From Fibrobacteria bacterium (GTDB lineage: Bacteria > Fibrobacterota > Fibrobacteria > UBA11236 > JADFYW01), in NCBI GenBank assembly GCA_015232855.1, contig JADFYW010000001.1, positions 120,830 to 184,829 of the forward strand: a stretch of DNA of 64,000 nt, read 5' to 3'. The position numbers were made by a program, and so were the translations under genes. The notes under the pieces were generated by a model. It did not search any database and was not told the DNA's origin. It saw only the letters and a list, made by a program, of their open reading frames with translations. Shown here one piece after another: positions 1 through 64,000 of the stretch. Positions within the stretch are counted from its first letter, which is position 1. Each line of letters begins with the position of its first letter.

Positions 1-765
1 CAATCCTTTCCTTATTAAAAATCTGTTCTCCGGCGTAACAGGTACAATATCAGCAAGACTGGCTACAGCAACCAAAGAAATAAAATAGTCGGGAACAGAT
101 ATTTTTTTATTCATTAAAAGACGAACCGCTAGTAAATATGCCAGAGCAGCTCCACATAGAGACTTATTAGGGTAACTACACCCTTGCTGATTTGGGTTCA
201 CCACTGCTTCTGCAGGGGGTAACTCACTGGGAACCTGGTGGTGGTCAGTAACAATAACCTTAATCCCAAGTTGGCGGGCAAGAGTAATTTCTTTTAGTGC
301 AGAAACACCGGTATCCACCGTAAGAAGCCATTTAATACCCTGAGCCTTAAACTTTTTAATATTTTTCTCTGAAATACCATATCCATCATTAAACCGGTGA
401 GGAATAAAGTATTCCGCATTGTAGCCACAGAGTTTTAAGGCACGATATAAAATTGCGGTTGCAGAAATCCCATCAACGTCATAATCCCCATGTACCATGA
501 TTTTTTCACCATTCAACTGAACCCCTTCGAGTATGGTGACCGCTTTTTCAAAATCGAGCATAAGAGAGAGATCACAATCCCCCTGGAACTCCGCTAAAAA
601 GAAACTTCGGGCCGATTCAGCACTACGAATATTTTTTTTCCAAAGTAATTCTGCTACAAAGAAAGGAGCCTTCATCTTTTCAGCAAATAGTCTGATATTA
701 GGATCAGTAGACTCTTTTGGGGCTTGCACTAAAGTGCTTTTGGTATCTGGGCTGACAATGGACAT
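1..765 (-). CDS. recJ: Single-stranded-DNA-specific exonuclease RecJ (5' part only)
   Basis: This is the first 255 residues of RecJ, the 5'-3' single-strand DNA exonuclease of the DHH phosphoesterase family, used in recombination and mismatch repair in the cytoplasm. The gene runs off the window edge, so the C-terminal half (DHHA1 and OB-fold) is missing here. Motif I, HGDYDVDG, lies at about residues 92-99; further on TVDTG and the eponymous TDHH are visible, followed by a typical VVNPNQ and CGAALAY stretch. The ATG at 765 is preceded by AAAAGG at a suitable distance. It follows holB by 21 bases and looks like the last visible gene of the ftsX-envC-holB-recJ operon. Family assignment is firm from the motifs. 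Confidence 0.95.
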   Translation of the reverse strand, partial: MSIVSPDTKSTLVQAPKESTDPNIRLFAEKMKAPFFVAELLWKKNIRSAESARSFFLAEFQGDCDLSLMLDFEKAVTILEGVQLNGEKIMVHGDYDVDGISATAILYRALKLCGYNAEYFIPHRFNDGYGISEKNIKKFKAQGIKWLLTVDTGVSALKEITLARQLGIKVIVTDHHQVPSELPPAEAVVNPNQQGCSYPNKSLCGAALAYLLAVRLLMNKKISVPDYFISLVAVASLADIVPVTPENRFLIRKGL

Positions 766-786
766 AGAGTACCTTTTAAAACAGGA

Positions 787-1857
787 CTACTTCCATTGCA
801 AAAAATTACCGAGTAGAGCAATCCGTGGATTCGAATATTGAGAAACAGCCTTCATGGATGATTCCAAAAACTTGATGTATGTATCAATTTCTACATTACC
901 TATAATTTCTGTGAATTTTAAAATCTGCTCATGCTCAATATATTCAGCCAACCCATTTTTTACCTGCAAAGAAACCCGAATCATCTCAAGAACCAGTTCC
1001 ATGATTTTTAGACATTGTTCCATATTGGACAACTCGGAATGCGCATTGATAAACTCTGAAAAGGCATAAAAATTTTGTGTTACAGAAGATATTAGAAAAT
1101 CCTCAGCCAACTGAAATAATTTCACACCGTCATGCAGTTCATAGTCAATATAGGTGCCAGGTGATCCGGCACAAAAAGGTATGAGTTGTTTCTGGGGCGG
1201 TATTTCATGTTGTTGAGCATATGCTTCAACAAAAAGTGTCATATCATCCTGGGACAAAGGAGGTAAACGAAGCTGTACACACCTTGAAAGTATTGTTGAT
1301 AAAATTTTTTCCCTGTTTTCACAGCTTATCAAAAAATAGGTTTTAGGGGGAGGCTCTTCCAGCATCTTAAGCAAGGCATTTGCAGCAGGCTCCATCATGC
1401 ATTCAATCCCCAGGATAAATATTATCCTGGTGATTCGGGTGCTTTCAGCATATTTTTCTTTTGTTGTTAAGACCCTGGCCTGTTCAATTGAAATATGCTG
1501 ACGGGGAGAGGGGTTGAACCCGTAAGGCTCTTGGAGCAAGTCTGATACTTGCTTAGCGATAGCCACTGCTAGTTTATCTTTTTGCTTTTGTTCTGCCTCT
1601 TTGAGTGGTATTAAAAAATGAACATTGTCACGGCTTCGGTTTTGCCACTCCAGACAGGATCGGCACTTCCTGCAAGGCCTGATATCTGTCGACTCACAAA
1701 GAAGTAGTTCACCAATATCGAGTAAAAAGGGAACCTGACCTATACCAGGTATACCTGAGACAAGAATATTTTGAGGAAAAATACCAGATTCAAGCGACTT
1801 TTTGATAAATTCTTTTTGTGCCGAATGACCGACCGTTCTTGTAAATTTTAATTCCAC
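787..1857 (-). CDS. holB: DNA polymerase III delta' subunit (clamp-loader)
   Basis: The 356-residue protein has the AAA+ fold of clamp-loader delta'. The P-loop region reads GIPGIGQV, in which the Walker A lysine is replaced by glutamine; this fits delta', which in E. coli does not hydrolyse ATP. A four-cysteine zinc-binding cluster (C-x8-C-x2-C-x2-C) begins near residue 54. The conserved MMEPAANALLKMLEEPP stretch, typical of delta' and tau, sits in the middle, followed by the ILSRC sensor region. It would work in the replisome, loading the beta clamp. It lies 4 bases downstream of the envC-like stop and 21 bases before recJ, so it is likely co-transcribed with both. A tau/gamma assignment is unlikely because the Walker lysine is missing and no long C-terminal domain follows. 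Confidence 0.9.
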   Translation of the reverse strand: MELKFTRTVGHSAQKEFIKKSLESGIFPQNILVSGIPGIGQVPFLLDIGELLLCESTDIRPCRKCRSCLEWQNRSRDNVHFLIPLKEAEQKQKDKLAVAIAKQVSDLLQEPYGFNPSPRQHISIEQARVLTTKEKYAESTRITRIIFILGIECMMEPAANALLKMLEEPPPKTYFLISCENREKILSTILSRCVQLRLPPLSQDDMTLFVEAYAQQHEIPPQKQLIPFCAGSPGTYIDYELHDGVKLFQLAEDFLISSVTQNFYAFSEFINAHSELSNMEQCLKIMELVLEMIRVSLQVKNGLAEYIEHEQILKFTEIIGNVEIDTYIKFLESSMKAVSQYSNPRIALLGNFLQWK

Positions 1858-1861
1858 ACAA

Positions 1862-3043
1862 CTAATTTATCATAGATTTCAACCATTTTACAGGGTCAAC
1901 CGGATCCTTTTCTTTCCGTACCTCAAAATACACATTACGTCGGGAACTACTTATATCTCTGGGAACCCTTGCTATTTCTCTACACCCTTTCACCTTATCT
2001 CCGCTCTTCACTTTAATATTATGGAGATTACCATAAATATTATAGTACCCCGATCCGTTATAAATAATGAGTCCTTTGCCATATCCGGGAATATTCCCTT
2101 CATACACAACTTCCCCTTCAGCTGCAGATAAAACAGCACTACCAGCATCGCCTAAATATTCCACTCCCAGATTTCTTGTAGATGTTTTAAGTTTCGAATG
2201 ATAATGCAGGCCAAACATAGAAACGATACGTCCTTTTGATGGTCTGCAGAATTCACCCTTTTTATTAATCTTCCTGGCGTTTTTAGCAAGCTCTGAGCGC
2301 CGTTGTCTTTCGAGTGTTTTAATGATTGCAGCTAAAGCCTCTGCGTTTCTTTCCATCTCATTTAAAGCCTGGCGCTTAGCCTGTTCATCGTTCTGAAGCT
2401 TCACTATTTGATTTTTTAATTCGTCTTGCTCATTGGTAAAATTGGTAATTTCCCGAATTTTAAATTTTTTAAAAGCTATTACTTCTTTCATTTTCTTTTT
2501 CAGCTCATATATTTTTTCTCGTTTTTCTATTTCATCCTGTCTGGATTCATGAATCATTTTTTTATCATATTCCACCATTCTTTTAAGGAGATACACTGTT
2601 TTCAAAAAATCGGTATTGTCCTGTAATTCCATACCAAGAAAGATATTCTTCCTGGTGACAGGATTGCCCTTAATAAATAACATACGGACACGTTTACCTA
2701 TCAACCGATGCCTATGATTAATTCGCTTAATGAGAGAATCTAGCTCGGTCTCCTGCTTTTCCTGTGAATACTTCAGCGTCCTGCTTGTCTTATTCAGTTG
2801 CCTTATATATTCTTCAATCAATCCTGTATTTTCATTAATCTTTCGGATTTTTCCAAGTACATCTGTCTTACGCTTAAGTACCGTATTCAGCTCTTTTCTT
2901 TCTTTTTCCAGAGCATGTTTGATGTTTTTTAAAACGCGCTTTTGCTTTTGTAATTCTGTGCTCAGATTTTTTGAAAAGCCAGAATGAGTAGCACAAAGCC
3001 CAAACACCAGCATAAGGAAAACATAACGAGTCAACCTGACCAT
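1862..3043 (-). CDS. EnvC-like murein hydrolase activator (degenerate M23/LytM protein)
   Basis: A signal peptide (residues 1-24) precedes about 230 residues of charged, Leu-rich coiled coil, then a LytM/M23 domain from about residue 260 to the end. The catalytic metal ligands of active M23 peptidases appear lost: the usual HxGxD motif reads NLGVEY, and the first His of the HxH motif (normally YGH) reads YGN. This is the state seen in E. coli EnvC, which activates amidases rather than cutting peptidoglycan itself. The gene starts 4 bases after the ftsX stop, and the FtsX extracellular domain is the known partner of EnvC-type coiled coils. I therefore infer a periplasmic regulator of septal peptidoglycan hydrolysis. 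The symbol envC is not assigned because orthology was not tested. Confidence 0.85.
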   Translation of the reverse strand: MVRLTRYVFLMLVFGLCATHSGFSKNLSTELQKQKRVLKNIKHALEKERKELNTVLKRKTDVLGKIRKINENTGLIEEYIRQLNKTSRTLKYSQEKQETELDSLIKRINHRHRLIGKRVRMLFIKGNPVTRKNIFLGMELQDNTDFLKTVYLLKRMVEYDKKMIHESRQDEIEKREKIYELKKKMKEVIAFKKFKIREITNFTNEQDELKNQIVKLQNDEQAKRQALNEMERNAEALAAIIKTLERQRRSELAKNARKINKKGEFCRPSKGRIVSMFGLHYHSKLKTSTRNLGVEYLGDAGSAVLSAAEGEVVYEGNIPGYGKGLIIYNGSGYYNIYGNLHNIKVKSGDKVKGCREIARVPRDISSSRRNVYFEVRKEKDPVDPVKWLKSMIN

Positions 3044-3046
3044 TAA

Positions 3047-3958
3047 TTAATTGTCCTCATGTATGAATTTTCTAACCGTCCTGAAACTGGCCCAGCTTCC
3101 CATTAAGGAAGTAAATAAAATAAGAATAAGAGGAATGAGAAATTTGCCTTTAATGGAAAAACCAGGAGAAATCATGTCTATTAAAAAGAACGCAATAAAG
3201 GTACAAGTAACCCCGAAAACACTTCCTGCCAGTCCCAGAATCAGTCCTTCAAGTAAAAAGGGGATGGTAATAAACACCTCATCGGCACCGCAGTATTTCA
3301 TATTTTCAACCAGAGTTTTTCGTGTAAACAAGTTAAGCTTTACCGCATTGGATACAATTAAAACCAGCCCCCCACCGATAAACAGAAAAAGAAAAAAACC
3401 TAAAGTCATAAGTGGTAGTTTCCATTTATCCAGCCATACCAGATGTGCATGATAACCAGTTACTTCTTCAACGCCCCTGATGCTCTTTAAAATTTCTTTT
3501 AAGCGATTGATTTTATCCGCTGTTTGGTAATACTTATCCGGAAATAGAATAAATGATGGGGGTAATGGATTATAGGGCAATACCTCCAGCATTTCAGGAT
3601 CGAATTCTTTCTGGAATTCTGTGAGTGCCTCTTTTTTACTCACAAATACACAAGAATCCAGATGAGGAACTCTGGAAAGGGTTCTTTTTACTCTCTTGAT
3701 TGATTTTGCATCTTCAGCATTTTGAGCAAGAAATACTCTTATGGTACTGGTTGCCGAACCACCGGTTTGGTCAGCCTGGAAATTGGCGATAGAAAGGAAA
3801 ATGGACAAACCAATAAGAATAATACCAGCAACAGATGTTGTTATACCAATAGTAAAAATGGAAGTCCAGGAAATAAGTCGGGCGCCTTTGAACCCTCTTA
3901 TTGCCTCTTTTAGAAGATATATTTTCTGATGTCTCATACCCTGGAAGATAAAAACCAC
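3047..3958 (-). CDS. ftsX: Cell division ABC-transporter-like permease FtsX
   Basis: The protein has the FtsX layout: one N-terminal transmembrane helix (about residues 28-54), a periplasmic domain of about 120 residues with the family pattern YNPLPPSF, then three more helices near residues 185-205, 230-255 and 275-295. FtsX, with the ATPase FtsE, couples divisome activity to EnvC-type hydrolase activators. The partner here is the envC-like gene directly downstream. No ftsE is adjacent: the upstream neighbour is the divergent tsaD. The longest frame begins with GTG at 3958; an ATG seven codons in (3937) is an equally good start because neither has a clear ribosome binding site, although AGGG lies just before the ATG. 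The function call is firm, the start is not. Confidence 0.88.
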   Translation of the reverse strand: MVFIFQGMRHQKIYLLKEAIRGFKGARLISWTSIFTIGITTSVAGIILIGLSIFLSIANFQADQTGGSATSTIRVFLAQNAEDAKSIKRVKRTLSRVPHLDSCVFVSKKEALTEFQKEFDPEMLEVLPYNPLPPSFILFPDKYYQTADKINRLKEILKSIRGVEEVTGYHAHLVWLDKWKLPLMTLGFFLFLFIGGGLVLIVSNAVKLNLFTRKTLVENMKYCGADEVFITIPFLLEGLILGLAGSVFGVTCTFIAFFLIDMISPGFSIKGKFLIPLILILFTSLMGSWASFRTVRKFIHEDN

Positions 3959-4016
3959 GGAAGAAGATGCAATCGCTAAATAGACGCCATCTGGATCAAC
4001 AATTACCTTTCTGTAT

Positions 4017-5021
4017 ATGTTAACCCTTGGAATAGAAACTTCCTGTGATGAAACTGCCTGCGGAATTGTAGATCACGAACTTAATGTGCTGGCAAATAAA
4101 ATATTTACGCAAGAAGAGTATCATCGGCGTCACGGTGGTGTAGTCCCGGAAATTGCAGCTCGTGCTCATCTTGAAAAGATTAATGACGTTGTCCAGAGCG
4201 CAATAGACTCTGCCGGTATATCTGCAGAAGATATTGACTTAATAGCATTTACCCGGGGTCCGGGGCTCATCGGCCCTTTGTTGGTAGGAGCCTCTTTCGC
4301 CATGGGCATGGGAAGCATGCTCGGAAAACCCGCAAAAGGTGTAAATCATCTTGAAGGACATTTAGGGGCCGCTTATCTCAATTGTAAAGCGCTGTCCCCC
4401 CCTTTTATCTGCCTTACTGTTTCAGGGGGGCATACTGAAATATGTCTGGTTCAAAATCATTTTAAATACCAAATCATTGGTAAAACAAGAGATGATGCAG
4501 CAGGTGAGGCTTTTGATAAATGTGGTAAAATATTACAGTTGGGTTATCCTGCCGGACCAATAATTTCAAAACTGGCAAAAAATGGAAATAGAGATTTTAT
4601 CCGGTTTCCCCAGGGTATGAATATGAAAAACAACTTTGAATTTTCTTTTAGCGGCCTTAAAACAGCGTTCTTACGTAAGATGTCGGAAATTTCAGAAGAT
4701 GTCAAAAAGAAACATCTCAATGACATTTGCGCGTCCCTGGAATCAGCCATTGTAGAAATCCTGGTAAAAAAGACTATCCGCGCAGCCCATAAAAACGCAT
4801 GTTCGAAAGTTGTAGTATGTGGAGGAGTTTCTGCAAACCATTATCTCAGACAACGAATGCAGGAAGATTGCACGAAACAAAATCTGAATTTGATTATCCC
4901 AGAACTCGCCTTCTGCACCGACAATGGAGCGATGATAGCAGCAATTGCCCAATTGCGCGAAAATCAGCACATTTTCCCTATTCGGACCCAGGTAAAACCG
5001 TCCCTGTCCTGGAACGATTAA
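4017..5021 (+). CDS. tsaD: tRNA N6-adenosine threonylcarbamoyltransferase TsaD
   Basis: TsaD transfers the threonylcarbamoyl group to A37 of ANN-decoding tRNAs, working with TsaB and TsaE in the cytoplasm. The 334-residue length is normal for the family. Visible signatures are GIETSCDETA at the N terminus (ASKHA ATPase phosphate loop), the metal-binding pair HLEGH near residues 109-113, TVSGGHTE, the AGEAFDKCGK segment, and CTDNGAM near the C terminus with the last metal-ligand Asp. It is divergent from ftsX with only 58 bases between the two starts, and no good Shine-Dalgarno sequence precedes the ATG. The flagellin gene follows but has its own promoter and leader, so the two are probably not a functional unit. 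Confidence 0.96.
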   Translation: MLTLGIETSCDETACGIVDHELNVLANKIFTQEEYHRRHGGVVPEIAARAHLEKINDVVQSAIDSAGISAEDIDLIAFTRGPGLIGPLLVGASFAMGMGSMLGKPAKGVNHLEGHLGAAYLNCKALSPPFICLTVSGGHTEICLVQNHFKYQIIGKTRDDAAGEAFDKCGKILQLGYPAGPIISKLAKNGNRDFIRFPQGMNMKNNFEFSFSGLKTAFLRKMSEISEDVKKKHLNDICASLESAIVEILVKKTIRAAHKNACSKVVVCGGVSANHYLRQRMQEDCTKQNLNLIIPELAFCTDNGAMIAAIAQLRENQHIFPIRTQVKPSLSWND

Positions 5022-5039
5022 TTTATTTTAAAAAAAAAT

Positions 5040-5067
5040 TAAAGGAAATACACTTTCCTGCCGATAA
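5040..5067 (+). promoter_or_regulatory. Sigma-28 (FliA-type) promoter of the flagellin gene
   Basis: A perfect GCCGATAA -10 element lies at 5060-5067 and a TAAA -35 core at 5040-5043, separated by 16 bases (the enterobacterial consensus spacing is 15). An A/T-rich tract just upstream (5021-5039) could act as an UP element. The predicted transcription start near 5074-5076 gives a leader of about 70 bases before the flagellin ATG. Sigma-28 control of flagellin is standard in flagellated bacteria, and the location makes this call strong. Confidence 0.88.
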
Positions 5068-5097
5068 AAAACACAGAGGTTCCTGTAGGCAAAAAAA

Positions 5098-5142
5098 GTT
5101 CAGCAAGGATGCTGGTACTTTTTATAAACAAGGAGGTTACAC
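5098..5142 (+). promoter_or_regulatory. Flagellin leader with CsrA-type hairpin and CsrA-type site on the ribosome binding site
   Basis: CAGC (5101-5104) and GCTG (5111-5114) pair around the six-base loop AAGGAT, placing GGA in a hairpin loop as preferred by CsrA/RsmA. A second site, ACAAGGAGGT at 5129-5138, matches the CsrA consensus ACARGGANGT and includes the strong Shine-Dalgarno AAGGAGG, seven bases before the ATG at 5143. Two such sites over a flagellin leader resemble the Bacillus hag arrangement repressed by CsrA and relieved by FliW. Neither csrA nor fliW is in the window, so the regulation is inferred. Confidence 0.6.
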
Positions 5143-6027
5143 ATGCGAATCAATCATAATATTTCGGCTATGATGGCCCAAAACGCCAGTCGAATTCAAG
5201 GCGGAATGCTCACCAGCTCCCTGGAAAAACTCTCAACTGGTCTGCGGATTAACCGTGCGTCTGATGACGCTGCTGGTTTATCGGTATCTGAGCAGTTAAG
5301 AACCCAGATAAGGGGCTTAAAGCAAGCACAATCTAACGCCAACGAGGGTATAGGTCTTCTACAAATTGCAGAAGGCGCAGCGAATGAGATTTCTGAAATG
5401 CTGCAACGGATGCGTGAACTTGCCGTTCAAAGCGCAAACGATACTCTCACCAGTACAGAACGGTCATACACCAACACGGAATTCCAGGCTCTTATGACTG
5501 AAATTTCACGTATTAGTCAGTCCACTCAATACAACGGACAGACATTACTTGATGGTGCTTCTGGTTCATTTGGTGTATCAGGTGGTACATCTTCTGTTAT
5601 CCATATCGGAGCCAATAATAATAAAGGCTCTGTAACTGGAACAGTTGATACGTTATCTGTTACTCTTGATGCACTCACATTGGGAGCTCTCGGCATTACC
5701 TTACAGGCTGCCGGAGGCACATCAACGACAAACATAACCAATCAAACTAATTCTTTTAATGCAATTACAGCAATTGATACAGCTATTAAGTCAATAAATA
5801 ATATGCGTGCAGATATGGGTGCTTATATAAACAGACTTGAGCATGCTATCAACAATACGGCCAACACCCATTTTAACACTCAAGATGCTGAAGCCAGGAT
5901 AAGGGACGTGGATTTCGCTTATGAAACCACACAATTTACCAAGGCTCAGATACTAAATCAATCATCTATTGCGATGCTTTCCCAGGCGAATTCAATTCCT
6001 CAGGCAGTATTGCAATTACTTGGCTGA
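5143..6027 (+). CDS. fliC: Flagellin (filament subunit)
   Basis: This 294-residue protein has the two conserved ends of flagellin: the N-terminal D0/D1 region (residues 1-140, starting MRINHNISAM and including NRASDDAAGL) and the C-terminal D1/D0 region ending AMLSQANSIPQAVLQLLG. The variable centre is only about 60-70 residues long and rich in Thr, Ser and Gly, so the filament surface domain is small. The protein is exported by the flagellar type III apparatus and polymerises outside the cell. A very strong ribosome binding site and a sigma-28 promoter precede it and a terminator follows, so it is a monocistronic, late-class flagellar gene. No other flagellar gene is nearby. Confidence 0.97.
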   Translation: MRINHNISAMMAQNASRIQGGMLTSSLEKLSTGLRINRASDDAAGLSVSEQLRTQIRGLKQAQSNANEGIGLLQIAEGAANEISEMLQRMRELAVQSANDTLTSTERSYTNTEFQALMTEISRISQSTQYNGQTLLDGASGSFGVSGGTSSVIHIGANNNKGSVTGTVDTLSVTLDALTLGALGITLQAAGGTSTTNITNQTNSFNAITAIDTAIKSINNMRADMGAYINRLEHAINNTANTHFNTQDAEARIRDVDFAYETTQFTKAQILNQSSIAMLSQANSIPQAVLQLLG

Positions 6028-6053
6028 TTCTTAACCCTCATCGATTAGTAGAG

Positions 6054-6080
6054 AAGACCGGATACCCTTCCGGTCTTTTT
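6054..6080 (+). terminator. Rho-independent terminator after flagellin
   Basis: AAGACCGG (6054-6061) pairs perfectly with CCGGTCTT (6070-6077) across an eight-base loop, followed by a run of T to 6080. It sits 26 bases after the flagellin stop and is the clearest intrinsic terminator in the window. Confidence 0.9.
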
Positions 6081-6239
6081 CATTATTTTCTTCTTCATAA
6101 GACTTGTTGAAATAAATTTCTTAGAACCTGACTGGCTCGTTATCAAGCCGGGAATTTATTACTATTGAGCTCACTGTTTTTACTTCCCCTCTTTGGTGAG
6201 TTTGCAGTGGATTGATAACGGATTTTTATATAGTACCTC

Positions 6240-8150
6240 ATGCTAAAAATAAAAGACTTTCTCGAAAATTCTCCCCGTAAACACCTCACCCGGTTATTCC
6301 ATTCGATGAATAATACCAAGGGCTTGGTACAGGGGAGTAAAGTTACCCAGGCCTGTTATGATTGGGCCACAGATATGGATAGACTTAAAAGGTCAACAAA
6401 GACTCTTTCTGACCAGGAAAAAAGTCTTCTTACCGTCATATGCCTTTCTGAAAATAGAGGTATTAGCGAAATGGAAGCCCGGAAAATCACAGAATCAACT
6501 GAAACACCAGTTATAAATATACTTTCAACATTTGAAGATGAACTTTTATGTTACCGAAGAAAAGGGACGGTTAATTCCTGGCATTGTTTTCAGGAGAACC
6601 AGAATCTACTTGTACACCTTTTACCTATAGAAGAATATAGGGAAGAGTCTTCGTTCGCATGCCTTGACTATCAGTATTATCTTAGCGCCCATCTCCTGCA
6701 TTTTATAAGCAGAATACAACTGGGCGATATCAAAATTACCCAAAAAGCAGAACTTCATCGCAAATCAAGTTCCCAACTGATGAATAAACTCAGTAATGGA
6801 AATAAACTTTCCTCGTCTTTAAGCAGTTTTGAAATAAGCTGGCTCTATCAGTTCCTGGTTCAAACAGCCTCAGTTGAAGAATTCAAAGGCTGGCTTCAAC
6901 TTAATGCTAAAGGCAAAGCATTACCCGAACTTTCAACAAACGAACTCTGGCAACAGTTGTATACCTGGTGGCGTGACACCCGGCTTTTTGGAGGTGACAA
7001 TTTTTTAGCCATACTGAGCCGCTTCTATCAAAAAGAAATATCAATTGAATTGCTCGTGCAATTAACCTGGTTTTATTCTGAACATCCTGGTTATTTATCT
7101 TTGAGCGATACCGGAAAAAAAGTAATGACTGGTTTATGCTGGGAACAGTTACCCGTGGTTTTAAGGGAAGCCGGGCTTCTTGGCCTGATTGCCTTTACCA
7201 TTGCAAAGGGTAAAATCACACATGCCAAATTTAACTCCCAGCCTATGATTCATCTCCAGGAAATCAATTTACCAACAGAAGAGCAAACACCAGAAAATCC
7301 TGGCCTTAGCAAACAAGAACAACCTATCAGTCTTCCGAATTTTGAAAGTTTATTACCTCCCTCTGCATCCCCATTACACCGATTTCAGGTAGAACTTATT
7401 GCGGAAAGAAAAAATGATGAAAACCTCACACGTTATAAGTTCACAAAAGAATCTGTTATCAAAGGATTCCAAAGCGGTCTCACTCAAGAAGCATACAATA
7501 CCCTTATTGATTGGCTTGGCTTTGATATAAATTCCAAGACTATTTTCGAAGAATGGTCAGAAAGTTTCAACAGCTGTACATTTTCTGATGTCTTACTTTT
7601 ACACATAGACAAACCTGAGCGGCTTGAAGAATTAAACACGATACCACAATTCACAATGTTGATACAAGAGCTTATCCCCGGATATGGTTTTATTGTACCT
7701 CGAAAAAATAAAGAAGCGGTTATTGCTTTTTTACACCAGTTTGGCCTGTATCCAGGGGACAGCAGCCTTCAGTATCAAAGAGCAAAACCGGTGCCAATCA
7801 ACAATGAAATAAATAATCAATTTTCTCACCCTATCCCCCGGGGCAAGATCATCTATTTTCAATCTGCCACCCCCATCCCCGAACCCAGTAAAGCTTTAAA
7901 AAACCGCTATACATCATCAATAGCACCTCCATCCCTACCCGAAAAAGTGCGTATTATTAAATATGCCATCTTAGTAGAAAAAAATGTTGACATGCGTTTT
8001 TCCGAAACCGCTCGTCCCTCAGTACAAATCAAACCACTCCATATCATAAAAGAAAGTGATAACGGAAAAATAATCGCCCTTGATGTGGAAACCGGTTTTA
8101 GGAATGAATATGTTCTTGATAAGATTTCGCATATAAAAGTTATGGAATAA
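6240..8150 (+). CDS. Helicase-associated domain protein with WYL-like C terminus
   Basis: A 636-residue soluble protein without signal peptide. At about residues 455-500 the pattern (a hydrophobic strand, KPERLEELNTIPQF, then YGFIVPRKNKEAVIAFL and FGLYPG) resembles the helicase-associated domain found beside XPB/Ssl2-type helicases (Helicase_C_3 type). The last 65 residues look like a WYL domain: a basic start with a helix, the KPLHI strand and NEYVLDKISHIKV at the end. No helicase ATPase motifs are present. The ATG at 6240 has no good ribosome binding site. It lies 4 bases before dnaE, so the two are probably translated from one message, which hints at a role in DNA repair or replication. 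The domain calls are from pattern recognition only. Confidence 0.6.
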   Translation: MLKIKDFLENSPRKHLTRLFHSMNNTKGLVQGSKVTQACYDWATDMDRLKRSTKTLSDQEKSLLTVICLSENRGISEMEARKITESTETPVINILSTFEDELLCYRRKGTVNSWHCFQENQNLLVHLLPIEEYREESSFACLDYQYYLSAHLLHFISRIQLGDIKITQKAELHRKSSSQLMNKLSNGNKLSSSLSSFEISWLYQFLVQTASVEEFKGWLQLNAKGKALPELSTNELWQQLYTWWRDTRLFGGDNFLAILSRFYQKEISIELLVQLTWFYSEHPGYLSLSDTGKKVMTGLCWEQLPVVLREAGLLGLIAFTIAKGKITHAKFNSQPMIHLQEINLPTEEQTPENPGLSKQEQPISLPNFESLLPPSASPLHRFQVELIAERKNDENLTRYKFTKESVIKGFQSGLTQEAYNTLIDWLGFDINSKTIFEEWSESFNSCTFSDVLLLHIDKPERLEELNTIPQFTMLIQELIPGYGFIVPRKNKEAVIAFLHQFGLYPGDSSLQYQRAKPVPINNEINNQFSHPIPRGKIIYFQSATPIPEPSKALKNRYTSSIAPPSLPEKVRIIKYAILVEKNVDMRFSETARPSVQIKPLHIIKESDNGKIIALDVETGFRNEYVLDKISHIKVME

Positions 8151-8154
8151 CCAA

Positions 8155-11100
8155 ATGTCCAATTTCGTTCATTTACATACCCATTCAGAATACTCTATGC
8201 TCAGTGGTGCAATGCGCATCAATGATTTGTTGGCGAAAGCCCATGAACTCAACATGGACAGTATCGCCCTCACGGACCATGGGAATATGTTCGGCACTCT
8301 GGAGTTTTACAATGCTGCACAAAAATCAGGTATAAAGCCCATCATTGGCTGTGATCTCTTTATTACCGAAGATCTCACCAAGCGGGATTATACATCTGAG
8401 GAACCTTTGTATCACAGACTCATTTTAATAGCCCAGACCAATACTGGTTATAAAAATCTTTTACAAATATGTTCTGAAGGTTATATGAAGGGCTTTTTGC
8501 AAAAGCCACGCATAAGTCATGAGGTACTCAGTAAGTATTCTGATGGTCTCATTTGTCTTACCAGCAATTATCAAGGGGAATTAGGCTATCATTTGCTGAA
8601 AGGTGAAACAAAAAAAGCAGAGCGACTCCTCGATAACTACGTAAAATACTTTACCAAAGAAAACATTTACCTCTGTCTCCAAAACCATGGGCTTGAAGAA
8701 GAACAAACCATAAATAAAATATTTCACGACCTGCATAAAAACGCAGGCTACCAACTTGTTGCAGACAACGATACTCATTACATCAATCGTGAAGACAGCG
8801 AGGCCCATGATATACTCATATGCATTGATGGCGGTTGGAAACTCGACGACCCACAACGTCCTCGTTTTTGTTCTAACCAGTATTATATGCGCTCCCCTGA
8901 AGAAATGGCAACGTTGTTTGGCAATTATCCCGGAGCTATTGAAAATACGGTAAAAATCGCCGACTCCTGTAATGTTGAAATCGAATTTGGAAAATTATAC
9001 TGGCCCAAATGCCCAATCCCACCGGAATTTGAAAGCGATTTTGCCTATCTTACCCATCTGTCAAAAGAAGGCTTAAAAAAACGTTTCGAAACTGTTACCG
9101 ACGATATGATGCAACGTCTTGAGTTTGAGCTGGATATCATGAAAAAAATGGATGTCTCTGGTTATATGCTCATTGTAGAAGACTTTATTAATGCCGCAAA
9201 ACAAATGGATATCCCAGTGGGGCCAGGACGTGGTTCCGCAGTTGGGTCGTTGGTCAGTTATGCAATCGGTATAACCGATATAAATCCTCTACGGTTCAAT
9301 CTCCTTTTTGAACGATTTTTAAATCCTGAACGGGTAAGCATGCCCGATATTGATACGGATTTTTCTGACCTGGATAGGGGTAAAGTAATAAAATATGTAG
9401 TTGATAAATACGGTTCAGAATCTGTTGCCCAAATCGTGACCTATGGCAGAATGAAAGCCAAAATGGTATTAAGAGATGTGGGAAGGGTAATGGGGTTTGA
9501 GGCCCAGGAAATCAACCGTATCTGTAAATTATTCCCCCCCGACAAACCCTTTGCCAAATTACAAGAAGCCATTGACTCTTCTCCTGATCTTAAAAAAGAA
9601 CTGGAAGCATCTTCCCGGACGGATCGCCTCCAGGAGATTGCTCTCAAACTGGAGGGACTTGTACGCCAGGCAGGCATGCATGCTGCAGCGGTTATTATCG
9701 CACCCGAGCCCGTAATCAATTTTGCGCCGCTCTTTAAACAACCTGATTCAGAACAAATCATGATACAATATGATAAGCATTTTTCTGAAGATATTGGATT
9801 GCTTAAAATGGACTTCCTGGGTCTGCGCAACTTGTCTGTCATTAAAGACTGTATCAGCCAGATTGAAAAGGACACCGGTAATAAACTCGACCCCTTGGAG
9901 TTCCCAGAAAAAGATCCCAAGACACTGGACCTCTTTGGGCAAGGGCAGACCGTGGGTGTATTCCAGTTTGAGTCAGGAGGTATGCAGGATTACCTTCGAA
10001 AACTAAAGCCCTCCGGTATTGAAGATCTCATCGCAATGAACGCATTGTACCGGCCGGGGCCCATTGAAAACATTCCCAGTTACATCGCAAGGAAAAACGG
10101 TAGTGAAGACCTGGATTATTTTCACCCCGATTTAAAAGATATTCTGGGAGAAACTTACGGCGTTATTGTGTACCAAGAGCAGGTAATGCAAATAGCTCAG
10201 GTACTGTCGGGGTTTACCCTGGGTGGAGCTGATGAGATGCGACGAGCCATGGCCAAGAAAAAAGAAGAAAAAATGGCTGAGTTAAAACCTAAGTTTGTTA
10301 ACGGAGCGGTAGAACGCGGATACACAAAAAATGTCGCCGAAAAAATCTGGGATGTATTAGTTCCCTTTTCCAGTTATGCTTTTAACAAATCTCACTCGGC
10401 GGCCTATGCCACAATTTCTTACCAAACCGGATATCTAAAAGCGCACTTTCCTGCTCAGTTTATGGCAGCCAACATGACGTCGGAACTGAATGACACCGAC
10501 CGGTTGGTTATTCTGTTAAACGACTGTCGTCAAATGGGGATAGAAGTAAACGGCCCGAATGTAAACGAAAGCGCCCCTGTTTTTGTAAGTAGAAATAATG
10601 CTATTGTGTATGGACTTGCCGGCATAAAAAATGTGGGGGTAGGAGCCGCTACCAGCATTATGAAAGAGCGAAAAGCAAATGGCCCCTTTACAAATATTGG
10701 GGAATTCTGCCGCAGGATTGATACATCAGAATTAAACCGCCGTGCTGTAGAGTCCCTCATATTAGCGGGAGCCCTGGATGAGCTTTCTGGCAATCGGGCC
10801 CAACAGTTTGCCTCAGTAGAACAGTCCCTTTTAATTGCTCAAAAATATCAGCATGATCAGGAAATCGGCCAGACTTCACTATTTCAGGTCGATGATGAAG
10901 ATGACTCAGGGCTTCATGATGAACTTGTGCAACCCGATGTAGAGCCCTGGCCCTATAACGAAATGTTAGCTAAAGAAAAAGAAGTTTTGGGGTTATATCT
11001 CTCTGGCCACCCCCTCGAAACATACCGCATGGAATTAAAAGCATTTACATCTTCGCCCCTGGACGCTGATTCGCTGGGTAGGCTTACCATGGATACCGAT

Positions 11101-11604
11101 GTCATACTCGGTGGCATTTTGTCCGGATTACGCACCCGTATTTCAAAGCGTGATAACCGGGTATTTGCCTTTGGCGTATTGGAAGATTTTACCGGGAAAA
11201 CAGAATTAGTTTTTTGGTCCGATGTATATGAAAAAGTTCGGGAAAACATAGAATTAGATGCTATTCTTCTGGTACACGGAAAAATCAAACGTGATGATAA
11301 TAACCCTCAGGCATATAAACTCATTGTAAACAGGGTACTTCCCATAACTGAGGCCAGAGCAAGGCTTACCCAGGGTGTCCATGTAAAATTAGCCACCGCT
11401 GGTCTCCAGAAAGAAACATTAAAACAAACACATATGCTGGCATCACGGTATGACGGGAATTGTAGTTTTTTCTTGCATATGGAGTTGCCAGATACAAATA
11501 CGCATATCATTAAAAGTGAAAATATTAAAGTAACTGCTGACAAAGATTTTACAACAGAACTGGAAAAAATAGCAGGCAAAGAGCGGGTTTGGATATCAAA
11601 GTAA
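8155..11604 (+). CDS. dnaE: DNA polymerase III alpha subunit (replicative polymerase)
   Basis: DnaE is the catalytic subunit of the chromosomal replicase. At 1149 residues it is close to the usual 1160. The N-terminal PHP domain opens with HLHTHSEYSMLSG; the palm contains GPGRGSAVGSLVSYA and PDIDTDF (about residues 396-402), which carries two catalytic aspartates, and KMDFLGLRNL (about residue 550) has the third. Helix-hairpin-helix, OB-fold and C-terminal regions follow, including SGHPLETYR. There is no 3'-5' exonuclease insertion, so this is DnaE rather than PolC. It is preceded by the helicase-associated gene with a 4-base gap and followed 82 bases later by dCMP deaminase. Confidence 0.98.
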   Translation: MSNFVHLHTHSEYSMLSGAMRINDLLAKAHELNMDSIALTDHGNMFGTLEFYNAAQKSGIKPIIGCDLFITEDLTKRDYTSEEPLYHRLILIAQTNTGYKNLLQICSEGYMKGFLQKPRISHEVLSKYSDGLICLTSNYQGELGYHLLKGETKKAERLLDNYVKYFTKENIYLCLQNHGLEEEQTINKIFHDLHKNAGYQLVADNDTHYINREDSEAHDILICIDGGWKLDDPQRPRFCSNQYYMRSPEEMATLFGNYPGAIENTVKIADSCNVEIEFGKLYWPKCPIPPEFESDFAYLTHLSKEGLKKRFETVTDDMMQRLEFELDIMKKMDVSGYMLIVEDFINAAKQMDIPVGPGRGSAVGSLVSYAIGITDINPLRFNLLFERFLNPERVSMPDIDTDFSDLDRGKVIKYVVDKYGSESVAQIVTYGRMKAKMVLRDVGRVMGFEAQEINRICKLFPPDKPFAKLQEAIDSSPDLKKELEASSRTDRLQEIALKLEGLVRQAGMHAAAVIIAPEPVINFAPLFKQPDSEQIMIQYDKHFSEDIGLLKMDFLGLRNLSVIKDCISQIEKDTGNKLDPLEFPEKDPKTLDLFGQGQTVGVFQFESGGMQDYLRKLKPSGIEDLIAMNALYRPGPIENIPSYIARKNGSEDLDYFHPDLKDILGETYGVIVYQEQVMQIAQVLSGFTLGGADEMRRAMAKKKEEKMAELKPKFVNGAVERGYTKNVAEKIWDVLVPFSSYAFNKSHSAAYATISYQTGYLKAHFPAQFMAANMTSELNDTDRLVILLNDCRQMGIEVNGPNVNESAPVFVSRNNAIVYGLAGIKNVGVGAATSIMKERKANGPFTNIGEFCRRIDTSELNRRAVESLILAGALDELSGNRAQQFASVEQSLLIAQKYQHDQEIGQTSLFQVDDEDDSGLHDELVQPDVEPWPYNEMLAKEKEVLGLYLSGHPLETYRMELKAFTSSPLDADSLGRLTMDTDVILGGILSGLRTRISKRDNRVFAFGVLEDFTGKTELVFWSDVYEKVRENIELDAILLVHGKIKRDDNNPQAYKLIVNRVLPITEARARLTQGVHVKLATAGLQKETLKQTHMLASRYDGNCSFFLHMELPDTNTHIIKSENIKVTADKDFTTELEKIAGKERVWISK

Positions 11605-11686
11605 CAATGAAAAGCCCTCGTCTGCTGATTACATTACTACATCATAACCATTTTGAATGATGTTATAACAAATAGAGGAGGACACC

Positions 11687-12187
11687 ATGACCCAGTCTTC
11701 TGAACATGAGTCTACAAGTACTTCCAGACCATCATGGGATGATTATTTTATGGAAGTTGCCCATGCTATTTCTAAAAGAGCCACCTGTGACAGAGGCAAA
11801 AGCGGCTGTGTCATTGCCCGTGACAAGCAACTACTGGTTTCGGGATACGTCGGCTCTCCACTTGGCTTTGCTCACTGTGACGATGTGGGGCACCAGATAA
11901 AAAAAGTAACCCATGAAACAGGTGAAGTAACCGAACATTGTGTTCGCACGGTTCATGCCGAACAAAATGCAATCTGTCAGGCAGCCAAACTTGGTGTTTC
12001 TATAAAAGGAGCTACACTTTACTGCAGGATGACACCCTGCCGTACCTGCGCTATGCTAATTATCAATTGCGGTATATGTCGCGTAGTGTGTGAACGAAAA
12101 TACCATGCAGGTGGGGAATCAGAAGAAATGTTTAAAAATGCAGGCATCGATCTCGAATACAAGCACCAGGAAGTTCAGGACTATTGA
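11687..12187 (+). CDS. dCMP deaminase (ComEB-type)
   Basis: A 166-residue zinc-dependent cytidine/deoxycytidylate deaminase. The HAEQNAICQA motif (near residue 90) supplies the zinc-binding His and catalytic Glu, and PCRTC (near residue 117) supplies the two Cys ligands. In the family dCMP is converted to dUMP, feeding dTMP synthesis. The region between the N terminus and the HAE motif contains SGCVIARD and GYVGSPLGFAHC, as in ComEB/dCMP deaminases. A strong GAGGAGG precedes the ATG. The stop codon overlaps the start of the DUF1848 gene, so the two are translationally coupled. A related nucleotide or tRNA deaminase is less likely given the dCMP-type insert. Confidence 0.9.
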   Translation: MTQSSEHESTSTSRPSWDDYFMEVAHAISKRATCDRGKSGCVIARDKQLLVSGYVGSPLGFAHCDDVGHQIKKVTHETGEVTEHCVRTVHAEQNAICQAAKLGVSIKGATLYCRMTPCRTCAMLIINCGICRVVCERKYHAGGESEEMFKNAGIDLEYKHQEVQDY

Positions 12188-13065
12188 AGCGAAAACCCAT
12201 TATTTCCGTTTCACGCAGGACGGATGTGCCTGCGTTTTATGGTGATTGGTTTATGCACCGACTAAAAGCAGGCTTCGCATCCTATAGAAATCCCTTCAAC
12301 GGTCAGACTTATTCCGTATCTCTTAAACGAGAAGATGTATCTTGTTTCGTCTTTTGGTCCAAAAATTATTTACATTTTCTCAAACATCTCCCTGAAATCA
12401 AACGTCTGGGTTATGGTCTCTTTTTTAATTTCACTATTACCGCACTCCCCCGCCCATTTGAAAACAATGTAGTCGATACCACAACTGCTATTAACACTCT
12501 AAAGCAACTATCTGACAACTATTCTCCCCGGCATCTCAACTGGCGATACGATCCCATAGTTATTTCAGACATCACCGGTTACGACCATCACAAGAAGACC
12601 TTTGAACAACTGGCCAGGCAATTAGAAGGCCATGTCCATCGCTGTTACATTAGCTTTGTCAACGGGTACGGGAAGGTAAAACGAGCCTTTGAAGTTATCC
12701 GCCAACAAAAAAGTATTACTGTTTACTCTCCTGAGCAGGCTCAGAAACTAAAACTGCTGGAACAACTATCTGAGATAGCAACTGCCCATGGGATGAATAT
12801 ATACTCCTGCTGCGATGATACTCTGGTGCAAAGCTCTATAAAAAAAGGTCGTTGTATAGACGGCAATCTCATTGCTTCACTATATCCCTCAACTCCTGGA
12901 GTGAAGAAAGGCCCTACCAGAAAAGAATGCGGCTGTACCGAAAGTATTGATATCGGTGCTTATGACACCTGCCCCCATGGATGTACATACTGTTATGCCA
13001 ACAGTAATATTCAAAAAGCAACATCCCACCTTCATAACCATAACATTCTATCTGAAACCCTGTAA
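12184..13065 (+). CDS. DUF1848 family protein with C-terminal Cys cluster
   Basis: The 293-residue protein opens with ISVSRRTDVPAFYGDW, the hallmark of the DUF1848 family, followed by FWSKN and NFTIT segments and by LNWRYDP. Near residue 260 lies TCPHGCTYCYAN, a CxxxCxxC-type cluster like the iron-sulfur motif of radical SAM enzymes but placed at the C terminus, with more Cys (CGC) just before it. The family is suspected to be a circularly arranged radical-SAM-like enzyme; its function is unknown to me. It starts with TTG at 12184, overlapping the dCMP deaminase stop by four bases, with AGGA just upstream. The tight coupling suggests a linked role, but none can be named. Confidence 0.8.
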   Translation: MKRKPIISVSRRTDVPAFYGDWFMHRLKAGFASYRNPFNGQTYSVSLKREDVSCFVFWSKNYLHFLKHLPEIKRLGYGLFFNFTITALPRPFENNVVDTTTAINTLKQLSDNYSPRHLNWRYDPIVISDITGYDHHKKTFEQLARQLEGHVHRCYISFVNGYGKVKRAFEVIRQQKSITVYSPEQAQKLKLLEQLSEIATAHGMNIYSCCDDTLVQSSIKKGRCIDGNLIASLYPSTPGVKKGPTRKECGCTESIDIGAYDTCPHGCTYCYANSNIQKATSHLHNHNILSETL

Positions 13066-13244
13066 CAGATATAAAATCTTTCAAACCCAGGTACCATCCG
13101 CTTTAATGGAAGTGTGCTGCAGGTGTACCAAAGAGAAGGCTGGAAAGCCATTCAGGTTTCGTGAAAACTATCAAATGGAGTTCAAAAACATGACCCCCAG
13201 TAAAATAAGAGAAAACTCTTCAATGCAACAAAAAGTAATCTCGC

Positions 13245-14318
13245 TCAGCCTTTTAGTTTTGCAAACTCCCTCATACAATCAATCAGGGCCGTAACACCTT
13301 CTTCTGGCATCGCGTTGTAAATTGAAGCACGAAACCCACCGATGGAGCGATGTCCTTTTAATCCACTTAAACCCCTCTCAAGAGCAAATTGAAGAAATTC
13401 TGCGTCAAGCCCTTCTTTAGTCATAACAAAAGGCACGTTCATAAATGAACGGTCTTCTTTAACCGCAGCCCCTTTATACAATGGGTTCGAATCAATTTCT
13501 TCGTAGAGCCGGTTGGCTTTTGCTTCATTTATCTTCTGTATTGCAGCAACACCGCCCTTGTTCTTGAGCCATTTTAAAGTTTCTTTAGCTACAAACAAAG
13601 AAAAAACAGGAGGGGTATTAAACATGGATACTTTATCAATATGAGTTTGGTAATTAAGCATGGTAGGTATTTCTCTTTTAACTTTTCCGAGCATATCTTC
13701 CCGGACAATAGCCAGGGTAATTCCCGCAGGCCCCATATTCTTTTGAGCGCCGGCATAAATAAGGCCAAATTTAGAGACATCAAAAGTCCGGCTGAAAATA
13801 TCAGAAGACATATCTGCAACCATAGGTACGCTAGTCTCTGGAAAATTATGGTATTGTGTACCGTAAATGGTATTGTTCGATGTAATATGCAGGTACGAAG
13901 CATCACCAGGTATATCTGTCACTTTAGGGATATAAGAAAAAGTAGATTCAGCTGAAGAGGCAAGTACTTCAACATTACCAAACAACTTTGCTTCTTTAAT
14001 GGCCTTTTTACTCCAGGTACCGGTTTCTATATAAGCAGCCTTTGCCTGGCTATCTAATAGGTTGTAGGGGACCATTAAGAACTGTGTACTGGCACCGCCC
14101 TGCAAAAAGAGTACTTTATAGTTTTCCGGTAAATTCAAGAGCTCTGTCACCAAAGCCATGGCTTCATCCATTACGGGCATAATTTCCTGGCTGCGGTGAG
14201 ACATCTCCAGAATAGATAACCCGGTATCTTTGAAATTTTTAACAGCAGCCGCAGAAGACTCGAATACTTCTTTGGGTAATACGGCGGGCCCTGCGCTGAA
14301 ATTGAACACTTCTTTCAT
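13245..14318 (-). CDS. serC: Phosphoserine aminotransferase
   Basis: SerC is a PLP enzyme converting 3-phosphohydroxypyruvate to phosphoserine in serine synthesis (and acting in pyridoxal phosphate synthesis in some bacteria). The 357 residues start FNFSAGPAVLP, the class V aminotransferase opening of SerC; SHRSQEI and LQGGASTQF follow, and the PLP-binding lysine lies in YAGAQKNMGPAG (near residue 195). GHRSIGGFRASIYNA near the end is the usual SerC C terminus. AGGAGA stands eight bases before the ATG. It is the last gene of a hisS-queF-serC series, 46 bases after queF. No serA or serB is in the window. Confidence 0.97.
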   Translation of the reverse strand: MKEVFNFSAGPAVLPKEVFESSAAAVKNFKDTGLSILEMSHRSQEIMPVMDEAMALVTELLNLPENYKVLFLQGGASTQFLMVPYNLLDSQAKAAYIETGTWSKKAIKEAKLFGNVEVLASSAESTFSYIPKVTDIPGDASYLHITSNNTIYGTQYHNFPETSVPMVADMSSDIFSRTFDVSKFGLIYAGAQKNMGPAGITLAIVREDMLGKVKREIPTMLNYQTHIDKVSMFNTPPVFSLFVAKETLKWLKNKGGVAAIQKINEAKANRLYEEIDSNPLYKGAAVKEDRSFMNVPFVMTKEGLDAEFLQFALERGLSGLKGHRSIGGFRASIYNAMPEEGVTALIDCMREFAKLKG

Positions 14319-14364
14319 TTAAATACTCTCCTGTTGTATAATCTGCTTGTAGTTTAAGAAAAAA

Positions 14365-14781
14365 TCATCTTTTTGTAAAAATTGCCAGGGCTGTGGTTTG
14401 AATACCACCGCGCATATTAAAAACGCCCTTAATCTCCATTTTGCGAGGTTTGCAGGCCTTAACACAATCATCAAGTACTTTATTAACCACATGTTCATGG
14501 AAAACCCCAACATCCCGATAAGAAAACATGTATTCTTTGAGGCTTTTAAGCTCAAGGCAATGTTCAAAAGGTACATACTCAATAAATAGAGTTGCAAAAT
14601 CAGGGAGACCTGTTTTTGGACAAATACAGGTAAACTCCGGAATAGACACCGTTATGGATGTTTGGCTTTCGGGGTATTGAAACTCCCAGGTATCAATAGA
14701 GGGTGTTTTAAGCTCAGGGATGTGATGCTGAAGTCCCTCATAATTTTGAGGCTGGTCTGCATTAGTTTTTTTTTCTGTCAT
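14365..14781 (-). CDS. queF: NADPH-dependent 7-cyano-7-deazaguanine reductase QueF (short type)
   Basis: QueF reduces preQ0 to preQ1 in queuosine tRNA modification. The 138-residue size is the unimodular, YkvM-type form. The catalytic cysteine is C54 in CPKTGLPDF, with the conserved Asp seven residues later, and the substrate-binding VPFEHCLELKSLKEY follows, as do FHEHVVNK and NMRGGI. It lies 18 bases after hisS and upstream of serC, so all three likely share a message. Another enzyme of the same pathway, queD, is elsewhere in this window (46175-46540), not in this operon. No preQ1 riboswitch was recognised upstream. Confidence 0.96.
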   Translation of the reverse strand: MTEKKTNADQPQNYEGLQHHIPELKTPSIDTWEFQYPESQTSITVSIPEFTCICPKTGLPDFATLFIEYVPFEHCLELKSLKEYMFSYRDVGVFHEHVVNKVLDDCVKACKPRKMEIKGVFNMRGGIQTTALAIFTKR

Positions 14782-14799
14782 AAAAATATCTTCCCAAGT

Positions 14800-16059
14800 C
14801 TACAGGTCATCAAAAGCGACTATTGCTTGTTCCCGTGTCTCTAAATTTTTCACTTCAAAATGTCCCGCAGGTGCTTTGTCAGAACCAAAAAATATCACCT
14901 TATCGGCCCCGCTCTCAACAGCCTGAGACATTTGCTTTTTTACTTTAACTGATTCCAGTGGGTACAAGACTTTTTTACCCCGCCCACGCAGAGCCCGGGC
15001 AAAAGATAACAGATCAGCATCAACATCTCCGAAGGTAACGATAAAATAATCCGGACCATAAATTTTTTCTGGAAGCAGTCCTTTTTCTTTTAGCAATTCA
15101 TAAAGTACTACGTCTCCAATACCAAATCCAACTCCGCTCAATTGCTTGCCTCCAAGATTGGCAAGCAGATTATCATACCGGCCTCCTCCTGCAATAGCTC
15201 TCAGGGATTTATTGCGGTCAAACACTTCAAACACTACCCCTGTGTAATAATCGAGCCCTCTAATAATGGACAAATCGAGCTGTAGATAGCCTGTGTACCC
15301 TACTCTTTCAAGCGTGTTAAAGAGCTCTTCGAGCTCTGTTACAGCATCGTCCAGCAGTCCTCCACATTGCATTTGTTTCAATTCAGAAAGTGTTGTGGCA
15401 TTCAGGAACGAATTGATTGATTCTATCGCGCCTTGTGAAATTGATAAATCTGTCAGCATTTTATTAAATAAATCTTCGGTTATCTTCCCCCGCTTATCTA
15501 ACACCCGATAAACCTGACCTATTTTGTCTTCAGGTATTTGAGCGGCTAAAAATTCTCGAATAAGCCTTCTGCTTGAAAGACCTACGGCAAAGTCCTTATC
15601 GTTAAGCCCAAAAGCACAAAGCATCTCTATTACAGCTGAAATCAAATCGGCCTCAGCCGTTAGACTTGTGCACCCAATTATATCCATATTAAGTTGGTAA
15701 AATTCACGCAGCCGGCCCTTTTGGGCCCGCTCATAACGATAAAGACGCGGTACTGCAAACCACCTCAAAGGAAACTTTAATTCCGGTGCTTTTAAATTAA
15801 CCATACGAGCAAGACTCGGGGTTAGCTCTGGACGTAAAGCCAGATCTCTTCCGCCTTTGTCTTTAAAGCAGTACAATTGTTCGACAATTTCTTCACCTGA
15901 TTTTTGTGTATATAACTCAAGCTGTTCGAACACAGGGCCTTCATATTCTTCGTATCCGAAAGCTTTACAGGTGTTTTTCCAGATAGAAAAAATGTGGTTC
16001 TGAACCCTCATTAAATTCGGATAAAAATCTCGGGTTCCTTTGGGTGATTTAAATGCCAA
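14800..16059 (-). CDS. hisS: Histidine--tRNA ligase
   Basis: A class II aminoacyl-tRNA synthetase of 419 residues. It opens with KSPKGTRDFYP, the HisRS signature, has motif 2 near RYERAQKGRLREFYQ, the histidine-binding RGLDYYTG loop, and motif 3 near SGVGFGIGD, followed by the C-terminal anticodon-binding domain (from about residue 330). The start is a TTG at 16059, supported by GAGG seven bases upstream. It heads the hisS-queF-serC group. The long region upstream (about 500 bases, shared with divergent surE) has no T-box consensus that I could find. Confidence 0.97.
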   Translation of the reverse strand: MAFKSPKGTRDFYPNLMRVQNHIFSIWKNTCKAFGYEEYEGPVFEQLELYTQKSGEEIVEQLYCFKDKGGRDLALRPELTPSLARMVNLKAPELKFPLRWFAVPRLYRYERAQKGRLREFYQLNMDIIGCTSLTAEADLISAVIEMLCAFGLNDKDFAVGLSSRRLIREFLAAQIPEDKIGQVYRVLDKRGKITEDLFNKMLTDLSISQGAIESINSFLNATTLSELKQMQCGGLLDDAVTELEELFNTLERVGYTGYLQLDLSIIRGLDYYTGVVFEVFDRNKSLRAIAGGGRYDNLLANLGGKQLSGVGFGIGDVVLYELLKEKGLLPEKIYGPDYFIVTFGDVDADLLSFARALRGRGKKVLYPLESVKVKKQMSQAVESGADKVIFFGSDKAPAGHFEVKNLETREQAIVAFDDL

Positions 16060-16562
16060 TAGACTGCCTCAGCTAAAAAGTTAATAATCAACAACAATAG
16101 CCAGGAAAACTAATACTCTCATCGTATTTTTTCTACACTAACTGCCTTCTTTTTTTAATCTTCACCCAAAATTTCACCTCAAAATTATGGTATGCATATT
16201 AATTTCCACCCTTGTGAATCCCCTTTTTCGTTCACAAAGGATATTAACTTTCAAGATTAAGAATGAGGATTTCTACACCCCTGTTCATGGAGAACACGTT
16301 ATCCTTCATCAACCATAAAAAATCACCGAATTGGGATGAAAATCATCACTATTTTTCTATGAAAAGAAATCCTTTTTTTTCAGGGGGTAATTTACTTTTC
16401 AGCCTTTATTTACAGGGCTAAAAAAGCCATCTATTAACTTGAATAGACGTACGTTTTTTTTTAAGTTTCTATTATTGGAATTTCCTCAAATGGAGCTCTT
16501 TATTTAAGCACAAATCCCGCTTTTTTTTTGCGGAAACCTATATACCGCATGGCTAGAAATAG
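16060..16562. other. 503-base intergenic region between divergent hisS and surE
   Basis: No open reading frame, tRNA or known riboswitch was recognised. The region is A/T-rich with many T tracts. It holds several small inverted repeats: TTGTGAA (16212-16218) with TTCACAA (16231-16237), GGGCT/AGCCA-type arms near 16415, and CCGC-T9-GCGG near 16508. It must contain the promoters of hisS and surE, but I could not identify either convincingly. A small RNA is possible. Confidence 0.5.
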
Positions 16563-17327
16563 ATGAAAATTTTAATTACAAATGATGACGGCTGCCAAAG
16601 TACGTTTATCATTCCATTAATTGAGGAACTCGGCCATGAGCATGAACTATTTTTGGTGGTTCCCGACAGTGAACAATCTGCAATAAGTCAGGCCATCACC
16701 ATTAACAGTAGTCTGAGATACGAGCCTCTAACCGGCAAACCCTTTCCTGCCTTTCAGGTAGCCGGTTCACCTTCTGACTGTGTTAAATTAGCCGTATGCC
16801 ATTTATTTAAAGATGTTTCTTTCGATCTGGTAGTATCAGGCATCAATCCCGGAGAAAACGCAGGGTTAAGCTCGCTTTATTCAGGCACCGTAGCAGGCGC
16901 CAGAGAAGGAGCAACCTGGGGTATTCCCTCTGTTTCCCTTTCTATTTGGGACAAATCCCTGGTTCATACTAAAAATGCCGCCAAATGGTTTTCTCAGATC
17001 CTTGATATACCGGGGCTTTTCAACTTTGCTCCCGGAACGTTTTGGAATGTAAACTTTCCGGACTGTGAACCGTCAGCGATATGTGGTACCCGGGTTTGTA
17101 ATATGAGTACAGCCATTTTTGACGATGAATATATTGAACACAAAACCGTCCGGGGGCACAGTGAATATTGGTTATATGGTTTTAAAGATAAGTCACAATT
17201 CCTTCCCGAAGCAGATGATTTGGGTCTTGACCAACACTATATTACCATCACACCACTCCAGGTTGACCAGACCTGCCAGTCTGAAACTACCCGGCTTCAA
17301 CAATATACGCAACAACTAACACGATAA
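16563..17327 (+). CDS. surE: 5'/3'-nucleotidase SurE
   Basis: SurE is a metal-dependent survival-protein phosphatase acting on nucleoside 5'- and 3'-monophosphates. The N terminus MKILITNDDG carries the two adjacent metal-binding Asp residues; PDSEQSA supplies the conserved Ser and SGINPGENAG (near residue 91) the metal-ligand Asn. YSGTVAGAREG follows as in the family. The length of 254 residues is normal. It lies 34 bases upstream of gyrA on the same strand and may share its message, though gyrA has its own good ribosome binding site. Confidence 0.95.
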   Translation: MKILITNDDGCQSTFIIPLIEELGHEHELFLVVPDSEQSAISQAITINSSLRYEPLTGKPFPAFQVAGSPSDCVKLAVCHLFKDVSFDLVVSGINPGENAGLSSLYSGTVAGAREGATWGIPSVSLSIWDKSLVHTKNAAKWFSQILDIPGLFNFAPGTFWNVNFPDCEPSAICGTRVCNMSTAIFDDEYIEHKTVRGHSEYWLYGFKDKSQFLPEADDLGLDQHYITITPLQVDQTCQSETTRLQQYTQQLTR

Positions 17328-17361
17328 CATTTACTGACTAATATTTTTTAAAGGAACTTAC

Positions 17362-19989
17362 ATGGCCGAAGAAGAAAAACCAAAAGAGCGGATACAAATA
17401 GCGCTTATACAAGACGAAATGAAAAAATCTTACGTCACCTATGCTATGTCCGTGATTGTTTCAAGAGCACTACCCGATGTACGGGACGGGCTAAAACCTG
17501 TGCATCGCCGGGTTCTTTTTGGCATGGACAATCTCAACTTACATCCGGGCCGGCCCTACAAAAAATCCGCTCGTATTGTAGGTGATGTTATCGGTAAATA
17601 CCATCCCCATGGCGACACAGCCGTGTACCACACACTTGTCCGCATGGCCCAGGATTTTTCTTTGCGTTATCGCCTGGTAGACGGCCAGGGTAACTTCGGC
17701 TCTATTGATGGAGACGCACCGGCAGCTATGCGTTATACAGAAGCGCGTATGCAGCATTTTGCCCGACTCATGCTCGAAGATCTTGAAAAAGACACTGTGG
17801 ATTTTTCTCCCAACTATGATGATTCTATGGAAGAACCCACCGTGCTGCCTTCTGCCTTCCCTAATCTGCTGGTAAATGGCACCACTGGTATTGCTGTGGG
17901 CATGGCAACGAACCTTGCTCCACACAATCTCAGAGAAATAACCAACGCAATAGTTGCAGTTATTCAAGACCCCGAAATACCCGATGAGGAACTTTTCGCC
18001 CTTGTTTCGGGTCCTGATTTCCCCACAGGCGGCATTATTCATGGCAGACAAGGCATTAGAATGGCTTATCTTACCGGTCGTGGCAAGGTGCAAGTAAGGG
18101 CCTTAACAGACGTTGAGGACTTTGCCAAAGGGCGGCAGCGTATCATCGTAACAGAGATTCCATTCCAGGTTAATAAATCAAATCTACTCGAAAAAATGGC
18201 TGACCTGGTCCGTCACAAAGTTATTGAAGTTATTTCTGACATCCGTGATGAATCAGACAAAGACGGTATGCGGATTGTGATTGAACTTAAAAAAGACGCC
18301 TTTCCTGAGGTAGTCCTTAACCAATTGTATAAGTATACCCAACTACAGGGTACCTTTTCTATCAACAACCTTGCCCTGGTAGACGGAAAACCAAAAGTAC
18401 TTCCACTCCGTTCTCTCATTCAGGAGTACATCAAACATCGCCATGTCATTGTTGTCAGACGCTCACAATTTGACCTCAGAAATGCAGAAGCCCGTGCCCA
18501 TATCCTTGAAGGATTACGTATTGCTCTTCAGAATATAGATAAGGTCATTGCCACTATACGCGAATCTTCAAGCGCTGAAGAAGCCAGGGCCAAACTACAA
18601 GAATATTTTTCACTAAGCGAAAAGCAAGCCCATGCTATCGTAGAAATGAGATTGCGCTCTCTTACCGGCCTGGAAATCGAAAAAATCGAAAATGAATACA
18701 GAGAGCTACAGATAAAAATCGCTGACCTTAAAGACATTCTCTCTAACGAAGAACGGCGGAAGCAGATTATTATCGATGAGCTGACTGCCATTAGCAACAA
18801 ATATGGTGATGAAAGAAGGACCTCAATTCAAGATGCAACAGATGAGGTGCAATATATTGATCTTGTGGCCAATGAGCCTATGGTCATAACAGTTTCACAC
18901 AACGGATATATTAAGCGAATCCCCACCGACACCTACAAAGCCCAAGGCAGGGGTGGAAAGGGTATAACTGCTGCAACCGTGCGTGACGAAGACTTTGTAG
19001 AACACCTTTTTGTCGGCTGGGCACACAGCTTCATTCTCATATTTACTAATTTGGGAAGATGCCATTGGCTTCGTGTTTATGAAATACCTGAAGGAGGACG
19101 TACTTCCAAAGGAAAAGCTCTTATCAATTTCATCAACCTGCAGGCTGAAGAAAAAGTAGCTGCTTTTGTCCCTGTAAAAAGTTTTGAAGACGACCGTGCG
19201 CTGGTTTTCGCCACCCAAAACGGCATCATCAACAAAATGCCTCTTACCGCTTTTGCAAACCGTCGGGCCACTGGTATCAACGCAATAAAACTCGTAGATA
19301 GCGATAGACTCATAAGAGTTGAAAAAGCCTCCGATGATCAGGATGTAATGATTGGAACCCGTTGTGGACAAGCTATACGGTTTGCTATGAGCAAATTCCG
19401 CGTCATGGGCAGAGGAACCATGGGAGTACGGGGCATAAGACTGGCCCCAGAAGACAAAGTAATAGGCATGGTAGTCATAAGCGAAAACAAGACTATCTTA
19501 ACGGTAACAGAACTTGGCTATGGCAAACGTACCAACCCTGATGAATACCGGATAACCGGCCGGGGAGGAAAAGGCGTTCGCAATATTAAAATAACAGAGA
19601 AAAACGGACATGCAGTCGCTATCGCCGTTGTGCAGGACGACCAGGAGCTTATGATCCTTACTAAAAATGGCCTTATCATTAAGATGAAAATAGCCACACT
19701 CAATATTCTCGGACGGAATACTCAGGGTGTTCGTGCCATACGTCTTAAACCTTCTGATATTGTAGCAGACGTAGAGATTATGGATGCTGATGAGGATCTT
19801 GAAGGAAATGAGGATGGAGATACTGATACTCAACCCAAAGAAGCCGAAGTTACAGATTCTGGAGACGCTCTTGAAATAAATAATGAAGCGGAGACTGATG
19901 TTCAACCTGAAAAAGAAGAAATTTCGGATTCTGAAGAGGCTCTTGAAGAAAATAATGACGAGGATGATACCCAACCAAAAGAAGAGTAG
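17362..19989 (+). CDS. gyrA: DNA gyrase subunit A
   Basis: GyrA cuts and rejoins DNA in the gyrase heterotetramer. The catalytic tyrosine is Y125 in [10 protein letters not shown]. The C-terminal beta-pinwheel begins after the GyrA box QGRGGKG (near residue 535; consensus QRRGGKG), which favours gyrase over topoisomerase IV. The quinolone-determining region reads [13 protein letters not shown], with Thr at the E. coli Ser83 position and His at the Asp87 position. The last 55 residues form a very acidic tail with about three imperfect repeats ([21 protein letters not shown]). AAAGGA precedes the ATG. gyrB is not nearby. Confidence 0.96.
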
Positions 19990-20042
19990 TCAAGGGCCAA
20001 CACAGCTAAAATCAGCGCCCTTAACCTTTCTATGGTATATAT

Positions 20043-21026
20043 ATGCTGATATCACTTAAAACCAGATTAGTTGTTATCAGTGTATGTCTATTCATAGGTT
20101 ATATTCACTCACTTAACTTTCCGGATACTGCGGCCGTTGCTAAGCAATACACACTTAGCTCCCGGGAAAATGGCCTGCCTGTTGAATACAAAAACAAACA
20201 CGGAATGACCTTAACACTATCCTGGTCAGATGCTCAAATCGCCCATATAACCTACTCATCCAAAAAACCTTTTCATGATACCTTTTTCTCTGAAATAGCG
20301 CACTCAATTGGAGAAGGTGGTATGTGGCATGAGCAACCTCTTACTCCTAAAGATTCACTACGAAAGAAGTACCCCGGGCTTGAACAACATTGGTTACTTA
20401 AAGGCTATGGCGGAAAAACCGGTTGGATAGGCACAGGTCTAAACCAACATCAGTTTTTCCTTACCATTCATGCGCAGAGCCCAATCTCAGTCGCTGAAAA
20501 TAATAACCCCCTTTCTCTTCAGTCCGGTTTTTTATCAGGGATACAAAATTCTGTCTATTGGATAGCTTCATCCTGTCGTCCTTCTACCAGTAAAGGCGAG
20601 TGTTACACACTGGCTGCGAATACAGGTATTCATTGTGTTTTACCCCATGACCAACACCAGCCCAAGGAAATTTGGCTTGAAGAAAAAAACCCGATAAAAG
20701 AAATCTGGTACGCAATAAAAACCCTTGAGTCTCTTGATTACGAAGAATACGCCAACGAACTGGCAGCATTTTCCCACACAGAATCACAATCTGTTATGCA
20801 CAAATTACTCAGAGATATCCCTGACATGTTTAACTGGTCAACTATTGATTTCCAGAAGAATTCACCAGGGCTTCTCTCTGCTTCTAATTACCTGACCCTC
20901 TTTAAAAAGTATGATAATGACTGGCCTTTCATCCCTGTCTTCCACTATGAAGACAAATTACATCATATTGACATTTACTTGCATTTCAATGGCTATTATC
21001 AAATGACATTAACACCCGTCCAATGA
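20043..21026 (+). CDS. Secreted or membrane-anchored protein of unknown function
   Basis: A 327-residue protein whose first 25 residues form a hydrophobic signal or anchor segment (RLVVISVCLFIGYIHS). The remainder is polar, rich in aromatic residues and His, and shows no motif I recognise. Two short Cys-containing stretches (SSCRPSTSKGEC and IHCVLP) could form disulfides in the periplasm. It follows gyrA by 53 bases and overlaps the VanZ-like gene by four bases (ATGA), so it is translationally coupled to that membrane protein; a shared cell-envelope role is an inference. No function is claimed. Confidence 0.65.
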   Translation: MLISLKTRLVVISVCLFIGYIHSLNFPDTAAVAKQYTLSSRENGLPVEYKNKHGMTLTLSWSDAQIAHITYSSKKPFHDTFFSEIAHSIGEGGMWHEQPLTPKDSLRKKYPGLEQHWLLKGYGGKTGWIGTGLNQHQFFLTIHAQSPISVAENNNPLSLQSGFLSGIQNSVYWIASSCRPSTSKGECYTLAANTGIHCVLPHDQHQPKEIWLEEKNPIKEIWYAIKTLESLDYEEYANELAAFSHTESQSVMHKLLRDIPDMFNWSTIDFQKNSPGLLSASNYLTLFKKYDNDWPFIPVFHYEDKLHHIDIYLHFNGYYQMTLTPVQ

Positions 21027-21451
21027 AAAATCTTTTCTCAACGGCTGTCAGCTGGGGGCCGGCATCAATCCTTATGGTGCTTATCTTTATCGGCTCCCAA
21101 CTTCCGGGTAGTGCGGTAACGTTACCCCCATTTTCTTTTGCCGATAAAGCAATTCATTATACTGTTTATCTGATTTTAGGCTTTTGTATCCAGGTGAGAA
21201 TTTGTTTTCCACACTGGTTTGGTATGGAGCTTCCAGAGAAGAGGCCGATTATCTGGAAAAGTATTGTACTGGGGGTATTGTATGGAGTATCAGATGAATT
21301 CCACCAGTATTTTGTCCCACTACGAGACTGTAGTTTTTTTGATTTGGTAGCAGATGCTGCGGGCATCCTTACCGGAGTATTCATTGCTTCTAAGTTTCTA
21401 AATCAATGCAGACCAGGTCAAAATAAAACCGATTTCACCCTGAAAAAATAA
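21023..21451 (+). CDS. VanZ-like family membrane protein
   Basis: A 142-residue protein with about four hydrophobic helices. The SDEFHQYFVP motif followed by a conserved Asp-rich stretch (FFDLVADAAGILTG) is the family signature, named after the teicoplanin-resistance protein VanZ, although most members have no known link to resistance. The early SQLPG stretch also matches the family. The gene overlaps the preceding unknown gene by four bases and is followed after 90 bases by the DUF2062 gene. Role unknown; an envelope function is likely from its location in the inner membrane. Confidence 0.85.
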   Translation: MKNLFSTAVSWGPASILMVLIFIGSQLPGSAVTLPPFSFADKAIHYTVYLILGFCIQVRICFPHWFGMELPEKRPIIWKSIVLGVLYGVSDEFHQYFVPLRDCSFFDLVADAAGILTGVFIASKFLNQCRPGQNKTDFTLKK

Positions 21452-21541
21452 TATTGCAGATCTTTTAGGACTTTTTAGGCAAAAAAGATTGTTTTCCTTA
21501 TTGATATTCCCACACAAACTCTCTAATTTTCCTTCCCAGAT

Positions 21542-22174
21542 ATGAAAAATTTTATTCGCAGGGAGATTCTTCTCAGGATTATTAAATGGACTCCCCGTAA
21601 AAAGCAATTAAAAGGTGGGTGGATTCATCGTCTTTTAGGGGATCGTATTTTTATCCCCAGCCTCTGGACCTTTTCGCCAAAACCGGTGGCTGCCGGGCTT
21701 GCGCTGGGTACCTTTGTCGCTTTTACTCCAACATTCCCGCTGCAGATGATATTGGCAACCATGTTGGCATATTGGTTTAAAGTAAATATACCAGCCGCTA
21801 TTATCGGCTGTTGGATCACGAACCCCATTACCATGCCCATTATATACCCCCTGGAATATATGTTTGGGAAATGGCTAAGTTCGGTCTTTAATCTCCCGGA
21901 CATTTCAACCTTCCCCCAAATGGTAGACGAAACGGAATCCATGATTGAAATAATGGAGATCCCCAAGCATAAGGCTTTTTTTCAGAACATTATGATGAAA
22001 GTCAAAGACCTTGTTTTGGGAAGTCTTATTTTCGCTTTTGTTTCTTCAATTGCAGTGTATGGGATATTTTACCCTATTATGCTTAAGTTTTCGAAACGTG
22101 CATCACTTCTACAGATTATCCGTAAAAGAAGAACCGAAAAGCTTAAGTTAATTAAAAAAGAAAACGACAGTTAG
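21542..22174 (+). CDS. DUF2062 family inner-membrane protein
   Basis: The 210-residue protein carries the DUF2062 core: KPVAAGLALGTFVAFTPTF, a glycine-rich hydrophobic segment, and WITNPITMPIIYPLEY, followed by a final transmembrane helix near residues 160-185 and a basic C-terminal tail. The family is widespread in Gram-negative bacteria, often near polysaccharide or lipid genes; its biochemical role is not established. Its stop codon directly abuts the stop of the convergent flavoprotein gene, leaving no room for a terminator between them. Confidence 0.85.
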   Translation: MKNFIRREILLRIIKWTPRKKQLKGGWIHRLLGDRIFIPSLWTFSPKPVAAGLALGTFVAFTPTFPLQMILATMLAYWFKVNIPAAIIGCWITNPITMPIIYPLEYMFGKWLSSVFNLPDISTFPQMVDETESMIEIMEIPKHKAFFQNIMMKVKDLVLGSLIFAFVSSIAVYGIFYPIMLKFSKRASLLQIIRKRRTEKLKLIKKENDS

Positions 22175-23374
22175 TTACCTTCCAAGAAACATCCCGCGCA
22201 TATGCCATAACACCAGGGGGGTTGATAATAATGTCCTGGCAAAAATTTTACCCATGGTTCTTTTTTCTACAGGAATGCGGGCAATCTTACGCGCTGCGCA
22301 ATTAAAGACTTTATCCGGAATATTAGAAAATCCATTTTTGGCCAACTGAATTCTGTGATGATTATCACCAAATAATCGATTCCATTCCTGCATATATTTT
22401 TTGTAATATACCACTCTGCAGGATTCATCATTCATGTCATATGTTTGCAAAGCAGATTGAGCAGCAAGCTGACCTCCCCGCATGGCTTCAACGATACCAG
22501 CTCTGCTGATGGGGTTAACCATACTGGCGGCGTCTCCTGCTTTGTACAGGTTATTACAGGCAAAAGGAGCTTTGGAACTCCCACAGGCTATTGCTCCCCC
22601 TTTTTTTAATTCAATATTAACATCAGGAAATTCGCTTTTTAAAAAGCGGTTAAAAAGCCTATTAAGCGAATAGTCCTTTACATATTTTTTTCCCAGAACC
22701 ATCCCAATATTTGCCGTTCCTTCTCCTCTTGGAAAAAGCCATCCATAACCGCCAGGTGCATAGCTCTGACCGAAAAAGAGCTGTATATATTTAGCAGGAT
22801 AAGAAACACCCGATGCATGGACAAAAACAGCGGGCTCCAAATCAAAATTTCCCCGAACCATATGCTCATTATTCGCAAAACCGCTCCCAGGCCCACTGGC
22901 GTCAATGACCACACGGGCGTTTATTAAAGGCCTGTGCGGATGTTGTAATCGAATAGTCCTGCGGCCATTTTCATTCCCCTGGATTTCAAGTACTTTTGTA
23001 TCAAAATTGCAATGCACCCCTTGCTTCACACAAGCCTGGGCCAGGTCTTTATGCATAAGAGCACGGTTGATTATGATTCCACTCCCAGGCTGGCGGTATT
23101 CTATCTTCTGGCCATCGGGAGAAACAAAAATAACCCCATCTACTGCTTGTCGTTCCCAATGGTCGTTGTAAAAAGGAGCTGCCTCCTTTAGGCCTTGTTT
23201 GCGTACACCTTCTGCGCAAGGAACCGGCTCTGACCAGGGGAGCTTTTTATCAAGTAAAAGCACCGAGCAAGCTTTTGAAGACTTTGATAAATAATCGGCC
23301 GCCACCAGGCCCGCCGGCCCGGCTCCGACAATAACAAAGTCATATTTTTGCTGTGGTGTTTCTGTTAACTGCAA
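22175..23374 (-). CDS. Geranylgeranyl-reductase-type FAD-dependent oxidoreductase
   Basis: A 399-residue flavoprotein of the GGR/p-hydroxybenzoate-hydroxylase-like family. The dinucleotide-binding motif VGAGPAG is at residues 17-23, PCAEGVRKQGL near residue 52 is the family's substrate-side motif, and the second FAD motif reads YKAGDAASMVNPISRAGI near residue 285. Relatives reduce isoprenoid chains of lipids or quinones; the exact substrate cannot be told from sequence. The start is a TTG at 23374 immediately after the asnS stop, with AGGT about nine bases upstream, so it is coupled to asnS. It could alternatively be a halogenase- or monooxygenase-like member. Confidence 0.82.
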   Translation of the reverse strand: MQLTETPQQKYDFVIVGAGPAGLVAADYLSKSSKACSVLLLDKKLPWSEPVPCAEGVRKQGLKEAAPFYNDHWERQAVDGVIFVSPDGQKIEYRQPGSGIIINRALMHKDLAQACVKQGVHCNFDTKVLEIQGNENGRRTIRLQHPHRPLINARVVIDASGPGSGFANNEHMVRGNFDLEPAVFVHASGVSYPAKYIQLFFGQSYAPGGYGWLFPRGEGTANIGMVLGKKYVKDYSLNRLFNRFLKSEFPDVNIELKKGGAIACGSSKAPFACNNLYKAGDAASMVNPISRAGIVEAMRGGQLAAQSALQTYDMNDESCRVVYYKKYMQEWNRLFGDNHHRIQLAKNGFSNIPDKVFNCAARKIARIPVEKRTMGKIFARTLLSTPLVLWHMRGMFLGR

Positions 23375-23376
23375 TT

Positions 23377-24765
23377 TTAGATACCTAATTGTCCCGGTGT
23401 CCTTGGGAAGGGAATAACATCTCTTATATTTCCCATTCCCGTTAAAAATTGTAACATCCGCTCAAAGCCAAGACCAAAACCCGCATGGGGTACCGAGCCA
23501 TACCGTCTGAGGTCCATATACCAGCTAAGTCCCTCAGGCTCCAAACCTGCGGCCCTCATTCGTGTCTCCAGGATTTCCGGATTTTCTTCTCTTTGAGAAC
23601 CACCGATTATTTCTCCTATCTGCGGTACCAGCACATCCATGGCCCTGACGGTTTTTTCATTCGGATTCATTTTCATATAAAATGCTTTTATACCTGCAGG
23701 ATAATCAGTCACAATAAGTGGACCCTTCACAACAGACTCCGTAAGGAACCGCTCATGCTCTGATTGCAGATCACTGCCCCACTCTGGTGTAAAGTCAAAT
23801 TTCTGACCACTATTTTGAAGTTCTGTAATGGCATCAGTATAGGTCATATGCCCAAATGGCATATCAACAATGTTCTGTAGTTTTTCAATAAGTCCTTTTT
23901 GAACCCGTAAATTAAAGAAATCCATATCTTCTGCACAGTTTTCAAGCACATCCGAGCATATTGACTTTAAGAAGGTTTCAGCCAGGGCCATATCTTGTTC
24001 AAGGTCAGCAAAGGCCATTTCAGGCTCTACCATCCAAAATTCTGCCAGATGTCGGGAGGTATGTGAGTTTTCAGCTCTGAATGTCGGGCCAAAGGTATAC
24101 ACGTCCCCCAGACTACAAGCAAAAGATTCAAGTTCAAGCTGTCCGCTTACGGTCAGGAAAGATTTCTTTTTAAAAAAGTCCTGATTGTAATCGCATTTCG
24201 CTTTACCTGCAGATATTTTTTCAATATCCTGTACCGTAACCTGGAATAACTCTCCGGCACCTTCGCAGTCGCTCCCCGTGATGATAGGAGTATGTATGTA
24301 TAAGAATTCTCGATCCTGGAAAAACCGGTGTATAGCCGCAGCAAGCCGATTCCGTACTCTAAAAACCGCACCAAAGGTATTGGTCCTGGGACGTAAATGA
24401 GGTATGTCGCGTAACAACTCAAAATTAACCCGTTGTTTACCTATTACATAGTTTTCCGGATCACAGGCACCATAAAGCAAAACTTCTTTCGCGAGCAGTT
24501 CAACCCGCTGTTTTTTACCCTGTGAAGCCTTGAGTTCACCAGAAACTTTAATGGCCGCGCCAGGAAAGAGCTTTTTTATTTCACTTTCATAATTAGACAA
24601 AGTGTTATCAGCTATAACCTGGATATTTGCCATACATGACCCGTCATTCATTTCAATAAATGAAAATCCGCCTTTGGAGTCTCTCCTGGTCCTTACCCAA
24701 CCTTCAATCACTACCTGGTCATTCACCTGAGACGACTTAAGTAGTTCTTTAATTTTTTTTCGCAT
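23377..24765 (-). CDS. asnS: Asparagine--tRNA ligase
   Basis: A class IIb aminoacyl-tRNA synthetase. The N-terminal OB-fold (VVIEGWVRTRRDSKGGFSF) binds the anticodon; the catalytic domain shows FRAENSHTSRHLAEFWM (motif 2 area) and GFGLGFERML (motif 3). The HLAEFWM sequence distinguishes AsnRS from AspRS. A longer reading frame exists up to 24792, but the ATG at 24765 is favoured because GAGG lies seven bases before it. This gives 462 residues, the normal length. The downstream flavoprotein gene follows with a 2-base gap. Confidence 0.96.
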   Translation of the reverse strand: MRKKIKELLKSSQVNDQVVIEGWVRTRRDSKGGFSFIEMNDGSCMANIQVIADNTLSNYESEIKKLFPGAAIKVSGELKASQGKKQRVELLAKEVLLYGACDPENYVIGKQRVNFELLRDIPHLRPRTNTFGAVFRVRNRLAAAIHRFFQDREFLYIHTPIITGSDCEGAGELFQVTVQDIEKISAGKAKCDYNQDFFKKKSFLTVSGQLELESFACSLGDVYTFGPTFRAENSHTSRHLAEFWMVEPEMAFADLEQDMALAETFLKSICSDVLENCAEDMDFFNLRVQKGLIEKLQNIVDMPFGHMTYTDAITELQNSGQKFDFTPEWGSDLQSEHERFLTESVVKGPLIVTDYPAGIKAFYMKMNPNEKTVRAMDVLVPQIGEIIGGSQREENPEILETRMRAAGLEPEGLSWYMDLRRYGSVPHAGFGLGFERMLQFLTGMGNIRDVIPFPRTPGQLGI

Positions 24766-24843
24766 TGTCTGTCCTCTTTCTTTCCCTTGCATTAATAATG
24801 ATGTAATGTGATACCAGGTACTCTTTATTCTTTAATATACTAA

Positions 24844-26547
24844 TCAATACCGAAGCTGAACTTCTGCTCCCAGCAGCATCCCTTCCAGACTCATACCCTC
24901 CGCACTTCTCCAGTTATCAGTATACTGATACCCAGTCAAACATGATGTTTTAATATAATGACTCCAATGATATCCAAAACGAGTGGTAATATCATGTCTG
25001 GTTTCAGGACCCTGACCAAGGAAATTTTTTGTTTCAGGATCATCCAGTTCATGTACATCAAAGAGCGAACTCCCTTTATCAAGATGTTGATGTTGATAAA
25101 ACCGGTAGGCCGCAGAAACAAAATACCCTGGCAAAAGGTCCAATCGCCAACGAATATTTACCATATGGGCATTGGGAGGCAATAACGAACCCATGGTATT
25201 ACCCAATTGCTGAAACTGATTATCATATACATGATGAGAATATACCCAGGGCTCAACTCTGGCATATTCGAATTGAAGAACCGTATTATCAACAAAAGGG
25301 TCAATAAGCTCTCCCCCTACAGAAATAGCCGATTTATTGCCCCAATAGTCTTCAAATAAACTCAAAGGGCTTACCATATCATCAAGGAATAATTCTGCAT
25401 ATAATCGCAGCTTGTTCCATAAAATTATCTGCATATCAAGGCCCATGGCAACATTATCCCTGTCACCTGTCATGTGCTCTGCTATAAAAAGCGATACAAA
25501 GGGGAGCGCATAGGTCCATTCCATATTTTCACGGCTGAATACAAGCATCTCATAAACTCCAACGGAAAAATTCTTCCAGCCAACCTCCAGGCGATGCCCG
25601 GTAATATGGGAGCTATGATCATAGGACAATCCCGTCCTCTGTCCGATAAATTTGGAATATTTGAGGAATTCCCAATTTGCGGTTCCCCTCACCATAACCA
25701 AAGGGGCACGCTCTCCGGGCGAGCGGTATCCTCTCCTTGCCTGGGCATGATGATAATAACGGGTGGAATCAGGATTAAAGTTTTGTTCACTCTCAAAAGC
25801 ATTCTTAACTTCAAGACTATCCTGAACCCATGCCCAGGAGTTTTGTGCAAAAGAAGGGTGTTGCCAGATTCCTGGGCCCCATTGGTTCCAGTCATTGCCC
25901 ACTTCAAGGGTATATTGTTCTTTTTGGTAACATAAAACCATGCGAAAAGCGTCATAAGTTTCCAGGGAATAATGGTCTTTTTTACTATCAGCCTTTTCTG
26001 GGGTGTTATAGGGCAATCCCCGCCAGGCTTGATAATGTTCGGCATATTGGGCCTCCAATGCCCGTTCCTGCGCAAAGGTCACAGAGCTTACAAATCCTAA
26101 TTGCGAAAACAATTTGCCTTCAATATTAAGCTGAAGATGTGCCAGACCATATTGCTGTGAAACAGGAAGTGAATCCTGTGAGAAAAACATAAGGTGAAAG
26201 CTACTACTGCCAATCAGTTCCCGTTCATCTTTTTGGTAAATAAGTTTGGATATTTCTTTTCTCGAAGTTGTAAAAAATTCTCTCCGGTAATAGTGAAATT
26301 TTTCCCGTTCCCATTGATTAAGTTCAACACTTACCGATTCTATTGCCTTTAGGGCGCCCTGAATATCTTGTTTTTGTAAAGGACGTGTATTCAAATAAAA
26401 AGCAGGCAAATCGAATTTAATTGCTATACGCTGTAAATAATCATAAACAGGATGTGTTGGCTCTACCGGAGCGGAGTAAGAAAGCAATGGAAAAAGAAAA
26501 AAGAGCAGCAGGTAAAAACAAATATACTTGTGGGAGAACTTTTTCAT
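24844..26547 (-). CDS. Wzi-like capsule assembly / outer-membrane beta-barrel protein
   Basis: After a signal peptide (hydrophobic FYLLLFFLFPLLSYS then cleavage at about residue 26) comes a helical N-terminal segment and then a long series of alternating, aromatic-rich strands ending in LRY, as in an outer-membrane barrel. The WNQWGPG and RHDITTRFGY stretches and overall pattern recall the capsule assembly Wzi family. The reading frame continues upstream to 26670 but overlaps the glycosyltransferase gene; the signal peptide supports a start at 26547 (or the ATG at 26559). The adjacent glycosyltransferase supports a surface-polysaccharide role. Family assignment is by pattern and moderately sure. 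Confidence 0.65.
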   Translation of the reverse strand: MKKFSHKYICFYLLLFFLFPLLSYSAPVEPTHPVYDYLQRIAIKFDLPAFYLNTRPLQKQDIQGALKAIESVSVELNQWEREKFHYYRREFFTTSRKEISKLIYQKDERELIGSSSFHLMFFSQDSLPVSQQYGLAHLQLNIEGKLFSQLGFVSSVTFAQERALEAQYAEHYQAWRGLPYNTPEKADSKKDHYSLETYDAFRMVLCYQKEQYTLEVGNDWNQWGPGIWQHPSFAQNSWAWVQDSLEVKNAFESEQNFNPDSTRYYHHAQARRGYRSPGERAPLVMVRGTANWEFLKYSKFIGQRTGLSYDHSSHITGHRLEVGWKNFSVGVYEMLVFSRENMEWTYALPFVSLFIAEHMTGDRDNVAMGLDMQIILWNKLRLYAELFLDDMVSPLSLFEDYWGNKSAISVGGELIDPFVDNTVLQFEYARVEPWVYSHHVYDNQFQQLGNTMGSLLPPNAHMVNIRWRLDLLPGYFVSAAYRFYQHQHLDKGSSLFDVHELDDPETKNFLGQGPETRHDITTRFGYHWSHYIKTSCLTGYQYTDNWRSAEGMSLEGMLLGAEVQLRY

Positions 26548-26560
26548 TATAAACCACATA

Positions 26561-27895
26561 TCAGGCACTGTCAGCAAGCAGGTTTTGGTAGAAGGCCCAA
26601 AATGTATCAGCTGAATTTTCATGAGTAAATTGCAATGCCCTTTCTCTGGCAGCCTTTTTAAAAGATTCAAGTATATCCGGTTTCTCCATTAAAAATATAA
26701 TTTTCTTGAGAAAGTCACCCTCCACATTGGGATCAAAAACAAGCCCTGACTTCCCATCTTCAATAATTTCCTGTGGTCCTCCCTGATTTGATACAATACA
26801 AGGAATACCAGAAGCAAGGGCTTCCAATACGGTATTTCCAAAAGTATCCGTTGTACTGGGAAACGCCATAATATCAGCTGCAGCAAGTACACCTGCAAGT
26901 TCAGTTCCCCTTAGAAAACCAGTAAAATCAATTTTTTTTGCCTGGGATAAACACTGTTTCATTTCTTCAAGATAGGGACCTTCTCCAATTATCGTTAGAT
27001 TTACATCGTAATCTTTTTTCCCTAATAGCGGATAATTTTCAATCAACATATCCAGATTCTTTTCCTGAGAAATTCGGCCCAAATAAATGATGCGAATCCC
27101 TGAATAATTAGACGTAGAGCGTTCCCAGGCACCATTTGTCTTTTTTTCGGGATTGAACATACTCAGGGCTACTCCTCTGGGAAGAATATGGATATTTTCT
27201 TGCGATACGCCCATGTGGATTATCTTTGGCTTAAATGCACGGGACGGTACAACGACCGGGCCTCCGAAACGGGTAAAGAGGGTAACCCAGGTATTAAGTG
27301 CCCAAACTCCAAGAGGATTTTTAATTAAAAACTTAAAATAAGCTATTAAATCAGTGCGATAGTGAGTGATAGTTTTTATCCCAAGAATTTTAGCCAAAAC
27401 CAAAGTGGTAAACCCAACCCCTCCGGGAACTTCAATTTCAATTAAGTCTATGGGGTAACGGCGTAACAATTTAACAACCAATCCGATTTTAGGTATAGCT
27501 GTTTCGCTGCCTTCATATCCGGGCTGATCCATAGAACAACACCCCGGAACCATAAATATGGCCCCACCTTTTTCTTCCATCCGCGCGGGCTTAGTATGGA
27601 ACGCAACTCCTATGAGATACACCCTTCGACCTTGTCTTCTCATGGTTCGAACAAGAGTCCTGCTACTTAATGCTATTCCATTTACCTCATCGAGATTATC
27701 CCCCACCAGAGCAACGGAGGGGTTTTCCACATTTATTGACCTATTTTTATAAAACTTCCGTAATGACCAAATTTCGAAAACATTACTGAACATTTCATAA
27801 AAAAACCATAGGATGATTTTTAAACTGCTGACAAAATTTGTTGGATAATGAGGCCGTTTATTATTTCGAGGTTGCTTCATAGGAATTTTCTGCAA
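26561..27895 (-). CDS. GT4 family glycosyltransferase
   Basis: A 444-residue GT-B fold enzyme. The N-terminal Rossmann half starts ALVGDNLDEVNGIALSSRTL, close to the alpha-mannosyltransferase MgtA/PimB-like clade; the C-terminal half has YLGRISQEKNLDML and the nucleotide-sugar-binding PSTTDTFGNTVLEALASG, where the first acidic residue of the EX7E motif is Asp. About 45 residues with a hydrophobic stretch precede the catalytic fold and may attach it to the inner membrane. It overlaps or abuts the Wzi-like gene, suggesting a role in surface polysaccharide or glycolipid synthesis. A CRP-type site lies about 33 bases upstream of its start. Confidence 0.88.
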   Translation of the reverse strand: MQKIPMKQPRNNKRPHYPTNFVSSLKIILWFFYEMFSNVFEIWSLRKFYKNRSINVENPSVALVGDNLDEVNGIALSSRTLVRTMRRQGRRVYLIGVAFHTKPARMEEKGGAIFMVPGCCSMDQPGYEGSETAIPKIGLVVKLLRRYPIDLIEIEVPGGVGFTTLVLAKILGIKTITHYRTDLIAYFKFLIKNPLGVWALNTWVTLFTRFGGPVVVPSRAFKPKIIHMGVSQENIHILPRGVALSMFNPEKKTNGAWERSTSNYSGIRIIYLGRISQEKNLDMLIENYPLLGKKDYDVNLTIIGEGPYLEEMKQCLSQAKKIDFTGFLRGTELAGVLAAADIMAFPSTTDTFGNTVLEALASGIPCIVSNQGGPQEIIEDGKSGLVFDPNVEGDFLKKIIFLMEKPDILESFKKAARERALQFTHENSADTFWAFYQNLLADSA

Positions 27896-27927
27896 TAACG
27901 CAAATATAAGTTGATTTTAAACAGTAA

Positions 27928-27943
27928 TGTGATATTTATCACA
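27928..27943. promoter_or_regulatory. CRP/FNR-family-type operator (exact TGTGA-N6-TCACA)
   Basis: The site TGTGATATTTATCACA is an exact match to the CRP half-site consensus with the standard six-base spacer, extended by A and T to an 8-2-8 palindrome at 27927-27944. It lies in the divergent promoter region between the glycosyltransferase gene (start at 27895) and the unknown gene at 28099. A CRP/FNR-family regulator binding here is inferred; no such gene is in the window. Confidence 0.6.
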
Positions 27944-28098
27944 TAATTTTCAGCAAAATTAAAGTCTTTTATCATTCGTCTCGATAATAATAATAAAGCG
28001 CCTGAGAGTTACTAACCGTTAAGTCAGAAATACAATTCGGAAGATTGAAAGCCCCCCATTTTCAAGTTATTCCCCTGTTGTATTCAAAGGAGTTTGTT

Positions 28099-28614
28099 AT
28101 GACCTTTCCAGTATATAAATCAGGAAAATGGATAACGATAAAATTCAGCCTGCGAGCATGGTTTTTCTCCCAGATAAACGTTTTATTCATAGGAGAAAAC
28201 TACCCCCTTGATGAAAAGTCCAATAGACAATCACCGTCTGATTCCAGACTTTATCTGGACCCTAAAGCCGGTATATATTTTTTGCCTGAAAATATTGAAA
28301 GAAGAGAATTGCTGGCCATAATAAAAGTCTGGGATAAAAAAAGAAGAAATCTGACAAGGCCCTCACAATCAAATATCTATGATTTTTTAATTAAATGGTT
28401 TTATCAAAATCGAGTAAAAGTTAACCCCAGAAAATATCTGTACATGAATTTTATTACAGATTTAAAGAACATTACAGAATTTCTCTGGGAGCGAGAACTG
28501 GATAATATGGCAAATAAAATGTCTGCTTCTATTTCAAAAGAGTTATCTGCCCACTTGCATGCCAAAAAGATTTTAATGAATTCCGAAAAGCCACAATTAC
28601 AAATTCAGAAATAA
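28099..28614 (+). CDS. Protein of unknown function
   Basis: A 171-residue protein with no recognised domain. It is basic and rich in aromatic residues, with a hydrophilic C-terminal helix (residues about 135-165). There is no signal peptide; MTFPVYKSGKWITIKFSLRA looks like a short beta-hairpin start. The frame extends back to 28045, but the ATG at 28099 is preferred because AAAGGAG stands six bases before it. The upstream region carries a CRP-type palindrome shared with the divergent glycosyltransferase. It is followed 57 bases later by the macroglobulin gene. Function not inferred. Confidence 0.7.
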   Translation: MTFPVYKSGKWITIKFSLRAWFFSQINVLFIGENYPLDEKSNRQSPSDSRLYLDPKAGIYFLPENIERRELLAIIKVWDKKRRNLTRPSQSNIYDFLIKWFYQNRVKVNPRKYLYMNFITDLKNITEFLWERELDNMANKMSASISKELSAHLHAKKILMNSEKPQLQIQK

Positions 28615-28643
28615 CTTATCGTTCTTAAGCCTCAAAAATTCAT

Positions 28644-28673
28644 ATAATTTATAGATTGAGTTCTATAAATTAT
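28644..28673 (+). promoter_or_regulatory. Perfect 12-bp inverted repeat overlapping the macroglobulin start codon
   Basis: ATAATTTATAGA (28644-28655) is perfectly complementary to TCTATAAATTAT (28662-28673) around a six-base loop. The right arm contains the first two bases of the ATG at 28672. No Shine-Dalgarno sequence is visible upstream of this start. The element could be an mRNA hairpin that hides the start codon or an operator; it is all A/T-rich, so its RNA stability is modest. Confidence 0.6.
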
Positions 28674-31600
28674 GAGATTTTCTTCGATACATTTCCTTCT
28701 GATAATTATTTCAGCCCTGATTTTCTATTCTTGTTATTACCTGGATTTTCAAAAAAAGGAACAGGAACTGGTGGTTCCAATACCCCTTGAAGAAGAAGAC
28801 ACCATAGTATGGAACAGCATTAAGGCCTTATCTGAAATATCTCCACCATCAGAGAACAATGAGGCGTCTCGCAAGGAACTCTTTTCTTTTTTTAAAGATA
28901 TGCGAACAGCTTTCCGTCCTGAATACCATCCAGACAAAGCTTATAAACAGCTTACTGCCAACCTGAACAAAGCACAAACTCTCAACATGGTTGAGGGGCT
29001 GTTTATCCTTTTTCTTGAAGCTCCTGCTTTTCTGCCCCATAACCGGACAGGGAAAAAATATTATCGTTTCTTGCAAGTCTGGGCAGAAGATGCACATAAA
29101 GAAAAAAATGATCTTGTCCGGTTCCTGTATTCAAAATATTTAAGCCACATAAAACCCAACAATACACTCTGGAGAACATTCACCCTCCAAAAATCTACTA
29201 TCAGACCGGGAGAAAACTTTCATATTGCTTCCCATACCATGAGAAAAAGCCTCTATAATAAAATTCACCATACCATAGATATTGATTATTACCACAACGA
29301 GAAACAACAATACCAACCCATATTAAAAGATACCGTACGTTATGAAAATCGAGCCTTTAGATATTCAGAAAGACTGACTGAACCCGGTTTCTATCGACTT
29401 TCAATAAGCAGTAAAATATTCTTCCAACAGATATACCTGATTGTAAGCAGTCTTGAACTGATTACAAAAACAGATAACAACCTTCTCCTCGCCTGGGGAG
29501 TTTCTCTTGATACAAACATTCCCCCTCCTTACAAACTGGTGATGTATTCCAAAGACGGTATGTTGATTGATACAACTACAGATTCTTCAGGCCTCTGCGT
29601 ACTTAGCCATGAAAGTATAAGTGGAAAAAAAAGCCGACCTTTCTCTCTTGTGATGCAAAAAGGAAAGCATTTTGTATTTGCCCGCGGAGCATTTTCCCAG
29701 GGATTTGTTCAGGAGGCACCTCCAAAAATATTCCTCCACACCAGTTTGAACCAATATCCCGAAGGAGGGGCGGCTCATTTCAAAGGATATTTACAGCTAA
29801 CTGATTCAACAGCTCCCTGGGACTCTATTACTCTAAGACTTGCCAACCAGTTTAACAACGAACTTTATCACCAAACTCTTCCGATAGGCGAGTACGGAGC
29901 CTTTGGCGATTCAATTCCTGTAGCACTTAATTCAGGTATGTATGCGCTCATACCTGCAGGAATAAGCCATCAGGATTCCAATGTCCTTCGGCGTAAAATC
30001 ATGTCGAACACCATTCTATTTAATGCCCAGCCTACTGAAAAGCCCCTGCGACCAAGTCTTATGCAAACCGGTCAGATGAGAATTACATCGAGAGAAACTC
30101 CGACATTTGTCCTGAAAGGCAACTCTTTTTCAGGATTATCAAGTGGAACGCCTGTTTGCATTCGTTTTTCAGAGTCTGCAATGATCCCCGATGTTACTCA
30201 AAAAAAAGATAGCAGTTATCAATTAAACTTTTATCCGTCTCCAGACACAAGACTCCTTAAATCAGACACTCTGGCATTTGGACCACTACTCGGTCTTAGT
30301 GTTCCTTTTACCACGAAACTGAATTATCCATTTGCATATCTGTTTGCAGATGCATCACCATTGTATTCTTCCTCCGAAGAGGCATACTATCCAGCTTATG
30401 TTCAACAAATAGACGCAAATATTTATCCTTATCTGCAAATTAAAAAACAGCATTTTTCTGCCTCTGAAGAAGTAGATATTTCTCTTATCCCTTTTTCTCT
30501 CATACAAGGAGCAGAACAAGCTGATGTCCTATTGGAAGTGATTCAAGATTCCACTACTATTTTTAAGGAGAAGCTTACACTACCCGTTTCTCAAAAAACA
30601 GAAATAGCTATCAAACCCAGAAAGGCTGGTAATTATCTCATTCGTGCAACGGTAGAGAGTTATTCAGACCAACCAGTGTCCATTTCACTACCCTTTCATG
30701 TACGCTACGAATCGGTTAAAATGCCAGATACCCTGGTCATTAGCCCTGTGCACTATTCAGAGAAAAGCGGTGATACTGCAATTATTACCATACACTCAAA
30801 GAACCCAGCCTTCACTAAAAACCTCATACTCGCAACCACAGAATCAAATACCATTAATGCGTATACTATTCTCTCCCTCGATAAAGGTCAAGCGACCTAC
30901 AAATCCCCTCTCCTGGAAGGTTCCCCCCATTCTACAAGAGTTACCTTTTCTTATGCCTATGGAAATGGTATTAAACACTCCAGTATTCCGATACAATCAT
31001 CGAAAAAACCACTCATACCTAAATTACGTTTTACCGGTAATAAGATTCTTAAACCAGGAGAGACGCTCACCGGTCAGCTTGTTTTGCAAGACCAGTTTTC
31101 CCGACCACTACAAGCGGCATTGTCGGTAATCATCACTCCATTGACTTCTTCTCTTGATGACCGCGTTTCCCCACCGACTATGACACCCATCAATTTACAT
31201 CTATTAGCTGATTCAATTGATAACGAAAATTTCAATTGCAGATTACCCGTTAATAATTACTACCCCTCATTTTCGGGAAATCTTTATCCTCCCTATGCAA
31301 AGGCATATCATGATATCTGGTTAGCGATGTATAAAACGGGTACTCCTTTTGTGAGCGAAAACATTACAGATATCTCTCCGGGCAAGTCAAACATTCCCCA
31401 TCAGCTATCACCGGAACTTCTCCGCGCTGCAAAACATTATTCCCGAAAACGGATCCCTGTAGATTCCTATATGTTACCCAAATCTCTTTCTCTGACCAAT
31501 AATGACTATGTCTGGATCCCCCATATTACCACTGATGATTCAGGAAGAGCAGATATACACCTTACCATGCCTGGCACACGGGATACCTGGCTTTTTATAG

Positions 31601-33597
31601 TGAGGGGAGCAAGCCAAAACAACGTTTTCACTTATACGGATACACTGGTGACCGATCAGGGACTTGAGGGCCGGTTAGTCGCTCCCGGTAATGTACTTCA
31701 GTACAATACAACATCAGCTCAAGCCATGGTTCGTAATTTTTCCACTGAGCCCATATCCGTTTTTCTTGCACTCTTTACAAAACCGGCATCTGACCATTTC
31801 ATAACAAGTCCGGATTCACTGATAGAGATAAACCTGGAACCCAGGGAACTCAAACGCGTTACCTGGCCAATTTGCTTCCATATACCGGGTATATACACCC
31901 TCTATCTTAGAACACAATCTTCGACCCAAATTCATACAGACAGCACTACTATTAATGTTTCTGCCCTATCCCAGGAAACGCATTACCAGAGTGGGTTTAT
32001 ACCCGAAATTAAAAAAGGCGGGAAAAACTTTTACCAGTTACGATTTAACCTGCCTGATACGGGCAAAGCCCTCTTACCCAAGTTTGATTTGTATACCTGG
32101 CCCACTATTAGTCATTCGTTACATGATGCGACCCTATCGCTACAAAAAACCAACCCCACTGATATTCCTGAGCTTATTGCTTCTTTCTTGCCCCGGTTAT
32201 CTCTGTTTCATGCTCTGAAAGGAACCGCTCTGGAACTACTGACAACAGAAGGAGAAGAAGCACTCTATAATGCTTTTAATACTTTCGTTGATTGGCAAAA
32301 TACCGACGGAGGGTGGGGTTGGCACGAAACAGATTCGTCTGATCTGCTTATGAGTGCTTTTACGCTCCAGGCACTGGGCAAAGCTTACCCCTATGTTTCC
32401 AGTAAGCTGACTTCAGATGGACAAGATATGTATCGTCAGGGGTTAAACTATGCTATCACCAAGTTGAGAGCCAGAGACTTAAATGACACCTACAAAATGT
32501 ACCTGGCCAGCGCACTTTGCGTAAACAAGCGCTGTACTGAAGTCAGCAAAGATATAACATCACTCTATGAACGTAAAAAGTATCTTTCATCATTTGCTCT
32601 TGCTTTGTTGTTGGAGACGTGTAACATACTCCACTGGCCAGCGAGAAGTGACACACTCCTTCAGCTCATTGAAAGCCGTGCCCTTGAGATCGCATCAGAA
32701 GTATCCTGGAGTGGTGATTATCGGTACCCCTGGTTTAACCAACCCCTCGAAGCCACCGCCCAGGTAGTTTCAACACTCGCACAATATTACCCCAAACACC
32801 GGCTTTTACCTAAAACGATCCCTTATCTCAGCCGGAAAAAAAAAGGAGCCAAATGGGCCACAACGAAAGGCACTACCCTGGTTATCTGTGCATTATCCAA
32901 ATGGGTAACGCATAATGACAATTGGTCTACTGATTATACCGGCAAAACATTTTTAAACAGAGAAAAAATCCATTCTTATACTATAAACAAAAATACAATA
33001 GGTACCCATAACGCACTTTTCCCGCTCCCTCTTGCTAAGCTCAAAAAAGATAATCAGGTCATACTTGGGTTTGAAGGTACGGGAACCATGCAGTATGCCT
33101 CTGTTTTTACCCATACTTCATCAGAACTTGCAATACCTGCCGAAAATAAAGAACTTGCCATATCCAGATTTTTCAAGAAACTAACTTATGAAAAAGATAA
33201 AACAAACGGTTGGAATCTGGTACGCTCAGTTGCAGGAGATAGCGCTCAAACTGGTGATGAATGGGAGGTAACCCTGGCCATCAAAACATATCGCGACTTT
33301 CAGTACGTCATCATTAAAAGTCATGTACCGGCAGGTTTCAATTGTATCGATAAAAACAAAAAATTACCTGGACTCACCGAGAAAAAATCAACAGTCACTC
33401 AAAGATCACTCTCCTGTTCATCTCTTAAACAAGGAGTGGGATTCCAAAATCTTGCTGCAGGAGAATACCACTTCAGTTATTATCTGGAGGCTTCAACAGC
33501 CGGTACCTATTTCACTAAACCAGCCTCCATCTCCCTGGCCCATACCCCCGGTATAAGCGGCCAGACCAAGTCACATCAAGTACATATCTTCGAATAA
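28672..33597 (+). CDS. Bacterial alpha-2-macroglobulin-like protein lacking the thioester
   Basis: A 1641-residue exported protein. A hydrophobic leader ends in FYSC at about residue 21, which may be a lipidation site though the -3 residue is not canonical. A series of MG-type beta domains follows; around residues 965-1030 the A2M domain signature is visible (ITTDDSGRADIHLTMPGTRDTW), then a helical TED-like domain with WQNTDGGWGWHETDSSD near residue 1210. The CxEQ thioester motif of protease-trapping macroglobulins is absent from the expected site, as in YfaS-type members. The family is thought to guard the periplasm from foreign proteases. cutA follows 15 bases later. Confidence 0.85.
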   Translation: MRFSSIHFLLIIISALIFYSCYYLDFQKKEQELVVPIPLEEEDTIVWNSIKALSEISPPSENNEASRKELFSFFKDMRTAFRPEYHPDKAYKQLTANLNKAQTLNMVEGLFILFLEAPAFLPHNRTGKKYYRFLQVWAEDAHKEKNDLVRFLYSKYLSHIKPNNTLWRTFTLQKSTIRPGENFHIASHTMRKSLYNKIHHTIDIDYYHNEKQQYQPILKDTVRYENRAFRYSERLTEPGFYRLSISSKIFFQQIYLIVSSLELITKTDNNLLLAWGVSLDTNIPPPYKLVMYSKDGMLIDTTTDSSGLCVLSHESISGKKSRPFSLVMQKGKHFVFARGAFSQGFVQEAPPKIFLHTSLNQYPEGGAAHFKGYLQLTDSTAPWDSITLRLANQFNNELYHQTLPIGEYGAFGDSIPVALNSGMYALIPAGISHQDSNVLRRKIMSNTILFNAQPTEKPLRPSLMQTGQMRITSRETPTFVLKGNSFSGLSSGTPVCIRFSESAMIPDVTQKKDSSYQLNFYPSPDTRLLKSDTLAFGPLLGLSVPFTTKLNYPFAYLFADASPLYSSSEEAYYPAYVQQIDANIYPYLQIKKQHFSASEEVDISLIPFSLIQGAEQADVLLEVIQDSTTIFKEKLTLPVSQKTEIAIKPRKAGNYLIRATVESYSDQPVSISLPFHVRYESVKMPDTLVISPVHYSEKSGDTAIITIHSKNPAFTKNLILATTESNTINAYTILSLDKGQATYKSPLLEGSPHSTRVTFSYAYGNGIKHSSIPIQSSKKPLIPKLRFTGNKILKPGETLTGQLVLQDQFSRPLQAALSVIITPLTSSLDDRVSPPTMTPINLHLLADSIDNENFNCRLPVNNYYPSFSGNLYPPYAKAYHDIWLAMYKTGTPFVSENITDISPGKSNIPHQLSPELLRAAKHYSRKRIPVDSYMLPKSLSLTNNDYVWIPHITTDDSGRADIHLTMPGTRDTWLFIVRGASQNNVFTYTDTLVTDQGLEGRLVAPGNVLQYNTTSAQAMVRNFSTEPISVFLALFTKPASDHFITSPDSLIEINLEPRELKRVTWPICFHIPGIYTLYLRTQSSTQIHTDSTTINVSALSQETHYQSGFIPEIKKGGKNFYQLRFNLPDTGKALLPKFDLYTWPTISHSLHDATLSLQKTNPTDIPELIASFLPRLSLFHALKGTALELLTTEGEEALYNAFNTFVDWQNTDGGWGWHETDSSDLLMSAFTLQALGKAYPYVSSKLTSDGQDMYRQGLNYAITKLRARDLNDTYKMYLASALCVNKRCTEVSKDITSLYERKKYLSSFALALLLETCNILHWPARSDTLLQLIESRALEIASEVSWSGDYRYPWFNQPLEATAQVVSTLAQYYPKHRLLPKTIPYLSRKKKGAKWATTKGTTLVICALSKWVTHNDNWSTDYTGKTFLNREKIHSYTINKNTIGTHNALFPLPLAKLKKDNQVILGFEGTGTMQYASVFTHTSSELAIPAENKELAISRFFKKLTYEKDKTNGWNLVRSVAGDSAQTGDEWEVTLAIKTYRDFQYVIIKSHVPAGFNCIDKNKKLPGLTEKKSTVTQRSLSCSSLKQGVGFQNLAAGEYHFSYYLEASTAGTYFTKPASISLAHTPGISGQTKSHQVHIFE

Positions 33598-33612
33598 AGG
33601 ATATACCATAAT

Positions 33613-33930
33613 ATGTCGTATAATATGATATACATGACAGTGGGAACAAAAGAAGAAGCGATAAACATCAGTAACACCCTGGTACAGGAAAAACTCGTTG
33701 CCTGTGCAAACATCATCCCGGGTATGATTTCGGTATACCGGTGGAAGGGCACTATCGAAACCGCAGAGGAATACAGTGTACTTTTGAAAACCAGGTCTGG
33801 TCTGGTCCAAAATGTAATAGAGAAAATAAAATTACTTCACAGCTACGAATGCCCTTGCATCCTGGCCATCCCCATAGAAAATGGAAATAAAAAATTTTTA
33901 GAGTGGATAAGCCAGGAAACCCAAATATAA
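33613..33930 (+). CDS. cutA: CutA1-type divalent ion tolerance protein
   Basis: The 105-residue protein shows the CutA1 pattern: an MTVGTKEEA start of the ferredoxin-like fold, then LVACANIIPGMISVYRWKGTI, and EEYSVLLKTR. CutA forms stable trimers and has been tied to copper tolerance, although its true role is unclear. AAAGGA lies 11 bases before the chosen ATG; a start at the fifth or eighth codon is also possible. It is 15 bases from the macroglobulin stop and converges on the barrel gene on the other strand. Confidence 0.94.
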   Translation: MSYNMIYMTVGTKEEAINISNTLVQEKLVACANIIPGMISVYRWKGTIETAEEYSVLLKTRSGLVQNVIEKIKLLHSYECPCILAIPIENGNKKFLEWISQETQI

Positions 33931-33942
33931 ACGGCTTTTCTC

Positions 33943-35571
33943 TTAAAAGGAGCTGTTGATTTTTAACTGGTAATACATCGTATCAGAAATTTTCCCGTAG
34001 TAAAAGGGAAGTTTAACGCCCATATCGAGCTTAAGTGAAGGGGCCAATTGCCAGGCCTGCAACAACATCACGTTGGTATATTTATCGAACAATACAATAT
34101 CCCTTGTATATGCCGAAATCTTAATGCGATAATTTTTAATTTGCCAGGCACTGTATATTTCCAGCATGTGCGGATAAGACCCCCGGTACACCCCACTTTT
34201 ATGATTGTATATTATCCCACCACTGAGGCCGTTAATTTTTAGAGAAAATCTGTGATAAAAAGCATAATACATGGAAGAATCAGTTGTAATGGAATTGAAA
34301 CTGTTAAGTAACTCTGCCCGACCACGGCTGGCGGAGATTTGAAAGCCCAGTCGGCGGTATTTTTTATCCGCCTCGCGCATATGCCAGTGAATATCGGTTG
34401 TGACTTTTCCAACCGCTCTAAATCCAACACCAACATTATCTTCCACAAGGGGTACTTCTGAGTTGAGCTGAAAACCACCTTCTCCCCTACCCGGAGCTTC
34501 CATCCCCATACCAGTGGTATCAGTAAATCGTGATGAATATGCCATAAGAGGATTGGTCCAATTGGGCATGGCCTGAAAAATCTTCCCAAAGAGCGTACGT
34601 TTTACCAGACAAAAGCCGATTTCCCCATAGAAGTCTTCCCAAGACAAACCAGGCGCTGATAACGCTAAGTCATTATACCAGGAATGCCCCACTCCCAATT
34701 CCCAAATTTCCCAGATCTTTTCTTTAATCAATAGTCCATTAACTAAATTTTGTGCATTATCTTTAGATCCGTCAAAATAGGTCAGATTACTCTGCAAACT
34801 GGTTTCATAAGATCGGGAAGAATATTTAACATTACCTCCACCAGAATACACAAGCATGGTATCCATTTGGTGTTTATTTTGGGTTACGGATCCATAACTA
34901 AAAAGAGAAAGGTTTTTCTTTCTAAAACGAGCAGAAAGACCATTGGGTAAATTTCGACCGGAATAAACCAGGCCAACTTGATCGGAAATACTTTGCTGCC
35001 CGGACCAGAACGAACGTCCAACCACAAACCCAATTTTTTTATGCCTGGTAATATTTCCTGTATTAAGGGTGAAATAAGAACTGTTAAACGAAACATTCCG
35101 CTTTTTAATTTTCTTTTCTGACGAAGCATAATCCAGAGAAGTGCCAACATATCCGGCAGTCCATTTACCCTGATAATAGATACCAGAAGAAGTAGGTTTC
35201 CGCGGATAAACCCTGTTTAACAGCTGATTCTTAAAAGCAAAGTCTTTATATCTCTTATTTTTGGAGCTTTTTACTGGTTTTCGTTTTTTGGAAACGCAAT
35301 ATTCCTCCTTCAAATACCGGTATATTTCTTCTTTTACCTGAACTTTCTGTAATAAATTAGTGATTTCATCACAATCAGGCTCATCCTCCAATTCATCCAG
35401 TATATATCGGTATTGGGAATAAGCGATAGTGCCATCTGCCAGGGACTGTTCCAGTCTTTCTTTTAATTCAAAAATATAACGACTGTTTCCCCTTGCAGTC
35501 TGAAAAAACAGCGAAAATAGAAGAAAAAGGGAAGAAAAGACCGTCTTTTGAAAAAATTGGAATATCCGCAA
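33943..35571 (-). CDS. Predicted outer-membrane beta-barrel protein
   Basis: The 542-residue protein starts with a signal peptide (FQKTVFSSLFLLFSLFF, cleavage near residue 28), has a helical, charged N-terminal region to about residue 115, then some 400 residues of alternating, Ser/Tyr/Gly-rich strands ending in Phe (KINSSF), the usual terminal residue of barrel proteins. No family is recognised. The only plausible start is TTG at 35571, inside one of two 16-base direct repeats in the divergent promoter region shared with the kinase-like gene. Function unknown. Confidence 0.65.
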   Translation of the reverse strand: MRIFQFFQKTVFSSLFLLFSLFFQTARGNSRYIFELKERLEQSLADGTIAYSQYRYILDELEDEPDCDEITNLLQKVQVKEEIYRYLKEEYCVSKKRKPVKSSKNKRYKDFAFKNQLLNRVYPRKPTSSGIYYQGKWTAGYVGTSLDYASSEKKIKKRNVSFNSSYFTLNTGNITRHKKIGFVVGRSFWSGQQSISDQVGLVYSGRNLPNGLSARFRKKNLSLFSYGSVTQNKHQMDTMLVYSGGGNVKYSSRSYETSLQSNLTYFDGSKDNAQNLVNGLLIKEKIWEIWELGVGHSWYNDLALSAPGLSWEDFYGEIGFCLVKRTLFGKIFQAMPNWTNPLMAYSSRFTDTTGMGMEAPGRGEGGFQLNSEVPLVEDNVGVGFRAVGKVTTDIHWHMREADKKYRRLGFQISASRGRAELLNSFNSITTDSSMYYAFYHRFSLKINGLSGGIIYNHKSGVYRGSYPHMLEIYSAWQIKNYRIKISAYTRDIVLFDKYTNVMLLQAWQLAPSLKLDMGVKLPFYYGKISDTMYYQLKINSSF

Positions 35572-35648
35572 AATTATTATCTTGTAATAGAAGTAATTAT
35601 CTGTGAAGTTTTTAACGATTACTGTTTCTTCGTCCGCAAAATTATTAT
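35565..35648. repeat. Pair of 16-base direct repeats in a divergent promoter region
   Basis: TCCGCAAAATTATTAT occurs identically at 35565-35580 and 35633-35648, 68 bases apart. The first copy overlaps the predicted start of the barrel gene on the minus strand and the second lies 33 bases before the kinase-like gene on the plus strand. The placement suggests a shared operator, but a chance or duplication origin cannot be excluded. Confidence 0.5.
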
Positions 35649-35680
35649 AAAATCTAACTAATTGTATAATTGAATATCAA

Positions 35681-36733
35681 ATGAGATTCCGAAGTATTAA
35701 TTTCCAGCTACAAGCTATTACAACCATTGTAACCATTGGTTCCATTCTCTTACTTGGTATGATGTTTCGTGTAACCCACGAAATATCATACCGTACCAAT
35801 CAATTATTTAAATCTGCAGAATTGAATGCCCTTATTAAAGAGTGGGAAACCGAGCTGAATATTGGCATACGCTCACGTATTAAGTTTATCTCTCTCAGGC
35901 GGCCTATTTTTTTAAGCAATTACCACAATTCAATTCTCCGCATAAATGAATTAAATAATGAGATACAAGAGCATATTCAAAACTTTGCTCCAAGTGTTAA
36001 AAACGTGTTGAAAGACATTCAACAGGAGCAGGAAAAGTATAGTAGTTTGGCCAGCACTCTGGATACGAAAGCATTACACCAGAAAAAATTTAAACAACAA
36101 CTTGTATTGCTTCAGCAAATGGAAGAGGAAATCAAACAGAATCTCGAAAATTTCTTTCAGATTACTATGGTGAACGTGAGGAAAAACAATCTGCATGATA
36201 TGGAACTTACCCTTTCCACCTCAAAAAAACTCGTTTTATTATCTATGGTATCGTTTATCGTGATCAATATCCTTATTTGGCTGCTTCTCAAAACAAAGAT
36301 TTTAGTCCCTCTTAAAATACTGGAACAAGGAGCAAAAGAAATTGGAGAAGGGGCCTTAGGCCTGCAGATAAGTGTAAAAACCAAAAACGAAATTTTCGAT
36401 CTGGTTCAAGTACTCAATAAAATGTCTATACAATTAAAAAAGAACCAGGATGCCGAAGTTAAACTTCAAAAACTGGAAACCATAGGACAAGTCGTTACCA
36501 GTGTAAATCATGAAATAAATAACCCCCTCATGATTATCAGCGGCAATGCTGAATACCTTAAAAAATTACTCGGCGATAAACATGAAAAAGTGTCAAAAAA
36601 GCTCAATATCATTATAAAAGAGAGTAATCGAATATTTGAAGTTACTCAAAAGCTTAAAGAACTCAAAAACCCAATTGTTGAAAAATATGTAGGGGAAGAG
36701 TCTACAATGATAGACATCAAACGCTCCACATGA
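35681..36733 (+). CDS. Membrane sensor protein with HAMP and HisKA but no ATPase domain
   Basis: The 350 residues comprise a first transmembrane helix (about 10-28), a helical periplasmic region of about 155 residues, a second helix (about 185-205), a HAMP segment, and a HisKA dimerisation domain with H-box VTSVNHEINNPLMI, phospho-acceptor His near residue 275. The protein ends about 50 residues later in KRST, so the HATPase_c domain of histidine kinases is absent; the frame closes cleanly and the next gene overlaps by four bases. It may accept a phosphate from another kinase or be a pseudokinase-like partner. Downstream coupling to a lipoprotein points to an envelope signal. Confidence 0.8.
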   Translation: MRFRSINFQLQAITTIVTIGSILLLGMMFRVTHEISYRTNQLFKSAELNALIKEWETELNIGIRSRIKFISLRRPIFLSNYHNSILRINELNNEIQEHIQNFAPSVKNVLKDIQQEQEKYSSLASTLDTKALHQKKFKQQLVLLQQMEEEIKQNLENFFQITMVNVRKNNLHDMELTLSTSKKLVLLSMVSFIVINILIWLLLKTKILVPLKILEQGAKEIGEGALGLQISVKTKNEIFDLVQVLNKMSIQLKKNQDAEVKLQKLETIGQVVTSVNHEINNPLMIISGNAEYLKKLLGDKHEKVSKKLNIIIKESNRIFEVTQKLKELKNPIVEKYVGEESTMIDIKRST

Positions 36734-37329
36734 CTTTTATGAAATATCTGCTACCCCTCCTTTGTCTGATTCTTTTTTTCAGCTGCTCTTCTTCCACTAA
36801 GCGAAAGAAAACCTATACCGCTTCCCGGTTTAAAATAGAAAGACCGGGTAAGGGGGTAAAACTAGATGATGATATCACCAAATTACTGAGGGAGAATAAA
36901 CGCAACCAAGCTAAAAAACTGTGTAATGATATACTTTTTACCAGCAGATCTCCTAAAGACAGGGAAACTGCTAATTTCTGGAAGGCTATTATAGGGGCGT
37001 TAGAAGAAATCGATGAAAATAATTATCGAAAGGCAGCTTCTATCCTCGAAAACAGTGGGAAATGGCTAATCACCCCACACAAAGAATATCATATCTCATT
37101 GGTTATTGTACTACTGACCAAAATGGCAGCATATGAAAATCGGATCATAGATCTTGATTCAACGGTACAGCGCCTCCAAAATATTGAGCAACTCAATTTT
37201 GAACAACAAAAAGAAATTGTAGAATTACGTCTTGAAAAAGAGAAGTTGCACCAACTTTTAATAGACCTCGACCGGGTTGACCGTAATAAATCAGGGACCT
37301 TACGTCAGAATTTTGAAGAAGAACCATAA
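36730..37329 (+). CDS. Predicted lipoprotein with C-terminal coiled coil
   Basis: A 199-residue protein with a lipoprotein-type leader (LPLLCLILFFSCSSS, lipidation Cys near residue 20). The body contains two or three helices resembling a TPR-like array (KKLCNDILFTSR and NFWKAIIGALEEIDENNY), and residues 145-185 form a coiled coil rich in Gln, Glu and Leu. Its ATG overlaps the stop of the kinase-like gene by four bases; an alternative ATG lies three codons in. Coupling to a membrane sensor suggests it may be a periplasmic partner. No specific family recognised. Confidence 0.72.
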   Translation: MTFMKYLLPLLCLILFFSCSSSTKRKKTYTASRFKIERPGKGVKLDDDITKLLRENKRNQAKKLCNDILFTSRSPKDRETANFWKAIIGALEEIDENNYRKAASILENSGKWLITPHKEYHISLVIVLLTKMAAYENRIIDLDSTVQRLQNIEQLNFEQQKEIVELRLEKEKLHQLLIDLDRVDRNKSGTLRQNFEEEP

Positions 37330-37346
37330 AGTAATATTTTGCTTAC

Positions 37347-37526
37347 TTAGTTTTGCTTGTTATACAAATTCACTAATTGCATAACATTCAACTCATCATA
37401 AATGCGCGATTTATCATCACGGGTATTTTCCAACAGCTTTTTAAATACCATTTTTTTCGTTTTTGGTGTCAATAGAATGGCCTTTGAAAGGTGAATACTA
37501 CTGTGATTTCGTTTAATTTGTTTCAT
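37347..37526 (-). CDS. Small protein of unknown function (59 residues)
   Basis: A short gene encoding 59 residues that starts MKQIKRNHSSIHLSKAIL and ends NLYNKQN. It is very basic in its first half, then mixed. Evidence that it is real: AAAGAGG stands six bases before the ATG, an exact CRP-type site lies 45-60 bases upstream, and codon use is like that of its neighbours. It lies downstream of the PilZ gene on the same strand and converges with the lipoprotein gene. No homologue is recognised and no function is proposed. Confidence 0.6.
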   Translation of the reverse strand: MKQIKRNHSSIHLSKAILLTPKTKKMVFKKLLENTRDDKSRIYDELNVMQLVNLYNKQN

Positions 37527-37570
37527 TACGAACCTCTTTAACTCTTTTCGGGTAAAAAAGGCCTGAGCTG

Positions 37571-37586
37571 TGTGATCCAGCTCACA
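37571..37586. promoter_or_regulatory. CRP-type operator (exact TGTGA-N6-TCACA), overlapping a hairpin
   Basis: TGTGATCCAGCTCACA is an exact match to TGTGA-N6-TCACA. It lies between the PilZ stop (37597) and the small gene starting at 37526, so its centre is about 50 bases upstream of that start. The same bases overlap a hairpin, TGAGCTG (37564-37570) with CAGCTCA (37578-37584), followed on the minus strand by GGCC and six T residues, which might instead be a weak terminator for the PilZ gene. The two readings are not exclusive. Confidence 0.55.
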
Positions 37587-37596
37587 TTTTAAACAA

Positions 37597-37941
37597 CTAA
37601 GCAGAAAGATTTGAAATTAAGGTTGAGAGGGCGCTGGCGTTTTTTTCATTCATTTCCAAAAACTTAACCCCTATATATCGGGAAGATTTTCCTGGTTTAA
37701 CCAATTTATCCCAAAGCCGGAGGAATTTCGATTCAAATGTTATAAGAGTTTTACCTATTTTTTTCTCTAGAACCACATTTCCATATACATCTTCAGGCAA
37801 GAAATCATTCACTATAAGGCACATCCCCCCCACACTGATATTCTCACAAATAGATGATGATAATTTTCGGCCGGCAATGCTCACTTCAACTTTTGCTTTA
37901 AACAGCAACCGGGGATATTTACGACGATTTTGTTTCAACAT
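37597..37941 (-). CDS. PilZ domain protein (cyclic di-GMP receptor)
   Basis: The 114-residue protein is a single PilZ domain. The RxxxR motif is in NRRKYPR at residues 7-11, and the second half of the c-di-GMP site is NISVGGM (matching [DN]xSxxG), so both parts are intact. PilZ proteins translate c-di-GMP levels into changes of motility, secretion or polysaccharide production. It lies 23 bases downstream of the MrfA-type helicase gene on the minus strand. Partner and output are unknown; motility and surface polysaccharide genes elsewhere in the window are possible targets. Confidence 0.92.
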   Translation of the reverse strand: MLKQNRRKYPRLLFKAKVEVSIAGRKLSSSICENISVGGMCLIVNDFLPEDVYGNVVLEKKIGKTLITFESKFLRLWDKLVKPGKSSRYIGVKFLEMNEKNASALSTLISNLSA

Positions 37942-37964
37942 AGTTATCCAATACTATAAAAAGA

Positions 37965-40412
37965 TTAATGAAGGCGTTCACGCTTTTTTTTAAGGAGTAA
38001 TCCGGCTTTACCCAGTCTTTTACGAAGTTTTTGTTTTTCTTCATCTTCTCCCAAAGGCTCAATATCATCAGGTAGCAAGCGTTTAATGGTTTTAATTTCT
38101 GGATAACGCAGTTCTCCTGAAATTAAATGAACAAGCAGGCTTTTTGCGCACTCAACAGCAGCATTGGAAAAAACCAGAAACGCTATCAATTCCTCATTCT
38201 CGATACCAGGTGGGAGCGGAGGCACACAAGAAGGACAGCCAGATTCACATTCACACTCATTAATAATGACCAGACAACGCTCCAGAGCATCAGGTAGCAA
38301 TTCATATACCTTTTCGCCATAACCCACACCACCTTCTATACTGTCATATAAAAACAAGGCAGATTTAAATGCATCTGAGGCGACAGAAGTAACGGATACA
38401 TCTGTTTCCACATCAGAGGCGTCTCCCATGCATACGCTGGGACCAACTTTCCTAAGGAGATGAGCAAGGCCATAGAGGGCACTGTTTGCATAACGCTTAT
38501 CCTTTTCATCCTGAAAACTTTTCCAGCTATCTGAAAGTGCCAGACAAAAACCCGTAGTGTCGTATTCAAAGGGAGGTAGAGTTATCGGCCCATAACCAAT
38601 ATTTTCAAAGGAACGTTCTCTGATTTTCTTATAGAGTTTCGGTTGTTTATTTACATGCACAAACCCAAATTGTACCTGATGAGACTGGAGAGATTTTTCT
38701 TCTTCACATTCACTCAATTCTATACGTTTTTCCCAAACCGCCTCGGTATAGAAATCAACATTTACCAGTTCTACCCTGCAGATTTTTTTATCCAGATCAA
38801 GCTCTGTTGACATATAGCGCCGACCAAGATGTTGATAGATAGCGTCTTTATAAAGAGTCCCCCGGGCGCCTATGGGATCGAGTTCACCAATCACTTCAGT
38901 ACCACAATATATCTGGATATTGTAATCCGTCATTCCTCGCAAATTAACTCCACGAGCCGGGTAGTCACTCAGACCATATCGGTAACTTTCTTTAAAGGCC
39001 CTCAGCACTTTTTGTTCCGTTAACAACTCCAGGGCTTCATGATAAACATCCGCAGAAAAGACGGTTTCATTCTTCAGAAGAGGTTGTTCATGTGCTGCGC
39101 AAGGCAAATGTTGTAAAACCACATAGGGGTTATCTGCAGAAAGCCAGGCCTGTTCGACGGGAGCACCTGTAATAAACTCGGGATGATGTACCAAATACTG
39201 ATCAACCGGTGAGTCCTTAGCAATAAAAATAATGGTAGCCCGATTACCTTTTCTCCCTACACGCCCAGCCTGTTGCCAAAAACTGGAAACGGAACCCGGA
39301 TGTCCTGATAAGAGACACAATTCCAAATCACCGATATCAATCCCCAATTCCAGAGCATTAGTTGAAATTATCACCTTGATATCACCTTTAAACAGCCCTT
39401 GTTCCAGTGCACGCCTTTCATTTGGGAGTAACCCTCCCCGGTAGGGTTTAACCACAGATTTTAATGCAGCATGTCCGTCACACACCCGGCGATAGAGGCG
39501 TTCTACTTCCTGCCGGGCCCGGCAGAAACAAATAGTACGTACTCCAAGCTGGGCAGCTTTCCTGATAAGATGGACGGAAATGGAGCCTGGCCCCTTGCGG
39601 TAGAGTGCCCCTCCATGACCGACCCTCTGGGAAGGATTAATAAAATACAGTGAACGCTCTGGTCGGGGTGCGCCATCACCGTTAATAACCGTAAATTCCC
39701 GGTGAAACAGGTTGGAAACATGTTCCCCAGGATTTCCGACTGTAGCTGAAGAAGCGATAAACAAAGGGTTGCTGCCATGAAAATTGCATACCCGTGTTAG
39801 ACGCCTGAATACGTTCGATACATGAGATCCAAAGGCCCCACGGTAGCTATGAACCTCATCTACCACAATGTATTTAAGACGGGATAAAAAGTCCTTCCAC
39901 TTCCGGGAGTGACTGGGAAGTATCCCACTATGAAGCATATCGGGGTTTGTAATGATAAAATCAGCTGACTTCTGAAGACGCTCTCGCTCTGATCTCGGGG
40001 TATCACCATCAAAAGTTCCCATATTTCTCAGCTGCATGGCAGAATCCATAAGGGCGCCAAGTACCCCCTCCTGATCCCGTGAAAGTGCCTTAGTGGGATA
40101 CAACAAAAAAACGGTGAATGGGCTGGGAGAGGAAAGGTAGTCGTTTAAAATCGGTAATAAAAACGAAAGGGTTTTTCCACTTGCCGTGGGAGAAACAATT
40201 ACGGTATCTTCTTTATTGGTTATAGCCCGAAAAGCTTCTGCCTGGTGAGTATAAAGACTGGAAACACCTCTATTTCTGAGTACCTTCGCCAATTTATCAG
40301 ACAATCCACTTGGTAAACCCGAATATTGGGCTTCTGAAGCAGGAAGGGATATATGAGACCTAATGTCTTCCTTAAACCGGTTTTCCAGGTATGTAGCCAG
40401 TTCTGAATGCAT
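37965..40412 (-). CDS. DEAD/DEAH helicase of the MrfA/Hrq1 type with Cys cluster
   Basis: An 815-residue superfamily 2 helicase. Visible motifs are SPTASGKT (Walker A), DEVH in VVDEVHSYRG (Walker B), SSATVGNP (motif III) and QQAGRVGRKG (motif VI). The C-terminal DUF1998-like region ends with CECESGCPSC, a four-Cys metal-binding cluster as in MrfA (YprA) of Bacillus and Hrq1. MrfA works with the exonuclease MrfB to repair mitomycin lesions; no mrfB-like gene lies nearby, so the symbol is not assigned. It is divergent from the hemX-like gene across a 222-base region rich in inverted repeats. Confidence 0.9.
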   Translation of the reverse strand: MHSELATYLENRFKEDIRSHISLPASEAQYSGLPSGLSDKLAKVLRNRGVSSLYTHQAEAFRAITNKEDTVIVSPTASGKTLSFLLPILNDYLSSPSPFTVFLLYPTKALSRDQEGVLGALMDSAMQLRNMGTFDGDTPRSERERLQKSADFIITNPDMLHSGILPSHSRKWKDFLSRLKYIVVDEVHSYRGAFGSHVSNVFRRLTRVCNFHGSNPLFIASSATVGNPGEHVSNLFHREFTVINGDGAPRPERSLYFINPSQRVGHGGALYRKGPGSISVHLIRKAAQLGVRTICFCRARQEVERLYRRVCDGHAALKSVVKPYRGGLLPNERRALEQGLFKGDIKVIISTNALELGIDIGDLELCLLSGHPGSVSSFWQQAGRVGRKGNRATIIFIAKDSPVDQYLVHHPEFITGAPVEQAWLSADNPYVVLQHLPCAAHEQPLLKNETVFSADVYHEALELLTEQKVLRAFKESYRYGLSDYPARGVNLRGMTDYNIQIYCGTEVIGELDPIGARGTLYKDAIYQHLGRRYMSTELDLDKKICRVELVNVDFYTEAVWEKRIELSECEEEKSLQSHQVQFGFVHVNKQPKLYKKIRERSFENIGYGPITLPPFEYDTTGFCLALSDSWKSFQDEKDKRYANSALYGLAHLLRKVGPSVCMGDASDVETDVSVTSVASDAFKSALFLYDSIEGGVGYGEKVYELLPDALERCLVIINECECESGCPSCVPPLPPGIENEELIAFLVFSNAAVECAKSLLVHLISGELRYPEIKTIKRLLPDDIEPLGEDEEKQKLRKRLGKAGLLLKKKRERLH

Positions 40413-40634
40413 TCTTTTTCCTATGGTACCAGCAGATGTTTTTAATACTCGAAGTAGCTCTTAATATGTCAAAATAACCTTGTTTTTTGACTTATCCAAA
40501 TCATTACTCTATTTGGCACATTCTATTTACAATAAGTTCTTCTTACAAATCCCATGCAATTCTTGATTTTATTCCATTTATAGCTACTATTCGGTCATGA
40601 AGCTTTGGTTTAACAACGCAAAAGGGAGTGAGTA
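40413..40634. promoter_or_regulatory. Divergent intergenic region with two adjacent inverted repeats
   Basis: Two inverted repeats are close together: GTCAAAA (40468-40474) with TTTTGAC (40485-40491), and CCAAAT (40496-40501) with ATTTGG (40511-40516). The region separates the helicase gene and the hemX-hemA pair and must hold both promoters. Operator function is inferred only from placement. Confidence 0.4.
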
Positions 40635-41435
40635 ATGATTCATGCCTTTTATGTACTCAGCCTACTGGTAGTTATTTTCTACGGACTAACTGCCGTACAA
40701 TATTGGCAGCTTTTTTTTAATGAAGAGCAACCAAAATCAAAAGGCCAAAGTTATACACTTATTGCAGCCCTTACCCTACATACTTGCCTTCTGGCGACTC
40801 TCTCGTGTCTTAATGGCCGATACCCGGTGGGCACTCCCGGTGAATGGTTACTTGTATGTACCTGGTTAGTAGCCACAGTACATTTAATTACCGAATTTTT
40901 ATCTAAATCCAAACTTCTCGGGATTTTTTCACTGCTTCCTACTTTCCTGGGAGTACTTTTAGCCGTTATTATGATTGAGCCGGTTTCCTCCTTACCTGAA
41001 AAATATAAAGGTGCCATATTTTCGATGCATATTGTGGTAAGCCTTGCAGCATATGCTTGTTTTGCTATAGCCTCTATCGTCTCTTCTATGTATATACTCC
41101 TCTTTAATAAATTAAAACAGAAGCGCTTTGATGTATTTTTCCGCAAACTCCCATCTTTAGATGAACTCGAAGGTCATGCCACAACCTGGGTATACCTCGG
41201 CTGTTTATTTTTAATTATTGCTCCCTGCATTGGTTGGTTCTGGGTACAACAACACGACCCCGGAGAAGGCATGAATCCTCGAGAGCTGGGTATTTTTATT
41301 GTAGCCTTTATTTCTCTCACCGTGGCCCTGCTTCGTTCTTTTTTTAATTTTAGGGGTATGCGCTTTGCTCTCAGTGTCCTCGTCTGTTTTGTCTTACTCG
41401 CACTCACCCAGTTACTAAACGTTCACGGATTCTGA
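40635..41435 (+). CDS. HemX/CcsA-like membrane protein
   Basis: A 266-residue polytopic protein with about eight hydrophobic helices, of the cytochrome-c-assembly (CcsA/HemX) family. It lacks a full WWD heme-handling signature, so I favour the HemX branch, whose members sit next to hemA and adjust glutamyl-tRNA reductase level in Bacillus. Its last stop base overlaps the hemA ATG by one base, so the pair is translationally coupled. GGGAG lies ahead of the ATG. A role in heme handling or in c-type cytochrome maturation remains possible. Confidence 0.8.
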   Translation: MIHAFYVLSLLVVIFYGLTAVQYWQLFFNEEQPKSKGQSYTLIAALTLHTCLLATLSCLNGRYPVGTPGEWLLVCTWLVATVHLITEFLSKSKLLGIFSLLPTFLGVLLAVIMIEPVSSLPEKYKGAIFSMHIVVSLAAYACFAIASIVSSMYILLFNKLKQKRFDVFFRKLPSLDELEGHATTWVYLGCLFLIIAPCIGWFWVQQHDPGEGMNPRELGIFIVAFISLTVALLRSFFNFRGMRFALSVLVCFVLLALTQLLNVHGF

Positions 41436-42748
41436 TGAAAAAAGAGTCTTATTTGAATTCCATCTCCCCAGGGGAATTACACGTGGTTATATTGGGTCTG
41501 AACCATATCACGGCTCCAGTATGGCTGCGTGACAAAGCCCATTTTTCACGAGAAGACATCCGTCTCATCACCAAACAACTCCTTGCACAAGAAGACTTTC
41601 ATGAAATAGTAATTCTCTCCACTTGTAACCGCTCAGAGTTATATGCGGTTACTTCGCGCCCCGACGGTAAAGAGAGTGTCATGGAAGAACTCTGGTGTAA
41701 TACAAAAGGGCTTAATACGGAAGAACTCCATCAACACTCTTATTATCTCAAACATACCGAAGCCATTAATCATCTTTTCCGTGTGGTAAGTTCACTGGAC
41801 AGTATGGTAGTAGGTGAAAATCAGATACTCGGCCAGGTCAAAGAAGCTTATGAATATGCAATCGAAAATAGTTCCGTTGATTATTTTTTTAATTTTCTGT
41901 TCCAGGCTGCTTTCAGAGTTGGCAAACGGGTACGCTCAGAGACAAGTTTAAATGAAGGCGCAGTAAGCATAAGTTACGCCGCAGTTGAATTAGCCAAAAA
42001 AGTATTGGGCAGAAATCTGAACGAACGAGTAGCCGGTGTTGTTGGTAGCGGAGAAATGGGAGAACTGACTGCATTTCACCTCAATAAAACAGGGGTATCA
42101 AAATTCATTTTTTTTAATCGTTCTCTCAACAGAGCAGAAAAAGTTGCTGCCCGTTTCGGAGGAGAAATTCATACGCTTCCCGCTCTGAACGAGAAGCTCT
42201 GCCTGTGTGATATTATTGTTTCTTGTACCGGCGCACTAGACCCGGTCATTTTGAAGGAGCATGTAGAAAAAGCAATAAAACTGAGGAATGGCATGCCCAT
42301 GTTTTTGATTGATATTGCAGCACCCAGAGATATTGAAGAAGACGTGCAGCATATCAAAAACACCTTTTTATTTACCATAGACGATCTTAAAGAAGTAGTT
42401 GGCAATAACCTGCTCCTGCGTCAAGACGCCGCTAAAACCGCCATGACTATTGTTGAAGAAGAAACTACAGCCGTAGAAACCTGGTACCATAATCTTGAGC
42501 TTGGAGAAACTATAAAAAAACTACGTCAGAAATTTAATGATGTGGTAAACAAAGAATTATCCCGGCACTTAAAAAACCAGGCACCTGAGGTCGCAGACAC
42601 ACTCGAAAAACTAGCCCGCGGCCTGCTCGGAAAGTTTCTCCACACCCCCATAACCGGTCTTAAAAACTTAAGCGAAAAAGGTGGGGGCAGAAGAGCCAGT
42701 CAAATTGCTGAACAGATTTTCCTACTGAATAATGACAATACTGATTAA
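41435..42748 (+). CDS. hemA: Glutamyl-tRNA reductase
   Basis: HemA makes glutamate-1-semialdehyde from glutamyl-tRNA, the first step of C5-pathway heme synthesis. Of 437 residues, STCNRSELYAV (near residue 62) carries the catalytic Cys. The NADPH domain shows GVVGSGEMGELTAFHL, and the spinal helix and C-terminal dimerisation region follow. The pathway partners hemB, hemC and hemL are not in the window. The gene converges on the SppA-like gene with abutting stop codons in a short palindromic sequence (GATTAATTAATC). Confidence 0.96.
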   Translation: MKKESYLNSISPGELHVVILGLNHITAPVWLRDKAHFSREDIRLITKQLLAQEDFHEIVILSTCNRSELYAVTSRPDGKESVMEELWCNTKGLNTEELHQHSYYLKHTEAINHLFRVVSSLDSMVVGENQILGQVKEAYEYAIENSSVDYFFNFLFQAAFRVGKRVRSETSLNEGAVSISYAAVELAKKVLGRNLNERVAGVVGSGEMGELTAFHLNKTGVSKFIFFNRSLNRAEKVAARFGGEIHTLPALNEKLCLCDIIVSCTGALDPVILKEHVEKAIKLRNGMPMFLIDIAAPRDIEEDVQHIKNTFLFTIDDLKEVVGNNLLLRQDAAKTAMTIVEEETTAVETWYHNLELGETIKKLRQKFNDVVNKELSRHLKNQAPEVADTLEKLARGLLGKFLHTPITGLKNLSEKGGGRRASQIAEQIFLLNNDNTD

Positions 42749-45277
42749 TTAATCGGCCCCTAACATCAGACCTTCAAGCGATAACGCCCAGATGTTTGTG
42801 GTGGATAACTGAGAAACCGCCTTTGAAATATCTTTAGTCATTTCCCTTACAGGCGACGTTTGCATACGTGCAAAATATTTACCAAACAATACATCTCGTG
42901 GTTCAAGCCGGACAACCCGAATTTCCTCCCCCCGCCCTACTTTCATTTTTTGTTTGGCAAGAGTAATGGCCATTTCCAGATTACCTATTTTGTCTACCAG
43001 ACCATTCTGTACAGCCTGTTCGCCGGTAAAAACCCGACCCTGAGACACCCTTTCGGTACTGTCCTGGCTCAATTTTCTACTCCGACTTACAATATTCGTA
43101 AAACGGCTATAGAAGGCATGTAAGTGCCCTTGTATGGCCTTCGCTTCTTTTTCAGTCCAATGCCGGTAATCAGAAACAGCATCAGCATGGGGCTCAGTAA
43201 CCACCACTGCTTTTTTTAAACCCAGTTTTTCATATAAGCCCTTCACCACAAATTTTCCACCGAATACACCAATAGATCCTAGTATGGTATTTTTCTGTGC
43301 AATTAATACATCACCACCACAAGCGATATAATAGCCACCAGAGGCGCAGACATTCCCCATCGATACAATAACCGGTTTACCTTCTTTGCGAACCAATTCT
43401 ATTTCTCTCAATATAATATCAGACGCTACAGCCGAGCCACCTGGAGAATTAATACGTAACACCACCGCACCAATATTATCATCCAGGCGTGCCTTCTGCA
43501 AAAGAGCAACCAAAGTCTCGCTACCCGTTGCGCGCATACTAAACAAGCCACCACGGTTACTGGATCCTTGCATTAAAGAGCCCTCTATCAGTATTAAGGC
43601 AACAGACCGGCCCTCATACCATCGACTATCAAGAAGTTCCTGGTATTGGGGATGTGTGGCCCTGGCATCTTTCCAGCCAGCATATTCCATAAGTTGGTCT
43701 TCAAATAAGGCGGTATCGATGAGTCCGCTGGTACGCGCATGACTGAGAGAAAGATCAGCGGTTGTAATAGAATTGGCAAGGGAATCAACGGCAATATTCC
43801 TTGATGCGGCAACATCATTTAAAAAGCGACTCCAGAGATTGCCCATTATACTACGCATATTATCTTTCCACTCAACGGATACTGAGTCACGGGTAAACAT
43901 TTCGGGGAATGATTTGTATTTTCCTTCTTTGAGAAACTGCGCTTCTACACCAATTTTATCAAGCAACCCCTTAGTGAGCAGAGTCTCTGTTGAAAACCCT
44001 CTTAGATTAAAGGCACAGGAGGGCTGCACAACAACCCTATTTGCAACGGAAGCGATATAATAATCTAAACGGGAAACTGACTCCATATAGGAAATAATGG
44101 TGATTCCTTTTTTCTGCAAGGCTAATAAACCATTACGTAAATCCTCAGCAATTGCCCATCCACAACGGAGGTGTCCTGTTTTTAAGATTAATATTTCTAT
44201 ACCCGACATTTGATTAATACTTTTTAAGAGAGCCATTATATTCTGATGCCCGGTCCTGTCTGAACGTTCAAACCAACCTGGTTCTTTATATCCCTCAATA
44301 ATGAATGTATTCAAATCAAGTAAAACCACACGCCCCGGCGTAACCGTTTTATTTGATTTGACTTTTTGATGGGACTGAAGAATAAATTCATCATTTTCTC
44401 GTCCGTCTCTCGTTTGCATCCGGTTATAAGCAATAAGACTATTGGGAGAAAGCTGAGTAAAAAGACCAAGAGAGAAATCACTTCCATCAGCGGGGTTAAT
44501 CCGCCCTTGTAAATGGATCCAGTTAAACAGGTGCAAATCAGAAGCAAGGTATTGTTCTACGTTATCAAAGGATTTGAAGTCTGGCTTTGAATACACTGCT
44601 TCATAGGCAACAGTCCATATATCACTATGTTCCAGAAACAACCCCAGTGGCCTCAGGCCCACACCCATTATATGAGTTTCATCGAGAACATACTTACTGT
44701 GCAACATCTCCTTTGTATAATAACCCAATTGCACAAAAGGCAGAGGTGAGTACTGCATGCCAAAATCCAGTGACCAACTAACATCACTGTTAAAATACTG
44801 ATATTTTACCAGAGCCCCCCCATGGAAATTTTTCGTATTGATGATAGGAAGATGGAGCGCATATTCATGATGGTCTGTGCCACTGGTATATCGATAACCA
44901 AGCCCAAAGTATGTCCAACTGTTGCTGATAAGAACGCTATTAAAATCAGCATTTTCTTTAAGGGATAGCCCAAGAGTACCAAATTGTCCCAAATCAGGAT
45001 AACTGCCACCGGGATTACCAAATACACCGGCACTTCGGGAAAGAGGAGAGGCAAAAGGCATGAGAAAGGGATTATCTAATGAAAACGAAAGTGTTGCCAG
45101 GCCGGTCCCTGCTATAAGCAGGATGACAGCAAAAAGGCCGGTATTTTTCTGATACCGCAAGGGCATAAGTTTCATTGAAGCGGATGCTGATGCACCGCTT
45201 AATTCAGCTTTATACCGCAAGGGCATAAGTTTCATTGAAGCGGATGCTGATGCACCGCTTAATTCAGCTTTAGGCAT
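42749..45277 (-). CDS. SppA-type signal peptide peptidase fused to a barrel-like domain
   Basis: An 842-residue protein. After a signal/anchor segment at about residues 47-65, residues 70-290 look like beta strands of an outer-membrane or periplasmic barrel (FGTLGLSLKENADFN, YFGLGYRYTSG). The C-terminal 540 residues contain two S49 domains: the catalytic Lys in KEGKYKSFPEMF (near residue 457) and the catalytic Ser in NVCASGGYY (near residue 642), as in E. coli SppA (67-kDa type). The first 40 residues contain two copies of the 20-residue unit KAELSGASASASMKLMPLRY, due to the 60-bp tandem duplication. The start overlaps the YeeZ-like stop by eight bases. The peptidase should degrade cleaved signal peptides; the role of the barrel part is unknown. 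Confidence 0.82.
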   Translation of the reverse strand: MPKAELSGASASASMKLMPLRYKAELSGASASASMKLMPLRYQKNTGLFAVILLIAGTGLATLSFSLDNPFLMPFASPLSRSAGVFGNPGGSYPDLGQFGTLGLSLKENADFNSVLISNSWTYFGLGYRYTSGTDHHEYALHLPIINTKNFHGGALVKYQYFNSDVSWSLDFGMQYSPLPFVQLGYYTKEMLHSKYVLDETHIMGVGLRPLGLFLEHSDIWTVAYEAVYSKPDFKSFDNVEQYLASDLHLFNWIHLQGRINPADGSDFSLGLFTQLSPNSLIAYNRMQTRDGRENDEFILQSHQKVKSNKTVTPGRVVLLDLNTFIIEGYKEPGWFERSDRTGHQNIMALLKSINQMSGIEILILKTGHLRCGWAIAEDLRNGLLALQKKGITIISYMESVSRLDYYIASVANRVVVQPSCAFNLRGFSTETLLTKGLLDKIGVEAQFLKEGKYKSFPEMFTRDSVSVEWKDNMRSIMGNLWSRFLNDVAASRNIAVDSLANSITTADLSLSHARTSGLIDTALFEDQLMEYAGWKDARATHPQYQELLDSRWYEGRSVALILIEGSLMQGSSNRGGLFSMRATGSETLVALLQKARLDDNIGAVVLRINSPGGSAVASDIILREIELVRKEGKPVIVSMGNVCASGGYYIACGGDVLIAQKNTILGSIGVFGGKFVVKGLYEKLGLKKAVVVTEPHADAVSDYRHWTEKEAKAIQGHLHAFYSRFTNIVSRSRKLSQDSTERVSQGRVFTGEQAVQNGLVDKIGNLEMAITLAKQKMKVGRGEEIRVVRLEPRDVLFGKYFARMQTSPVREMTKDISKAVSQLSTTNIWALSLEGLMLGAD
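45152..45271. repeat. Perfect 60-bp tandem duplication at the 5' end of the SppA-type gene
   Basis: Positions 45152-45211 and 45212-45271 are identical; the match runs one base further. The unit is in frame (20 codons). Each copy contains the hairpin arms AAGCGG and CCGCTT with an inner TGC/GCA pair (45178-45200 and 45238-45260). The exact identity points to a very recent event or to an assembly artefact. Confidence 0.95.
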
Positions 45278-46154
45278 TTTTCAATCCTGTGTAAAAAGAG
45301 TGTTCAAAAGTAAAACCCCGTTTGGTGATTTTCTTATTATCAATTTTATTTCCAACCAGAAAGTGATGGCGAGAATTTGACCGCACAAAAGAAACCGCCG
45401 GCAGTTTATGTTCCCGGGTAACCATCCCATAATATTCTTCTAAACTGAAAGGATGCCTATCAGTGATAAAAAAGAAATCTGACGGGACATTTTTATGGGA
45501 AGTAAAAATAACTGCCTTCACAACATCATCAATATGTACGAGATTCACCCACTGGCAGGGATTTTGGGTGGTTACCCGGAGCCCTTGAACCAGTTTCCTC
45601 GCAGGATTTTTTTGGGGACCATAGAGGTGGCCACACAGTAAAAAAACCGATGTAAAACAAAAACTTGCCTGCTCATTTTTCCAAAAATCAAATTGCAGAA
45701 AAGCAGGATCTGGCTGAGGATGCTGCAATTTACTAAAGGCCTGTTCATCAATAAATTTCTCAGGTGCATTAACACCAGAGGCCGGTCTGCGTAAAAGGAG
45801 CCAGGGGTCAGGGACGGCTTCAGCCGAACCAACAATTACTAATTTCCCCTTAAATTTTGTCTTTTGCAATTGATGAATAATGTTTTTTGTTCCATTTACA
45901 AAAAGACGTCTGGAAGCTGTTTTTACTTTAACATCAACCGTCACCGCAGCACATAAAATTACCAACTCATATTGATTCATAGCAAATGAAAAATCACTAT
46001 TACTGATATTCCGTGCAAAAAGACCACACCCCAGATTCTCAAAGAAGGATTTCTTTTGTAAACTCCGGGTTATAACATCTACCGGAAACTCAGGCCTGAA
46101 ATACATTGCTAAGGATTTCCCTAAATCCCCACCACCTATGATTAGCACTCTCAT
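45270..46154 (-). CDS. YeeZ-like NAD(P)-binding epimerase/dehydratase family protein
   Basis: A 294-residue Rossmann-fold protein of the atypical extended SDR (YeeZ-like) type. The N terminus MRVLIIGGGDLGKSLA has the GGGxxG nucleotide-binding motif; LVILCAAVTVD and KLVIVGSAEAVPDP match the central strands, and VNLVHIDDVVKAV is the usual C-terminal site. The YxxxK catalytic pair of normal SDR enzymes is not obvious. Substrate unknown. Its end overlaps the SppA-type start and it lies 20 bases downstream of queD. Confidence 0.82.
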   Translation of the reverse strand: MRVLIIGGGDLGKSLAMYFRPEFPVDVITRSLQKKSFFENLGCGLFARNISNSDFSFAMNQYELVILCAAVTVDVKVKTASRRLFVNGTKNIIHQLQKTKFKGKLVIVGSAEAVPDPWLLLRRPASGVNAPEKFIDEQAFSKLQHPQPDPAFLQFDFWKNEQASFCFTSVFLLCGHLYGPQKNPARKLVQGLRVTTQNPCQWVNLVHIDDVVKAVIFTSHKNVPSDFFFITDRHPFSLEEYYGMVTREHKLPAVSFVRSNSRHHFLVGNKIDNKKITKRGFTFEHSFYTGLKNA

Positions 46155-46174
46155 GTAACTCCAGTATTACGGAT

Positions 46175-46540
46175 TCATGACCCGTAGTATATGCAGCTGG
46201 TCGTACAGGTCTCAGACAGTGTTACTGAAATAAGCAAAGGTAAATCCGGTTTTAATCTATCCCACACCCATCTACAAATATTTTCTGAAGTTGGATTTTC
46301 AAGGCCAGGAACATCTTTATTTAAAAACCGGTGATCCAGAGTTTCTTTTACAGGAATTATCAGTTTTTTAATCTCACCAAAATCCAAAACCCAGCCATAT
46401 TCTGCGTTTACTTCACCAGAAATCTCAAGTGTGCAACGAAAAGTATGACCATGAATCCTGCCACATTTATGGTTTTTGATCACATTTGGTAAAAAATGTG
46501 CAGAATCAAACGTAAAACTCTTGGTAATATTGGCTTTCAT
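46175..46540 (-). CDS. queD: 6-carboxy-tetrahydropterin synthase QueD
   Basis: QueD converts dihydroneopterin triphosphate to 6-carboxytetrahydropterin in the 7-deazaguanine (queuosine) pathway. In 121 residues the motifs are FDSAHFLP and CGRIHGHTF (zinc-binding His residues plus catalytic Cys), LDHRFLN and PTSENICRWVW, all typical of QueD. The homologous PTPS-III enzyme would differ in the Cys motif. It heads a short minus-strand series queD, YeeZ-like, SppA-like. queF, another pathway gene, is at 14365-14781. Confidence 0.94.
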   Translation of the reverse strand: MKANITKSFTFDSAHFLPNVIKNHKCGRIHGHTFRCTLEISGEVNAEYGWVLDFGEIKKLIIPVKETLDHRFLNKDVPGLENPTSENICRWVWDRLKPDLPLLISVTLSETCTTSCIYYGS

Positions 46541-46599
46541 ATTGGGTAAATTTAGAAAAAATCAGTTATAATTGTACTTTCTATCAAAAATTCAGTTAT

Positions 46600-46614
46600 G
46601 TTTCAATTTGAAAC
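46600..46614. promoter_or_regulatory. 15-base palindrome in the queD / M20-like divergent region
   Basis: GTTTCAA and TTGAAAC form perfect arms with one central T. It lies 60 bases upstream of queD and about 95-110 bases upstream of the M20-like gene. It could be an operator for either, but is short and A/T-rich. Confidence 0.35.
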
Positions 46615-46713
46615 CCTAAAATCAAAGATAAGTTCAGAATTTTTGGGTGGTTTATCTGATGACACTATAAACTTATTTACTAATATATATGGAAATTATT
46701 AACACAGGTGTAT

Positions 46714-47874
46714 ATGCAGAAACCAATAGACATAAATAAAGAATGGCAAGAAAAAATAACCTCTCTACGGGATATGGTACTAGGGAACCTGGTTATGGTT
46801 TCTCAAATTACGGCCAGTACCTTTAAAGAGAGAAACCGCTCTGAGTTTGTACTTCAGCGATTTAAAGAAGTTGGCCTTTCAAAGGCTTATATTGATGAAT
46901 CTGACAATGTCATTGGAGTCCTCAAAGGTCGAAATTCTTCAAGACGAGTTGTATTATCCGCAAATCTGGATACCCGATTTGAGGATGATGTAGATCATAA
47001 TGTGACAATGGATTTTAACCAGGCAAAGGGAGCAGGTATTGCCAATAACTCACTGGGGGTAGCAGCACTTATTTCTCTACCTGATATCATAAAACGTCTG
47101 GATATTCAGTTTGATATGGACATTGTCTTTGCTGCAACTACCAGAGCACATGGCCGTGGTGATCTGGACGGCATGCGGCATTTTATTAATACCTATCCAT
47201 TTAAAATCGATTTTGTTTTAAACATTATGGCTACCAATATTGGAAGAGTTGATCATTTTTGCCAGAGTGCCGTAAGAGGGGATGTAACTTGTGTGGTGGA
47301 GGCTCCTGAAGAATTCACCTCAACGGGGTTTGAACAAAATAATGCAATTATCGTTTTAAATGAACTCATAAACAGCCTGCTCTGTATCCCCATGTCAAAC
47401 CGTCCCAAGATAAGCCTGAATATCGGAAAGACCAGGGGTGGCGAGTCCTATTCCACGCCATGTCCAGAAGCCACTTTAAATCTGTATGTACGAAGTGAAG
47501 ATGACAATATGACTGAGAAGGTCATTGAATCAATCAAAGACTGCTGCATTGATATCGGCAGCAAAAACGGCGTTCGGCTAGATGTTTCATTTTTCGGAAG
47601 ATACCGGGCAGCGGGTCTTCGATTTAGCCATCCCTTAGTAAAAACCGCAATTAAAATAGTACGAACCCTGGGATTCCGTCCCATGGTAGCTCCATCCAAT
47701 ACACAAATTGCAATTCCTTTAAGTAAAGAAATTCCCTCAATAACCATGGGTGTTACCACCGGGAAGCAGAGTTCCCTACCAAACGACTATGTTTTACTAG
47801 AAGATATTCCGGATGGCATCCTCCAATTAATTACCCTCATAAACGAAATAGATAAAGGACACTGTGATGAATAA
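46714..47874 (+). CDS. M20-peptidase-like protein with lost metal ligands (pseudoenzyme)
   Basis: About 386 residues with the M20 peptidase order of segments. All usual metal-ligand motifs are changed: the HxDT motif reads NLDT, the bridging Asp motif reads GAGIANNSLG, the EE catalytic motif is replaced by TTRAHGRGD, and the C-terminal His region reads SSLPNDYV. The fold looks intact and the frame is open, so it is probably a protein with a new role rather than a decayed gene. The ATG at 46714 follows AGG; a GTG two codons upstream (46708) is possible. It overlaps the gpgS gene by eight bases, so a part in the same pathway is inferred. Confidence 0.72.
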   Translation: MQKPIDINKEWQEKITSLRDMVLGNLVMVSQITASTFKERNRSEFVLQRFKEVGLSKAYIDESDNVIGVLKGRNSSRRVVLSANLDTRFEDDVDHNVTMDFNQAKGAGIANNSLGVAALISLPDIIKRLDIQFDMDIVFAATTRAHGRGDLDGMRHFINTYPFKIDFVLNIMATNIGRVDHFCQSAVRGDVTCVVEAPEEFTSTGFEQNNAIIVLNELINSLLCIPMSNRPKISLNIGKTRGGESYSTPCPEATLNLYVRSEDDNMTEKVIESIKDCCIDIGSKNGVRLDVSFFGRYRAAGLRFSHPLVKTAIKIVRTLGFRPMVAPSNTQIAIPLSKEIPSITMGVTTGKQSSLPNDYVLLEDIPDGILQLITLINEIDKGHCDE

Positions 47875-48850
47875 CCTAAACAAATGGTTAAATAAACGGA
47901 CTTTTCATCATGCTCAGTTCAATGATATGAACGGCTTGTTGGTCCAGAAACAGGGTCTTGGCTTAAAAATCAGCCTCTGTCTTCCCACCCTCAATGAAGC
48001 GGGCACCATCGGAAAAGAAATTATTCTCTTAAAATCCGAGCTCATGGAACGCTACCCTATTCTGGATGAAATTGCAGTGATAGATTCTGGTTCCACAGAC
48101 AACACGGTTGAAATTGCCAAAAAATTTGGTGCTAAAGTTTTTCTTGCTTCAGAACACTTAAAAGAAGAAGGCGAAAAACGGGGTAAAGGCGAAAACCTGT
48201 GGAAGGCACTCTATCTTTTAGAAGGTGATATCATTGTATACATTGATGCTGATATTGCAAATATCCACCCAAAATTTGTATGTGGCCTCATTGGTCCTAT
48301 GTTATACAATCCCCATATCAAGTTTGTAAAGGGCTTTTATGACAGACCTTTGACTCTTTCTCAGGGAGTGAGAACCTCCGGTGGCGGACGGGTCACCGAA
48401 ATTTTGATTCGGCCTTTGTTCTCACAGTTTTTCCCGGAATTAACAGGGATTATTCAACCACTTTCCGGAGAATATGCAGGATACCGTTCCATACTCGAGA
48501 AGCTCCATTTTCCTGTAGGTTATGGAGTAGAAACAGGGATGCTCATTGATATTTTCCAAAAATGGGGTCTTGATGTTATTGCCCAGACAGACCTGGATTC
48601 CCGCGTACATAGTAATAAACAAACCCGGGAGCTTGGGAAGATGTCTTTTGGCATATTGCAGACATTCTGGAATCGACTGGCCAGATATAAAAATCTTGAT
48701 TCCATCGAAATAGAAAACTACCGGATGATGCAGGTAGGTATGAAAAACGATACTCCTTTTGTAGAAGATACAGAAATTAAGGAAAAGGAGAGACGGCCCA
48801 TGATAGAAGTTCCAGCCTATTTGGAGAAGTTTCCTCCTCAACCGGAATGA
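47867..48850 (+). CDS. gpgS: Glucosyl-3-phosphoglycerate synthase (GT81, GpgS-like)
   Basis: GpgS transfers glucose from a nucleotide sugar to 3-phosphoglycerate, the first step of glucosylglycerate synthesis. The 327-residue protein shows GT-A features: LCLPTLNEAGTIGKEI, then AVIDSGSTDNT, the DxD metal motif in VYIDADIAN (near residue 126), PLSGEYAGYRS, and GYGVETGMLID, which match GpgS. AAAGGA lies seven bases before the chosen ATG at 47867 (a GTG at 47864 is possible). It overlaps the M20-like gene and the next glycosyltransferase, so the cluster is tightly coupled. The related mannosyl enzyme MpgS (GT55) is less like it. Confidence 0.85.
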   Translation: MNNLNKWLNKRTFHHAQFNDMNGLLVQKQGLGLKISLCLPTLNEAGTIGKEIILLKSELMERYPILDEIAVIDSGSTDNTVEIAKKFGAKVFLASEHLKEEGEKRGKGENLWKALYLLEGDIIVYIDADIANIHPKFVCGLIGPMLYNPHIKFVKGFYDRPLTLSQGVRTSGGGRVTEILIRPLFSQFFPELTGIIQPLSGEYAGYRSILEKLHFPVGYGVETGMLIDIFQKWGLDVIAQTDLDSRVHSNKQTRELGKMSFGILQTFWNRLARYKNLDSIEIENYRMMQVGMKNDTPFVEDTEIKEKERRPMIEVPAYLEKFPPQPE

Positions 48851-50358
48851 AAGTCTTCATTGTTCACAGCCATTTGCAAACCGGGGGTGTGACTCGTGTA
48901 ATACAGTCACAAATACAAGCTCTTTCCCGGTATTTTCCCGCATATCAACCCCATCTCCTTGTTGGTGCTAAACCCAATATTTTTCCCGATGGTATTGAAA
49001 CAAAAAACATCACCATCTACCCGGACCTCAATTACCTGGCGCCGGACCTAACACCATCTAACCTCAAACAGATAAAAGAGAAGCTGTACCGTTTTTTGCA
49101 CAAAAAAATATCTCTTCAGGATATTATTCATGTTCACAACATCAATCTCGGAAAAAATCCGATAGCCGCCCTGGCGGTGTATGAAATGGCCTTGGAAGGC
49201 TATCAGATTATTAACCATTGTCATGATTTTGCAGAAGACGGACGTTATGTAAGTTATAAATTCCTAAAACACATTATTGAGGAGGTCTTTCGGCGTCCAC
49301 TTCCTGAAGTACTGTATCCCTCTCTTCCAAAGTATTTTTATGCCGTTCTCAATTCTCGTGATTATGGCATACTAAAATTCTCAGGCATCCCTGTCTCAAA
49401 TATCAAATTATTATTTAACCCTGTCGTACCTGGGAATAACACAAAGCATCAACCTTATATTGAGAATGAAATTAAAGTAAACCTGGGGATTACCAACAGC
49501 CTTCCTTTATTTGTGTATCCAGTAAGAGGCATCAGGCGGAAAAATATTGGTGAGTTCCTGTTACTCGCCGCCTTATTCCAGGATTCAGCCAACTGGTTGT
49601 TGACACAACCCCCCCAAAACCCTTCTGAATTACAAAATTACCGATTTTGGGAAAAGATTACTCGTCTGTATTCACTTCCGGTAATAATGGCTGCCGGACA
49701 AAAAGTTGAGTACGTCAAACTTGTACAAGGCGCTCAGAAGCTGATTACGACCAGTATTATTGAGGGCTTTGGAATGAGTTTTTTAGAGCCTTGGCTGTAT
49801 AACAAAGAAGTAGCAGGAAGAGACATACCCGAAATCACATCTGATTTTAAAGCCATGGGCATAAGGTATAATCGATTATACAACAGCATACGAATACCTG
49901 TTCGATGGGTCCCCGAATACCAGTCTTTACCGCTAGAATATCTGGAATATATCCAATCCGCTTATAAGCCATTGGGAATCAAAATACCAGACGACAGTAA
50001 ATCAAAAATTAAAAAAAGATTATTCCAGTCCGGAACTATTGATTTCGCTGTACTTGACAATAAAAGACAGGCGCATATCATAAAAAAAGTCACAACCAGT
50101 CACAAAAATAGACAGAGCCTCATCAAAAGCAATAATCTACAGAATTTTGCATGCCTGGAAGCATCAAACTTTATTAAAACAAACAAACGCCTGGTTCAAA
50201 AAAAACTTCACCTCCGCCAATACGGGGCCAAATTAAACGGACTCTATAGGCAACTCAAAAAGGATATAAATCATAGTACCATTATACCCTTAAAAACTCG
50301 TAACCGGGTGGCATCATCATTTTTGGGTATAGATAACTTTTTTTTATTACGAAAATAA
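48847..50358 (+). CDS. GT4-like glycosyltransferase in the gpgS cluster
   Basis: A 503-residue GT-B enzyme. It opens MKVFIVHSHLQTGGVTRVI, a GT4-type start, with IIHVHNINLGKN and NHCHDFAEDGRY in the N-terminal domain. The C-terminal nucleotide-sugar site is TSIIEGFGMSFLEPW, with the EX7E spacing intact. A basic extension of about 110 residues with many Lys and Gln follows. The ATG overlaps the gpgS stop by four bases. In the known Petrotoga route a GT4-type enzyme (MggA) adds mannose to glucosyl-3-phosphoglycerate; this is a candidate for a similar step, but the sugar donor is not determinable. Confidence 0.78.
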   Translation: MKVFIVHSHLQTGGVTRVIQSQIQALSRYFPAYQPHLLVGAKPNIFPDGIETKNITIYPDLNYLAPDLTPSNLKQIKEKLYRFLHKKISLQDIIHVHNINLGKNPIAALAVYEMALEGYQIINHCHDFAEDGRYVSYKFLKHIIEEVFRRPLPEVLYPSLPKYFYAVLNSRDYGILKFSGIPVSNIKLLFNPVVPGNNTKHQPYIENEIKVNLGITNSLPLFVYPVRGIRRKNIGEFLLLAALFQDSANWLLTQPPQNPSELQNYRFWEKITRLYSLPVIMAAGQKVEYVKLVQGAQKLITTSIIEGFGMSFLEPWLYNKEVAGRDIPEITSDFKAMGIRYNRLYNSIRIPVRWVPEYQSLPLEYLEYIQSAYKPLGIKIPDDSKSKIKKRLFQSGTIDFAVLDNKRQAHIIKKVTTSHKNRQSLIKSNNLQNFACLEASNFIKTNKRLVQKKLHLRQYGAKLNGLYRQLKKDINHSTIIPLKTRNRVASSFLGIDNFFLLRK

Positions 50359-50403
50359 ACTGTTTTATGTTTATTATAACTGATACTCTATTTTAGAACA
50401 AAG

Positions 50404-51327
50404 ATGAACGAAATAATCATGGAAAAATATTTTAACCAACTACTCCCTTTAAAACCCATTCCTACTGACGAGAAATGTATTTGCCGGCTGGATAATGGAG
50501 AGCTTACTAAGCTTAAGGCGATTCTCTTTGATGTCTACGGGACAATTCTTATTTCAAGCTCCGGTGATGTGGGAGGATTGCACAATGTAGAGGACAATAT
50601 TATCAAAGCCCTTCTTGAGGCAGGTATCCATTTCAAGAGTAAAGAACCGAATACTGGCCTGGGAAAAGAAATCTTCGAAGCGTATTGTAATATTATTGCA
50701 CAAATGCATCAGGAGGCCAAAGAAAATAATGTTCTTTGCCCAGAAGTGGTAATTGAAGAAGTGTGGACTACTTTACTCCAGCTATTACAGCAAAACAACA
50801 CAATATCTTCTGCTAGTGATATAAACATAAAAGAGCTTGCTGTTATTTTTGAATTTTTATGTAATCCGACATTTCCCATGCCAGGCTTTAAAGATACGTT
50901 AAACAAACTTACCACCCATAAATTTACCCTGGGTATTATTTCAAATGCGCAATTTTTCACTCCTATGCTTCTCCACTTCTTTCTGGGAAGCCGTCCTTTT
51001 TTGCAGGAAGAAAACCTGCCGTTTTTTGACAACCGTTTGCTAAAATATAGTTACCTGGAACGCAAGGCCAAACCAGACATAGGGATTTTCGCTGAGGTGC
51101 GGGACAGCCTGTCTAACTATCATATTCTTCCCGAAGAAGTACTCTTCGTTGGTAATGATATGCTAAAAGACATTTATCCTGCACATCAAGTAAATTTTAA
51201 GACAGCTCTATTTGCCGGAGACAAGCGCTCTTTGCGCCTTAGAAGAAGCGAACCACGGGTGATGGGACTCACCCCAGACATCACCATCACTAGTTTATCT
51301 CAAATCACCGATATCCTTAAAATTTAA
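50404..51327 (+). CDS. HAD-family hydrolase, candidate sugar-phosphoglycerate phosphatase
   Basis: The 307-residue protein has all four HAD motifs: LFDVYGTIL (nucleophile Asp near residue 43), IISNA, the Lys in RKAKPD, and the acidic GNDMLKD. A helical cap of about 110 residues lies between motifs I and II. Placed between two glycosyltransferases and after gpgS, it may remove the phosphate of glucosyl- or mannosylglucosyl-3-phosphoglycerate, as HAD-type GpgP and MggB do elsewhere; this is inferred from context. An ATG five codons in is an alternative start. The gap to the upstream gene is 45 bases. Confidence 0.75.
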   Translation: MNEIIMEKYFNQLLPLKPIPTDEKCICRLDNGELTKLKAILFDVYGTILISSSGDVGGLHNVEDNIIKALLEAGIHFKSKEPNTGLGKEIFEAYCNIIAQMHQEAKENNVLCPEVVIEEVWTTLLQLLQQNNTISSASDINIKELAVIFEFLCNPTFPMPGFKDTLNKLTTHKFTLGIISNAQFFTPMLLHFFLGSRPFLQEENLPFFDNRLLKYSYLERKAKPDIGIFAEVRDSLSNYHILPEEVLFVGNDMLKDIYPAHQVNFKTALFAGDKRSLRLRRSEPRVMGLTPDITITSLSQITDILKI

Positions 51328-51348
51328 TTCTTCCGGAGTAAACAGCAT

Positions 51349-52803
51349 ATGGATATATCCAGGTTAAGCATAGGTATTTTACATTCACTGATTGGCAAAA
51401 ATGACGGTGTATCAATCGTTATTGATCAAACAATCGAAGCCATGATACATATTATGAATATTCCTCTTGGCAATATTCATTTACTCGCAGCCCATTGCCC
51501 CCCTCGGTTTAATACCACAACCGATGAAATTTTTTGGCATAAAAGTGACCAGAACAAATATATCCTTGAAAACTACTCAGATGAGGCTCCGCTTGATCTG
51601 GATTCATTCATACTTGAAGAGGCAAAAAAAGCAAAAAAACTGATGTCAAATTTTGTAGAAAATAATGACCTTGATTTATTTATCATCCACAATTCATGCC
51701 ACCCTTCAAACTTTGTGTATGCTGTAGCTGCCGGCATGTACTTTGAAGAATTACAAAAAGAAGGGCGCGCCACACCTAAATATCTTTTGTGGTGGCACGA
51801 TTCCCATTTTGAACGTGAACGTTTTATGCGCCCTAATGCGGTCATTAAAAAATACCTGCAATATGTACCAGGCCGCCATGTAAATGGAGTAGTCTTTATT
51901 AATACCGAACAGGAAAAACTCGCACAACGGCGCTATTTCACAGAAGTGGGAATGAAAAATCCAGAACTTTTTTTTGAAAGAAAAACAAAAGTAATCCCCA
52001 ATACCTGTGATATTCCCTGGGAATGGAAAGAGCTTAAGACCGATATTCTCAGGCCCATTGCCCCAAAAGAAGATCAGTACAATAAAACGTTTTTCCGTGA
52101 CATCGGTCTGGAACATCTCCTCGAACAAAAGGGCCGCCGTTTTGAAGACACCATAATACTTTTGCAGCATACCCGTATCGTACAACGTAAACGCATTGAT
52201 CATTCAATTGATTTTGCTATAAAAATGGAAAAAAAGTTCAGGGCTGAGGGGCACAAAAAGTTTTTTGTAATACTCGTATCAGGCCATTCCGGAGACGAAC
52301 ATGATGCCCACCGTATGTTCCTCCAGCAATATTTTAATGATATGATGAAGTCTAATCGTCGATCAAAAGAAAATATTGCCCTTATTTTTGCAGAAGAAAA
52401 AATTCTCCCCGAAAAAGAAGTTATTGTTGAGAAAAAATTCTATAAATTTGCAGATATCCCCGGAATTATCGCCCGCTCCGGGGGGATGGGTACCTATTTC
52501 AGTGAGGTTGAAGGTTTTGGCAATAACCTATTGGAGATGATAAGCCTTGGCCTCCCGGCAGTGATAAACAAGTACCCTATATATAAAAGTGATATCGAGC
52601 CCCTTGGGTTTAAATTGCCTGCGACAGAAGGCGGAGCTTTACCAGATGAACTTATTCAGGAATGCTATGAGTTGTTAGTAGATATGCCTAAACGCAATGC
52701 GCTTGTTAAACATAACCTGAAGGTACTTCACAAAAACCTGCATCATGGTATCATAGCCGACAGACTATCAGTCCTTATCCAGAATATGTTTAAATATACT
52801 TAA
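51349..52803 (+). CDS. Second GT4-like glycosyltransferase of the gpgS cluster
   Basis: A 484-residue GT-B-type enzyme. Its N-terminal half opens with SIGILHSLIGKNDGVSIVID and has LFIIHNSCHPSNFVYA and WWHDSHFERERFM; the C-terminal half has ILLQHTRIVQRKRIDHSI and YFSEVEGFGNNLLEMISLGLP, which carries the EX7E nucleotide-sugar site. It is little like the other glycosyltransferase in the cluster, so they probably catalyse different steps. Together with gpgS and the HAD gene it suggests a two- or three-sugar glycerate solute. A GGAG lies about 10 bases before the ATG. The gene converges with the M16 peptidase gene. Confidence 0.76.
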   Translation: MDISRLSIGILHSLIGKNDGVSIVIDQTIEAMIHIMNIPLGNIHLLAAHCPPRFNTTTDEIFWHKSDQNKYILENYSDEAPLDLDSFILEEAKKAKKLMSNFVENNDLDLFIIHNSCHPSNFVYAVAAGMYFEELQKEGRATPKYLLWWHDSHFERERFMRPNAVIKKYLQYVPGRHVNGVVFINTEQEKLAQRRYFTEVGMKNPELFFERKTKVIPNTCDIPWEWKELKTDILRPIAPKEDQYNKTFFRDIGLEHLLEQKGRRFEDTIILLQHTRIVQRKRIDHSIDFAIKMEKKFRAEGHKKFFVILVSGHSGDEHDAHRMFLQQYFNDMMKSNRRSKENIALIFAEEKILPEKEVIVEKKFYKFADIPGIIARSGGMGTYFSEVEGFGNNLLEMISLGLPAVINKYPIYKSDIEPLGFKLPATEGGALPDELIQECYELLVDMPKRNALVKHNLKVLHKNLHHGIIADRLSVLIQNMFKYT

Positions 52804-52814
52804 CCGACAAACGG

Positions 52815-54134
52815 CTAAAAATCGAGGTATTTTTTCAAAGAAGGGCACTTGCCTTTTGGTAAAACAGCAGCAATAGCCCATTTTCTCGAATCTAAGACTT
52901 CATGAATAACATCTTGCACTTCTGTTCGAGTAACATTCTTTAGTGCTTTCAAATATCTCTGCGGCGAATTAATGATACCGCTCCTCATCTTGAGACGGGC
53001 CAAAAAGGTCATTCGACTCTGGGTTGATTCCATATCGAGCAAGAAACTGCCTGAGAGATTTTCTATAGCGAATTCCAGCTCATCTTCAGAAATTCCTTCC
53101 TGCTTGAGCGCTTTTAATTCTCCACTTATCAATTTTAGGGTCTCTACCAGATGTTTTGGTTCAGTACTAAAAGAAATCCCAAAAAGTCCTGCGTGCATCA
53201 ATGCTTCAGAATAGGTGTTTATATGATAAACACAACCATAATCTTCCCGCAATTTTTGAAACAGACGTGAACTCATGCCATCACCCAGAATATTATTTAA
53301 AATAATGAGAGGAAAACATTTTTTATTATCCACAGCAAAGGAAGGACCACCCAACATCAAATTAGCCTGGTGAATGTCCTTTTTTTCTAGTATGGAACTG
53401 TGAGAATAGAGAACTTTACTACGCTTAATAATGCGCTGGGGAATAGTTTTCGTTTTTGTCCTATTCGAAACTCCGACCTTGATGTGCCGGGTCATGCGCT
53501 TAACAATGGATATTACCTCAGAATGGGAAACGTTACCCACAGCAACAATATACACCGGTACGCGTTCACGGATTTTTTTTGCATGGGCTAATAAGGTTTC
53601 CTGGCTGAGGGCCGAAACGCTTTTTACAGTACCGGCAATGGGAAATCCCAGTTTCTGGTTACTGAATAACGCTTCTCCAAAGAGATCATATACCCGTTCA
53701 TCAGGATTATCATCACAACCACGAAGTTCTTCAATAATTACTTCTTTTTCTTTGCTTAATTCTTGTTTTTTCAGAGCAGGCTGAAACACCATTTCGGTCA
53801 GTATTTCCAGAGCAAGTGGGGTTTTCGGTCCCATAACTTTTGCATAAAAGCAGGTATGTTCTTTCGTCGTAAATGCGTTTATTTGTCCGCCCGCAGCCTC
53901 AAGTGTTTTAACTATTTCAAGTCCGGATCGGGTAACCGTTCCTTTAAAAGCCATATGCTCAAAAAGATGTGAAACACCATTGGTTGCAACGGTCTCATCA
54001 CGTGAGCCAATATCAAGCCAAACACCGATACTACCGGAATATACACCAGGGATTTCTTCTGTGGCTACAACAACACCGTTTGATAAACAGGTTGATTTTT
54101 TGACGGTTTTAATATTTGTTACCAGAAGGCCCAC
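52815..54134 (-). CDS. M16 family zinc metallopeptidase (processing-peptidase-like)
   Basis: The active-site HxxEH motif appears as HLFEHMAFKGT near residue 56, followed by the downstream Glu in EKEVIIEEL. Length and order match the single-chain M16B family (MlpA/YmxG type), often encoded after pnp. The reading frame stays open upstream to a TTG at 54200, but that would translate a 28-bp palindrome; comparison with the usual family start (about ten residues before LSNGVVVATEE) favours GTG at 54134, with ATG at 54182 as an option. No clear ribosome binding site precedes any of them. The usual partner role in protein maturation is not established. Confidence 0.9.
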   Translation of the reverse strand: MGLLVTNIKTVKKSTCLSNGVVVATEEIPGVYSGSIGVWLDIGSRDETVATNGVSHLFEHMAFKGTVTRSGLEIVKTLEAAGGQINAFTTKEHTCFYAKVMGPKTPLALEILTEMVFQPALKKQELSKEKEVIIEELRGCDDNPDERVYDLFGEALFSNQKLGFPIAGTVKSVSALSQETLLAHAKKIRERVPVYIVAVGNVSHSEVISIVKRMTRHIKVGVSNRTKTKTIPQRIIKRSKVLYSHSSILEKKDIHQANLMLGGPSFAVDNKKCFPLIILNNILGDGMSSRLFQKLREDYGCVYHINTYSEALMHAGLFGISFSTEPKHLVETLKLISGELKALKQEGISEDELEFAIENLSGSFLLDMESTQSRMTFLARLKMRSGIINSPQRYLKALKNVTRTEVQDVIHEVLDSRKWAIAAVLPKGKCPSLKKYLDF

Positions 54135-54169
54135 CCCATGACAGTAATTAGAGAAGGATGTGAATTTAA

Positions 54170-54197
54170 TCGTATACACCATATATGGTGTATACGA
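54170..54197. promoter_or_regulatory. Perfect 28-bp palindrome between pnp and the M16 gene
   Basis: The left arm TCGTATACACCATA (54170-54183) is the exact reverse complement of the right arm (54184-54197). It begins 10 bases after the pnp stop. No T tract follows on the minus strand, so it is not a standard terminator. It could be an operator or a long RNA hairpin that pauses or processes the message. Confidence 0.85.
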
Positions 54198-54206
54198 CAA
54201 AAAGTT

Positions 54207-56288
54207 TTATTCTTTATCTGCTTGCTTTGCACTCAGACGCACTCTGCCCTGGGGATCAATGCTGATACATTTAACAGCAACTTCATCACCAAGAGAATAT
54301 ACATCCTCAATCTTACCGCCTCGTTCTACATCAAGTTCTGAGATGTGAACCAGTCCTTCTTTACCAGGTAGAGCCTCAACAAACACTCCAAAAGAAGTAA
54401 TATTTTTAATTTTTCCCTTATACTGTTTATCAACTTCAATTTCCTGAAATAATTCGTCTATCAGGTTAAGCGCCATATTTGCGTTACCTCTTTGAGGTGC
54501 GGTAATGGTAATCTCACCATCATCGGTTACATTAAGGTCGGCTCCGGAAGTTTCCTGAATACCACGAATAACTTTTCCACCAGGACCAATAAGATCTTTA
54601 ATCTTATTAGCATTTATCTGACGTTTGATAATGCAAGGTGCAGTTTTTGAGAGTTCTCTTGGTTTATCTAATGCTTCGTTCATCTTTCCAAGGATATGCA
54701 AACGCCCTTCTTTAGCCTGCTCAAGTGATTTAATCATAAGTTCAGGAGTGATGCCGTTTATTTTAATATCCATCTGAAAACCAGTAATACCGTTTTTAGT
54801 ACCACAAATTTTAAAATCCATATCGCCTAGATGATCTTCGGTACCATTGATATCTGACAAAATTTGAACGCGATCATCGTTTTCATAAATAAGACCCATA
54901 GCTATCCCGGATACCGCTGTTTTCAATGGAACGCCTGTATCCAAGAGCGACAAACTTCCACCACAGACACTTGCCATAGATGAGGAGCCGTGGGATTCAA
55001 GGATTTCTGAGACCAAACGTATAGTATAGGGGAAAGACTCAGCAGTGGGTAATACGGGTTCTAAAGAGCGTTCGGCAAGGTGACCATGCCCGATTTCCCG
55101 CCTACCTGGACCAAACATACGGCCGGTCTCACCAACACTGTAGGGAGGGAAATTATAATGGAGGTAATAATTTTTATACCAGTCTCCATGCAGACTATCA
55201 ACTTTCTGTTCGTCCATTTTTCCACCCAGAGTACAGACTACCAGAGCCTGTGTTTCACCCCGTTGAAACATAGCTGAGCCGTGACAATTAGGTAGTAAAC
55301 TTGTTTCAATATCGATTCCTCGTACTTCATCGGTCTTACGACCATCTATACGTACTTGTTCATCAAGAATGAGATTTCTCATTTCCCGTTTTTCAATTTC
55401 TGCAATGTATTGATTAATTTCTGATTCTCTTTCAGGGAAAGATTCGTCAAGAGCTTCATGTACAGATTCTTTTATAGTATCCATTGCAGCATAATGAGCC
55501 ATTTTCAGCATCGGAGTATGAAGAGCCTCTTTGAGTTGAGATAAACATGCTTCTTCAACTTTTGCAAAGAGATCAGCATCATTTTTAGGAGCTTCATATA
55601 CAGGTTTCTCAACGCCAAATTTATTTATAAGGTCATTTTGAGCAACAATCAGTTTTTTAATTACTTCATGCCCTTTCATAATAGCATCTACTACTTCATT
55701 TTCTGGTGCTTCATAGGCACCGCCTTCTACCATCACAATAGAATTTGCTGAACCAGCAATAATCATTTCCATATCTGATTCAAGAATTTCATTAAATGAA
55801 GGATTGACAATAATTTCACCGTTTACCCGGCAAACACGGACTGTCGCTACCTGTTCTTCAAAAGGTATGGGAGATAATCCAAGTGCTACTGAAGCACCAA
55901 CAACTGAAATACTGTCAGCATCGTTTATACCATCGGCATTAATAACCGTTGCGATAACTTGTACTTCTTTTTTAAAACCTTTAGGAAAAAGAGGTCTGAT
56001 TGGCCTATCAATAATCCGACAGGTTAATATTTCTTTTTCACTTGCACGTGCTTCACGTTTGATATATCCACCAGGAAACTTACCAACAGCATATGCTTTT
56101 TCACGGTATTCAACCGTAAGCGGAAAGAAATCTCCGTCTGATTGTCTTCCTTCGCAGACAGTAACCAAAACCATGGTTTGACCGATACTTACTACAGCAG
56201 AACCAGCTGCCTGTTTTGCTAATTTACCTGTTTCTATAGTGACGACTTTACCTGGAGCGATCTCTATTTCTGTTTTTTCATATGCCAT
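54207..56288 (-). CDS. pnp: Polyribonucleotide nucleotidyltransferase (PNPase)
   Basis: PNPase degrades RNA from the 3' end with phosphate. The 693-residue length is typical. Two RNase PH-like halves are present (IDRPIRPLFPKGF in the first, GRREIGHGHLAERSLEPVLP in the second), linked by the helical domain, followed by a KH domain (IGPGGKVIRGIQETSGAD, near residue 560) and an S1 domain (KGKIKNITSFGVFVEALPGKEGLVH). It follows rpsO by about 70 bases, the classic rpsO-pnp order. AAAGGGA lies upstream of the start. Confidence 0.98.
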   Translation of the reverse strand: MAYEKTEIEIAPGKVVTIETGKLAKQAAGSAVVSIGQTMVLVTVCEGRQSDGDFFPLTVEYREKAYAVGKFPGGYIKREARASEKEILTCRIIDRPIRPLFPKGFKKEVQVIATVINADGINDADSISVVGASVALGLSPIPFEEQVATVRVCRVNGEIIVNPSFNEILESDMEMIIAGSANSIVMVEGGAYEAPENEVVDAIMKGHEVIKKLIVAQNDLINKFGVEKPVYEAPKNDADLFAKVEEACLSQLKEALHTPMLKMAHYAAMDTIKESVHEALDESFPERESEINQYIAEIEKREMRNLILDEQVRIDGRKTDEVRGIDIETSLLPNCHGSAMFQRGETQALVVCTLGGKMDEQKVDSLHGDWYKNYYLHYNFPPYSVGETGRMFGPGRREIGHGHLAERSLEPVLPTAESFPYTIRLVSEILESHGSSSMASVCGGSLSLLDTGVPLKTAVSGIAMGLIYENDDRVQILSDINGTEDHLGDMDFKICGTKNGITGFQMDIKINGITPELMIKSLEQAKEGRLHILGKMNEALDKPRELSKTAPCIIKRQINANKIKDLIGPGGKVIRGIQETSGADLNVTDDGEITITAPQRGNANMALNLIDELFQEIEVDKQYKGKIKNITSFGVFVEALPGKEGLVHISELDVERGGKIEDVYSLGDEVAVKCISIDPQGRVRLSAKQADKE

Positions 56289-56358
56289 AAAATGACCATC
56301 CCTTTATTGAGGTTAAGGTGTTTTTATAAGGAGGGGGAAGAAAAAGGGTCTGAGACTC

Positions 56359-56631
56359 TTAACGGCGCAAACCCAACTCCTTAATGAGACTTCTGTACCC
56401 ATCAAGGTTGGTCTTTTCAATGTACTTTAAAAGACGTCTTCTTTTAGAAACCATTTTTGTAAGACCGAGCCGGCTATGGAAATCTTTTTTATTAATCTTC
56501 ATATGCTCAGTAAGCTCTCTTATTTTATGTGTAAGTAATGCTACCTGAACTCTGACATTTCCTGTGTCTTTATCTTCTTTACCGAAATCTGTTACTATTT
56601 TCTGTGTTATTTCTTTTGTAATTGTTGCCAT
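56359..56631 (-). CDS. rpsO: 30S ribosomal protein S15
   Basis: The 90-residue S15 binds 16S rRNA in the platform of the small subunit. The sequence has the usual VQVALLTHKI, HSRLGLTKMVSKRRRLLKY and a basic C terminus ending LGLRR. It lies between ribF and pnp, as in many bacteria. In E. coli S15 represses its own message; whether this happens here cannot be told. AGGTAACGAAA precedes the ATG. Confidence 0.98.
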   Translation of the reverse strand: MATITKEITQKIVTDFGKEDKDTGNVRVQVALLTHKIRELTEHMKINKKDFHSRLGLTKMVSKRRRLLKYIEKTNLDGYRSLIKELGLRR

Positions 56632-56702
56632 TTTCGTTACCTGATATTTTAGAATGCTTTTTATTGTTTAAAATTTAAAAAATAATCGCATTTTAATCTA
56701 AT

Positions 56703-57668
56703 TTATTGGTTCTCCAGTGATTTTTTAAATGTATTGATATCAATTTTTATTTGATTTATCAGTAGATCTTTAGATTCAAATTTATGTTCTTTTCGAATGA
56801 ATGAATTTAACTCTAAGGCGATATTTTGGCCATAGATATTTTCTTTAAAATCAAGAATATGCGCTTCAATTTTAGTTTTTTGCGTTTTAAAAGTAGGGTT
56901 CTTTCCTACATTGACAATAGCAGGGTATTCTTTCCCTGAAATCTTTGCCATAGCACCATAAACACCATGCGCCAGGAGTATTTTGTCTCTGAAATTTGTT
57001 TCCAGATTAGCGGTAGGAAACCCAAGAGTTCTTCCCCTTTTGTCACCTTTTACCACCGTTCCCGTATAAAAAAACCGGTAACCCAGGAGTGTATTGGCCC
57101 GTTCAAGTTCTCCTGATAATAATAATTTCCTGATTAATGAAGAACTGATTATATCTGTCTCCCTTTTTAAGGGACAGACCATTTGTACCATTTTATCTGG
57201 ATTTTGAACAATTTTTTTTAAGGAATCGATATTTCCCTCTGCAAATTGTCCGAAACGATGATCTTCACCAAGTACAAAAGCCTTAGCATTAATTTTATCT
57301 AAGAGGAGCTGCGACATAAATACATCAGGTGATAGATTTGAGAATTCACGATTGAATTTGACAAAAATCATTTCTACCGGATATTTTTTTTTAATAAGAA
57401 ACTGTTTTTCTTCTGGAGAAGTTAAACTCGAAAACCCCTTTTCCTTGCCTAAAAATACTCTTGGGTGAGGGAAAAAAGTAAGAACAACGGGTTCAAGATT
57501 TAATTCTCGGCTTTTCAACATTAAAGCATCCAAAATTTTTCGATGTCCTAAATGAAAACCATCAAAATTTCCTATGGTTACAACACACGAATCTTTTCGC
57601 TGAATTTCTTTCCACAATGATAAATCAACACTGGGAATATTATTTTCAATAATACAATGAAATGTCAT
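56703..57668 (-). CDS. ribF: Bifunctional riboflavin kinase / FAD synthetase
   Basis: RibF makes FMN from riboflavin and then FAD. The N-terminal nucleotidyltransferase domain has IGNFDGFHLGHRKI and the SSSLIRKLL signature; the C-terminal kinase domain has KGDKRGRTLGFPTANL and GVYGAMAKI. The frame could begin four codons earlier at 57680, but the ATG at 57668 overlaps the truB stop as ATGA, a sign of coupling, and is preferred. The result is 321 residues, near the usual 310. Confidence 0.96.
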   Translation of the reverse strand: MTFHCIIENNIPSVDLSLWKEIQRKDSCVVTIGNFDGFHLGHRKILDALMLKSRELNLEPVVLTFFPHPRVFLGKEKGFSSLTSPEEKQFLIKKKYPVEMIFVKFNREFSNLSPDVFMSQLLLDKINAKAFVLGEDHRFGQFAEGNIDSLKKIVQNPDKMVQMVCPLKRETDIISSSLIRKLLLSGELERANTLLGYRFFYTGTVVKGDKRGRTLGFPTANLETNFRDKILLAHGVYGAMAKISGKEYPAIVNVGKNPTFKTQKTKIEAHILDFKENIYGQNIALELNSFIRKEHKFESKDLLINQIKIDINTFKKSLENQ

Positions 57669-58603
57669 ACAAGCTGGCATTCTCCACTAATTTGTAACAT
57701 TTTTTTGGGTTGTAAAAAACCATCTGCCTTTATCTCTCCTATACCTAAAAAGTTCCCTGGGGTATTATAAATGCGAACCGAATCTCCTTCAGATAGAGAA
57801 TCATCTGTCAGATAGTTTTTTGTTTGTCCTCCATTTGATACGACGGAATACTCTTCAGGAGGAACATGAACCATAGGTAAATAAGCAACAGCTACATCAG
57901 GTAAAAGAAGTTTATCTTTAACATCCTGATTAATATCATTAACCGCATTTTCCAGGTCAAAACTTCCAATAGCAGTCCTTCTAATTTCTGTAGCTATTGC
58001 TCCACACCCAAGATTTTGTCCTAAATCATGGGCAAGAGAACGTACATAAGTACCACGACTACATTTGACTTCAAGTTTCCAGGCATCAGGTAGCCATTCT
58101 AAAAGTTCCAATGAATACACTGTTGTTTTCCGCGCTTTCATGATGAGTTTTTCTCCTGCGCGCGCACGATCACAGGCTCGTTTTCCCTGAATTTTCAGGG
58201 CTGAATAAACAGGGGGGACTTGTTGTATCTCACCGATAAAACATTTTAGGGCCTCTACCACTTTATCTTGAGCTACTATACAATCTTTTTTTTCTGAGAT
58301 AACTGTGCCAGCAGCATCATAACTGTCTGTTACTATTCCTGGTTTCACTGTGAACTGATATATTTTAGGCATATCTTCAACAAAACGCAGAAGTTTGGTT
58401 GCCTCACCTATGCCAAGGAGCAATAACCCACTAGCATCCGGATCTAAGGTCCCCGCAAAACCGACTTTTCTTCCTCTAAAGAGATGCTTAACAGGTCCTA
58501 TCGATTTAAATGAAGAAATACCAGCGGGCTTATCTAACAATAAGAATCCCGAAACCAAATCTATAGCTCCACTCATTTTTCCTTTTGATACTTTGGTATT
58601 CAT
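57665..58603 (-). CDS. truB: tRNA pseudouridine-55 synthase
   Basis: TruB isomerises U55 in the T loop of tRNAs. The catalytic Asp is D54 in GTLDPDASG; GFLLLDKPAGISS and GTYVRSLAHDLG are other TruB signatures. The protein ends with a PUA-like domain. At 312 residues its length is normal. An ATG nine codons in (preceded by AAAGGA) is another possible start. It overlaps ribF downstream and follows rbfA by 23 bases. Confidence 0.97.
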   Translation of the reverse strand: MNTKVSKGKMSGAIDLVSGFLLLDKPAGISSFKSIGPVKHLFRGRKVGFAGTLDPDASGLLLLGIGEATKLLRFVEDMPKIYQFTVKPGIVTDSYDAAGTVISEKKDCIVAQDKVVEALKCFIGEIQQVPPVYSALKIQGKRACDRARAGEKLIMKARKTTVYSLELLEWLPDAWKLEVKCSRGTYVRSLAHDLGQNLGCGAIATEIRRTAIGSFDLENAVNDINQDVKDKLLLPDVAVAYLPMVHVPPEEYSVVSNGGQTKNYLTDDSLSEGDSVRIYNTPGNFLGIGEIKADGFLQPKKMLQISGECQLV

Positions 58604-58626
58604 CTAAAAACCGAAAACAGAAGGTT

Positions 58627-58968
58627 TTATTCCAAATCAATATTCTTGAGAAGCTCGTTAATTCTTTCGCTGTGTTCACAGCCCTTATCCAGAATAAACT
58701 TAAGCCTTGGAACAGTCCTTGTTTTCATATTAAGAGATAAATGCTTGCGAAGATAGGAAGCACTACTTTGCAGGCCGGCAAGAGAATCTTGCTGTTCTTG
58801 TTCTGTTCCCAAAACAGAAACAAATACATCGGCAAAAGCGAGATCTTGAGAAACCTGAACCCTGGAAATTGTTACAAACCCAATACGAGGATCTCTAATT
58901 TCCTGTAAAATTACAGTACCAATCTCTCTCTGTATCAGATCGCCAACTCTATCGGTTCGTCTTGTCAT
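58627..58968 (-). CDS. rbfA: Ribosome-binding factor A
   Basis: RbfA helps mature the 30S subunit and is needed for cold adaptation. The protein has the KH-like pattern RRTDRVGDLIQREIGTVI, then IRDPRIGFVTISRVQVSQDL and DVFVSVLG, and ends with the typical KFILDKGCEHSERINELL. The frame could start at 58998, but the ATG at 58968 gives the normal family start (MTRRTDRVG) and 113 residues. It is 93 bases downstream of infB. Confidence 0.96.
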   Translation of the reverse strand: MTRRTDRVGDLIQREIGTVILQEIRDPRIGFVTISRVQVSQDLAFADVFVSVLGTEQEQQDSLAGLQSSASYLRKHLSLNMKTRTVPRLKFILDKGCEHSERINELLKNIDLE

Positions 58969-59061
58969 GATTATCCGTCCGTATTGCTTAGGTAACAATT
59001 GCTTATAGAAAGAACGTTTCAGCTTGAAATGATTTTAAGTGCGAAAAGGGTAAACCTACTT

Positions 59062-61857
59062 TTAAGCTATTGCGGGGGAAAGCTTTTTTGCCTTCTCAAC
59101 CAACTTAAAAAATGCCAGGGTATCACCTTCCTTAATATCATTTTTCATACTTTCTATGCCAATACCACATTCTAATCCGGCCTTCACACTTTTCGCATCA
59201 TCTTTTAGGCGTTTAAGTGAAGTAACTTTTGCGTCAGAAACCTCAATACCATCGCGGTAAAGCCGTACCTTAGAATCCCGGTCGACCACTCCACTATTCA
59301 CCTTACAACCAGCAATAAAACCAATCTTAGGAATCTTAAATAGTTGTAAGATAGTAGCGTCCCCTGTTACCTCTTCAACAACACTTGGAGATAACATACC
59401 TTCCATAGCTGCTTGTACATCGGTCACTATCTCATAAATGATACGGTAATAGTTGATTTCTACGCCTTCATTCTCAGCAAGTTGTCTCACCGATTCTGAG
59501 GGTAGAATGTGGAAAGCAATAATAAACGCGTTTGATGCAGAAGCAAGATGTATATCGGCTTCTTTAACCGCACCAACTCCCGAACTAATAATATTAACCT
59601 TAACTTCAGGAGTAGACAACCGCACCAGAGATTGTGCAATGGCTTCTACGGAACCATCTACATCGCCTTTTACAATTACTTTGAGTTCATGAAATTCACC
59701 AGACTCAATCTGCTCATGTAACTGGTCCAGGGTAATACGATGCTTTTGACGAAGTTCCCTGTCTTTAGCAGCTTCTTTTCTACGAGAGGCAACCTCTCTG
59801 GCTTCTTTTTCATCTGCCATTACTGAAAAGGTATCGCCTGATTGAGGCATACCCACAAGGCCTAATACCTGCACCGGAGTAGACGGGCCAGCTTCTTTTC
59901 TTCGATCACCCTTTTCATCAAGCAAAGAACGAACCTTACCAGAAAAAGCGCCACAAACAAAAGGATCTCCTATACGTAATGTACCTTCTCTGACAAGAAT
60001 AGTGGCAACCGCCCCTTTTCCTTTGTCAAGTCGAGTTTCAATAACAGAGCCCTTCGCCATCTTATTGGGATTGACTTTCAGCTCCATCATTTCAGCTTCC
60101 ACACTTACAACTTCCAGAAGCCTATCAATATTATTACCCGTTTTTGCGGAAACTTCAACACAAGAGACTGAGCCACCCCAATCATCAACCTGCACACCTT
60201 CTTCGGCAAGCAAAGTCTTTATTTTATCAACATTCGCATTGGGTAAATCACATTTATTTATTGCTACAACTATTTGAACATTAGCATTTTTTGCATGTTG
60301 TATGGCTTCTTTAGTCTGTGGCATTACCATGCTGTCTGCCGCAACTACCAGGATAACAATATCCGTTATCTGAGCACCTCTTGAACGCATAGCAGCAAAA
60401 GCTTCATGACCAGGAGTATCCAGAAAACAAATCCTTCCTTTCGGTGTATTCACGGAATATGCGCCAATATGCTGAGTGATACCACCCGATTCATTGTCAA
60501 CAATATGTGACTTACGGATATAGTCAAGAATAGAGGTCTTACCATGATCAACATGACCCATAATGGTAACAACAGGAGCCCTGGGAACCAAAGCAGATTC
60601 ATCCACTACTTCTTCTTCTTCCTCAACATCTTCCTGGTATTCTTCCATCAACTTAACAGTGAATCCAAATTCATCTGCAATAACCGCTATTGTCTCATGA
60701 TCCAAGCGCTGATTAATCGTTACCATAATGCCCAGTTCCATACATTTGGCAATGACTTGATTAGGCATTGAATCCATCAGACCAGCAAGCTCAGCAATAG
60801 TGATAAACTCAGCAACTTCCAAATTACGTTTTTCTTCAGTATCGATTTCTTCACTTTTCTCTTTACGATATTTTATTTTTTGAGAACTGCGAGAAACAGT
60901 AGCCATTACTTTGTTTACATTACTCTTCAGTGCAGCCAGTTCTTGTTCTATCTGCTCTTTAGATTTTTTCTTTTTACCCTTGGTTTTTGGTAGTTTCTTT
61001 TTCTGGAACGTTGTTTCTTTTTTTACACCCGCAGCGGCCTTATCTCCACCATATTCCACACCAAACACAACACCCGCTTGCTGGGCACGCACTGCAAATA
61101 CATCCTTAAATTTATCGCCAGAGGAATGTTCGCGTCTTTTAGGCTTAGCGGCCCCAGGAACTTTTCCAAATTTACCCGAATAGCCACTACCACTACGGTT
61201 GGCATTTCCCCGTCCTTTTCTTGCACTGTCAGCAACATACTTTTGAATACGGGCCGCAAGTTTTTCATCAGGTTTTTCTACAACTACTTTAAGCCCTTTA
61301 GTTGGCTCTTTGGATAGTTCTTCTTCACTACTCTCAGAAACTTCCGGTGCTTCTTTTACCTCTTTTTCCAGACTTATGGCTTCAACAGGCTCTTCAACCA
61401 CTTCTTGAGCTATATCTTCATCGGGTTCAAGCAAAACAGGAACATCAACCTTTTCTTCAGAAACAATTTCTGGTTCAGGTTGCTTTACCTCCGTGATCTT
61501 TTCAATCTCGGGTTCAGTCTTCTCCGGAACCTCCGTAACCGTAGGTTCTTTTTGAACTTTAACTTCTTCTTTTGGAGGGACCGCCTTTATCAGCTTTGCT
61601 TTGGCTACAACTGATTTTTTAATAACGGCCTTCATGGGGATTTTAATTCCCGCTTTAGCCATTTCCATCCTGTCTAGACGCTCTTTTTCTTTTAACAGAG
61701 CTGGCTTTACGACTTGAAAGGTCTCTGCTGAAATCATGCTTGCAGCAGACTTCACTTGAACGTCTGCGTCTTTGAGCAAAGTGAGTAATACATCACTAGA
61801 GACCTCATAGGCCTTCGCTAGTGTGGAAATGCGCTTTTTTTTAGGTTTTTCTGCCAT
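59062..61857 (-). CDS. infB: Translation initiation factor IF-2
   Basis: The GTPase that brings initiator tRNA to the ribosome. The N terminus (1-60) has the IF2_N helical domain, then a long acidic and basic low-complexity linker (70-330, with many Glu, Val, Lys), a second IF2_N region, then the G domain: GHVDHGKTS (near residue 432), DTPGHEAF and NKCDLP. Domains II-IV follow. Length 931 falls in the usual range for IF-2 with a long linker. The ATG overlaps the nusA stop by one base, so translation is coupled. Confidence 0.98.
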   Translation of the reverse strand: MAEKPKKKRISTLAKAYEVSSDVLLTLLKDADVQVKSAASMISAETFQVVKPALLKEKERLDRMEMAKAGIKIPMKAVIKKSVVAKAKLIKAVPPKEEVKVQKEPTVTEVPEKTEPEIEKITEVKQPEPEIVSEEKVDVPVLLEPDEDIAQEVVEEPVEAISLEKEVKEAPEVSESSEEELSKEPTKGLKVVVEKPDEKLAARIQKYVADSARKGRGNANRSGSGYSGKFGKVPGAAKPKRREHSSGDKFKDVFAVRAQQAGVVFGVEYGGDKAAAGVKKETTFQKKKLPKTKGKKKKSKEQIEQELAALKSNVNKVMATVSRSSQKIKYRKEKSEEIDTEEKRNLEVAEFITIAELAGLMDSMPNQVIAKCMELGIMVTINQRLDHETIAVIADEFGFTVKLMEEYQEDVEEEEEVVDESALVPRAPVVTIMGHVDHGKTSILDYIRKSHIVDNESGGITQHIGAYSVNTPKGRICFLDTPGHEAFAAMRSRGAQITDIVILVVAADSMVMPQTKEAIQHAKNANVQIVVAINKCDLPNANVDKIKTLLAEEGVQVDDWGGSVSCVEVSAKTGNNIDRLLEVVSVEAEMMELKVNPNKMAKGSVIETRLDKGKGAVATILVREGTLRIGDPFVCGAFSGKVRSLLDEKGDRRKEAGPSTPVQVLGLVGMPQSGDTFSVMADEKEAREVASRRKEAAKDRELRQKHRITLDQLHEQIESGEFHELKVIVKGDVDGSVEAIAQSLVRLSTPEVKVNIISSGVGAVKEADIHLASASNAFIIAFHILPSESVRQLAENEGVEINYYRIIYEIVTDVQAAMEGMLSPSVVEEVTGDATILQLFKIPKIGFIAGCKVNSGVVDRDSKVRLYRDGIEVSDAKVTSLKRLKDDAKSVKAGLECGIGIESMKNDIKEGDTLAFFKLVEKAKKLSPAIA

Positions 61858-63077
61858 TAATTACTTGTGTTCTTTTTGAATAAAGATTCTAATTCTGAAA
61901 ATTTGGTTTCTTTCTTTTCGGGTACAAAAACTGGTGAGTCATTTTCTTCAGGCTCATCATCGACTTCTATGGGCTCAAAAAGGATTTCTTTGTCATCGTC
62001 TGTCATTTTATTGAATTCCGTAAGACCATAAATATCAAGCTCTTTTTCAAGAAGCTTTGAAGCAAGCCTTACATTTTGACCACCTCTACCTATTGCCTGG
62101 GAAAGGTCTTCATCGCTCACAATAACCACTATACGACCATCGCCTATATCGTTTATCTGACGAATATCGGCAGGACTCAGTGCCCGTTTTATGTATGTAT
62201 TAATATCATCTGTCCAATGAATAATATCGATTCGCTCATTAGATAGTTCACGGACAATGGCCTGAACCCGATTACCTTTCATACCAACACAGGCGCCTAC
62301 GGGATCTATTCTGTCATCTTTAGAAACAACAGATATTTTTGCACGATACCCAGGATCCCTTGATACCCCTCTAATAGCAACCGTTCCATCAGAAATCTCT
62401 GGAACTTCTAATTCAAATAATTTAGCGAGGAAATTAGGATGTGCCCTGGAAAGTACAATCTGATGTCCTTTTGTTTCATTATTTACCTCGGCAATATAAG
62501 CACGAATAGTTTCGCCCTGACGGTAACGCTCTTTTCGAATTTGCTCTTTTGCAGGGAGGACGGCTTCCGCTTTTCCAAGATTAACAAAGATGGTCCCCCT
62601 GTCTATCTGTTGAACAGAACCAGATACAATATCACCGACTTTATTGCAATATTCACCATAGATAAGCTCTCTTTCAGCGTCCCTAATTTTCTGTAAAAGC
62701 ATCTGTTTAGCAGTGGAAATCGCCGCTCTACCAAAATTTTCAATGGGAATTTCCATTTCTAGAAAATCTTCAGGGGCTGCTTCTGAGTTATAACTACGAG
62801 CCTCATCAAGCAGCATAAACTTTTCATCAAACAACCGAACTTCCTCAGCATCCATTTCCGGATCAACATCAGGATAGTCATCCACAACTGTGATACGTAA
62901 ATATACATTTACAAGGTTTGTGGTTTCGTCTATCTCTACTTCCATGTGCTTCTGAAGTCCAAGATATTTTTTAGCAGCTATAACTAAACTTTCTTTCAAG
63001 GTATCAAGCACAACATCTTTACCAAGGTTTTTAGTCTTTGCAATTGCGGTAAGGTTTTCCAAAATATCTAAGTTCAT
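61857..63077 (-). CDS. nusA: Transcription termination/antitermination factor NusA
   Basis: NusA binds RNA polymerase and RNA to control pausing, termination and antitermination. The 406 residues hold an N-terminal RNAP-binding domain (1-130), an S1 domain, and two KH domains (VGACVGMKGNRVQAIVRELSN and AIGRGGQNVRLASKLL). The C terminus is acidic and lacks the long repeat domains of the E. coli protein, as in many bacteria. GGGAG precedes its ATG. It follows rimP by 15 bases. Confidence 0.97.
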   Translation of the reverse strand: MNLDILENLTAIAKTKNLGKDVVLDTLKESLVIAAKKYLGLQKHMEVEIDETTNLVNVYLRITVVDDYPDVDPEMDAEEVRLFDEKFMLLDEARSYNSEAAPEDFLEMEIPIENFGRAAISTAKQMLLQKIRDAERELIYGEYCNKVGDIVSGSVQQIDRGTIFVNLGKAEAVLPAKEQIRKERYRQGETIRAYIAEVNNETKGHQIVLSRAHPNFLAKLFELEVPEISDGTVAIRGVSRDPGYRAKISVVSKDDRIDPVGACVGMKGNRVQAIVRELSNERIDIIHWTDDINTYIKRALSPADIRQINDIGDGRIVVIVSDEDLSQAIGRGGQNVRLASKLLEKELDIYGLTEFNKMTDDDKEILFEPIEVDDEPEENDSPVFVPEKKETKFSELESLFKKNTSN

Positions 63078-63092
63078 GAATTTCTCCCAGCC

Positions 63093-63566
63093 TTAAAGCT
63101 GTATTTTAATCTTTGCCTCTTTGATGATATCGATGGACAAGGTAAGCGTTTGTGTATCTGATTCAATAGTAATATGATCATGATTAATCTCTTTTAATAC
63201 TCCAGCTACCTTTTGAGGCTTAACTTTCTTTGTTTCAGTTTCTGGTATATAAGTAATATTAAGAACTCGCCCAATGTTTCGTTGAAAATCCTTAATTGTT
63301 TTAAGAGGCCTATCGAGTCCGGGCGATGAAACTTCCAGGACATATTGACTCTGTACAAGCCCTTCTGCCTCAATTAAATTTTCCAATTCTCTACTCACCT
63401 TAGAACATTCTACAATAGAAACGCCATTTGCTTTAGCCACGAATACCTGTATATGCTCTCGATTTTTTAATTTATTAAATCTAACTTCCACAACATCCAG
63501 ATCACTGGAACCAGAAACACCTTCCGCTAATTTCGTGATTTTATCATTAATTGTATTAGTCATCAT
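63093..63566 (-). CDS. rimP: Ribosome maturation factor RimP
   Basis: RimP helps assemble the 30S subunit. The 157-residue protein has the two RimP parts: the N-terminal alpha/beta domain with VSSPGLDRPLK near residue 80, and a C-terminal SH3-like barrel. It is first in the rimP-nusA-infB operon. Two ATG codons begin the frame and either may be used; no strong ribosome binding site is seen. A 19-bp palindrome lies 29-47 bases upstream. Confidence 0.93.
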   Translation of the reverse strand: MMTNTINDKITKLAEGVSGSSDLDVVEVRFNKLKNREHIQVFVAKANGVSIVECSKVSRELENLIEAEGLVQSQYVLEVSSPGLDRPLKTIKDFQRNIGRVLNITYIPETETKKVKPQKVAGVLKEINHDHITIESDTQTLTLSIDIIKEAKIKIQL

Positions 63567-63594
63567 AAAAAAATTTACAAAAAATATCCCTATC

Positions 63595-63613
63595 GTGAAA
63601 ATTCAATTTTCAC
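63595..63613. promoter_or_regulatory. 19-bp palindrome upstream of the rimP operon
   Basis: GTGAAAATT (63595-63603) and AATTTTCAC (63605-63613) form perfect arms around one base. Outer arms TATCCC (63585-63590) and GGGATA (63625-63630) extend the symmetry. It is 29-47 bases upstream of rimP and in the divergent region with the small membrane protein gene. It could be an operator for the whole translation operon or an RNA hairpin of the divergent transcript. Confidence 0.55.
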
Positions 63614-63703
63614 ATCCTTTTCAGGGGATAATTAAGTAAATTATGGTTTTAGCGGCAAGGAATGAAGCTAAATAGTATTTAAAAATAGAGAAAAAAATCA
63701 AAT

Positions 63704-63910
63704 ATGAAAATTTTAATCTTAATAATTGTCGGTTTTGTGGGTATTTTACTGGTCGTCAGAGGTTTTTTACGCAATATCAAAGAAATTAAAACGAAATCTA
63801 ATCATTCTTCTTCTGACCGATTCTTCAATTATCCACTCATGGTGGTATGGTATGGATATCTGTTTGTTTTTTTTATAGGCCTTATGGTCAACAACCTCAT
63901 TTTTAAATGA
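63704..63910 (+). CDS. Small membrane protein of unknown function
   Basis: A 68-residue protein with two hydrophobic helices (about 3-20 and 45-66) joined by a charged loop containing KEIKTKSNHSSSDR. No family is recognised. The start at 63704 has only a weak purine-rich stretch upstream. A terminator at 63969-64000 on the same strand supports that this is transcribed as a single gene. It could be a chance frame, but the clean two-helix pattern and terminator argue it is real. Confidence 0.6.
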   Translation: MKILILIIVGFVGILLVVRGFLRNIKEIKTKSNHSSSDRFFNYPLMVVWYGYLFVFFIGLMVNNLIFK

Positions 63911-63968
63911 GATTCGCATCGGAATTTAGTTCAAAAAACAAACCATAGATCGTTCAAAGACCTTAACC

Positions 63969-64000
63969 CCTGTTAACCATTCTTTGCTAACAGGTTTTTT
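63969..64000 (+). terminator. Rho-independent terminator at the window end
   Basis: CCTGTTA (63969-63975) pairs perfectly with TAACAGG (63988-63994) across a 12-base loop, followed by at least six T to the end of the window. It lies 58 bases after the small membrane protein gene. Confidence 0.8.

Follow-up and report, generated by a model that had tools for sequence, protein, structure and literature searches.

Gene content of the gpgS locus

The window, a stretch of 64,000 nucleotides from a draft Fibrobacteria genome (79.7% complete, in 350 contigs, with misbinning of this contig a possibility), carries five consecutive genes on the forward strand. Gene 1 (46708 to 47874, 388 amino acids) encodes a pseudopeptidase of the M20 fold, a putative non-catalytic partner of GpgS whose orthologues lie beside gpgS in Planctomycetota, Lentisphaerota, and Spirochaetota. 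Gene 2 (47864 to 48850, 328 amino acids) encodes a glucosyl-3-phosphoglycerate synthase (GpgS) of family GT81, identified by the NF010496 profile, its structural matches, and its catalytic residues. It is followed by gene 3 (48847 to 50358, 503 amino acids), a predicted GT-B/GT4-type retaining glycosyltransferase judged by its predicted fold, conserved motifs, and kept neighborhood; gene 4 (50404 to 51327, 307 amino acids), a HAD type IA protein and candidate phosphatase; and gene 5 (51349 to 52803, 484 amino acids), a divergent GT4 glycosyltransferase that appears to belong to the MggA/MggS family. Genes 1 to 3 overlap by 11 and 4 bases, and the gaps thereafter are 45 and 21 bases. This layout reproduces in full the coordinates, overlaps, and gaps of the five open reading frames given in an earlier reading made from the sequence alone, and profile searches together with predicted folds uphold the families that this sequence-only reading had named (M20-like, GpgS, GT4, HAD, and GT4).

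The GC content of the cluster (0.38 to 0.41) is the same as that of its flanks, which rules out a foreign base composition; by this measure the cluster is not marked as a recent arrival. A scan of the cluster for promoters and terminators returned counts close to those of shuffled sequence and was uninformative.

GpgS is the firmest assignment in the cluster

The protein encoded by gene 2 scores 373.5 bits on NF010496, for which the curated equivalog cut-off is 262, and it matches GpgS/MpgS structures in the PDB at about 1e-60. The catalytic Lys, DxD, Arg, Glu, and His are all present, and the sole difference among the residues checked is a Ser in place of the Arg that follows the His. Its top PDB score (217 bits) is to the MpgS of Rubrobacter xylanophilus (PDB 3f1y), which is also a GT81 enzyme; however, the Rubrobacter protein carries Asn and Val at the positions where the window's protein has His and Glu. 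The equivalog model and these GpgS-type residues thus settle in favor of GpgS the possibility, raised in the earlier reading, that the GT81 protein might group with other transferases. We regard this family assignment as solid, and the protein would be expected to have the corresponding activity.

The gene order is conserved across phyla

GpgS was searched for in 101 genomes, made up of the window's own plus 100 others from the class, and only the former has a copy above the cut-off. Gene 5 has matches, all of them distant, in 3 of the 167 further genomes in the phylum. A scan of genome contigs carrying GpgS recovered twelve homologues with 55 to 65% identity in Planctomycetota, Lentisphaerota, and Spirochaetota, two of which are truncated by contig ends. 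In a GpgS tree, the window's sequence falls in a 14-sequence clade with homologues from these phyla, with support of 100/99, which fits gene transfer between phyla.

The complete order of pseudo-M20, GpgS, GT4-like, HAD, and GT4-like genes occurs in six contigs from Planctomycetota and Lentisphaerota (L040 and L042 to L046). Two more (L050 and L051) show part of it, the remainder lying beyond the contig end, and genes 1 to 4 are present in two Spirochaetales contigs (L041 and L047). The start and stop codons mostly overlap in the relatives' clusters and partly do so in the window. Since the order is kept across phyla, a chance arrangement of the five genes is excluded. A search for the same order elsewhere, and for the other four genes beside gpgS, had been proposed as a check on the pathway: Planctomycetota and Lentisphaerota keep all four neighbors, and Spirochaetales keep three of them.

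A wider survey took in three phyla, with about 390 genomes for each, after which GpgS neighborhoods were read; its counts are too low for genes near contig ends. In about 100 such neighborhoods, the module often also includes a gene for a glucosylglycerate phosphorylase and, where gene 5 would stand, one of the MggA/MggS family. The recurring set (pseudo-M20, GpgS, gene 3, HAD, MggA/MggS-family gene, and phosphorylase) is found in Verrucomicrobiota-type, Planctomycetota, and Spirochaetota genomes, either all together in one direction or with its final two members oriented divergently; in one locus (L194), all six genes are contiguous. Some Verrucomicrobiota-type GpgS loci have genes 3 and 4 and lack an MggA/MggS gene nearby, and in many spirochaete genomes the pseudo-M20/GpgS pair stands alone at the locus. 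The survey rules out a private oddity of the window's genome; the module is widespread. The operon is conserved, and gene transfer has probably carried it from phylum to phylum.

Two remotely similar glycosyltransferases and a HAD protein

Gene 5 scores 64 bits on NF041101 (MggS), far from the equivalog cut-off of 640, and so falls outside the curated MggS equivalog. The MggA/MggS-type genes scanned in relatives score 222 to 254 bits over the full length of the same profile, and when aligned with them gene 5 shares 37 invariant columns. It also occupies the syntenic place that the MggA/MggS-family gene holds in most relatives with the full module, and it is the sole full-length gene of that family in the window's genome. 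Given the shared columns, the place in the module, and the lack of another full-length candidate in this genome, we read gene 5 as the MggA/MggS-like step and as a divergent member of that superfamily. Its orthologues are 46 to 59% identical. As a side observation, gene 5 also matches unannotated sequences on Vibrio plasmids, at 26% identity.

Gene 3 is only remotely similar to gene 5, and both keep the EX7E motif of GT4. Its sequence-profile matches are weak (26 bits on NF041101), and a profile search against solved structures gave no match. Its predicted structure is confident (pLDDT 94.5), and sucrose-phosphate synthase, GlgM, MshA, and BshA are among the top matches, which points to a GT-B retaining enzyme of the GT4 type. 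In 52 homologues, RKN and EGFG are invariant and the last Glu of EX7E is nearly so. Gene 3 is kept beside GpgS in three phyla, and it accompanies the HAD gene both in the full module and in Verrucomicrobiota-type GpgS loci without a pseudo-M20 gene. To our knowledge, the published route to mannosylglucosylglycerate has no place for it.

Gene 4 matches PF00702 and, in a profile search against solved structures, gives weak matches to HAD proteins; on TIGR02253 and TIGR02252 it scores below cut-off. The D-x-Y-G-T, S, K, and GND...D motifs are invariant in 11 orthologues, where motif I reads DIYGT or DVYGT (DVYGT in the window). In the wider survey, D-x-[YF]-G-T was found in 50 of 52 motif matches (49 with Tyr, 1 with Phe), the other two being apparently spurious. 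The family therefore departs from the canonical HAD phosphatase motif I, DxDx[TV], in which the second Asp is the general acid. Most HAD phosphatases have Asp at this site, and 2-haloacid dehalogenases have Tyr. Phosphatase activity of gene 4 is a plausible assumption, drawn from its genomic context.

An M20-fold protein without the catalytic residues accompanies GpgS

Gene 1 matches the M20 fold by sequence (PDB 7ljh, 2.5e-21), and its predicted structure (pLDDT 93) is a complete M20 fold whose best PDB match is again 7ljh (TM-score 0.81), the poly(aspartic acid) hydrolase PahZ2, with the fold in common over the full length. Compared with peptidase family M20, the catalytic residues and most of the metal-binding residues are gone: Asn stands in place of both His1 and the bridging Asp in the window's protein, where the fourth ligand and the Glu base are also lost. 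The earlier description of a dead M20 protein is thus borne out at the level of residues. The catalytic Glu-Glu pair is found in none of 85 GpgS-linked copies, and 21 of 21 unlinked homologues, which are more distant, retain every one of the six residues checked.

This loss does not reflect decay. The ratio dN/dS is 0.00 to 0.31 in nine of ten close pairs of pseudo-M20 genes (dS is saturated in the tenth), so the protein is under purifying selection; together with the confident fold, this rules out a decaying pseudogene. In a survey of 388 genomes, all 55 carriers (those with a pseudo-M20 copy above 230 bits) have it beside GpgS on the same contig, a linkage with a hypergeometric p of 4.5e-54, relatedness of the genomes being left uncorrected in this value. 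Eight spirochaete GpgS proteins are extended at the C terminus by about 180 residues; the extension matches PTS_EIIA_2 in both of those scanned, and no pseudo-M20 gene is detectable in any of these eight genomes.

Rather than a partner, the pseudo-M20 protein might be an enzyme whose chemistry has changed and which could bind one metal. Many homologues do retain the His, Asp, and acidic residue of one metal site (His1 in 54 of 85 linked copies, a bridging Asp or Glu in 81, and Glu as the fourth ligand in 54), and a conserved RGD/RGN motif adjoins the old active site. However, the Glu-Glu pair is missing in all 85 copies, and the window's own copy has Asn for both His1 and the bridging Asp and has lost the fourth ligand; we therefore consider this explanation rather unlikely. 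The linkage to GpgS, the loss of catalytic residues, and the occurrence of EIIA-extended GpgS without a pseudo-M20 gene instead suggest that the protein serves GpgS directly, as a non-catalytic structural or regulatory partner. A conserved dead peptidase tied to GpgS, which suggests an unrecognized partner of the first enzyme, is the most interesting finding here and the unexpected part of the operon.

Probable pathway and product of the operon

The phosphorylase genes found within the relatives' modules lend independent support to a glucosylglycerate product. A GH13_18 gene lies directly after the cluster in five contigs, and eight phosphorylase genes are 40 to 47% identical, over nearly their full length, to E. 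coli YcjM, which is annotated as a glucosylglycerate phosphorylase. Strict glucosylglycerate phosphorylases have glucosylglycerate as their sole substrate (PMC11009771). The window's genome also has a full-length GH13_18 gene, 40% identical to YcjM (G000:C285:26398-28080).

That the operon encodes a glucosylglycerate pathway is well supported. In the route we envisage, GpgS, by its family assignment, would join NDP-glucose and 3-phosphoglycerate; gene 5 would add a second hexose, most likely mannose; and gene 4 would most likely remove the phosphate, the weakest of the enzymatic steps. Gene 3 may carry out some further step, such as the addition of another sugar or the formation of an alternative diglycosyl glycerate. 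Gene 1, with its peptidase fold devoid of catalytic residues, would support GpgS in a structural or regulatory role, and the product could be recycled by the glucosylglycerate phosphorylase, whose gene belongs to the module in relatives but lies on a separate contig in the window's genome.

The sequence-only reading had proposed a glycosylglycerate solute, and this part stands on GpgS, the kept gene order, and the phosphorylases. It had also expected the transferases to fall outside the known route, and here it needs amending, since gene 5 takes the MggA/MggS place; the known product, mannosylglucosylglycerate, is thereby the simplest expectation. Mannosylglucosylglycerate or a close variant is the most likely product, and a new one is possible. 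The planctomycete Rhodopirellula baltica accumulates mannosylglucosylglycerate, far more so under nitrogen limitation, although this evidence concerns the compound and not the genes of the module (PMC3694870).

Across three phyla, the full module contains both gene 3 and gene 5 (or its MggA/MggS-type counterpart), each with GT4 catalytic motifs and each remote from the other. This could instead mean that the two act successively on glucosyl-3-phosphoglycerate, with gene 4 removing the phosphate last, and that the product is an extended glycerate, triglycosyl or otherwise, that is new. Yet co-conservation is not proof of one shared product, the phosphorylase of the module acts on unextended glucosylglycerate, and the compound reported from a planctomycete is mannosylglucosylglycerate rather than a longer form (PMC3694870), so that we hold this alternative to be improbable, if worth keeping in view. 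Far less credible is a product other than an osmolyte, namely a short oligosaccharide or primer that is built inside the cell from glucosylglycerate and resembles the methylglucose lipopolysaccharides of mycobacteria. GpgS begins such a pathway in mycobacteria (PMC2581804 and PMC2674218), two further transferases are present in the operon, and GlgM is among the nearest folds to gene 3; however, the module shows no obvious recurring genes for branching, methylation, or acylation (the flanking genes being partly annotated), and the phosphorylase genes suggest a small glycoside subject to turnover.

Taken as a whole, the locus is best explained as a conserved operon for a glucosylglycerate-based compatible solute, with mannosylglucosylglycerate or a variant as its product and gene 1 as a partner of GpgS, an account that we consider fairly probable. 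A bolder proposal, which we offer as speculation, is that one lineage of GpgS has in the pseudo-M20 protein an obligate subunit or sensor, whose role a fused PTS EIIA domain has taken over in some spirochaetes, and that gene 3 leads to an undescribed glycosylglycerate. If true, the making of a solute free of nitrogen would be coupled, through that subunit or sensor, to the cell's nitrogen or sugar status. The link between GpgS and the pseudopeptidase, which an EIIA fusion apparently replaces in some spirochaetes, makes control of the first pathway step directly testable. The operon is common to Planctomycetota, Lentisphaerota and other Verrucomicrobiota-type bacteria, Spirochaetota, and the window's lineage, and compatible-solute chemistry has been little studied in most of these.

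Comparison with known systems

The GpgS of Mycobacterium tuberculosis (PDB 4y6n) belongs to the same GT81 family and has the same catalytic residues as the window's protein, to which actinobacterial homologues are 38 to 42% identical. The genomic setting differs: in Tsukamurella, the single annotated actinobacterial locus seen, gpgS adjoins folP and has no M20-like or GT4 neighbor. As for E. coli YcjM, its homologue lies within the modules of relatives, whereas in the window's genome it is unlinked to the operon.

The mannosylglucosylglycerate enzymes of Petrotoga mobilis and Rhodopirellula baltica, reportedly described by Fernandes in 2010 and Cunha in 2013, are said to be GpgS, MggA, and MggB, with MggS in Petrotoga. 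That pathway and the operon in the window both have GpgS as the first enzyme, a glycosyltransferase of the MggA/MggS family, and a candidate phosphatase. In contrast, the window adds a second, remotely similar GT4 enzyme (gene 3) and the pseudo-M20 protein (gene 1), both of them conserved and neither accounted for by the published pathway.

Flanking sequence of the operon

The five-gene gpgS operon adjoins, in divergent orientation, a gene similar to those for 6-pyruvoyl-tetrahydropterin synthase/QueD (window 46175-46540, minus strand), for which no link to the glucosylglycerate pathway is apparent. Nearby, an exact 60-bp tandem duplication (window 45152-45272) lies in the first codons of an SppA-like open reading frame (42749-45277, minus strand), where it yields KAELSGASASASMKLMPLRY two times. 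No further copy of this repeat was detected in the window or in the fetched loci, except for one in locus L001, which overlaps the same stretch of the window.

Variation among GpgS loci

Three spirochaete genomes, G833, G625, and G883, each carry two GpgS genes (loci L183/L176, L184/L181, and L182/L174); in each, one copy lies within a full module and the other is accompanied by the pseudo-M20 gene only. A pseudo-M20 gene is also found immediately 5' of GpgS on a Treponema contig (L048, 3001-5195). It is very divergent (19% identity), and the remaining module genes are absent from this contig. At eight Spirochaetota loci (L185-L192), GpgS is fused to a C-terminal extension of about 180 residues, which corresponds to a PTS EIIA type 2 domain in both of the sequences scanned; no pseudo-M20 gene was detectable in the genomes with this extended GpgS. 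In Verrucomicrobiota-type genomes, the GpgS loci L205-L217 form a second group, which is more distant; it lacks pseudo-M20 and often contains gene 3 together with a shorter HAD gene.
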